The notes beneath the pieces are model-generated. The model was not told where the DNA came from, ran no database searches, and was given only the letters and a program-made list of their open reading frames with translations. Shown here piece after piece: positions 1-39,414 of a DNA stretch of 39,414 nt. Position numbers and translations under genes: made by a program. The first letter of the stretch is position 1; every line of letters starts with the position of its first letter. Origin of the DNA: Candidatus Nomurabacteria bacterium (GTDB lineage: Bacteria > Patescibacteriota > Minisyncoccia > Phycocordibacterales > CAIJYI01); assembly GCA_943356445.1 (NCBI GenBank), contig CALREZ010000001.1:79818-119231 (forward strand). The letters are read 5' to 3'.

Positions 1-531
1 GATAAAAGCGGGGCTGGTTTCGGAAGCGCCGGAAACGGCGTCAATACGGGCGCTTTGAGCGCTGATAGCTTCGGATCTGAGAATCGGCAAAGCGTAGGAA
101 TTGACCTGATAAGAATTTCCGCGATTCGGGTATTGCAAGAAAACAACATCAACCAATTTTCCTCCTTTGATAACCGCTTGTACCTGCACGTCTCCGTAGT
201 ATTGAGCGACGGCTTTTCCCGAGTAGTTTCCATTTTTATATTTTCCTGTTGCATTCGTCGGCGGCGCGGGTGGGGTTGTTGCCGGTATTGGGGTTGGTGT
301 TACATTTCTCCCTGAAAAATCATCGCCTTCTTCGCCGTCATCTCCAAAAATTCTTGGTATGACTTTGACGATTGAGGGGGTTGACGGGGCAGGGGTTTCG
401 GGTGTTGGAGGAGGAGTATTGCCGGCTGATTTTGCGTCTTGAAGCGCAGTGTTTGAGAGAACGGTCTTTTGGCTCAGAGAAAAAGCCGTAAAAGAAAGGA
501 TTAAAAATAATGAAAGATACAGTTTCTTCAT
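1..531 (-). CDS. Secreted FMN-binding domain protein (3' end cut by window edge)
   Basis: Manual minus-strand translation from ATG at 531: MKKLYLSLFLILSFTAFSLSQ... signal peptide, Pro/Thr-rich linker, then YKNGNYSGKAVAQYYGDVQVQAVIKGGKLVDVVFLQYP...RIDAVSGASETSPAF, typical of FMN_bind with an SGAS-x-T/S flavinylation-like motif. Not in the ORF track because it runs off the edge. Confidence 0.85.
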   Translation of the reverse strand, partial: MKKLYLSLFLILSFTAFSLSQKTVLSNTALQDAKSAGNTPPPTPETPAPSTPSIVKVIPRIFGDDGEEGDDFSGRNVTPTPIPATTPPAPPTNATGKYKNGNYSGKAVAQYYGDVQVQAVIKGGKLVDVVFLQYPNRGNSYQVNSYALPILRSEAISAQSARIDAVSGASETSPAFI

Positions 532-714
532 ATGATAAAAATGTTGAATTTTATATCTCTCTAGTATAGCTCTTTGGGTTAAAAAAGTTAAGACGGCGAT
601 ATGGTTTTTCCCATTTTTGGCCCTCTTGCGTTTTAAAACCTAAATGCTTTAATAAGGGAAGTCCGGGGATGACCCCATCAAAAACTTTTATATAGAATAA
701 GTCATTACATTTTT

Positions 715-2037
715 ATGGCTAAGAAAAAGAGAGTTATTATCATAGGAGCGGCGGGAAGAGATTTTCATAATTTTAATACCATGTATCGCAATGACGATAC
801 GGTAGAAGTGGTTGCGTTTACCGCGGCTCAGATCCCGGGAATCGCGGATCGCAAATATCCTCCGGAACTTGCGGGGAAATTATACAAGAAAGGCATTCAA
901 ATTGAAGACGAGAAAAATTTGGAAAAACTTATCGTTGACCTGAAGGTTGATGAATGCGTGCTTTCTTACAGCGACCTTCCGTATGATACGGTCATGCACC
1001 TCGCTTCTCGCGTTATGGCGGCAGGGGCGAAATTCTCCATGTTCGGAATTAACGGGACGATGATCAAAAGCAAGAAGCCGATGATTGCGGTGGTTGCCGT
1101 TCGCACCGGTTGCGGAAAAAGTCAGACGACTCGCAGAATCGTGGAAATTTTGCGTGAAGCAAAAAAGCGCGTTACCTCCGTTCGTCATCCGATGCCGTAT
1201 GGAGATTTGGTCGCGCAAAAAGTTCAGCGTTACGCGAAACTGGAAGACCTTACAAAGTACGAGTGCACGATTGAAGAGATGGAAGAATATGAACCCCATA
1301 TCAATATGGGAAGCATTATCTACGCCGGAGTTGATTACGGAGAGATTTTGAAGAAAGCGGAAAAAGAATCAGATGTCATTATCTGGGACGGAGGAAACAA
1401 CGATATGTCATTCTACAAACCCGACCTTACCGTTACGGTGGTTGACCCGTTCAGACCGGGACATGAAATAAAATACTATCCGGGCGAAGTGAATTTCCGC
1501 TTGGCTGATGTTATTGTCATCAACAAAACCGATTCGGCAAAGCCCGAAGATGTGGAAATAATCGTAGAGAATGCCAAGAAATACAATCCGAAAGCAAAAA
1601 TCATCAAGGCGGAATCAACTCTTACAGTGGAAAATCCCGAAATCATCAAAGGCAAGCGCGTGCTCGTTATTGAAGACGGCCCGACTTTGACGCATGGCGA
1701 AATGAGGATCGGCGCCGGTACGGTAGCGGCCGAAAGATTGGGCGCGAAGGAACTCGTTGACCCGAGAGAATATGCCGTTCGTTCCATCAAAGCGACTTTT
1801 GAAAAATATCCGGGAATCGGCAAACTTTTGCCGGCTATGGGATACGGAGACAAACAGATCAAAGACCTGGAAGAAACCATCAATAAGGTAGACTGCGATG
1901 CCGTTGTTATCGCGACCCCGATTGATCTTTCTCGTTTCGTGAAAATCAATAAACCGATGACGAGAGTGAAATATGATTTGTCTGAAGAGGGGAAGAAAGA
2001 GCTGAAGGCGGTACTGAAAAGCAAAAAATTCATTTAA
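715..2037 (+). CDS. Cyclic 2,3-diphosphoglycerate synthetase-like P-loop protein
   Basis: N-terminal GAAGRDFHNFN Rossmann-like start, P-loop VRTGCGKSQTTR, VIWDGGNNDMSFYKPDLTVTVVDPFRPGHE; whole-length resemblance to the cDPGS family. Confidence 0.85.
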   Translation: MAKKKRVIIIGAAGRDFHNFNTMYRNDDTVEVVAFTAAQIPGIADRKYPPELAGKLYKKGIQIEDEKNLEKLIVDLKVDECVLSYSDLPYDTVMHLASRVMAAGAKFSMFGINGTMIKSKKPMIAVVAVRTGCGKSQTTRRIVEILREAKKRVTSVRHPMPYGDLVAQKVQRYAKLEDLTKYECTIEEMEEYEPHINMGSIIYAGVDYGEILKKAEKESDVIIWDGGNNDMSFYKPDLTVTVVDPFRPGHEIKYYPGEVNFRLADVIVINKTDSAKPEDVEIIVENAKKYNPKAKIIKAESTLTVENPEIIKGKRVLVIEDGPTLTHGEMRIGAGTVAAERLGAKELVDPREYAVRSIKATFEKYPGIGKLLPAMGYGDKQIKDLEETINKVDCDAVVIATPIDLSRFVKINKPMTRVKYDLSEEGKKELKAVLKSKKFI

Positions 2038-2042
2038 TCTGT

Positions 2043-2993
2043 ATGGCGAAAAAGAAAAGAATCATCATCGCTCTCGGCGGTAATGCCATTCAATTAAAAG
2101 GGGAGAAGGGTACGCACGAAGAATCGCTGGCGAATGTTCGCGCGACCATGAAAGCCATTGCTCCGATTGCGCTCGCTAAAACCTACGAGGTTATCATTAC
2201 CCATGGCAATGGCCCGCAAGTCGGGAACCTCCTCATTCAAAATGCCGCGGGAAAATCATCTGTTCCCGAGATGCCTTTGTTCTTGTGCGATGCCATGAGT
2301 CAGGGCGAAATCGGATATTGGATGGAGCAGTCTCTCGGAGATTTTTTTGATGCGAAGGGAAGCAAAAAACATATCGTTACCGTTCTCACGCAGGTAGTGG
2401 TAAAAAAGAATGATTCCGCGTTCAAAAACCCGTCCAAACCGGTAGGGTCTTTTTATTCAAAAGAGGAAGCCGAAAAGATCCAGACTGAAAACGGATTTTC
2501 TTTTAAGGAAGATGCCGGGAGAGGTTTCCGGCGAGTGGTTCCTTCTCCTAATCCTGTTGATGTCGTAGAAACGGACGTGGTACGCGACTTGGTTGCCAGC
2601 GGTCATATCGTCGTTGCCGGCGGAGGCGGAGGAATTCCTGTTGTTTGGAAAGGGAAGCGGCTGGAAGGCGTTGATGCCGTAATAGATAAAGATAAGACGA
2701 CCGCATTGCTGGGAGATCTTCTGAAAGCGGATTTGTTCGTCATTCTCACTGCTGTTGAAGAAGTCCGTTTGAACTTCGGAAAACCGGATGAAGAGAAACT
2801 GGGAACGATTGCGGTAAAAGAAGCGAAAAAATATCTCAAAGAAGGCCACTTCGCCGAAGGAAGCATGAAGCCGAAAATTGAAGCGGCGATACAATTTCTC
2901 GCGGGAGGAAACAAAAGGAAAGTTTTGATCACGACCGCAGAAGCGCTGACTAAAGCATTGGAAGGGAATGCTGGGACGTGGATTATCAATTAA
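2043..2993 (+). CDS. arcC: Carbamate kinase
   Basis: IIIALGGNAI, THGNGPQVGNL, VVAGGGGGIPV, DKDKTTALL, FAEGSMKPKIEAA motifs. Confidence 0.93.
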   Translation: MAKKKRIIIALGGNAIQLKGEKGTHEESLANVRATMKAIAPIALAKTYEVIITHGNGPQVGNLLIQNAAGKSSVPEMPLFLCDAMSQGEIGYWMEQSLGDFFDAKGSKKHIVTVLTQVVVKKNDSAFKNPSKPVGSFYSKEEAEKIQTENGFSFKEDAGRGFRRVVPSPNPVDVVETDVVRDLVASGHIVVAGGGGGIPVVWKGKRLEGVDAVIDKDKTTALLGDLLKADLFVILTAVEEVRLNFGKPDEEKLGTIAVKEAKKYLKEGHFAEGSMKPKIEAAIQFLAGGNKRKVLITTAEALTKALEGNAGTWIIN

Positions 2994-3081
2994 GAAAAAA
3001 GTTAAAAGTAAAAAGAAAAAAGCATGTCGGCGTTATCGTCCCTTTTTACTTTCAACTTTTTTCTTTTAACTTAACAATATT

Positions 3082-4035
3082 ATGAAACACATACTTTCAT
3101 TAAAGGATCAATCAAAAAAGGATATTCTTGATATTCTGGCAATGGCGCAAGCAGTGAAGAAAAAACGAAAAGCGGGTAAACTCACCAACCTACTTCCGAA
3201 CAAAACTTTGGTCATGCTTTTCCAGAAAGGCTCTACTCGCACCCGCCTTTCTTTTGAGGCGGCAATGACGGAACTTGGCGGGCATTCCATTTTTTTGGAT
3301 GCGAAAACCACGCAGTTCGCTCTGACGGATTTCAAAGATGAAATCAAAGCGGTGATGCGTTTCGGTTCAGTGCTCATGTTCCGCGCGATGAAGGCGGCCG
3401 ATGTGCAAGTTGCTGCGGATCAGGACCAGATTCCGGTCATAGATGCGTGCAGTGAGAAATATCATCCGGCGCAGGCTCTTTCCGATATTTTGACGATGGT
3501 TGAACATTCCGGCAGTTTGAAAAAAGTGAAAAAGATCGTTTGGCTCGGGATTGAAAACAACGTTTCCAATACTTTGATGCTTGCTTGCGCGAAACTCGGC
3601 ATTAAGGTCGTCATTGTTGCTCCTGAAGTAAACAAAGACAGCGTTGACCCAGAACTTAACAAAATAGCGGAAGCGACCGGAAACGTCTCGCGAACGCTTG
3701 ACCTGAAAGAAGCGCTCAAAGATGCGGACTATGTTCATACCGATACATGGATGGATATGGAATTCTTTGAGAACGGAAAAGTGAAACCTTCTTTCCAAGA
3801 TGAATATGATCGCAGGAAAAAAGTTTTTATGCCGTATCAATTGAATGCAAAGCTTATTGATACCTATGCGCCGAAAGCAAAGATCATGCACTGCATGCCA
3901 TGTCATGTCGGATACGAGATCTCCCGCGATGCGATTGATCATAAAAATTCCGTTATCTTTGATCAGGCGGAAAACAGAATGCACGCACAGAAAGCAATGA
4001 TCCTCTGGCTCCTCGGAAAGAAAGTCGCGAAATAA
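3082..4035 (+). CDS. Ornithine carbamoyltransferase-family protein (acceptor specificity uncertain)
   Basis: Carbamoyl-phosphate loop STRTRLSFE, HPAQALSD, HCMP; SMG loop replaced by TDTWMDMEFF. Confidence 0.88.
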   Translation: MKHILSLKDQSKKDILDILAMAQAVKKKRKAGKLTNLLPNKTLVMLFQKGSTRTRLSFEAAMTELGGHSIFLDAKTTQFALTDFKDEIKAVMRFGSVLMFRAMKAADVQVAADQDQIPVIDACSEKYHPAQALSDILTMVEHSGSLKKVKKIVWLGIENNVSNTLMLACAKLGIKVVIVAPEVNKDSVDPELNKIAEATGNVSRTLDLKEALKDADYVHTDTWMDMEFFENGKVKPSFQDEYDRRKKVFMPYQLNAKLIDTYAPKAKIMHCMPCHVGYEISRDAIDHKNSVIFDQAENRMHAQKAMILWLLGKKVAK

Positions 4036-4044
4036 GGAATCTGA

Positions 4045-4076
4045 AAAATGCCTCCGTTTCAGAACGGAGGCATTTT
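4045..4076 (+). terminator. Terminator hairpin after the carbamoyltransferase
   Basis: Perfect 14-bp stem AAAATGCCTCCGTT-tcag-AACGGAGGCATTTT. Confidence 0.85.
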
Positions 4077-4146
4077 GCATGAGTGCAAAGGTTGACGCGA
4101 GATGGTATACTGTTCCCATAAGATTATTTGCGTAACATTTTGAAGT

Positions 4147-4521
4147 ATGGACAAAAAAAAGATTCTTATCGTCGATGATGAAGTGGCTCTCAGACGCGCC
4201 CTCATTGATTCTCTGAAAACGGAAGGGGATTTTGAACTTTTGGAAGCCGGCGACGGAGAAGTGGCTTTGGATATCATCAGAAAAGAACATCCGAATCTTG
4301 TTTTGCTTGATATTGCCATGCCGAAGATGGACGGAATGGAAATGGCGAGAAGAGCCCAAGCTGAGAATCTTCTTGAAAAAACAAAAATAATTTTTCTCAC
4401 CAATTCCACCGATATAACGCAAATAGCCACCGCGGTAGAAGTCGGTTCGTCCGATTATCTCATTAAAGCCGACTGGGATATTAAAGATATCGTCGGACGA
4501 GTACTGGAAAAACTGAAATAA
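4147..4521 (+). CDS. Stand-alone response regulator receiver (REC) protein
   Basis: KILIVDDE, LVLLDIAMPKMDG, IIFLTN, DYLIKAD; no output domain. Confidence 0.9.
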   Translation: MDKKKILIVDDEVALRRALIDSLKTEGDFELLEAGDGEVALDIIRKEHPNLVLLDIAMPKMDGMEMARRAQAENLLEKTKIIFLTNSTDITQIATAVEVGSSDYLIKADWDIKDIVGRVLEKLK

Positions 4522-4551
4522 AAATTCTGTCGTTCATAAAGCCTATTTACC

Positions 4552-5226
4552 ATGTCTATTCTTTATATTATCGCTACGCCGATCGGGAACCTGGAAGATA
4601 TTACGCTCCGGGCTATTCGGATATTGGGAGAAGTTGATGCAATTCTCTGCGAGGATACGCGGACGACGGCGAAGCTGCTGCAAAAATATGAGATACAAAA
4701 GACGCTTATTTCCTACCACTCGCACAGCAAGCTTTCCAAAGTGGAAAAAGTTTTTGAACTTTTGGAAGAAGGAAAAAACCTTGCGCTCGTTTCTGATGCC
4801 GGAACTCCCTGCATCTCGGATCCCGGAGTTATGCTGGTTCAGCAGGTAAGAGAAAAATTCGGTTCTGATGTAACGGTCATTCCCGTACCCGGGCCTTCGG
4901 CCGTTATCTCCGCGCTTTCGGCAAGCGGACTGCCCAGTTCGGAATTTCTTTTTCTGGGATTTCTTCCTCACAAAAAGGGAAGAGAAACATTGTTCAAAGA
5001 AATCGCCGTCTCGGAAAGAACGGTTGCTTTTTATGAATCTCCGCATCGGATAGTAAAAGCTTTGGAGTCTCTGCAAAAATTCGCTCCGGGAAAAAAGATT
5101 GTTGTCGCGCGCGAACTTACGAAGATATATGAAGAATTTATTTCCGGAACCGCAGAAGAACTGCTTGCTCATTTTGAGTCTCATAAAGACACGGTACGCG
5201 GTGAATTTGTGGTGATGGTGAAGTAG
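4552..5226 (+). CDS. rsmI: 16S rRNA 2'-O-ribose C1402 methyltransferase
   Basis: LYIIATPIGNLEDITLRAIRIL, CEDTRTTAKLL, SDAGTPCISDPG, PVPGPSAVISALSASGL. Confidence 0.95.
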   Translation: MSILYIIATPIGNLEDITLRAIRILGEVDAILCEDTRTTAKLLQKYEIQKTLISYHSHSKLSKVEKVFELLEEGKNLALVSDAGTPCISDPGVMLVQQVREKFGSDVTVIPVPGPSAVISALSASGLPSSEFLFLGFLPHKKGRETLFKEIAVSERTVAFYESPHRIVKALESLQKFAPGKKIVVARELTKIYEEFISGTAEELLAHFESHKDTVRGEFVVMVK

Positions 5227-5325
5227 AAACGAATAAAAAATAATAAAATAGAAAAATTATCGCTATCGGTGTAATTTTCCTATTTTTCTATTTTATTATT
5301 TTCTTATTTTTGATATACTTAAAAC

Positions 5326-5559
5326 ATGAAAAAGTCTATTGCCGCTTTGGCGCTCCTCATCGTAATTGCCGCGCAAGACGGATTTCCCGAGACGTGGAAA
5401 TATCGTTTTATTACCCTTGCGGCGCTTCTTATCATTGCGCTTGTTCTTATCCCGAGAAAGGATCCCGTCGTACTGTTGAAGAAAAAAGAGATCAGCACTT
5501 TTACTGAAAATGCTCCGGAGGGAAAAGAAAAAGAAGAATCAAAAATTTCCCATGCGTAG
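5326..5559 (+). CDS. Small membrane protein
   Basis: 77-aa ORF with two N-terminal hydrophobic segments; extended -10 TGATATACT immediately upstream. Confidence 0.6.
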   Translation: MKKSIAALALLIVIAAQDGFPETWKYRFITLAALLIIALVLIPRKDPVVLLKKKEISTFTENAPEGKEKEESKISHA

Positions 5560-6757
5560 ATTTTCGCATGCATCATCTCAAAAAGAACACGTGGTGGGGG
5601 GCATTTTTTTGATTGCCTCCATAGCCTTTTTTTATGCCGGAGCGACCTCGGTTATTTTATCCGTTACGCGCAACGCTCCCATAAAGAATCTTTTATTGTC
5701 CTCAAACGCTACCAGCACGGAATTGTTTGAAACGATTCCGGAAGTGGAAATGTATCCTCCCGTTACTCATGTTCAGACACCCGCCGCCGTTAAAGCCGCT
5801 TATATGTCCGCTTGCGTAGCCAGCACGCCTTCTCTTCGCGATAAAGTGATTCATTTGATCAACACGACCGAGATCAATTCGCTTGTTCTTGATATTAAAG
5901 ATTCAACCGGCGTTGTTTCATATAAGACGGATAACCCATCGCTCCAGACTACTCTCTCTGAAGGATGCCGTATTTCACACCTCCGAGAACTGATTGCCAC
6001 TCTCCATAAAAATAACGTGTATGTCATCGGCAGAATTGCGGTTTTTCAAGACGCCTTCCGGGCGGAACAGCAGCCGGATATCGCCATAAAAAGCAAAACA
6101 TCCGGACGCGTATGGGAAGATAGCGCGGGGAAAGCTTGGATTGATCCGAGCTCTGCCGACATGTGGGAATACACTGCTGCTCTGGCGAAGGACGCATATT
6201 CGCAAGGATTTGATGAGATAAATTTTGACTATATTCGTTTTCCTTCCGACGGGAAACTTCAAGACATGGTTTTTCCGATCTCCGGCAATACTCCGAAAGA
6301 GGCGGTTACGAAAAGTTTTTTTGAATACTTGAGCAATGAAATGAGAACGGCCGGGATTACGACCTCCGCGGACGTTTTCGGTATGACGACCACATCCGAG
6401 GACGATCTTAATATCGGGCAGGAACTTGCAATTGTTCTTCAGAATTTTGATTATGTCGCGCCGATGGTGTATCCGTCGCACTATCCGAAAGGTTTCGGCG
6501 GATGGGCGAATCCGAACGCGCACCCGTATGATGTTATCTATTTTGTCATGAAAGCGGGGGCTGATCGCGCCATAGCCGGGGGGACTTCGCCCCTCAAACT
6601 TCGTCCATGGCTTCAGGATTTTACTCTCGGAGCCCCCACATACGGAAAAAAAGAAGTGGAAGATCAAATACGGGCGACGTATGATGCCGGACTGACGAGC
6701 TGGATGCTGTGGGATCCTTCCAATAAATATGCGGGAGGTGCGTTGCTTCCCGAGTAG
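5552..6757 (+). CDS. DUF4015-like putative glycoside hydrolase with N-terminal TM
   Basis: LVLDIKDSTGVVSYKTD, IGRIAVFQD, GFDEINFDYIRFPSDG, PMVYPSHYPKGFGG. Start placed at the internal ATG 5552 (MRRFSHASS) rather than 5510. Confidence 0.8.
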   Translation: MRRFSHASSQKEHVVGGIFLIASIAFFYAGATSVILSVTRNAPIKNLLLSSNATSTELFETIPEVEMYPPVTHVQTPAAVKAAYMSACVASTPSLRDKVIHLINTTEINSLVLDIKDSTGVVSYKTDNPSLQTTLSEGCRISHLRELIATLHKNNVYVIGRIAVFQDAFRAEQQPDIAIKSKTSGRVWEDSAGKAWIDPSSADMWEYTAALAKDAYSQGFDEINFDYIRFPSDGKLQDMVFPISGNTPKEAVTKSFFEYLSNEMRTAGITTSADVFGMTTTSEDDLNIGQELAIVLQNFDYVAPMVYPSHYPKGFGGWANPNAHPYDVIYFVMKAGADRAIAGGTSPLKLRPWLQDFTLGAPTYGKKEVEDQIRATYDAGLTSWMLWDPSNKYAGGALLPE

Positions 6758-6763
6758 ACTAAC

Positions 6764-6790
6764 TTGACATATTTTGTTTAATGAGATACT
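6764..6790 (+). promoter_or_regulatory. Promoter TTGACA-N15-GATACT (extended TGA)
   Basis: TTGACA 6764-6769, GATACT 6785-6790, SD AGAGGAG just before ATG 6836. Confidence 0.6.
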
Positions 6791-6835
6791 GTGTGGGTTG
6801 GAATACCCGCACATTGTTTTTAGAGGAGACGCGGA

Positions 6836-7132
6836 ATGGCAAGAAAGACAGATCCACGGTTATTGTTTTTAGTTGATAAAACGAATAGCCAACTTTACAA
6901 AGAATTGGAAAGTTTTGCTGAAGAATTTTCCGCGGAAGTAGCTTTTCATACGATTTGGTTGGAAAAGAACCAAGTAGAGGTCCTCTTTTCCTTTAAGAAT
7001 GGTAACGACGACCAACTCGTAGAATTTCTTTGGAATGTCGCCCGGTACTTTAAAAATGGAACGTACCCTGCGATAGAAAAGGTCACTTACCAGGAGATTA
7101 AACTGCACCCGTTGCTTACTTCTGTATCATGA
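6836..7132 (+). CDS. Hypothetical protein, 98 aa
   Basis: Promoter, SD AGAGGAG, ORF and downstream terminator. Confidence 0.7.
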   Translation: MARKTDPRLLFLVDKTNSQLYKELESFAEEFSAEVAFHTIWLEKNQVEVLFSFKNGNDDQLVEFLWNVARYFKNGTYPAIEKVTYQEIKLHPLLTSVS

Positions 7133-7148
7133 CACCATCAAGAGCCTC

Positions 7149-7177
7149 GCCCCGTTATCGGGAGCGGGGCTTTTTTT
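7149..7177 (+). terminator. Intrinsic terminator
   Basis: GCCCCG...CGGGGC followed by T7. Confidence 0.8.
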
Positions 7178-7205
7178 ATCGGCGGGAACGGTGTATCCTG
7201 AAATC

Positions 7206-8231
7206 ATGAAAATACAAGAAAATGTTTCACTCGGCGAATTGACGACATTCAGAACCGGAGGAGCGGCAAGATACTTTGCATCGGTAAAAAATATCTCCGA
7301 CCTGAAGATTGCCGTACGGTTCGCAAAAGAGAAAAAACTTCCTTTCTTCATTCTGGGGAGAGGAGCGAATGTTCTCGTTTCGGACGCAGGATTTTGCGGG
7401 TTGGTTATAAAGATGGAAATACGGGGGATAGAAGTAAAAGAACTTTTGAATAAAAAGGCGAGAGCGATTGCCGGAGCGGGAGAAGAGTGGGATTCCTTCG
7501 TTGCAAAAACAGTAAAAAGAAAACTTTGCGGATTGGAAAATCTTTCTTTCATTCCCGGAACGGTCGGTGCATCCGCCGTCGGAAATATCGGCGCATACGG
7601 AACGGAAGTTAAAGATCATATATTATTTGTTGAAGCGTTAGATACGGAGACGATGAAAGTGAAAAAGTTTTCCAATAAAGAATGTTCTTTTGGTTACCGG
7701 GAAAGTTTTTTTAAAACCAAAGAGGGCAAAAAATATATTGTTACTCGCGTCACGTTCAGCTTGAAAAAAAACGGAGCGTTAAAAACGGATTATAAAGATG
7801 TTCTGGAGTTTTTTGAAAATAAAAAAATAATTTCTCCGACGCAGAAAAATGTAAGGGAGGCAATCATTGAGATAAGAAAGAAAAAACTTCCCGATGTTTC
7901 TTTCGTCGGAACGGCCGGATCATTCTTTAAGAATCCGGTTGTTTCAAAAAGAAAAGCCGGAGCTTTGAAAGAAACATATCCGAACCTGCCGTTTTTTTTG
8001 TCGGGAGAAAAGAGCGTGAAAATACCGGCCGGTTTTCTGTTGGATAAGGTTTGCGGTTTTAAGGGTTATAAAAAAGGAAATGTCGGAACGTGGGAGAACC
8101 AGGCGTTGGTATTGGTAAACTACGGAGGCGCGACGACGAAAGAAATTTTAGATTTTGCCGACGTGATGAAAAAGAAAGTAAAAGAAAAAACGGGAATCGA
8201 TCTGGAGATGGAAGTGAAAGTGATAAAATAA
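7206..8231 (+). CDS. murB: UDP-N-acetylenolpyruvoylglucosamine reductase
   Basis: TTFRTGGAARYFASV, LGRGANVLVSDAGF, GLENLSFIPGTVGASAVGNIGAYG, GTAGSFFKNPV. ATG at 7206 preferred over GTG at 7191. Confidence 0.95.
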   Translation: MKIQENVSLGELTTFRTGGAARYFASVKNISDLKIAVRFAKEKKLPFFILGRGANVLVSDAGFCGLVIKMEIRGIEVKELLNKKARAIAGAGEEWDSFVAKTVKRKLCGLENLSFIPGTVGASAVGNIGAYGTEVKDHILFVEALDTETMKVKKFSNKECSFGYRESFFKTKEGKKYIVTRVTFSLKKNGALKTDYKDVLEFFENKKIISPTQKNVREAIIEIRKKKLPDVSFVGTAGSFFKNPVVSKRKAGALKETYPNLPFFLSGEKSVKIPAGFLLDKVCGFKGYKKGNVGTWENQALVLVNYGGATTKEILDFADVMKKKVKEKTGIDLEMEVKVIK

Positions 8232-8372
8232 TTTCCAATTTTTAATAAAAAAATTTCCAAATGCTTAGAGTTTGCTCGTGTTTAAAAATTATAAATTGAA
8301 AATTAAAAATTTTCATAAATTTTTTCTAAAAAAAATTTATGGAGTTATCCACACTTTTTTTGAAAAATAATC

Positions 8373-8401
8373 TTGTATAAAAATTTTTTCTTTGCGATAA
8401 T
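8373..8401 (+). promoter_or_regulatory. Promoter TTGTAT-N17-GATAAT
   Basis: TTGTAT 8373-8378, GATAAT 8396-8401 in an AT-rich region upstream of the KA-rich peptide gene. Confidence 0.45.
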
Positions 8402-8532
8402 AAAGACAGAAGAAAAAGTTTTCGAAAAGTTTTTTTTGAAAACAAGGGTCGATGTTTTTATTATAAAAAATAACTTAAGATATTTTGTCTCCCGAATTTT
8501 CGACAATAAGGAGGAAAAATATTTTCAATACA

Positions 8533-8613
8533 ATGGTAGTAAAGAAAAAAGCAGCAAAGAAGGCTGTAAAGAAAGTCGCAAAGAAACCGGCAAAGAAAGC
8601 GAAGAAAAAATAA
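8533..8613 (+). CDS. 26-aa lysine/alanine-rich histone-H1-tail-like peptide
   Basis: ATG...TAA translates MVVKKKAAKKAVKKVAKKPAKKAKKK; AAGGAGG at about 8508-8514; strong terminator directly after. Absent from the ORF track because of its length. Confidence 0.65.
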   Translation: MVVKKKAAKKAVKKVAKKPAKKAKKK

Positions 8614-8633
8614 CTTCAACTTCTTAGCACTGA

Positions 8634-8668
8634 ACAAAACTCTCCGAAAGGAGAGTTTTGTTTTTTTG
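8634..8668 (+). terminator. Strong intrinsic terminator
   Basis: ACAAAACTCTCC-gaaa-GGAGAGTTTTGT (12-bp stem) followed by a T run. Confidence 0.9.
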
Positions 8669-8678
8669 TTGCCCCTTT

Positions 8679-8726
8679 GTCCCCGAGGATAGTCCTCAGT
8701 AGCTACTGAGGACTATCCTCGGGGAC
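8679..8726. repeat. Perfect 48-bp palindrome, no spacer
   Basis: GTCCCCGAGGATAGTCCTCAGTAG followed immediately by its exact reverse complement CTACTGAGGACTATCCTCGGGGAC. Confidence 0.95.
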
Positions 8727-8788
8727 GGAAACTCTGTTTTTCACCCTTTTTTTATGCTATGATAGGCCTATTGTAAATACCAAAAAAC

Positions 8789-11281
8789 ATGTCATTTTTA
8801 AAGAAGATATTCGGAGATGAGAACGTCAAAGCGCTGAAAAAAATTCGGCCGATCATTGAGAAGATCAATTCTCTGGAAGAAGAAATACAAAAATTGCCAG
8901 CAGAAGCGTTTCCTCAAAGAACCGCTGATTTTCGCGCGCGATTGGAAGCGGGAGAAACGGAAGACGATATCTTGCCGGAGGCTTTTGCCCTCGTTCGCGA
9001 AGCGGCGAAGAGAACGCTCGGCGAACGGCATTATGATGTCCAATTGATTGGCGGCATTGTTTTGCACCAGGGGAAAATTTCCGAGATGAGAACGGGAGAA
9101 GGAAAGACTCTCGTGGCGACGCTTCCCGCATATCTCAATGCTTTGTCGGGAAAAGGCGTTCATGTCGTTACTGTTAATGATTATCTCGCGCGCCGCGATG
9201 CGGTATGGATGGGGCAAGTATTTTCTTATCTCGGAGTTTCCGCTGCCGTTATCAACCATGAATCTTCTTACTTGTACGATCCGAAACATCAGGAATCAGA
9301 TGAGGAAAGAGACGAGCTTGGGTCTTTCAAGGTTATCTATGATTTTTTGCGTCCGTGTTCCAGACAGGATGCCTACCTGGCGGACATTACGTATGGAACA
9401 AATAGCGAATTCGGATTTGATTATCTTCGCGACAATATCGCTTATGCTCCGCAACAACTCACGCAGAGAGGATATAATTATGCTCTCGTGGATGAGATAG
9501 ACTCCATCTTGATAGACGAAGCGAGAACCCCGCTTATCATTTCTTCCACAACGATAGATTCGGAAGATCTTTATGTTACTTTTGCCGGAATTGCGCGCAA
9601 TCTGAACGAAACGGAAGACTATGAAGTGGATGAAAAACTGAAAGCGGTTACTCTTACCGATTCGGGGATCACCAAGGCGGAAAAAGCGCTCGGCGTGGAA
9701 AATATCTATACCGAAAAAGGAATAAAATATGTTCATCATTTGGAAACGGCGGTTCGCGCAAAAGCGCTTTTCCATAAAGACAAGGAATATGTCGTAAAAG
9801 ACAACGAGGTCATGATCGTAGATGAATTCACTGGTCGCGTTCAACCGGGACGAAGATGGTCGGAAGGTTTGCATCAGGCGATTGAAGCGAAAGAAGGAGC
9901 AAAGATTGAAAAGGAATCAAAGACGGTCGCTTCCATTACCTACCAGAATTATTTCCGTCTCTACAAAAAACTTTCCGGAATGACCGGTACGGCCATGACG
10001 TCGTCCGAGGAGTTCTATAAAGTCTACGGACTTGAAGTCGTAACCATACCGACCAATAGAGGAACGGCGCGTATAGATCAGACCGACCTTATCTTTCAGA
10101 CGGAAGTGGGGAAATTTACCGCCATCGCCCGAAAGGTGCGAGAACTCCACGACGCGGGCCAGCCGGTTTTGATCGGTACCGCTTCCATTGAAAAAAATGA
10201 GTTGCTCTCCATTTTTCTTGAAAAAGAAGGAATTCCGCACGAAGTATTGAATGCCAAAAAACACGAACAGGAAGGGGAAGTTATCGCTCAGGCGGGAAGA
10301 AAGAGCGGCGTGGTTATCGCTACCAATATGGCGGGACGCGGAGTGGACATCAAACTTGGAGGAAATCCTCATACGAAAGAGGAATACGAGGAGGTGAAAA
10401 GTTTGGGAGGATTGTATGTTATTGGTACGGAACGTCATGAGGCTCGCCGTATTGATAATCAGCTTCGCGGACGTTCGGGAAGACAGGGCGATCCCGGAGA
10501 AACTCAGTTTTACGTATCATTGGAAGACTCTTTGATGCGCGTTTTTGCCGCAGATACCATTAAAAAATTAATGGGCCGTTTCGGCATACCCGAAGATGAG
10601 GCGATACAAAATTCCATGATTTCGCGTTCGTTGGAATCTGCCCAGGAGAAAATAGAAGGATTCCATTTTGACGCGAGAAAGAGCGTTTTGGAATATGACG
10701 ATGTCATGAGCCATCAGAGAAAGATCGTTTATGCGAGAAGAAGAAAAATGCTTCTTTCGGATCGGGAATATATTCAAACGCTTATGGCGGATCTTGAAAG
10801 CGTGAACGAGGAAGCGAAAACCATTCTTGAAGAAAAACAAAAGGCGCTTGGAGAAGAAATTTTCTTGGAGGCGCTTCGCCGGATTGCTTTGCAGTCCACC
10901 GACATGCTCTGGATGGATCATCTGGAAATGATGGATTACTTGAGAAATTCCGTACGCCTCCGCGCTTACGGACAGCGCGATCCTTTGGTGGAATACAAAA
11001 AAGAAGGACTCAGGTTGTTTAGAGAGATGGAAGAAGCTTGGAAAGAGAATATCATTCAATTTATAAAGAACATAGATACCGATGTGCTCGCCGCAGAAGA
11101 ACGCCGAATGGAAGAAGCGAAACTCCAAATGGAACGGGCGGTTATTGAAAGCGGGGCTCAGGAAGAAGGAGGCGGTATGATTTCTATCGCCCCGAGAGAT
11201 GATCAAGGGCATAAAATAGGAAGAAACGACCCTTGCTGGTGCGGAAGCGGAAAAAAATTCAAGCACTGCCACGGACAATAA
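8789..11281 (+). CDS. secA: Protein translocase subunit SecA
   Basis: MRTGEGKTLVATLPAYLNAL, VDEIDSILIDEARTPLIIS, GRSGRQGDPG, C-terminal zinc motif CWCGSGKKFKHCHG. Confidence 0.98.
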   Translation: MSFLKKIFGDENVKALKKIRPIIEKINSLEEEIQKLPAEAFPQRTADFRARLEAGETEDDILPEAFALVREAAKRTLGERHYDVQLIGGIVLHQGKISEMRTGEGKTLVATLPAYLNALSGKGVHVVTVNDYLARRDAVWMGQVFSYLGVSAAVINHESSYLYDPKHQESDEERDELGSFKVIYDFLRPCSRQDAYLADITYGTNSEFGFDYLRDNIAYAPQQLTQRGYNYALVDEIDSILIDEARTPLIISSTTIDSEDLYVTFAGIARNLNETEDYEVDEKLKAVTLTDSGITKAEKALGVENIYTEKGIKYVHHLETAVRAKALFHKDKEYVVKDNEVMIVDEFTGRVQPGRRWSEGLHQAIEAKEGAKIEKESKTVASITYQNYFRLYKKLSGMTGTAMTSSEEFYKVYGLEVVTIPTNRGTARIDQTDLIFQTEVGKFTAIARKVRELHDAGQPVLIGTASIEKNELLSIFLEKEGIPHEVLNAKKHEQEGEVIAQAGRKSGVVIATNMAGRGVDIKLGGNPHTKEEYEEVKSLGGLYVIGTERHEARRIDNQLRGRSGRQGDPGETQFYVSLEDSLMRVFAADTIKKLMGRFGIPEDEAIQNSMISRSLESAQEKIEGFHFDARKSVLEYDDVMSHQRKIVYARRRKMLLSDREYIQTLMADLESVNEEAKTILEEKQKALGEEIFLEALRRIALQSTDMLWMDHLEMMDYLRNSVRLRAYGQRDPLVEYKKEGLRLFREMEEAWKENIIQFIKNIDTDVLAAEERRMEEAKLQMERAVIESGAQEEGGGMISIAPRDDQGHKIGRNDPCWCGSGKKFKHCHGQ

Positions 11282-11299
11282 AAATTTTCTTTCAAAAAC

Positions 11300-13129
11300 A
11301 TGTTCACGAAATCTTTTGAAAAAATATCAAAAACCGATGCCTCTATCGCCGGAGGGAAAGGCGCCTCTCTCGGAGAAATGACGCAATCGGGAATTCCCGT
11401 TCCTCCCGGTTTTGTTATCCTTGCGGAATCGTTTGATCAATTTCTCAAAGAAACCGATCTGGATGTGGAAGTTGATTCCATCCTGCATACGGTGAATCAT
11501 CAAGAAATGCATACTGTTGAATATGCCTCTGAAAAAATTCAGCAGCTTATCCTTGATGCGAAAATGCCGGAAGATATTGCCGAAGAAATATCAAATGGGT
11601 TTCAAAAACTCGGGGCTGAATTCGTCGCTGTTCGTTCGTCTGCTACCGCAGAAGACAGTAATAGTGCTGCATGGGCGGGGCAGCTGGATAGTTTTCTTAA
11701 CACTGATAAAAAGACTTTGCTTCAAAACGTACAGAAATGCTGGGCATCACTTTTCACCCCGCGCGCCATCTTTTATCGTTTTGAACAAGGACTCCATTCT
11801 CAAAAGATTTCCGTCGCGGTAGTGGTTCAGAAAATGGCGGCAAGCGAAATGTCCGGTATCGCTTTTTCCGTCCACCCGGTGACGGAAGACAGAAACCAGC
11901 TCATTATTGAAGCCTGTTTCGGTTTGGGTGAGGCGATCGTTTCGGGACAGATTACTCCCGATAGTTATGTAGTGGAAAAAGAACCGCGACGAATTATTGA
12001 TATCAACGTGAATGCGCCGCGCCAAGTTTTGAATGATGCGCAAATTTTAGAACTTTCCGAGCTTATTTTGAAGATTGAGGGACATTATGGATTCCCATGC
12101 GATATCGAATGGGCTTTTGAAAAAGATAAATTTTACATCACGCAAAGCCGTCCGATTACAACGCTCGGGGCTTTACCCGAATCGAATATTGAGAATGTGA
12201 TTTCTCAGGAAGAATTGAAGGGGATTGAAGAAGAGCTTGGAAAACAGAAAATGGTTTCTTATGGAAGAAGACGCTCGGATATTTTTCATGCAAAAGCAAA
12301 GGTGCTCGGATGGACTCAGTATCTTGAAAAAGAGATCGGTGCCGGGTTTAAAACCCTTGTCATTAATTCACTGGGAGAACAATTTGTGGATGAAAGAAGC
12401 GATGAACTTATAGAAGCGGTCCGCCCGAAAGAAATGGAAGACGCGAGATGGTATATTTTGAAAATGGCTGAACTGAATGAACAACTCCTTCAAAGAATTC
12501 GGCTTGGGAATGACTCCGAATATGTACAAGTTTTTGCCGAGCTTCTGGCATATTTCCTTATCGCACGGCTGATTCTTGAAGATCTGTATGAAACGGTTAC
12601 TGATGAAGATAGAAAATTTATAGATGATTGGAGGAATAATTCGTCGCTATTTTCCGGTGTAGATTTGTTATACGAAATATATCCTCCCGAGGACACAAGC
12701 CTTAAAGAGTGGAGTCTTGTATCATACGATAAAAAAATTCTCTTCACCAATAAAGTTTTTCGATTTAACACCACAGACTTCCCCGAATTAAAAAAACAAG
12801 AACAGATTACCGGAAGTGTCGCGTGTCCGGGAATCGTTTCGGGAAGAGCGAGGGTTGTGCTGACAAGAAAAGAAAGAGACGAAGTAAAAGTAGGGGAGAT
12901 AATCGTCGCACCTATGACGACTGTGGATTTTGGCGATGCAATGAAAAAAGCCATTGCGGTCGTAACGGACGAGGGCGGTATAACGTGTCATGCGGCAATT
13001 GTTTCGCGCGAGATGAAAAAGCCGTGCGTTATCGGTACGAAGATTGCCACGAAAGTATTGAAAACAGGTGACATTATCGAGGTGGATGCCACGAACGGTA
13101 TAATAAGGGTAGTTGAAAAAGCTAAATGA
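11300..13129 (+). CDS. PEP synthase/rifampin-phosphotransferase-like dikinase (ATP-grasp, middle region, phosphohistidine swivel)
   Basis: GGKGASLGEMTQSGIPVPPGFVI, VRSSATAEDSNSAAWAGQ, QSRPITTL, C-terminal TDEGGITCHAAIVSREMKKPCVIGT; no PEP-binding TIM barrel after the His domain. Confidence 0.88.
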   Translation: MFTKSFEKISKTDASIAGGKGASLGEMTQSGIPVPPGFVILAESFDQFLKETDLDVEVDSILHTVNHQEMHTVEYASEKIQQLILDAKMPEDIAEEISNGFQKLGAEFVAVRSSATAEDSNSAAWAGQLDSFLNTDKKTLLQNVQKCWASLFTPRAIFYRFEQGLHSQKISVAVVVQKMAASEMSGIAFSVHPVTEDRNQLIIEACFGLGEAIVSGQITPDSYVVEKEPRRIIDINVNAPRQVLNDAQILELSELILKIEGHYGFPCDIEWAFEKDKFYITQSRPITTLGALPESNIENVISQEELKGIEEELGKQKMVSYGRRRSDIFHAKAKVLGWTQYLEKEIGAGFKTLVINSLGEQFVDERSDELIEAVRPKEMEDARWYILKMAELNEQLLQRIRLGNDSEYVQVFAELLAYFLIARLILEDLYETVTDEDRKFIDDWRNNSSLFSGVDLLYEIYPPEDTSLKEWSLVSYDKKILFTNKVFRFNTTDFPELKKQEQITGSVACPGIVSGRARVVLTRKERDEVKVGEIIVAPMTTVDFGDAMKKAIAVVTDEGGITCHAAIVSREMKKPCVIGTKIATKVLKTGDIIEVDATNGIIRVVEKAK

Positions 13130-13605
13130 AATTTATGAAAAGTAAGAGTGCAGAAGAATGGATGGAAACAGCGGCACAGGTTGCGAAAAGTGCAATGTGT
13201 TTGAAGGCGAAATGCGGGACGGTTATCGTGAAAGACGGGGTCGTCATCGGCGAGGGGTATAATGCTCCGCCTTTGGACAAAGAAGAACATCGGATGTGCG
13301 GCAAAGATCGCAATTTTGGCGAACCGAAGTATGATAAAACTTGCTGCATGCACGCGGAATGGAGAGCGATGATAGACGCGCTTCGCAGAAATTCGGAAAA
13401 ACTCGCCGGGTCAAAATTGTATTTTACGAGAGTGAACGAAAGAGGAGAAATAAAAAGATCAGGAAAACCGCTTTGTACGGTTTGCAGCAGAATGGCCCTG
13501 GACCTGGGGATAGAAAAATTCGTTTTGTGGCACGAAACGGGAATTCGAGAGTATCCGACCGATGAATACAATCAATTATCCTACGAGTACAAACCCTTCA
13601 TATGA
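13126..13605 (+). CDS. Cytidine/dCMP-type zinc deaminase
   Basis: CGTVIVKDGVVIGEGYNAPP, CMHAEWRA, CTVC zinc motifs; ATGA overlap with upstream gene. Confidence 0.8.
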   Translation: MKFMKSKSAEEWMETAAQVAKSAMCLKAKCGTVIVKDGVVIGEGYNAPPLDKEEHRMCGKDRNFGEPKYDKTCCMHAEWRAMIDALRRNSEKLAGSKLYFTRVNERGEIKRSGKPLCTVCSRMALDLGIEKFVLWHETGIREYPTDEYNQLSYEYKPFI

Positions 13606-14066
13606 AAAAATTATTAACCTTGTGCCTTATTCATCAGCATCCGAACATCTTGCTCGGAATGAAAAAACGCGGATTCGGCGCGGGAAGGTGGAATGGGTTT
13701 GGAGGGAAGGTTACCGGAGAAGAAACCATAGAAGAAGCGGCAAAAAGGGAACTCAAAGAAGAGGCGGGGATACAAGCGGAGAACCTGTGCAAAGTCGGCA
13801 TTATTGAATATGAATTCAAAGGAAACCCTGAGATACTTCAGGTTCATTTCTTTACGTCGGACAATTTTTTGGGGGAGATAGCGGAAAGCGAAGAAATGAA
13901 GCCGCAATGGTTTCATGTTGATGAAATTCCCTTCAAAGAAATGTGGCCCGACGATATTAATTGGGTGCCACTGTTTTTGAACGGAAAGAAATTTAAGGGG
14001 AAGTTTCTTCTTGGAGAATCTGATATAATTTTAGAACAAGAGCTGGCGGAGGTTGAAGAATTATAG
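13602..14066 (+). CDS. MTH1-like NUDIX hydrolase (8-oxo-dGTP diphosphatase-like)
   Basis: LLGMKKRGFGAGRWNGFGGKV..EETIEEAAKRELKEEAG, EMKPQWFHVDEIPFKEMWPDDINW; ATGA overlap with upstream gene. Confidence 0.92.
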   Translation: MKKLLTLCLIHQHPNILLGMKKRGFGAGRWNGFGGKVTGEETIEEAAKRELKEEAGIQAENLCKVGIIEYEFKGNPEILQVHFFTSDNFLGEIAESEEMKPQWFHVDEIPFKEMWPDDINWVPLFLNGKKFKGKFLLGESDIILEQELAEVEEL

Positions 14067-14080
14067 TTTCTTAAAAAACA

Positions 14081-14098
14081 GCCCGCATTTCTGCGGGC
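14081..14098. terminator. Bidirectional terminator between convergent genes
   Basis: GCCCGCA-tttc-TGCGGGC flanked by AAAACA and TGTTTT. Confidence 0.75.
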
Positions 14099-14104
14099 CG
14101 TGTT

Positions 14105-14482
14105 TTACTCAACAATGTTTCCGTCTTTGTCGCGGAATTTTTTATCCCATTCGCCGTTGCGCCAGTGGCAATAAAATGGTTGTTTGGATGTTTTTTGAGG
14201 AACTTCCGGTTCGTCTGGCGGCATTTCGTACCACTTGCGGCCTGTTTCGCTTTCTCTTTTTTTGATTGCCGTTTTCCATGCGCGATTTATCTCTTTTTCC
14301 GTGAAGCGAAACTTTACGCGTGGCGCCACGGAAAGGATTTCTTCCTTGGGCTCTCTAAAGCATTTGCATTTTCTTCTTCTCCATTTGATTCGTATATCAA
14401 GAAAGAAAAAGGCGAGAATGATGGCTGCCGCAAGTAAAGCAAAGCAGATTCCTGTTCCTAAAATAACGGATATTATATCCAT
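14105..14482 (-). CDS. Small single-TM hypothetical protein
   Basis: Minus-strand ORF with N-terminal TM; SD AGAGGAG and TTGACA-N18-TTATAT upstream on the minus strand. Confidence 0.65.
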   Translation of the reverse strand: MDIISVILGTGICFALLAAAIILAFFFLDIRIKWRRRKCKCFREPKEEILSVAPRVKFRFTEKEINRAWKTAIKKRESETGRKWYEMPPDEPEVPQKTSKQPFYCHWRNGEWDKKFRDKDGNIVE

Positions 14483-14601
14483 GTTTTTTACTCCTCTTTG
14501 GAATGTTCAACCTATTTTATATATAAGCATACAAACGAATGAATTGTCAAATTCACTCATTTAACCGTGGCCGTTTTTTGGAGGCATGATATACTGTATC
14601 T

Positions 14602-14934
14602 ATGAAAACATTGCTTCATCTTTTTTTGCACACGCTCGCGGTGCTTATTGCGAGCTATATTATCCCGGGGGTTACCGTAAGGGGATGGTTTACCGCTCTC
14701 GTTGTGGCGGTCGTTCTCGGCATACTGAATACTTTCCTGAAACCGATACTGTTGTTCCTTACGCTGCCCGTTACCGTCCTTACGCTCGGACTGTTTGCTT
14801 TGGTGGTAAATACCGCGCTTATTTTGCTTGCCGCGTGGATCGTTCCCGGATTTTTTATCGCCTCTTTCTTTACCGCATTCCTTTTCGGTATCGTTCTTTT
14901 CTTTATAAACGCTTTTTTCTCCATACTTTTATAA
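14602..14934 (+). CDS. Phage-holin-IV-type 4-TMS membrane protein
   Basis: ASYIIPGVTVRGWFTALVVAVVLGILNTFLKPIL..LPVTVLTLGLFALVVNTALILLAAWIVPGF. Confidence 0.85.
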   Translation: MKTLLHLFLHTLAVLIASYIIPGVTVRGWFTALVVAVVLGILNTFLKPILLFLTLPVTVLTLGLFALVVNTALILLAAWIVPGFFIASFFTAFLFGIVLFFINAFFSILL

Positions 14935-14943
14935 AACAAAAAA

Positions 14944-16806
14944 ATGGTTTCAACTTTTGTTAAAAAGTTTTTAACGGAGCCTTACCGCCAGTATCTTTTG
15001 ATAGGCTTGCTTGCTTTGGCGCTTTTTCACTTTTATTTGACTCACGGGCAGGTTAAGATTTTTCTCCTTATTATTGCGCTTCTCGGTTCAATAGAAACCG
15101 CCGTCGGCGCCGTTCAGTCTGTGCTGAAGAAAAAGATCGGGATAGATACTTTTAATATCTTCGCCGTTGCCATCGCTTTTTTTGCGGGCGAGGTTCCTTC
15201 CGCCGCTTTTATCGTGCTTATGCTCGCGTTTGCCGATCTCTTGGAGTGGAAAACGGAATCGCGCGCTGGAAATGCTATCAAGGAACTTCTTTCTCTTAAG
15301 CCTCGGACGGCGACGCGCGAAACACCCGGCGGAGAGCTGGAAGATATAGACGCATCGCTGATTCGGAAAGATGATATTCTTATCGTAAAAAACGGAGAAG
15401 TCGTTCCGGTTGACGGAGTGGTCGTGTCGGGAAAAGCCGAGATAAACGAGGCTTCGGTCACCGGCGAGTCGCGATTCGTTGAAAAGATCATCGGCGATGA
15501 GGTTTTGAGCGGAACGATAAACGAAGTCGGATTCTTGAGAGTGAAAGCGGTTCGTGTCGGAAAGGATTCCACTCTTGACCGCATGATCAGGTTGGTAAAA
15601 GAAGCCGCAAAAAATAAATCTCATTCGGAACGTTTGGCGGATCGGTTTGCCGGAATTTTTCTTCCGGTCGTTATTATCCTCGGCGCTTTGACCTATTACT
15701 TTACTCACAACATGGTAATGGTCGGCGCTTTGTTTTTGGTTGCTTGCGCTGATGACATGGCGGTCGCCATTCCGATGGCCGTTGCCGCTGCGCTCGGATA
15801 TGCGGCAAAACAAGGGGTGATTATAAAGGGAGGAGAATGGCTGGATGCCATTTCCCGAACAAAGATGGTTGTTTTGGATAAAACCGGAACGCTTACGTAT
15901 GGAACCGTGGCGGTAAAAGCGGTCATCTTTGAACCCGGCGTTTCAGACAAAAGATTTTGGCGGGCGATAGGCGTCGCCGAGAAATTCTCCGACCATCCTA
16001 TCGGAAAAGCGGTGTATCGCGAGGCCGTGAAAAATTGCGGAGTATTGCCTGATCCGGAAGATTACAAACTGGTGGAGGGGAAAGGCGTTCGTGCGAGAAA
16101 AGACGGAGAGGATATTTTTGTCGGGAACATGTCCATGGTGTATGACCATGACATCGTTCTCTCTGAAAACGCGCGAAATGCTTTTGACAGCGCGGGAGAA
16201 AGAGGGGAAACGGCGTTTTTTGTCATTGCGAACAATAAAGTGCTCGGAGTTATTTCTATTGCTGATGTGGTAAGAGCCGGAGCGAAAGAATCTATGGCAA
16301 AACTTCGCGCGATGGGGATTCGCGTCATTATGCTGACGGGAGATAACGAGGCGGTAGCAAAAGAAACCGCCGCTGCCCTCGGAATTACGGAGTACCGTTC
16401 TTCTCTGAAACCGGAAGATAAGCTTCGCGAAATAGAAAAGCTTTCTTCTCTCGGCACGGTTTGCATGGTGGGAGACGGAATCAATGACGCGCCGGCGCTT
16501 TCTCGCGCGGATGTCGGGGTCGCCATGGGCGGAGGGGGGACGGCGGTTGCCGTTGAAGCGGCGGATATTGTGGTCTTGAACGATGACATCTCAAACCTTA
16601 CCGAAATGATAGACCTCGGACGGCGGACAAGGCGGGTGGTGAATACGGATATTGTTTTGTGGATCGTAAGCAATGCCATCGGTTTTCTCCTCGTTTTTAC
16701 CGGAATGGCGGGATTGGCGCTTGCGGCATTTTATAATTTTGCGACGGATTTTGTTCCTCTCGGGAATTCCGTTCTGTTTTTCAGAGGAGTAAAAAAGAAA
16801 AAATAA
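14944..16806 (+). CDS. Heavy-metal-type P-type ATPase with atypical membrane motif
   Basis: DKTGTLTYGT, VTGESRFVEK, SDHPIGKAV, MLTGDNEAVAKETA, VGDGINDAPAL; CADDMAVAIP where P1B ATPases have CPC-like motifs. Confidence 0.93.
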   Translation: MVSTFVKKFLTEPYRQYLLIGLLALALFHFYLTHGQVKIFLLIIALLGSIETAVGAVQSVLKKKIGIDTFNIFAVAIAFFAGEVPSAAFIVLMLAFADLLEWKTESRAGNAIKELLSLKPRTATRETPGGELEDIDASLIRKDDILIVKNGEVVPVDGVVVSGKAEINEASVTGESRFVEKIIGDEVLSGTINEVGFLRVKAVRVGKDSTLDRMIRLVKEAAKNKSHSERLADRFAGIFLPVVIILGALTYYFTHNMVMVGALFLVACADDMAVAIPMAVAAALGYAAKQGVIIKGGEWLDAISRTKMVVLDKTGTLTYGTVAVKAVIFEPGVSDKRFWRAIGVAEKFSDHPIGKAVYREAVKNCGVLPDPEDYKLVEGKGVRARKDGEDIFVGNMSMVYDHDIVLSENARNAFDSAGERGETAFFVIANNKVLGVISIADVVRAGAKESMAKLRAMGIRVIMLTGDNEAVAKETAAALGITEYRSSLKPEDKLREIEKLSSLGTVCMVGDGINDAPALSRADVGVAMGGGGTAVAVEAADIVVLNDDISNLTEMIDLGRRTRRVVNTDIVLWIVSNAIGFLLVFTGMAGLALAAFYNFATDFVPLGNSVLFFRGVKKKK

Positions 16807-17364
16807 ATGAAAAATACCGAGCTTATTTTTATCACGGGCAATGCCGGCAAAGCGAAATACTTGGCGGATTATTTTCATCTTCCCGTTACTCATAAAAAAT
16901 TGGATCTTCCCGAGATACAATCGCTCTCGCTTCGCGAGGTAGTGGAAGATAAAGCGCGGAGAGCTTTTGCGGAAGTCGGAGCGCCGGTTTTGATTGAAGA
17001 TGTCTCCGTCGTCTTTACGGCGATGCAAGGATTGCCCGGCCCTCTCATTAAATGGTTTGATACGGCTTTGGGAAATGAAGGAATATGCCGGCTTCTTGAT
17101 TCTTACGATAATAGGGAGGCTGTCACCGAAGTGCAATTTGCTTATTGCGACGGGGACGATGTGCATGTTTTTTCCGGAAAAGTGAAAGGCTCTATGGCAA
17201 AAGAACCGAGAGGAGAAGGAGGTTTCGGCTGGGATAAGATATTCATTCCGGACGGATACGATAAAACGCGTGGAGAGATGAGTTCGGAAGACTGGCACGA
17301 ATCGGGAATGAGAAAAATTGCGCTTGAAAAATTAAGAGAATTTTTAGAAAATTTACCCGTTTAA
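16807..17364 (+). CDS. HAM1/RdgB-family non-canonical purine NTP pyrophosphatase
   Basis: FITGNAGKAKYL, LIEDVSVVF, GLPGPLIKWF, GGFGWDKIFIPDG. Confidence 0.9.
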   Translation: MKNTELIFITGNAGKAKYLADYFHLPVTHKKLDLPEIQSLSLREVVEDKARRAFAEVGAPVLIEDVSVVFTAMQGLPGPLIKWFDTALGNEGICRLLDSYDNREAVTEVQFAYCDGDDVHVFSGKVKGSMAKEPRGEGGFGWDKIFIPDGYDKTRGEMSSEDWHESGMRKIALEKLREFLENLPV

Positions 17365-17376
17365 ACTTATATTTAC

Positions 17377-17574
17377 ATGGAAAATGAAATACTGGAACGA
17401 TTAGCGAAAGATGAGGAGAAACTGGAGAAAATCCTCGTTTCTGTGGAGAAGACCCGGAAATACATCTTTTGGACAATGGTGGTGACCGTCGTCTTTTTAG
17501 TCCTTCCTTTGGTCGGACTTCTCTTCGCCATACCGTCTTTTGTCAGCACCTATTCTTCCCTTGGCGGAGTATAG
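17377..17574 (+). CDS. Small single-TM protein
   Basis: 65-aa ORF in line with the upstream operon, TM in the C-terminal half. Confidence 0.55.
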   Translation: MENEILERLAKDEEKLEKILVSVEKTRKYIFWTMVVTVVFLVLPLVGLLFAIPSFVSTYSSLGGV

Positions 17575-17634
17575 GGTGACTTGTCTTTTAGGGTATTTTT
17601 GCCGCTGGCTCTCGGGAAACCTTCCCGACGGGCG

Positions 17635-17680
17635 GGTTTTGACACATTTTAAAAAGTGTTTCAAAACCATTGCTTTTTTG
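17635..17680 (+). terminator. Terminator hairpin
   Basis: GGTTTTGACAC...GTGttTCAAAACC followed by attgcTTTTTT. Confidence 0.65.
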
Positions 17681-17706
17681 ACCTGTTTGTGCTAAGATGG
17701 AGATAT
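17678..17706 (+). promoter_or_regulatory. Promoter TTGACC-N17-AGATAT
   Basis: -35 at 17678-17683, -10 at 17701-17706, upstream of a ~135-nt leader. Confidence 0.5.
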
Positions 17707-17847
17707 TCGGTAATGCTTGCTTAGGCAAGACCCACCCTCACTTCTGAGATTGGGCAAGTGCATAAAGAGCCCCATATTATTGGCTATTTTGGCTTAACGG
17801 GGCTGACAAAACTCTCTACGGCGTTGGCGGAGCACAACCGCTAAAAA

Positions 17848-18372
17848 ATGTTTACCACCATACTACAATTTACGCGGTCCGTCGCCGTTCTGCCGGTTCT
17901 TGCGATGGGACTCACTTCTCCCTTTGTTTCTCCCGATGTCCTCCAGACTCCGTCTGCGGCTCAGATTGAACAGCAAGAGAAGGCTGATCTTCTTGACTCT
18001 CATGCCGAGAAGATTGACGCATACTTTAAAGAAAAAAGTATGCCTCTTTACGGTTTCGGAAAAAAAATGGCAAAGGAAGCCGATGAGCACGATCTTGACT
18101 GGAGACTTCTTCCGGCTATTGCTGTGAGAGAGTCAACTGGAGGAAAACAGGCTTGCGGGCACAATCCTTTCGGTTGGGCTTCCTGTAAAGTGACTTTCAA
18201 AAGCTTTAATGAGGCTATTGAAGTTCTTGCCAGAAATCTCGGCGGAGACAATCCGAATACGGCAGATTATTACAGCGGTTCTACAAAATTAAAACTCCAC
18301 CATTACAATGGAACGGTCATGGCTTCTTATCCCTCGGAGGTTCTTGCTATCATGGATGATATCGGACAATAA
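17848..18372 (+). CDS. Secreted glucosaminidase/lysozyme-like cell-wall protein
   Basis: Signal-peptide-like N-terminus; LLPAIAVRESTGGKQACGHNPFGWASCKVTFKSFNEAIEVLARNLGG. Confidence 0.75.
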   Translation: MFTTILQFTRSVAVLPVLAMGLTSPFVSPDVLQTPSAAQIEQQEKADLLDSHAEKIDAYFKEKSMPLYGFGKKMAKEADEHDLDWRLLPAIAVRESTGGKQACGHNPFGWASCKVTFKSFNEAIEVLARNLGGDNPNTADYYSGSTKLKLHHYNGTVMASYPSEVLAIMDDIGQ

Positions 18373-18404
18373 AATAGGACTTACTCAGTCTGTCCTCTTA
18401 CTAT

Positions 18405-18444
18405 AAAAATCCCGCTTGAGGCTTCGCCCTCGGGCGGGATTTTT
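18405..18444 (+). terminator. Intrinsic terminator
   Basis: AAAAATCCCGC...GCGGGATTTTT (11 bp) with an inner GAGG/CCTC stem. Confidence 0.85.
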
Positions 18445-18459
18445 GGTATACTCTTTCGT

Positions 18460-19746
18460 ATGGAACATCTCATAAAAAACTATGACGAATTGGCGACGAA
18501 TGTTTTGCGTCGCGACGCTTTGGATATTTTGGAAGCGGGATACGGAGCGATTCTTACCAAACAAGCGATACGAAATGCGGTAATAAGAACCGATGATGTC
18601 GTTCGATTTAACAATGAAAGTATCCGGCTTTCGGATTACGAACGGATTTTTGTCATTGCGATAGGAAAATGCGCGAGTGACGCCGGGCAAGCGCTGGAAG
18701 AGATTCTCGGAGAAAATATAACCGACGGAGCGGTCATTGATATGAAACCGGCGGAATTCAAAAAACTCCGTTCTTTTGTCGGAACGCATCCGTATCCTTC
18801 GGAACAGAATGTCTTGGCGGTAAAAGAAATCGTTGCGATGATTTCCGGACTTTCAGAAAAGGATTTGGTGATTGCGGTCATCTCCGGAGGAGGATCCTCT
18901 CTTTTGTCTTTGCCGCATAAAATAACGACGGACGAACTGACGGCCATCACGAAAAAACTCATGGATAAAAGCGCGCCGATCCGCGAATTGAATATCGTAC
19001 GGAAACATCTTTCGGAGATACAAGGAGGCTCTCTCGCAAAAATCGTCTATCCGGCAAAAGTTATTTCCCTTATTTTTTCCGATGTGCCGGGAAACGATCT
19101 TGCCACGATTGCTTCCGGCCCGACGGTACTTGACCAAAGTACGAAAGACGAAGCGGATGCGATTCTTGAAAAATATGATATCCGCGCGGAATGCGGACTT
19201 CCGGAACTTGAAACGATAGAAACGCCGAAAGAAGAAAAGTATTTTGCGAACGTGAAAAATCTGTTGGTGGTTACGAATGATATCGCTCTTCAAATGATGT
19301 CAAAAAAAGCGGAAGAACTCGGATATAACGCGAAGATTGAAAATGAACGCATTCAAGGAATAGCTCGGGAATTCGGAGAAGAACTCGCGAAAAAAGAACT
19401 GCCGCCGAAAACTTGTTTGCTGTATGGAGGAGAAACCACGGTTAATGTTGTTCAAGATCATGGCATCGGCGGGAGAAATCAGGAGTTGGTTTTAGCGGGG
19501 CTTTCTTATTTGAAAGAGAGCGCTGTTTTGGTCGGCGCCTCTTCTGACGGAAAAGATTACAGCGATGCGGGCGGAGCCGTGGGGGATAAAGAACTTTTTG
19601 AAAAAGCGAAAACTCTCGGACTGCTGCCGGAAAATTTTCTCGCGAATAATAATTCTTTTGAATTTTTCAAACAAGCCGGCGGGCATATTCATACCGGCCC
19701 AACGGGCGCAAATGTAGCGGATCTCTATTTTCTTCTACAAAGGTAG
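18460..19746 (+). CDS. Glycerate 2-kinase (DUF4147/MOFRL family)
   Basis: VIAIGKCASDAGQALEEIL, VGTHPYPSEQN, VISGGGSSLLSLP, SDVPGNDLATIASGPTV, GGETTVNV.GIGGRNQELVLA. Confidence 0.92.
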   Translation: MEHLIKNYDELATNVLRRDALDILEAGYGAILTKQAIRNAVIRTDDVVRFNNESIRLSDYERIFVIAIGKCASDAGQALEEILGENITDGAVIDMKPAEFKKLRSFVGTHPYPSEQNVLAVKEIVAMISGLSEKDLVIAVISGGGSSLLSLPHKITTDELTAITKKLMDKSAPIRELNIVRKHLSEIQGGSLAKIVYPAKVISLIFSDVPGNDLATIASGPTVLDQSTKDEADAILEKYDIRAECGLPELETIETPKEEKYFANVKNLLVVTNDIALQMMSKKAEELGYNAKIENERIQGIAREFGEELAKKELPPKTCLLYGGETTVNVVQDHGIGGRNQELVLAGLSYLKESAVLVGASSDGKDYSDAGGAVGDKELFEKAKTLGLLPENFLANNNSFEFFKQAGGHIHTGPTGANVADLYFLLQR

Positions 19747-19843
19747 TTCTTGTTTCAAGAAAAAAATGTTATTCCTTTTCTCCCTCTTGCGAAAGATGGT
19801 ATAATTTTCATGTCTATAAAAATAAAAAGTTTTCATAAAAACT

Positions 19844-22270
19844 ATGAATGAAAAAGAGGGAAAATATATTTTGTGGCTATCGGATATCACTAATGACGAC
19901 GTTAGATACGTTGGAGGGAAAAATGCCTCTCTTGGTGAAATGTACAACGCTCTCGTTCCGCAAGGTATTCGCATACCGAATGCTTTTGTCATTACCGCGA
20001 GCGGGTATCGGTACTTTATGTCGCATACGGGACTTCAGGACAGAGTGAAAGAAGCGCTTGAAGGATTGGATACGAAAAATATCCGCGATCTGGAAAAAAG
20101 AGGGAAAAAAGCCCGCGAGCTTTTTCTGAAAACTTCGTTTCCTCCGGATTTGGAAAAAGAGATATTGGAGGGATACCGAAAAATATCGGCGGATTCCGGT
20201 TCCAAGGGTACTGACGTTGCGGTCCGGTCTTCCGCTACAGCCGAAGATCTTCCAGGAGCCTCATTTGCCGGAGAACACGAAACTTTTCTGAATGTTTCGG
20301 GAGACAAGAATGTGATGAATGCTATCAGAAAAGCCTTCGCTTCGCTCTTCACGAATCGTGCTATCTCTTATCGCACAGACAAAGGGTTTGATCATATGGC
20401 CATCGCTCTTTCTGTCGGCGTTCAAAAAATGGTTCGTTCAGACAAGGGCGCTTCGGGGGTCATGTTTACGCTGGATACCGAAACCGGTTTTCGCAACGTG
20501 GTGGAAATAAATGCTTCGTACGGCTTGGGGGAAATGATCGTGCAAGGAAAAGTTACCCCCGATGAATTTATTGTTTTCAAACCGACTTTGGAAAAAGGGT
20601 ATTCCGCCATAATCAAAAAAACCCTCGGAGGAAAATCCGTGAAGATGATCTACTCTTCCGGAAGCCGGCCAGTGAAAGAAGTTTCTGTTCCCGAGGCTGA
20701 CCGGAAAAAATTCTCTTTGACCGATGAAGAAATTCTTACGCTTTCCAAATGGGGGGTTATCATAGAAAAACACTATACGTCGCGTTCCGGGCATCCGATG
20801 CCGATGGATATTGAATGGGCGAAAGACGGCATGACGAATGAACTTTTTATCGTGCAGGCGAGACCAGAAACAGTTCAGGCTGAGAAAAAAGGTTTTATTA
20901 TGGAGGAATATACGCTGACGGAAAAGAAACCTCATGTGGCGCAGGGTGTTTCTGTCGGAAAAAAGATCGTGACGGGTACGGCAAGAGTTATTCTTTCCAC
21001 GGCGAAACTTTCCGAATTCAAGGAAGGAGAAATTCTTATCACGAAGATTACGGACCCTGACTGGGAACCGATTATGAAAATAGCGAAGGCTATCGTCACG
21101 GAAAAAGGCGGACGGACTTCTCATGCGGCCATCGTTTCCCGCGAACTCGGAATTCCCGCCGTGGTCGGAGCGGACGGAGTGCTTTCCAAAGTGAAGACCG
21201 GAGATATTATTACGGTTGATGCTTCTCTCGGCGATATCGGACGCATCTACAAAGGAGAAGTCGCTTTTGAGAAAAAAACTTTTGACTTGGGAAATATCCC
21301 GGAAGTGAAAACAAAAATTTGTTTGAACGTCGGTTCGCCCGAAGGCGCTTTCGGCCATTCTTTCTTGCCCCACAAAGGGGTCGGTCTTGCTCGCGAAGAG
21401 TTCATTATTATTTCCGGCATTCAGGTGCATCCGATGGCGCTTATTCATTTTAAAGAACTGAAAGACCGAAAACTGCAGGCGAAGATAGAAAAGATTACCG
21501 AAGGATATCCGGATAAAAAAGAATTTTATATTGAAAAACTTGCCGAAGGAATCGCTCAGATCGGCGCCGCATTCCATCCGTATCAGGTTATTGTCCGTTT
21601 CTCTGATTTTAAAACAAACGAGTATCGGCAGCTTCTCGGGGGAGAGAATTACGAACCGTCCGAAGAAAATCCGATGATCGGCTGGCGGGGAGCGTCTCGG
21701 TACGCTCATCCGAACTTTGCGGAAGCGTTTGAACTTGAATGCAAAGCCATAAAAAGAGTCCGAGAAAAATTCGGGCTTGAAAATGTCCAGGTTATGATTC
21801 CGTTCTGTCGAACGCCGAAAGAAGGACAAGAGGTGGTTGATATCATGAAAAACTTCGGATTGACTCAAAAAGAAAAAGATCTGAAAATTTTTGTGATGTG
21901 CGAAATTCCGACGAATGTTCTGAACGCCGATGCTTTTCTTGATATTTTTGACGGGTTCTCTATCGGTTCCAACGACCTTGCTCAGCTGACGCTCGGCATG
22001 GATCGCGACAATGCGGTCATTGCGCCGATCTCAAATGAAAATGATCCGTCGGTAAAAAAACTTATTACCATGGCCATTGAAGCTTGTCATCGCCGAGGAA
22101 AATATATCGGCTTCTGCGGACAGGCTCCGTCCGATTATCCTGATTTCTTGAGATTTTTGATCAGTCAAAACATAGACTCGGTTTCCCTTAATTCCGATTC
22201 TGTGGTTCCGATGACCTTTGAAGTGGCGAAAGAAGAGGAAAGACAAAGGCAGAACGCGCAGACGCAATAA
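19844..22270 (+). CDS. ppsA: Phosphoenolpyruvate synthase
   Basis: VGGKNASLGEMYNAL, VRSSATAEDLPGASFAGEHETFLN, GGRTSHAAIVSRELGIPAVVGA, full C-terminal PEP-utilising barrel. Confidence 0.97.
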   Translation: MNEKEGKYILWLSDITNDDVRYVGGKNASLGEMYNALVPQGIRIPNAFVITASGYRYFMSHTGLQDRVKEALEGLDTKNIRDLEKRGKKARELFLKTSFPPDLEKEILEGYRKISADSGSKGTDVAVRSSATAEDLPGASFAGEHETFLNVSGDKNVMNAIRKAFASLFTNRAISYRTDKGFDHMAIALSVGVQKMVRSDKGASGVMFTLDTETGFRNVVEINASYGLGEMIVQGKVTPDEFIVFKPTLEKGYSAIIKKTLGGKSVKMIYSSGSRPVKEVSVPEADRKKFSLTDEEILTLSKWGVIIEKHYTSRSGHPMPMDIEWAKDGMTNELFIVQARPETVQAEKKGFIMEEYTLTEKKPHVAQGVSVGKKIVTGTARVILSTAKLSEFKEGEILITKITDPDWEPIMKIAKAIVTEKGGRTSHAAIVSRELGIPAVVGADGVLSKVKTGDIITVDASLGDIGRIYKGEVAFEKKTFDLGNIPEVKTKICLNVGSPEGAFGHSFLPHKGVGLAREEFIIISGIQVHPMALIHFKELKDRKLQAKIEKITEGYPDKKEFYIEKLAEGIAQIGAAFHPYQVIVRFSDFKTNEYRQLLGGENYEPSEENPMIGWRGASRYAHPNFAEAFELECKAIKRVREKFGLENVQVMIPFCRTPKEGQEVVDIMKNFGLTQKEKDLKIFVMCEIPTNVLNADAFLDIFDGFSIGSNDLAQLTLGMDRDNAVIAPISNENDPSVKKLITMAIEACHRRGKYIGFCGQAPSDYPDFLRFLISQNIDSVSLNSDSVVPMTFEVAKEEERQRQNAQTQ

Positions 22271-22278
22271 AGAAAAGA

Positions 22279-22313
22279 ATAAACCCGGCTATTCATTGAA
22301 TAGCCGGGTTTAT
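22279..22313. terminator. Hairpin between ppsA and eno
   Basis: ATAAACCCGGCTATTC-att-GAATAGCCGGGTTTAT, 16-bp stem. Confidence 0.75.
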
Positions 22314-22343
22314 GATATACTGTAAACGAATAACTCATATTTT

Positions 22344-23633
22344 ATGGCAATACAACATACTCCCAAAATAACGAAATGCGTTGCGCGACAGATACTTGAT
22401 TCCCGCGGGTCGCCGACGATTGAGGTGGAAATCTTTTCCGATTTTGAAAATATAAGCGCGAAAGCGGCGGTTCCTTCGGGAAAAAGCACCGGAACGAACG
22501 AAGCGTTTGAAATGCGCGATGAAGACGGCGGGGTCGCAAAAGCGATAGAGAACATAGAAAAAGCAATAGCCCCGAAGATTATCGGACACATTGTTGATAT
22601 GGAAGATGTTGATCATATCATGCTTTCTTTGGATTTGACTCCGAACAAAAAACATATCGGAGCGAACGCGATGCTCGGCGTAAGCATGGCAATGGCGCGC
22701 CTTGAAGCGAAGATACGAAACATTCCCTTATGGCAGTTCATTTCCAAAAAAGGGAAGTTTGAGACCGCGAAGCCTTTGCTCTACATGAATACTTTGAACG
22801 GCGGAAGGCATGCCGATTTCCGTCTGCCTTTTCAGGAATATATTTTGGCGGTAGGAGGAGAAACTTTGGCGGCGGCGAATGAAAAAGCGAAATCGATTTT
22901 TCAAAAAGTAAAAGAAAAGCTTGATGCCGAACAGGTAAATTATTATATGGGGGATGAAGGAGGTTTCGCCCCGAGATTTGAAACGCTGGAAAAACCTTTT
23001 GAGATTTTATCCGAATGCATTGCGGGAGAAAAGGACATTTTTATCGCGATAGACGCGGCAGCCTCGGAATTTTACAAGAATGGAAAATATGAGATTCTCG
23101 GACAGCCTTTGGGTCGGGGAGAACTCTTTATTTTGTACAAAGATCTCGTGGAAAAATTCAACCTGCGGAGTATTGAAGATCCCTTTGAAGAAAAAGATTA
23201 TGACGGATTTGAAAAACTGGTGCGCTGGGTAGGAGAAGAAGTGCTGGTGGTGGGCGATGATCTTACGACGACCAACCCCGTTCTGGTGAAGAAGCTTGCT
23301 ACGCGCGGTGTAGCGAATGCCATTATTATCAAACCGAATCAGATAGGCACTGTGATAGAAACGTTTGAAGCGATACGCGAAGCCAGGAATGCGGGGTGGA
23401 AAATAATCGTTTCTCATCGTTCGGGAGAAACGATGGATTCTTTTATCGCGGATCTCGCTGTCGGTGTCGGCGCTTACGGCATTAAAGCCGGCGCGCATAC
23501 TCAACCCGAGAGGTTGGCAAAATATGACCGATTGCTTGAAATTGAAAAAGAAATGACGGTTGTGTCGCAAGAAGAATCGCTGAAGAAAAAAGAAAAAGAA
23601 TTGGAAATAAAACGCCAATTGGAAGAGTATTAA
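22344..23633 (+). CDS. eno: Enolase
   Basis: ARQILDSRGSPTIEVE, PSGKSTGTNEA, GDEGGFAP, SIEDPFEEKDYDG, VGDDLTTTN, VSHRSGETMDSFIADLAVG. Confidence 0.97.
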   Translation: MAIQHTPKITKCVARQILDSRGSPTIEVEIFSDFENISAKAAVPSGKSTGTNEAFEMRDEDGGVAKAIENIEKAIAPKIIGHIVDMEDVDHIMLSLDLTPNKKHIGANAMLGVSMAMARLEAKIRNIPLWQFISKKGKFETAKPLLYMNTLNGGRHADFRLPFQEYILAVGGETLAAANEKAKSIFQKVKEKLDAEQVNYYMGDEGGFAPRFETLEKPFEILSECIAGEKDIFIAIDAAASEFYKNGKYEILGQPLGRGELFILYKDLVEKFNLRSIEDPFEEKDYDGFEKLVRWVGEEVLVVGDDLTTTNPVLVKKLATRGVANAIIIKPNQIGTVIETFEAIREARNAGWKIIVSHRSGETMDSFIADLAVGVGAYGIKAGAHTQPERLAKYDRLLEIEKEMTVVSQEESLKKKEKELEIKRQLEEY

Positions 23634-23640
23634 AAAAATA

Positions 23641-23664
23641 CTGCCCCGGCTTTTGCCGGGGCAG
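23641..23664. terminator. Bidirectional terminator between convergent eno and PIN gene
   Basis: CTGCCCCGGC-tttt-GCCGGGGCAG. Confidence 0.85.
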
Positions 23665-23687
23665 TTCTGTACTAAAGCTTTTTCATA

Positions 23688-24257
23688 TCAATGATTACCC
23701 CATCGCGAGTGATACCTCCGAGAAGTATGATTGCGCGGGCGTTTTCTCCGTTCTTTTTTTTGAGCCGGCGCTTCCTTTTCAAAAGATTCAAAGGGTATCC
23801 CTTGAAGACTCGCTTTTATTTGAACCGACTTATCGTTGGTTACGATAGACACTTCCTTCCCCTTTTCTTTTAAAGCAATCGCGACCGCGAGTATTTCGTT
23901 GTCATTCGTTTCTTTTGAGAAAATGGTTGGAACGGTTCCGACCGGTCGAGTTTGGAAAAAGATAAATCCGGAAGGTTCTTCAGCCGGCGTAAATTTATTA
24001 AACACCGTTTTGGAGAGAAGAGAGATGGATATCCCTTTTTCTATCTCTTCCGGTGTTTTTCCGGTGATGATTTTCAGAATATATTGGAGGGCGCGGCGAG
24101 TATTTTCTTTGGCTTTCCCTGTACTCTTTTTTTCAATATCGCTTAACTCCTCTACTACGATGGAGGGAATAAACAAGTTATTCGCCTTAAAACGCACTAT
24201 AGCCGTCGGATTGGCTATTAACACGTTGGTATCCAGAACACAAATGGGGACAGACAT
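23688..24257 (-). CDS. PhoH-N-type PIN domain protein (possible 3' frameshift)
   Basis: VLDTNVLIANPTAI, IPSIVVEELSDIEK, ETNDNEILAVAIALKEKGKEVSIVTNDKSVQIKA; SD AGGAGGAATT-ATG. A8 run near the 3' end opens a better frame ending at 23672. Confidence 0.85.
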   Translation of the reverse strand: MSVPICVLDTNVLIANPTAIVRFKANNLFIPSIVVEELSDIEKKSTGKAKENTRRALQYILKIITGKTPEEIEKGISISLLSKTVFNKFTPAEEPSGFIFFQTRPVGTVPTIFSKETNDNEILAVAIALKEKGKEVSIVTNDKSVQIKASLQGIPFESFEKEAPAQKKERRKRPRNHTSRRYHSRWGNH

Positions 24258-24466
24258 AATTCCTCCTTTGAGGAAAAATTTTCGGATACATTACAGACAG
24301 CCCTGCCTGTTATCAATGTTCAAAACCTCTTACTGATTTGATATTACCATAATTTATGGTAGTTGTCCAGAGCTTCGGATGCTTAGCAAAAAAAAGTTTT
24401 CCACCTCTTTACTTTTGGTTCTTTCCATTTTATTTCGTATAATAAGAGTATTAAACAACTATTTTT

Positions 24467-24919
24467 ATGAAAAAAAAGAATACGAAGGATCGTGATTATA
24501 CTGTGCCGATTATCGTCGTTGTCGGACTTTTTGTTCTTATGCTCCTTTTGAACGCGGTGGTTATGACTAAGAGAAGTTCTCGGAATATGAGATACGAAGC
24601 AAAATCTCCAATCGTTTACGAGGGAAGAGAACATGTTTTTATTCTTGACCAAAAAATATCCGATCGCGTGACAATCCTTTCTGCCGGATTGAAACAGAAT
24701 GGGTTTATCGTGATATACAACAGCAAGAACGAGGCGGTCGGAGTGAGCTCTCTTTTGCGCCCCGGATTGTATTCAAATAAAGCGCTTGCTCTTTCTCGCG
24801 GAACCATGTCGGGCGATGAGTTTTTTGCCACTATCTATACTGATGACGGCGACGGGAAATTCAATCAAAACAGCGACAATATGGAACCGGTAACGACGTG
24901 GTTTGCGAATCTGAGATAA
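24467..24919 (+). CDS. TM-anchored protein with DUF7282-like domain
   Basis: N-terminal TM; GFIVIYNSKNEAVGVSSLLRPGLYSNKALAL...FFATIYTDDGDGKFN. Confidence 0.6.
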   Translation: MKKKNTKDRDYTVPIIVVVGLFVLMLLLNAVVMTKRSSRNMRYEAKSPIVYEGREHVFILDQKISDRVTILSAGLKQNGFIVIYNSKNEAVGVSSLLRPGLYSNKALALSRGTMSGDEFFATIYTDDGDGKFNQNSDNMEPVTTWFANLR

Positions 24920-24932
24920 TTTTTATGAATAG

Positions 24933-24960
24933 CCGTCCGAACTTTCTCGGGCGGTTTTTT
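24933..24960 (+). terminator. Intrinsic terminator
   Basis: CCGTCCGA-actttc-TCGGGCGG followed by a T run. Confidence 0.75.
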
Positions 24961-25000
24961 TGTCTTGGTTTTCCTCCTTTTTCGTGATATTATCGGTGTT

Positions 25001-26407
25001 ATGGAATACAAAACAACGATTGGTTTGGAGATTCATGCGGAACTTCGCACTCGAACGAAGATGTTTTGCACCTCAAAGAATGACCCGGAAGAAAAAAAAC
25101 CGAATGTTAATATCTGTCCGGTTTGCATGGGATACCCCGGAACTTTGCCTGTCATCAATAAAGAAGCCGTAAAGCACGTCCTCAAAGTCGGAAAAGCGCT
25201 CGGGGCGAAGCTTGCCGATTTTACCGAATTTGACCGAAAAAATTATTTTTATCCGGACATACCGAAAGGCTATCAGATCAGTCAGTATCAGTATCCGCTC
25301 GTATCAGGAGGAGAACTCGCGGGGGTGAAAATCACTCGGGTGCATTTGGAAGAAGATACCGCAAAATCTTCTCACGAAAAAGGCGATTACTCCCTTGTGG
25401 ATTTCAATCGTGCAGGAGTGCCGTTGATGGAACTCGTTACCGAACCTGTTATTGGAAGCGCGGAACAGGCGGTGAATTTTGCTCGCGAACTGCAGCTGCT
25501 TCTTCGTTATCTCGGCGTGTCCCACGCGAACATGGAAAAAGGCGAGATGCGCGTGGAGGCGAATATCTCGGTTTCCAAAACGGATACGTTTGGTACGAAA
25601 TGCGAAGTGAAAAATCTCAATTCTTTTCGCACGGTAGAAAAAGCCATCGCTTTTGAAGTGGCGCGTCATATTGAACTCTTGGAAAAAGGAGAGAAGGTAA
25701 TACAGGAAACGCGAGGCTGGAATGAAGCGAAACAGGAAACCTATTCGCAAAGAAGCAAAGAAAACGCTCATGATTACCGATATTTTCCCGACCCCGATCT
25801 TCCGAAGTTGAAATTGAGCGAACTGCCGGAATTTTTAAATCCGGAACTTCCAGAATTGCCGGAACAGAAACGCGCGCGTTTTGACTCGGAATACGGAGTA
25901 AAGGCGGAAGACCGCGAGATGTATATTTTTGATATGAAACTCGGCGATTTTTTTGAGGAGGTCGTTAAAATCTCCGGAGATAAAAAGCTTGCGGCTCTCG
26001 TCTCAAACTACATCACTTCCGACTTTGCCGGGCTTCAGAAAAATAATCCCGACATTGATCCGTTCAAAAATATCACTTCCGAAAACTTTGCCGCTCTCAT
26101 TAAAATGGCGAACGGCGGAGAGCTTTCTTCTCGCGGAGCAAAAGACACTCTCGCGATTATGTTTAAAGAAGGCGGTGAACCGCAGAAGATTGCCGAAGAA
26201 AAAGGATTGATTCAGAAAAATGACGAAGGCGAATTGCTTGCGATGGTTCAGAAAATAATCGCTGAAAACGAAAAAGTAGTCAGTGGATACCGAGCCGGAA
26301 AAGAAGCCGGCATCATGTTCTTAGTAGGACAGGGAATGAAGGCAAGCAAAGGAAGCGCTAATCCGCAGATATTGAAAAAACTATTTGAAACCGAGTTGAC
26401 AAAGTAG
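25001..26407 (+). CDS. gatB: Asp-tRNA(Asn)/Glu-tRNA(Gln) amidotransferase subunit B
   Basis: TTIGLEIHAELRTRTKMFC, FDRKNYFYPDIPKGYQISQYQYP, DFNRAGVPLMELVTEP, KCEVKNLNSFR. Start at ATG 25001, not 24965. Confidence 0.96.
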   Translation: MEYKTTIGLEIHAELRTRTKMFCTSKNDPEEKKPNVNICPVCMGYPGTLPVINKEAVKHVLKVGKALGAKLADFTEFDRKNYFYPDIPKGYQISQYQYPLVSGGELAGVKITRVHLEEDTAKSSHEKGDYSLVDFNRAGVPLMELVTEPVIGSAEQAVNFARELQLLLRYLGVSHANMEKGEMRVEANISVSKTDTFGTKCEVKNLNSFRTVEKAIAFEVARHIELLEKGEKVIQETRGWNEAKQETYSQRSKENAHDYRYFPDPDLPKLKLSELPEFLNPELPELPEQKRARFDSEYGVKAEDREMYIFDMKLGDFFEEVVKISGDKKLAALVSNYITSDFAGLQKNNPDIDPFKNITSENFAALIKMANGGELSSRGAKDTLAIMFKEGGEPQKIAEEKGLIQKNDEGELLAMVQKIIAENEKVVSGYRAGKEAGIMFLVGQGMKASKGSANPQILKKLFETELTK

Positions 26408-26422
26408 TGGTTCTGTTATAGT
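26396..26422 (+). promoter_or_regulatory. Promoter TTGACA-N15-TATAGT (extended TGT) overlapping gatB 3' end
   Basis: TTGACA 26396-26401, TATAGT 26417-26422 preceded by TGT. Confidence 0.65.
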
Positions 26423-26457
26423 TTAAAAACGGCATTGTTTTTAAACGGAGGTGTCCT

Positions 26458-26652
26458 ATGTCACAAAGTACCGGTTTGCGGGTAAGAAAAGCAAAACAAT
26501 CAGATCGCTTCGTTGCCGAGTTTGTTCCTCCTACCCCTAACGATTTGTCGGGAATGGGAGATACTCAAAAAGAAGCCATTGGCGATTGGCTTATTAAAAA
26601 TTCAACCAGAAAGTTCGGTTTTGATATTTTTGACGAAGAGGGGATATTATAA
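26458..26652 (+). CDS. Small hypothetical protein, 64 aa
   Basis: Promoter, SD GGAGG, ORF, and hairpin terminator at 26656-26684. Confidence 0.7.
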   Translation: MSQSTGLRVRKAKQSDRFVAEFVPPTPNDLSGMGDTQKEAIGDWLIKNSTRKFGFDIFDEEGIL

Positions 26653-26655
26653 ACG

Positions 26656-26684
26656 AAAGAGGCGGATTTTCCGCCTCTTTTTTG
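26656..26684 (+). terminator. Intrinsic terminator
   Basis: AAAGAGGCGG-atttt-CCGCCTCTTT followed by TTT. Confidence 0.85.
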
Positions 26685-26749
26685 TTTCCTCGTTCCAATT
26701 ATTTTGATATACTACAGAATAAGCATTATTCATTTTAGTTATTGATATT

Positions 26750-27787
26750 ATGGCAATAAAAATCGCAATTAATGGGATGGGGAGGATCGGAAGGTCGTTT
26801 TTGACCCTGGCTCTCGGACGTCCGGAATTTGATATCGTCGCGGCGAATGATCTGGGAGATTTGAATAATATCGCTTATCTCATGAAATATGACACGGCTT
26901 ACGGAAGAAGCCCGTTTGATGTGGAAGTAAAGGAGACCGACGGAAAAAAGTTTCTTGTCGTGAATGGAAAGGAAATTCAGATGATTTCTGAAAAAGATCC
27001 GGCGAAATTGCCGTGGGGTGAATTGGGTATCGGGCTTGTTATTGAAGCGACGGGTTTTTTTGAATCGTATGAAAAAGCGAAATTCCATTTGGATGCCGGC
27101 GCAAAAAGAGTCGTGGTAACTTCACCCGTAAAAGGAATTCCTCCCGAGGGGGTCGTCGGCGCATCCATCCTTTCCGGAATCAATGAGGATAAATTCGCCA
27201 CCTGTCAAATTTCTTCCAACGCTTCCTGTACGACAAATTCCGTCAGTCCGATTATTCAGATTCTTCATGAAGCCATCGGCGTTGAAAAGGCTATGCTCTC
27301 CACTATCCATGCCTATACGGGAACGCAAAAACTGGTTGATTCTCCCGATGCGAAAGATTGGCGCCGTGGCCGGGCGGCTGCGCAGAACATCGTTCCTTCA
27401 ACGACCGGAGCGGCTATTGCCGTTACGGAAGTTATTACCGACCTGAAAGGAAAATTTGATGGTATCGCTTTCCGTATTCCCGTTATTACCGGTTCCATGT
27501 CAGACGTGACTTTCCTTGCGAAGAGAAATACGACCGTTGAAGAAATAAATTCCATTTTGAAAGAAGCGGCAAAAACCGAACGCTGGAACAAGATCTTTAC
27601 TGTGACGGAAGAACAGCTTGTTTCTTCCGATATCATCGGTCAGCGCATTGCCTCTATCGCCGACCTTACGCTTACGAAAGTCGTGGATGGAAATCTCGTG
27701 AAGGTCTGCGCATGGTATGACAACGAAATAGGGTATACGAGCGCGCTCGTGGAACATGCCGCGAAATTAGCATCATTCATCAAATAA
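26750..27787 (+). CDS. gap: Glyceraldehyde-3-phosphate dehydrogenase
   Basis: AINGMGRIGRSFLTLAL, SNASCTTNSVSPII, STIHAYTGTQKLVDSP, STTGAAIAVTEV, WYDNEIGYT. Confidence 0.97.
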   Translation: MAIKIAINGMGRIGRSFLTLALGRPEFDIVAANDLGDLNNIAYLMKYDTAYGRSPFDVEVKETDGKKFLVVNGKEIQMISEKDPAKLPWGELGIGLVIEATGFFESYEKAKFHLDAGAKRVVVTSPVKGIPPEGVVGASILSGINEDKFATCQISSNASCTTNSVSPIIQILHEAIGVEKAMLSTIHAYTGTQKLVDSPDAKDWRRGRAAAQNIVPSTTGAAIAVTEVITDLKGKFDGIAFRIPVITGSMSDVTFLAKRNTTVEEINSILKEAAKTERWNKIFTVTEEQLVSSDIIGQRIASIADLTLTKVVDGNLVKVCAWYDNEIGYTSALVEHAAKLASFIK

Positions 27788-27793
27788 GCATTT

Positions 27794-28285
27794 ATGAAAA
27801 TTTACATCGCCACTGACCATGCGGGATTTGAACTCAAGGAAAAACTGGTGCCGTTTTTGCGCGAGCTCGGGCACGAGGTAACCGATAAAGGGAACCTTGT
27901 CCTTGATGAAAATGACGACTATCCGGACTTTATTGCGGAGGCGGTGAAGGAGGTTTCTTCTGCAAACAATGCGAGTATCCGCGGTATTGTACTGGGCGGA
28001 TCAGGACAAGGAGAGGCGATGGTTGCCAATAAATTCCCGAACATCCGCGCCGTGGTTTTTAACGGTCAGTATGAACCGAAAGACGGATCTGAGGTTCCCG
28101 ATGAAATTTTCCTTACCCGCTCGCACAACGATTCCAATATCCTTTCTCTCGGCGCCAGATTTATCAATGAAGAAATTGCGAAACGCGCCGTCCGCGAATG
28201 GCTGGATACGCCGTTTTCCGGAGAAGAGAGGCATGCGAGAAGAATAAAGAAGATTCTAGAAATAGAAAAATTTCTTGGAAAGTAA
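27794..28285 (+). CDS. rpiB: RpiB/LacAB-family sugar-phosphate isomerase
   Basis: MKIYIATDHAGFELKEKL, DDYPDFIAEA, GIVLGGSGQGEAMVANK, ARSHNDSN-like and LGAR motifs. Confidence 0.9.
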   Translation: MKIYIATDHAGFELKEKLVPFLRELGHEVTDKGNLVLDENDDYPDFIAEAVKEVSSANNASIRGIVLGGSGQGEAMVANKFPNIRAVVFNGQYEPKDGSEVPDEIFLTRSHNDSNILSLGARFINEEIAKRAVREWLDTPFSGEERHARRIKKILEIEKFLGK

Positions 28286-28380
28286 TTAACAACAAGCAAA
28301 AAGAATAGAGCAACAAGAAAAAAGAAAACGGTTATCGTTCCCTTGTTGCTTATTTCTTCATTCTTTATTCCTTTTAATTT

Positions 28381-29202
28381 ATGATAGAAATAATACCCGC
28401 GGTCATGCCGCAGAGTTTTCAAGAATTGGAACAAAAGATTGGCTCCGTGCGACGGCGCGTGAAAACAGTGCATCTTGATGTGATGGACGGAACGGTTACC
28501 CCTTCGGTGAATTGGCCGTTTGTTCCGGGCGGACAGGAGGAAATGGATAAGCTTACGAGCGGGGAAGTCGGGTTGCCTTTTTGGAAAGACGTCAATTATG
28601 AAGTTGACCTTATGGTGCAGAACCCGGAAGAAAGTTTTGCCGAGTGGGTGAATGCCGGATTCCATCGCATTATCGTTCACGTTGAGACGACGCAAAAACT
28701 TCTTTCTTTGATAAAAGAGTGGAAAGGCGTGGTTGAAATCGGCGTGGCCATCGGAATGGAAACAAACAACGAAGATGTTTACAAATACATTGACGCCGGG
28801 GCGGATTTCGCGCAGTTCATGGGAATTTTTCAGATAGGTTTTCAAGGAAATCCTTTTGATAGCCGGGTGTTTGAGAAAATATCAAAAATGAGACAGGTGT
28901 ATCCGCAACTTCCTATTAGTGTAGATGGCGGAGTGAGTTTGGAAACGGCGCCAAAACTTTTGGAAGCGGGAGCTGACCGGTTAGTTGTCGGGTCCGCGAT
29001 ATTCAAAAAGAAATCCGAATTTGAAGGAATAGATACTTCTATGCTTTCTTCCGTCTATGATATCGGGAAGAGTGTTGAAATTTCGGATCTGGAACCGGCT
29101 TATGATCGGGGCGCGGACGAAGCCGTTATCGAATTTAAAAAACTCGCAAGCGATTTTTCCGAAAAAACCCTGCTCCGCTCTAGCTACGCAGGGCAAGCCT
29201 AA
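28381..29202 (+). CDS. Ribulose-phosphate 3-epimerase-like protein
   Basis: VKTVHLDVMDGTVTPSVNWPF, ISVDGGVSLETAPKLLEAGADRLVVGSAIFK. Confidence 0.85.
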   Translation: MIEIIPAVMPQSFQELEQKIGSVRRRVKTVHLDVMDGTVTPSVNWPFVPGGQEEMDKLTSGEVGLPFWKDVNYEVDLMVQNPEESFAEWVNAGFHRIIVHVETTQKLLSLIKEWKGVVEIGVAIGMETNNEDVYKYIDAGADFAQFMGIFQIGFQGNPFDSRVFEKISKMRQVYPQLPISVDGGVSLETAPKLLEAGADRLVVGSAIFKKKSEFEGIDTSMLSSVYDIGKSVEISDLEPAYDRGADEAVIEFKKLASDFSEKTLLRSSYAGQA

Positions 29203-29214
29203 AAAAATAAAACT

Positions 29215-30057
29215 ATGACGACTATTTTATCCAATATAAAAATAAAAGAGCTGGAAGAGAAGGCAAGAGATATTCGCATTTCCATTATTGAAATGCTTGC
29301 CGAAGCAAAATCCGGACATACGGGAGGACCTCTCGGCATGGCGGATGTTTTCGCTCTCTTGTATTTTTATATGTTGAAACATGATCCGCAGAATCCTTCA
29401 TGGAGTGAACGGGATAGATTGGTGTTGTCCAACGGACATATTTGTCCGGTGCTGTACGCGACCATGGCCCATGCCGGATATCTTCCTCTTGAAGAATTAA
29501 AAACTTTGCGGAAATTCGGTTCCCGGTTGCAAGGGCATCCCCACCGGGAATTTTTGCCGGCTATGGAAACGAGTTCCGGCCCGCTCGGGGAAGGTCTGTC
29601 GCAGGCCGTCGGCATGGCGCTTGCTCTGCGAGTGGACGGCAAGGAAAATCAAGTCTATTGCCTTATGGGAGACGGGGAACTTAATGAGGGGCAGATCTGG
29701 GAGGCCGCCATGCTTGCGGGAAAAGAAAAACTCGGAAAACTTATCGGCATCGTTGACAGAAACAATATCCAGATTGACGGGTCTACCGATAAGGTGATGC
29801 CTCTTCTACCGCTCAAAGAAAAATTTGAAGCATTCAATTGGCACGCGATAGAAGCGGACGGTCATGATTTTCAATCTCTCAACAATGCTCTTGTTGAGGC
29901 ACAAGCGATTACCGACAAGCCGAGCATCATTATTGCCCGCACGATTCCGGGAAAAGGCGTTCCTGAAATTGAAAATGATTATCACTGGCATGGCAAAGCC
30001 CCGAGTAAGGAAGAAGCGGAAAGATTTATTTCAGTTTTAAAAAATCCATCTCTATGA
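29215..30057 (+). CDS. Transketolase, N-terminal subunit
   Basis: SGHTGGPLGMADVFALLYF, LGEGLSQAVGMALA, MGDGELNEGQIWEAAM, RNNIQIDGST. Confidence 0.95.
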   Translation: MTTILSNIKIKELEEKARDIRISIIEMLAEAKSGHTGGPLGMADVFALLYFYMLKHDPQNPSWSERDRLVLSNGHICPVLYATMAHAGYLPLEELKTLRKFGSRLQGHPHREFLPAMETSSGPLGEGLSQAVGMALALRVDGKENQVYCLMGDGELNEGQIWEAAMLAGKEKLGKLIGIVDRNNIQIDGSTDKVMPLLPLKEKFEAFNWHAIEADGHDFQSLNNALVEAQAITDKPSIIIARTIPGKGVPEIENDYHWHGKAPSKEEAERFISVLKNPSL

Positions 30058-31031
30058 TTCTCAATCCTAAAATTTTTTCATCTGATATTGAAATGAAAGC
30101 GACTCGCGAGGGATTCAGCGAAGGGCTTTTGCTTGCGGGAGATGAGAATAAAAATGTGGTCGCTCTTTGCGCGGATCTGACCGAGTCGGTGAAGATGGAC
30201 GGTTTTACAAAAAAATATCCCGAGAGGTTTTTTGAAATGGGAATTGCCGAGCAGTCCATGGCGAGTGTGGCTTCGGGGATGGCGGCAATGGGAAAAGTCC
30301 CGTTCATCGGTTCATATGCGGTGTTTTCTCCCGGACGAAATTGGGAACAGATTCGGACGACCATCTGCTACAACAATGCGAACGTAAAAATCATCGGAAG
30401 CCATAGCGGGGTGACCGTCGGAGAAGACGGCGGTTCTCATCAATGTTTGGAAGATATCGCTCTTGCTCGGGTTTTACCGAATATGACGGTCATTGTTCCG
30501 TGCGATGCGATAGAAGCCAAGAAAGCGACGGTTGCTATGGCAAAAACAAATACTCCGGCCTATCTCCGTCTTTCTCGCCCCAAGACGGCCGTCATTACTG
30601 CAGAGGAAACGCCTTTTGAAATAGGAAAATCACAGGTGTTTTTTACGCCGAAAGAAAAGGCCGTTGCGGGAATTGTCGCTTGTGGGCATCTTGTGTATGA
30701 TAGCATTAAGGCGGCGAAAGAATTGGAGAACGAGGGAATTTTTGTTTCCGTACTGAATCTTGCGACTATAAAGCCTCTGGATGAAGAAGGTGTTTTGCAA
30801 TTTGTGGAAAGTTCCGGAGGGAAGATCATTGCCGTTGAAGAACACCAAAAATATGGAGGGATGGGCGGAGCCGTTGCCGAGTTCCTTGCGAAAAACCGAC
30901 CGACGCCTATGGAATTTATCGGAGCTGATGATGTGTTTGGGCAATCCGGAACCCCCGATGAACTTATTGAACGCTACGGAATGGGAGCATCTTCCATAAA
31001 AGAAGCGATAAAAAGAATTTTAGAAAGATAA
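30054..31031 (+). CDS. Transketolase, C-terminal subunit
   Basis: GIAEQSMASVASGMAAMGKVPFIGSYAVFSPGRNWEQIR, GVTVGEDGGSHQCLEDIAL; ATGA overlap. Confidence 0.95.
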   Translation: MILNPKIFSSDIEMKATREGFSEGLLLAGDENKNVVALCADLTESVKMDGFTKKYPERFFEMGIAEQSMASVASGMAAMGKVPFIGSYAVFSPGRNWEQIRTTICYNNANVKIIGSHSGVTVGEDGGSHQCLEDIALARVLPNMTVIVPCDAIEAKKATVAMAKTNTPAYLRLSRPKTAVITAEETPFEIGKSQVFFTPKEKAVAGIVACGHLVYDSIKAAKELENEGIFVSVLNLATIKPLDEEGVLQFVESSGGKIIAVEEHQKYGGMGGAVAEFLAKNRPTPMEFIGADDVFGQSGTPDELIERYGMGASSIKEAIKRILER

Positions 31032-31052
31032 AAAAGTTAATGAGAAATAATT

Positions 31053-31697
31053 ATGCAAGAAAAAAATAATACAAGAGCCATTTTGTTCACCTCGGTTTTT
31101 TCTTTGCTGCTTTTAAGCGCGTCGTATGCCGCTTTTGCGCAAGAGGCGGCGACTTCCACTGAAGTTTCTTTAAAACCGGTAACGTTTGCGGTTGTTGTGG
31201 GGAAAGTCACCTGTAACGGCGGAACCGGCGTGGCAAAAGTATCTCTTACCAATGAACCTACCGTCGGCGGATATTACGAAGTTACCGGAGATATGATTAC
31301 AAAAAACAACATCACGTTGAGCCGCGAAGTGTCTCTGCCTACCGGTACGTACGCATGGAAAGGATTTGCCAATAATGAATACGAAGTGTCGGGAAAGGCA
31401 TCGGGGGAATTTACGGTGGGGAAATGCGCTACGGCTCCCGCCGCAGCCTCTCAAACGTTGAAAGGCCCGGAACCCGTTGCCCCTTCAATAAAAAAAATTG
31501 AAAAGACTATTCCAAAAAATATAGAGATAACGGAAATGACTCCGGAAGAACTCGCTTCCACTTCTAAAACGGACGTTGATTCTTCTTCTGACAAGACAAA
31601 GGAACAGAACAGAAATAAGGTAATTGTCGGTATCGCGATTTTTGCAGCAGTTGTCGCTTACTTCGGATTCAGGAAAGAGAAAAAGGAAATGATATAG
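31053..31697 (+). CDS. Secreted/C-terminally anchored hypothetical protein
   Basis: Signal peptide and C-terminal TM (VIVGIAIFAAVVAYFGFRKEKK). Confidence 0.65.
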   Translation: MQEKNNTRAILFTSVFSLLLLSASYAAFAQEAATSTEVSLKPVTFAVVVGKVTCNGGTGVAKVSLTNEPTVGGYYEVTGDMITKNNITLSREVSLPTGTYAWKGFANNEYEVSGKASGEFTVGKCATAPAAASQTLKGPEPVAPSIKKIEKTIPKNIEITEMTPEELASTSKTDVDSSSDKTKEQNRNKVIVGIAIFAAVVAYFGFRKEKKEMI

Positions 31698-31700
31698 TAA

Positions 31701-31745
31701 AAAACCGCCCCGATAAAGGGGCGGTTTTGCATAGCTCTGCTATGC
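31701..31745. terminator. Tandem hairpins between convergent genes
   Basis: AAAACCGCCCC-gataaa-GGGGCGGTTTT, then GCATAG-ctctg-CTATGC. Confidence 0.8.
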
Positions 31746-31753
31746 GGTGTTTG

Positions 31754-32413
31754 CTACGATAAGAGCGGAGGGAGATTAACCAGTTCTTCCAGCGGGACTT
31801 TGGCATATTTTTCAATAACGCCTTTTGTTTTTCTTGCGCCCTTGTAGGGGTTTTCAAGACCGCCTTCAATGAGTTCGCGAAGATTTGCTGCCCGCGCGGC
31901 CACATAACTTTCCAGTGTGCCCACTCGCTGCAATTTTTTCTTCGCCGTCTTTCCTTCAACCAAGGTCACTTCCATATACAGGACGCGATTATGGTCGGCA
32001 GGATCTCTGAAGGGAACGATGTCCGTAGCGAGTCTTTTGGTTTCTTCCCGTACGACGGCGCCGCATCGCGTTTTGATCTTCAATTCGCGAGCGCGATGAT
32101 CAAAGGATTTTTCAACTTGAACGACTTTTTCGTCCAGAGTACCTTCAATGACGGCAATAGTCCTTCCTTCTTTATCTTTTTTGCCGGGTAAAGTCCACGC
32201 GGTCGGGGTCACCCGCCATATTTCTCCCGCTTGCGGGGTATGAGTCCCGGCATTAAGGATTTCAAGGCGAAGGGCTACGGGTTTTTCGTTCCGGAGAGTG
32301 ATATACTTTCCGAGCGGTACATATCCGATTCCCCAGGAATAGGCTTTTACTCGCCATTCTTGTTTGGTGTTTTCCGGGAAAATCTCCCGGTAGATTCTTC
32401 TTATTCTGGCCAT
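31754..32413 (-). CDS. Hypothetical protein, 219 aa
   Basis: Start set at MARIRRIYREIF (ATG at 32413) with SD AAGGAGG; TTGACT-N17-TAGTAT upstream on the minus strand. Confidence 0.7.
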   Translation of the reverse strand: MARIRRIYREIFPENTKQEWRVKAYSWGIGYVPLGKYITLRNEKPVALRLEILNAGTHTPQAGEIWRVTPTAWTLPGKKDKEGRTIAVIEGTLDEKVVQVEKSFDHRARELKIKTRCGAVVREETKRLATDIVPFRDPADHNRVLYMEVTLVEGKTAKKKLQRVGTLESYVAARAANLRELIEGGLENPYKGARKTKGVIEKYAKVPLEELVNLPPLLS

Positions 32414-32497
32414 ACAGGCCTCCTTCTTTGTGTGGTTAATGAAGAGAACTTTTGATTCCTTTCCTATACTACCATAAAGCTTGATTTTAGTCAATTT

Positions 32498-33886
32498 TTA
32501 TTCTATCGGCTCTACGTGAACCACGACCCTCTCCAGACGGTATTCTTTTTTCTCCATAAGCGAACGTTCAAGGTCTGAAGCAGCATCATGCGCTTCTTCT
32601 GTGGAAAGGAACGGGTCTGTATGGCAGTGAATCGTAATAATAAGCTTTTCACCGACTCTTCGTACGAGGATATTATGCGCGTCGCGAAGTTTTGGCAGAA
32701 GTTTTATCGCCTCTGTTATCTCGCGAATAATTTTTTCTTTTTCGCCTTGGGTAACGTCGGTACTTTCCAGAGACTGATCGTTTGACGGGTCAATGTGGGT
32801 GTTAATCTCTATTTCTTCCCCGAGATTTTTTTGAACCAGCGTTTCAAACTCCGTTGCTTTATCGTGCGCTTGCCGAACCGTTAGCGTATGGAGAACCTCT
32901 AAATCGCAATTGATGTATCTTTTTCCGTTGAGCGTTTCCACGGTAACATGGTGGACGGGGAATCCATACTTGTGACCAAGAATGTGTACCGTCTCAACAA
33001 TCGTTTCCGTGGAGAGTTGAACGGACTTTGTATGGATAAGAACTTCGGCTTCGGGGAGCTCTTTTTTTATCGCCGATTTGGCTGTTTCCGTTAATTCGTG
33101 CAAGGCTTCCGCATTCATTTTTCTTCCGACGACGATAAGCGCATCAATGGCGGAACTCGGCCCCATGGCTCTCGCGCGAACGCTTTCCACATCAATAATT
33201 CCCGGAATGGTTTTGAGAATGTCTTTTGCTTTTTCCGCAATTCCCTCTGGCGCGGCATCAATTAAAACATCAAACGTTCGTTTTCCCATATCATATCCGA
33301 CTTTCATGACGATGATGGCCACAAAAAGAGCGGCGACGGAATCGGCTCCTTTGAGATCAAAGAGAACGCAGACCAGGCCGATAAGCACAACGGCGGAGCT
33401 CCAGATATCGGTACTGAAATGGAGAGCGTCGGCTTCAAGCGCTTGGCTTCCGGTTTCTTTTGCCACTCTCATCAGCGCTCGCGAGCGAGAATAGTCAATG
33501 ATGATGGAAATAATAACCACGGCAAAAGCATACCACGTCGCTTCCACTTCAATGTTTCCCGTCATGAGTCGTTTGCCGGCTTCATAGATGATCCAAAAAC
33601 TGGTAATGAAAAGAAGCGACGTTTCTATGAGCGCGGAAATAGCTTCAATTTTTCCGTGCCCGTAATGATGGTCTTCGTCAGCGGGTTTATCCGAAACGCG
33701 AACGGCGAAATAGGTAATAACCGCGGCCCCCATATCCAGAAGGGAGTGCGCCGCTTCAGAAAGGATACCCATGCTGCCGGTCATGATTCCGACGATGAAT
33801 TTTCCTCCGGTAAGAATAAATCCCGCAAGGACGGAACTTGCCGCGACGTTTGTTTTTTTGCTGTTCGTTTTGTTGTGTTCGTTCAT
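32498..33886 (-). CDS. Cation diffusion facilitator transporter with long cytoplasmic tail
   Basis: GIMTGSMGILSEAAHSLLDMGAAVITYFAVRVSDKPADEDHHYGHGKIEAISALIE; start at MNEHNKTNSKK. Tail appears to hold three dimerisation-like modules. Confidence 0.93.
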   Translation of the reverse strand: MNEHNKTNSKKTNVAASSVLAGFILTGGKFIVGIMTGSMGILSEAAHSLLDMGAAVITYFAVRVSDKPADEDHHYGHGKIEAISALIETSLLFITSFWIIYEAGKRLMTGNIEVEATWYAFAVVIISIIIDYSRSRALMRVAKETGSQALEADALHFSTDIWSSAVVLIGLVCVLFDLKGADSVAALFVAIIVMKVGYDMGKRTFDVLIDAAPEGIAEKAKDILKTIPGIIDVESVRARAMGPSSAIDALIVVGRKMNAEALHELTETAKSAIKKELPEAEVLIHTKSVQLSTETIVETVHILGHKYGFPVHHVTVETLNGKRYINCDLEVLHTLTVRQAHDKATEFETLVQKNLGEEIEINTHIDPSNDQSLESTDVTQGEKEKIIREITEAIKLLPKLRDAHNILVRRVGEKLIITIHCHTDPFLSTEEAHDAASDLERSLMEKKEYRLERVVVHVEPIE

Positions 33887-33975
33887 AATAGCCTCATTGT
33901 AACATAGCATTCTGTATTTCAAATAACTTTTTCCTGAAAAAAGTATCATATATTTTTTGTTTTGTCCAGGTAAAA

Positions 33976-34005
33976 TTGGACAAAAGATATATAATCTGAT
34001 ATGAT
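33976..34005 (+). promoter_or_regulatory. Promoter TTGGAC-N18-TATGAT (extended TGA)
   Basis: -35 at 33976-33981, -10 at 34000-34005; SD AAGGAG before ATG 34042. Confidence 0.55.
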
Positions 34006-34041
34006 AATACTCAGGTATATTCAACGAGAAGGAGAAAAAAA

Positions 34042-34323
34042 ATGGCTATTTTTTATTTTGACATTCCAGAACCGAAAACTCGGCGTTCCGTGAAAGAATT
34101 TTTGGCGGATCTCAAAAAGGAGAAACTGGAAGCGGGAGAAGAACCGAAGTCCTCCGTTATTGAATTTTTAGATATTTTGATGCGGCGTGTCAAAGAAGAT
34201 GCGACCGTAAGCCGGACGCAAGAAAAAGATCTTGCGCGCGGTATTGAATGGGAGTGGTGGAGCACTGAAGGTCAACCAAGCTGGTATATCTTCATTCAAT
34301 TGCTTGAAACGCAGCCGAAATAA
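34042..34323 (+). CDS. Small hypothetical protein, 93 aa
   Basis: Promoter, SD, ORF and downstream terminator. Confidence 0.7.
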   Translation: MAIFYFDIPEPKTRRSVKEFLADLKKEKLEAGEEPKSSVIEFLDILMRRVKEDATVSRTQEKDLARGIEWEWWSTEGQPSWYIFIQLLETQPK

Positions 34324-34328
34324 AACGC

Positions 34329-34358
34329 AAACCCCCGACTCGAAAGAGTCGGGGGTTT
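34329..34358. terminator. Bidirectional terminator
   Basis: AAACCCCCGACTC-gaaa-GAGTCGGGGGTTT. Confidence 0.9.
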
Positions 34359-34363
34359 TCTGT

Positions 34364-35362
34364 TTAGACTTTTGTGGGTCGGTAATCTGCCGGCGCTTTT
34401 TTGAGCCACTCCTTAATTTCTGCCGGGTGCAGCAAACCTTCTTGCGCTCCAATCTTTTGCACGACCGACATGGAATTTATGGGGGCCCAGAGAAGGGCTT
34501 CTTCCAACGTTTTTCCGAGAGCGAGGCATTCGGCAATGGTGGAAGAATAGGCATCGCCCGCGCCGGTGCGGTCGTAGGGAGGAACGGGATCCGGATACGG
34601 GGGCATGAACCACATCTCGTCTTTTTGCGCGTCATACGCGTAAGCTCCTTTCGGGCCATCAGTGATAACGGAAATTTTCGGCCCGAGTTCGGACATTTTT
34701 CTCGCAAGGTCAGGGCAGGGAGCTTCGGTGATTTTAAGAATGATCTCTGCTTCTTCTTTGTTGCAGAAAAAGATTTCGGAATGAGCGTACAGATCTTTGA
34801 GCGCTTCCGTCCCCATTTTGATCTGGAAAGTTCCCGGCTGAAAAGCGAGTTTTATCTCTGGATGAGATTTCAGATATTCCATTATCTCTTGATGGTACGG
34901 AAGCGTGTTTTCTCCGAGAGAACTCAGATACATCCATTTGGGAGAACCGACATCGGGGAACTTTCGGTCGTACTCTTCGTGCTTGATAAGAATGGTTCGT
35001 TCGGCTTTGTACCAGAGAACATAGTGGTAATTGGACAGCGCACCCTCATGAATTTTTATGAAATCGGTTGCGATGCCTTCTCTTTTGAAGGTCTCAAGGT
35101 TTTCTTTTCCGTGGTCGTCATCTCCCATGTCGGTGATAAAAGCGGACCTGAGTCCGAGGCGCGCGGCCGACACGGCGGCGTTCGCGCTATTGCCGACGGC
35201 AGGAACGACTTTTACGAATTCGTAAGGAATCTTCGCTCCGTTGGTGAAAGCGAGTTTTTCTTCGTGATCTTTTTCATCGTAGTAGACATTTGCTTGTTTG
35301 ACGCGGATGAAGGCATCGGTTACGACGTCTCCTATGGCGACGAAATCAAAATTTTCAGACAT
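34364..35362 (-). CDS. PfkB-family sugar kinase
   Basis: VGNSANAAVSAARLGLRSAFITDMGDDDHG, YDRTGAGDAYSSTIAECLALG. Confidence 0.93.
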   Translation of the reverse strand: MSENFDFVAIGDVVTDAFIRVKQANVYYDEKDHEEKLAFTNGAKIPYEFVKVVPAVGNSANAAVSAARLGLRSAFITDMGDDDHGKENLETFKREGIATDFIKIHEGALSNYHYVLWYKAERTILIKHEEYDRKFPDVGSPKWMYLSSLGENTLPYHQEIMEYLKSHPEIKLAFQPGTFQIKMGTEALKDLYAHSEIFFCNKEEAEIILKITEAPCPDLARKMSELGPKISVITDGPKGAYAYDAQKDEMWFMPPYPDPVPPYDRTGAGDAYSSTIAECLALGKTLEEALLWAPINSMSVVQKIGAQEGLLHPAEIKEWLKKAPADYRPTKV

Positions 35363-35593
35363 GGAAAGATAATGCGTTTATAAATAATTTCTGCGTATGT
35401 ATTATATCATATTTATAAAGATGCAGTACAAGGAAAAAGAAGAAAGCAACAAGCAATAAGAAAAATGGACCAGGATCGGCCCCTTTTTGCTTTTTCCTCA
35501 TTGCTTGTTGCTCTTATTCATATTTCGCCTTTTTAAGATAGCGGTGATATAATGTAACCACAAAATAATAATACTAAATAATCTTTTACTATC

Positions 35594-36466
35594 ATGCTTA
35601 CGCTTAAACAGTACATTCTTCACGCCGACGAGAAACATTCCGCTCTCGGACATTTCAATATCTCAAATCTTGAAGGGCTTCGGGCGATATTTACCGTCGC
35701 AAAAAGATTGAAGCTCCCGATCATTATCGGGACGTCCGAAAGCGAGAGGGAATTTATCGGAGTGAAGCAGTGCGTGGCGCTGGTGAAGAGTCTTCGCGAG
35801 GAATTTAAGTACCCGATATTTTTGAACGCGGATCATACTTATTCTTTCAATAAAGTAAAAGAGGCGATTGACGCCGGGTATGATGCGGTAATTTTTGACG
35901 GAGCGAAATTGACGCTTGCGGAAAATATACAGCAGACGAAAGAGTGCGTGGAATACGCGAGAAGCGTGAACCCCGATATCGTCGTTGAAGGAGAACTCGG
36001 TTATATCGGCACTTCTTCAAAAATGATGGAAACGCTGCCGGATGACGTAAAAGTCGCTTTAAGCAATCTTACCAAACCCGAAGACGCGGAACGTTTCGTC
36101 AAAGAAACCGGCGTTGATTTTCTCGCTCCTTCCGTCGGAAATATCCACGGAATGTTGGCTCATGCAAAAAATCCTGATCTTGATATTGAACGAATCAAAG
36201 AAATTCGCGAACGCGCCGGAGTGCCTTTAATCTTGCACGGCGGTTCGGGCATTTCCGACCATGACTTCCGACGCGCGATATTGGCCGGAGTCGCGGTCGT
36301 TCATATCAATACGGAACTCCGCCGAGCCTTCAGAACGGCGCTTGAAGACAGCCTCAAAAACAACCCTGACGAAATAGCCCCGTATCGCTTGATGGAAAAC
36401 CCTGTTTACGAGATGGAAAAGGTGGTGGAAGAGAAACTCAAAGTCTTTACGGTTCACGGGGAATAA
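35594..36466 (+). CDS. fba: Class II fructose-1,6-bisphosphate aldolase family protein
   Basis: LGHFNISNLEGLRAI, FLNADHTYSF, VEGELGYIG, LHGGSGISD, INTELRRAF. Confidence 0.92.
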   Translation: MLTLKQYILHADEKHSALGHFNISNLEGLRAIFTVAKRLKLPIIIGTSESEREFIGVKQCVALVKSLREEFKYPIFLNADHTYSFNKVKEAIDAGYDAVIFDGAKLTLAENIQQTKECVEYARSVNPDIVVEGELGYIGTSSKMMETLPDDVKVALSNLTKPEDAERFVKETGVDFLAPSVGNIHGMLAHAKNPDLDIERIKEIRERAGVPLILHGGSGISDHDFRRAILAGVAVVHINTELRRAFRTALEDSLKNNPDEIAPYRLMENPVYEMEKVVEEKLKVFTVHGE

Positions 36467-36516
36467 GAGAAACGGAAACTTTTGACTTTACTGTTGATTT
36501 ATGTATAATAGAGCCC

Positions 36517-37149
36517 ATGCTTAAACTTACCATACAAGAGAGGGATGTGAAGGACACCGCGGCATCTTTTCGCGCGAAAGGGCTTTTGCCTTGCGTCTAT
36601 TACGGCCCGAAAGATACACCGGTTTCCATTGTTACCGATCAGACCGAATTTTTAAAGGTCTTAAAGCAGGCCGGGGAATCCACGGTCGTCGCTTTGGTGA
36701 ACGGAAAAGAAGAAATTGAGGTCCTTATCCATGACGTATCTTATGATCCGGTCAAAGGTCAGGTTATTCACGTTGACTTCTACGTTCCGGAGAAAGGAAA
36801 GACGGTTGAGGTTGAAGTTCCGATTGAATTCGTCGGAGTTTCCGGCGCCGTCAAAGATATGGGCGGTACTTTGGTCAAGGTTCTTCATGAACTTGAAGTG
36901 GAAGCTTTCCCGAAAGATTTGCCGAAGAATGTTGCCGTTGATATTTCCGTATTGAAAGACCTTGAATCTCAGATTCTCGCGAAAGACATCAAACTTCCCA
37001 CAGGCGTTGCTTTGATTACGGATCCTGAAGAAGTGGTTGCTTCCATCTCGGTTACCGAGGAAGAAGAAGCCGCTCCGGCCGCAGACCTTGCTTCCATTGA
37101 AGTCGCGAAGAAAGGAAAGAAAGAAGAAACGGCAGAAGCGAAAAAATAA
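36517..37149 (+). CDS. rplY: 50S ribosomal protein L25/CTC
   Basis: LPCVYYGPKDTPVSIV, VLIHDVSYDPVKGQVIHVDFY, VPIEFVGVSGAVKDMGGTLVKVLHELEVEAFPKDLP. Confidence 0.95.
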   Translation: MLKLTIQERDVKDTAASFRAKGLLPCVYYGPKDTPVSIVTDQTEFLKVLKQAGESTVVALVNGKEEIEVLIHDVSYDPVKGQVIHVDFYVPEKGKTVEVEVPIEFVGVSGAVKDMGGTLVKVLHELEVEAFPKDLPKNVAVDISVLKDLESQILAKDIKLPTGVALITDPEEVVASISVTEEEEAAPAADLASIEVAKKGKKEETAEAKK

Positions 37150-37159
37150 TAACACATCA

Positions 37160-37192
37160 AAAATCCCCGAGGGCGGTCCTCGGGGATTTTTT
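37160..37192 (+). terminator. Intrinsic terminator
   Basis: AAAATCCCCGAGG-gcggt-CCTCGGGGATTTTTTT. Confidence 0.9.
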
Positions 37193-37746
37193 TATGCTTT
37201 TGAATTGATTTTTATTCGTTCTTCTTTTGAAGGGAAACGGATATCTGAAATAAAAGAGGTTGAATTTTTTATGGAATTTTCCAGAACTTTCGCGTCGTCT
37301 TCTGACGGTTCATCTCCTTTCCAGTTGAGCACTATTCCGCCGTCTGCTCCAGCCGCCCGATAGAGTTCTTTCAATTCCTCCATTTTTGCGCGCTTGTTTT
37401 TAATAGAGGTTGAAGATCCCGAGGTTGCATCCACAAAATAGACTTTACCGGAAACGGTTATGACACAGTCAGCGCCGTAAAGAAGATCTAGAAGAGATGA
37501 AGGGGAAAGAGATTCTATCGGCGATTGCCCAGCCTCTTCTCTTTTTTGACGAACCAATTCCACCCGTTCAGGCGCGAATTGCGAAGCGAGAGCCATCAGC
37601 TCTTCTGAAGTTTTTTCCAAAGTAAAAGAGGAAATCCCATACTTGCTTCCTTTTGATATCAGTTCTTTAACTTTTGTTTCAGCCTCGGCGTTTGATTCGC
37701 TTAAAAAATGAGGGATGTGATTTTCTTCCGGAAAAAGTTCTTTCAT
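37192..37746 (-). CDS. Hypothetical protein, 184 aa
   Basis: Start set at MKELFPEENHIPHFL (ATG at 37746); the longer upstream extension overlaps the divergent gene. Confidence 0.6.
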   Translation of the reverse strand: MKELFPEENHIPHFLSESNAEAETKVKELISKGSKYGISSFTLEKTSEELMALASQFAPERVELVRQKREEAGQSPIESLSPSSLLDLLYGADCVITVSGKVYFVDATSGSSTSIKNKRAKMEELKELYRAAGADGGIVLNWKGDEPSEDDAKVLENSIKNSTSFISDIRFPSKEERIKINSKA

Positions 37747-37897
37747 ATTCGCTATTATCCTTGATTTGCGGAAAAACATCAACCTGTTGAAAATTTTTAC
37801 TGAAATTATTCGCCGAACGTGATATGATATATGGAATACGATGCAGTAAAACGGTGTTGTAAAAATACCCGATTCTCGCCGTGCAGAGAATGATTCT

Positions 37898-39265
37898 ATG
37901 AAAAAACAAAACTTTCTCTTTTTACTTTTTATCTTACTCTTATCTGCCGTCTTGCTTTCTCCTCGGGCTTTTCTCCGTGCACAATCGGCCTGTGAAAGAG
38001 GCGCGCTTATCAGTCCGAACGATAAAGCTGCGCTGCAAATAGCACTTGATGAATGCAATAAAGAAATAACGGCGCAAGACCAGCTCTTGCAGGGGAAACA
38101 GCAGGAACGCGTTTCTTACGAACGCGACGTCTCCATTTTGGGCGCTCAAATAAAAAAAGCGCAGGCTTCCATTAATGCGCGCAATATCATCATAGGGAGA
38201 TTGAAAGAAAACATCACCGAAAAAACGCAGGTCATTGAAGTCCTTTCGGATAAAATCTCCAGAGAAAAAGACTCGGTCGCTCAGCTTCTGAGGAAGATCA
38301 ACGAAATTGATCAGGCTTCCATGGCGGAGGTTGTTTTGTCAAAAAAGAATCTTTCCGATTTTTTCCTTGATATTGATTCGTTCAATTCCATAAAAGACAG
38401 TCTTCGCGAATCGCTTATCTCCATAGGAAAAGATAAAGAGCAGACCGAAACGGAAAGGGCCGCTCTGGAGGAAACCCAAAGAAAAGAAGCCGATGCTCGC
38501 GCGGAATTGGAAGCGCAGAAACGCGTCGTGCAAAAGAATGAAAAAGAAAAAGCGCAGCTGCTTTCCATTACCAAAAACAAAGAGAAAGAATATCAAAAAA
38601 TACTCTCTGAGAAAAAAGCGCTCTCCGCAAAGATTCGCGCCGCGCTCTTTGAATTGCGCGACAGCGATGGCATTCAATTCGGACAGGCCTACGAATATGC
38701 TTTGGAATCATACAGAAAAACGGGCGTTCGGCCGGCTTTCCTTCTCGCCATATTCAGCCAAGAAACCAGCTTCGGCAAAAATGTCGGTTCGTGCTATCTG
38801 AGAGATACGACTACGGGAGCCGGCGTCGGGATGAATACGGGAAAGAATTTTGCCAAGGTGATGAAACCGGGACGAGACATTGAACCGTTCCTCTCCATTA
38901 CGAGCGCTCTCGGGCGCGACCCGTTCAATACGCGCGTATCTTGCCCTCAGGAAGTCGGGTATGGCGGAGCGATGGGGCCGGCGCAATTTATTCCTTCCAC
39001 CTGGGTCGGAATGCAGCGAAGCGTTTCAAATATGCTCGGCAAAGCGCAGGTTGACCCATGGAACGCCGAAGACGCCTTTATGGCCGCATCAATTTATCTC
39101 CGAGATCTCGGCGCCGGAAAAGGCGGATACAGCGCCGAAAGAGATGCCGCTTGCCGTTATTTCTCAGGAAGCCGATGCAGCGCTTCCTCATTCGTGGCGA
39201 ACTACGGGAATTCCGTTATTGCGAAAGCTACCAGCATTCAGGAAAACCAGATTGATAAACTCTAA
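37898..39265 (+). CDS. Secreted coiled-coil protein with C-terminal SLT/MltB-like transglycosylase domain
   Basis: Signal peptide, long EnvC/PcsB-like coiled coil, then FLLAIFSQETSFGKNVGSCYL...GYGGAMGPAQFIPSTWVGM...AEDAFMAASIYLRDLGA. Confidence 0.88.
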   Translation: MKKQNFLFLLFILLLSAVLLSPRAFLRAQSACERGALISPNDKAALQIALDECNKEITAQDQLLQGKQQERVSYERDVSILGAQIKKAQASINARNIIIGRLKENITEKTQVIEVLSDKISREKDSVAQLLRKINEIDQASMAEVVLSKKNLSDFFLDIDSFNSIKDSLRESLISIGKDKEQTETERAALEETQRKEADARAELEAQKRVVQKNEKEKAQLLSITKNKEKEYQKILSEKKALSAKIRAALFELRDSDGIQFGQAYEYALESYRKTGVRPAFLLAIFSQETSFGKNVGSCYLRDTTTGAGVGMNTGKNFAKVMKPGRDIEPFLSITSALGRDPFNTRVSCPQEVGYGGAMGPAQFIPSTWVGMQRSVSNMLGKAQVDPWNAEDAFMAASIYLRDLGAGKGGYSAERDAACRYFSGSRCSASSFVANYGNSVIAKATSIQENQIDKL

Positions 39266-39340
39266 GGTTTTACAAGGGCGTATCTTGTTTGCTTGAGATG
39301 GGGTTGCAAAATATCGCGTTTTACGGTATAGTGGCTCATT

Positions 39341-39414
39341 ATGAAGAAAGCAATTCACCCAGCATATTATCCGGAGTCAAAAGCGAAATGCGTATGCGGC
39401 GCTGTTTTTACGGT
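39341..39414 (+). CDS. rpmE: 50S ribosomal protein L31 (cut by window edge)
   Basis: ATG at 39341 translates MKKAIHPAYYPESKAKCVCGAVFT. Confidence 0.85.
   Translation, partial: MKKAIHPAYYPESKAKCVCGAVFT

Follow-up and report, generated by a model that had tools for sequence, protein, structure and literature searches.

A single-copy perfect palindrome before secA in a Patescibacteria genome, best read as a stray relative of RAYT-associated hairpins

REP sequences, which occur singly or as inverted dimers (REPINs), are short dispersed palindromes linked to RAYT (TnpA-REP) genes, i.e., IS200-like transposase genes flanked by the same repeats (PMC3116915, PMC2817692, PMC6006769). Palindromes with both feet of the hairpin ("double foot" REPs) can come from the central deletion of an inverted dimer (PMC6006769), and a transposase gene flanked by such repeats is called a REPtron or a TIRtron in the literature (PMC6006769, PMC3733652). 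The latter source describes TIRYT genes, which are RAYT-like genes lying between inverted repeats, some of them double-palindromic and self-complementary, with dispersed copies that are moderately abundant and often dimeric. Most knowledge of REP-type repeats comes from Proteobacteria and similar cultured groups, and the literature that we found did not include Patescibacteria. For the palindrome analyzed here, the most likely identity is that of a stray relative of RAYT-associated palindromes, present in one copy, rather than that of a REP in the strict sense.

The window, that is, the whole stretch of DNA analyzed, comprises 39,414 nucleotides of a Candidatus Nomurabacteria genome (G000:C1:79818-119231; genome of 1.05 Mb in 34 contigs), whose SecA has its closest matches in named records among Patescibacteria, Paceibacterota, and Kaiserbacteria MAGs. 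At positions 8679 to 8726 it carries a perfect, strandless palindrome of 48 bp, made of a 24-nt arm (8679 to 8702, plus strand) and its exact reverse complement (8703 to 8726, plus strand). The arms are 100% complementary with a gap of 0 nt, as stated in the preliminary description, and no other inverted repeat of the window is as strong. The left half consists of GTCCCC, an inner dyad (GAGGA-TAG-TCCTC), and AGTAG. Each half alone folds its own dyad, as had been proposed, and the palindrome contains two hairpins in inverted orientation, the dyad and its mirror. Its core is AGGATAGTCCT...AGGACTATCCT, with AGGATAGTCCT at positions 8686 to 8696 (plus strand) and the inverted second copy at 8709 to 8719 (minus strand). 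The RNA fold of positions 8630 to 8745 was predicted to have 25 pairs (z = -12.5), and the anticipated lengthening of the hairpin by wobble pairs was borne out by extra pairs that include G-U; as single-stranded DNA, the element was predicted to fold at -26.7 kcal/mol (z = -11.6). The palindrome is real and far beyond chance. The expected count of zero-gap 24-nt arms, which we estimated from base composition, is about 1e-8 in 1.05 Mb, and palindromes with a loop of zero or one nucleotide and arms of at least 11 nt were absent (0) from block shuffles of the genome, versus 52 per Mb observed. It is not unique in kind, and several zero-gap perfect palindromes of similar or greater length occur in its own genome. 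The list of perfect inverted repeats with arms of at least 11 nt and loops of at most 10 nt, made from the genome fetched in stretches, has 269 members, of which 25 are loopless and the longest is 60 bp.

The palindrome is preceded by the terminator of a gene for a Lys/Ala-rich peptide and followed by the promoter of secA. The peptide gene (8533 to 8613, plus strand) encodes 26 amino acids with no Pfam match; many genomes of the order have a short, histone-tail-like Lys/Ala(-Arg)-rich peptide gene of this kind immediately ahead of secA. In the window, the gene is followed by an intrinsic terminator (8632 to 8671, plus strand), and the earlier statement that a T-rich terminator just upstream already ends the previous gene proved right: a hairpin at 8632 to 8663 continues into a T tract. 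The view of the palindrome as an extra element also stands, since this complete terminator precedes it. Farther downstream, an extended -10-like element, TGcTATGAT (8755 to 8763, plus strand), follows a T tract ahead of secA (8789 to 11281, plus strand); it was recognized by eye and is absent from the list of the consensus scan, and similar motifs (T-tract ATGnTAnnnT) are found before secA in relatives. In the congener G002, whose SecA is 83% identical in its N-terminal part, the order of peptide gene, terminator, promoter, and secA is kept and the palindrome is absent, the interval being TATAGGGGTTACTGATTCGACTTCAGAAACTG. In most of the other inspected secA loci having the peptide gene, the peptide terminator runs directly into the secA promoter. 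The palindrome is missing in the closest relative with a comparable locus and is therefore specific to this lineage, either as a gain or as the product of a remaking of the interval, with the empty site in G002 not definable to the base because of the divergence of this relative.

The 48-mer is single-copy in its own genome. The exact half-palindrome was absent from the GTDB 220 contig collection and from the viral collection. Searches of the window identified no Rfam family and no tRNA, and a near-match to the palindrome in G003 was discarded because it lies within a coding region and is not palindromic.

The core connects the palindrome to a family of repeats, a likeness that was found by following the data and was not predicted beforehand. 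Family palindromes, e.g., GAATTACACAGGGTAGTCCTGTGTACACAGGACTACCCTGTGTAATTC in the sampled part of G002, have the core AGGGTAGTCCT, from which AGGATAGTCCT is 1 base away. Just 7 of the 269 palindromes of G000 (arms of at least 11 nt) are within two mismatches of AGGGTAGTCCT, with the element before secA at one mismatch, and none of the palindromes of G005, G034, the Escherichia coli sample, and other bacteria came within two mismatches. A shuffled arm reached a core match as good as the observed one in 0.03% of the trials. The pattern AGGRTAGTCCT was counted 10 times in G000, 22 in G001, and 12 in G002 (reversed control pattern: 2, 0, and 0), mostly in inverted pairs or single hairpins. Its counts were near background in most of the 297 genomes of the order and raised in a few (e.g., G114, G130, and G131). 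Taking every fetched occurrence of the core in six genomes, unselected (24 distinct windows), the five bases on each side of the core pair at 55%, versus 20 to 32% when slid by one to three bases, and this value was equalled in 1 of 5,000 permutations. Six stem pairs are changed on both sides in a hand-picked set of 12; this set takes in two hairpins with a GCGGT loop and leaves out the weakly pairing copies except the one before secA. Such co-variation of the stems around a constant tip would be expected if the hairpin itself were recognized. Compared with the clear members, the palindrome before secA has the loop ATAGT instead of GTAGT and one further inner flanking pair versus 3 to 10. Its outer arms (GTCCCC) are unmatched by the inner arms, unlike those of the double hairpins beside RAYT genes, and, of the 384 genomes of the class, G000 alone has the ATAGT arrangement.

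Members of the family are associated with transposase genes. Two family palindromes flank an open reading frame (ORF) of 243 amino acids on G002:C8, and two palindromes, the upstream one with the loop TACGC instead of GTAGT, flank an ORF of 222 amino acids on G000:C25. Both proteins carry YHIY.RG and MPNHFHLL and match Pfam Y1_Tnp (PF01797) above the cut-off, and they score 39.2 and 38.8 bits, under the cut-off of 80, with the NCBIfam model of REP-associated tyrosine transposases (NF047646). Flanked Y1_Tnp-matching ORFs occur on G000:C25, G001:C6, and G002:C8, and GTAGT members flank a RAYT-type gene in G001, G002, and G130, as well as in G000 with one variant loop. Among the 23 Y1 genes of seven genomes, 9 have a palindromic word of 12 nt or more that is repeated in the upstream and downstream flank, versus 1 of 150 control genes comparable in size. 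The palindromes differ from one Y1 gene to another, and several further Y1 genes have flanking palindromes that are imperfect or partly shared. No RAYT gene with the stem or the loop of the palindrome before secA was found. Integron attC-like arrays, considered for the spacing of about 700 bp on G002:C8 and G000:C25, were rejected, the gene between the palindromes being a Y1 transposase.

This family resembles the REP/REPIN systems in its short palindromes, which are dispersed as single units or inverted dimers, and in its link to an IS200-like transposase gene flanked by the same repeats. REPs differ in having GTAG (or GTGG) at the foot of the hairpin, whereas the GTAG of the present family (ATAG before secA) is in the loop, and in their hundreds of copies, whereas the core family has tens of copies or fewer (10 to 22 per genome) and the palindrome before secA has one. 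The likeness to the TIRYT/TIRtron arrangement extends to the RAYT-like genes between inverted repeats, to the double-palindromic and self-complementary repeats, and to the moderate abundance and frequent dimers of the dispersed copies (PMC3733652). The GGGGWSAS motif of that system is not clearly present here, and a AGGGTAGTCCT tip with free stems is not among the features described in the accessible part of that work. The palindrome before secA is tied to such a TIRYT-type family through its core alone, and the gene between repeats and the solo copies are seen at the level of the family. The mobile-repeat family reached from this palindrome is little described.

Other relatives lie in the same genome. 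The preliminary description had noted a resemblance to the rplY terminator TCCCCGAGGGCGGTCCTCGGGG, which is indeed present (37164 to 37185, plus strand; core AGGGCGGTCCT at 37170 to 37180), and the likeness goes further than claimed. The rplY hairpin and the palindrome are members of one group of hairpins that carry an AGG-(R-Y-R-G-T)-CCT tip; in G000, four hairpins of this group have a CCGAGG stem in common. The stem CCCCGAGG is common to the palindrome and to the single hairpins at rplY, C19:19260, and C27:12355, where it carries the related loops GCGGT, GTAGT (followed by a T tract), and GCAGT, respectively. An origin by inverted duplication of a terminator-like word had been suggested. Duplication followed by loss of the center fits the anatomy, but the terminator-like character of the word is probably secondary, since RAYT-type genes are flanked by hairpins that have this tip on other stems. 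Some repeats of the family serve as terminators.

We therefore consider it reasonably probable that the palindrome represents an orphaned, REPIN-like and non-autonomous element, in which a RAYT-associated hairpin is present as an inverted dimer. In the genus, IS200-like single-strand transposase genes (HUH/Y1, RAYT type) are flanked by double-hairpin palindromes with a constant AGG-GTAGT-CCT tip, and copies of the hairpin are scattered singly or as inverted dimers. The palindrome before secA would be one such dimer, GTCCCCGAGG-ATAGT-CCTC...GAGG-ACTAT-CCTCGGGGAC, that lost its center; two inverted hairpins without their center correspond to the route given for "double foot" REPs (PMC6006769). 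Its origin at the present site would postdate the divergence from the nearest sequenced relative. The dimer would have been placed there by a RAYT working on single-stranded DNA at the replication fork, or it would have formed when a hairpin was copied onto itself. The recognition by a RAYT, the mobility, and the order of these events are inferred. Located behind the terminator of one gene and ahead of the promoter of the next, the element would disturb neither, and it is probably a genomic passenger and not a secA switch. The practical message is modest, the palindrome being a curiosity.

More speculatively, and with a probability that we judge low, Patescibacteria of this order may have a distinct RAYT-type system, in which the fixed tip AGG-RYRGT-CCT is recognized and the stems change with the resident transposase. 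Each lineage would then rewrite the palindromes that occupy fixed sites (argS, perhaps secA), and some palindromes would turn into terminators of the host. If true, such a fixed-loop, free-stem family would reveal which features of the substrate a RAYT-like enzyme reads, and it would show parasitic repeats supplying regulatory hairpins to very small genomes. The argS gene holds an in-frame family palindrome at the same place in two species (G000:C9:25256-25299, i.e., L162:5256-5299, and G001:C4, i.e., L331:1100-1129). The stems differ (ACAAGG in G000 and ACACAGG in G001), and each matches palindromes beside the Y1 transposase of its own genome, as would result from palindromes changing in concert or from more than one insertion at a single site.

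The main rival to a RAYT-associated dimer is template switching at a terminator hairpin. A terminator-like hairpin (or CTACTGAGGACTATCCTCGGGGAC) would have been copied back by a plain replication error, with no transposase, and would persist where the SbcCD nuclease is missing, a history that we regard as possible but doubtful. The palindrome is perfect and gapless, its genome has many unrelated perfect palindromes, and the corresponding place in G002 has TTACTGATTCGAC, with a faint likeness to the right half. Palindromes with a loop of zero or one nucleotide and arms of at least 20 nt reach 7.6 per Mb in G000, versus 0 in each of the samples from E. coli K-12 (300 kb), G005 (400 kb), and G034 (192 kb). 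SbcD was above the cut-off in 1 of the 60 genomes searched (G034) and not in G000 (control: 13 of 14 known genomes); SbcC was above it in none, with a cut-off passed by just one control genome. The lack of SbcCD would make long palindromes tolerable, but this link is a correlation only, because G005, also without SbcD, has few palindromes, and the SbcD-bearing G034 was sampled over 192 kb alone. Moreover, a replication error leaves unexplained the match at 10 of 11 bases to the core of RAYT-flanking palindromes, and it does not account for the relatedness of the loops in the other hairpins with the CCGAGG stem. In G034:C18 (L200), the SbcD-matching open frame of 1,270 amino acids also matches SbcC, and a fusion is possible.

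A functional cis element (an operator of secA, a second terminator at the gene end, or an insulating RNA stem) is improbable. The palindrome is about 30 nt upstream of the -10-like element of secA, and its RNA hairpin would be very stable if read through. However, the full stem was not scored as a terminator by the scan and has no T tract directly behind it (the downstream sequence is GGAAACTCTGTTTTTC), and an identity as a plain intrinsic terminator was rejected for this reason. The family members at C19:19260, C2:50874, and rplY combine a hairpin and a T tract, as terminators do, whereas the palindrome lacks the adjacent tract and stands instead behind a complete terminator. A matching palindrome was found at this place in 0 of 29 other inspected secA loci, and the usual direct passage from terminator to promoter, as well as the absence from G002, also argue against such an element. 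The presence of the palindrome is explained without any secA function, and a role in secA expression is unsupported. Although the assembly is a draft of 34 contigs, an assembly or chimera artifact, including the fold-back, is most improbable, because both flanks are unique and ordinary (the peptide terminator and the secA promoter, syntenic with G002) and 48 bp is shorter than a read; the same class of palindromes also occurs in independent genomes.

Several other repeats were observed in these genomes. The word CTTGGCGGTTTCACCGCCAAG occurs 11 times in G000 (e.g., C6:32633, C12:18977, C21:8733, and C7:2589), in both flanks of the Y1 gene of G002:C41, and downstream of the Y1 gene at G000:C6:32164. 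Three copies of CTTGGAGGCGAAGCCTCCAAG lie around and inside one Y1 transposase gene (G000:C6:31930, 32148, and 32427). Two more dispersed palindromes of up to 60 bp have a CATATG center (mostly CGCATATGCG), with no linked gene identified, at G000:C7:3283, C13:20498, C15:13013, and C15:13750 and at C2:32473, C19:4143, and C9:36109. Finally, long perfect inverted repeats start at what appear by eye to be tRNA 3' ends at G000:C3:24679, C2:33887, and C6:31146, and they are followed by a similar tail, approximately AGCnAGTGAACYGCT.
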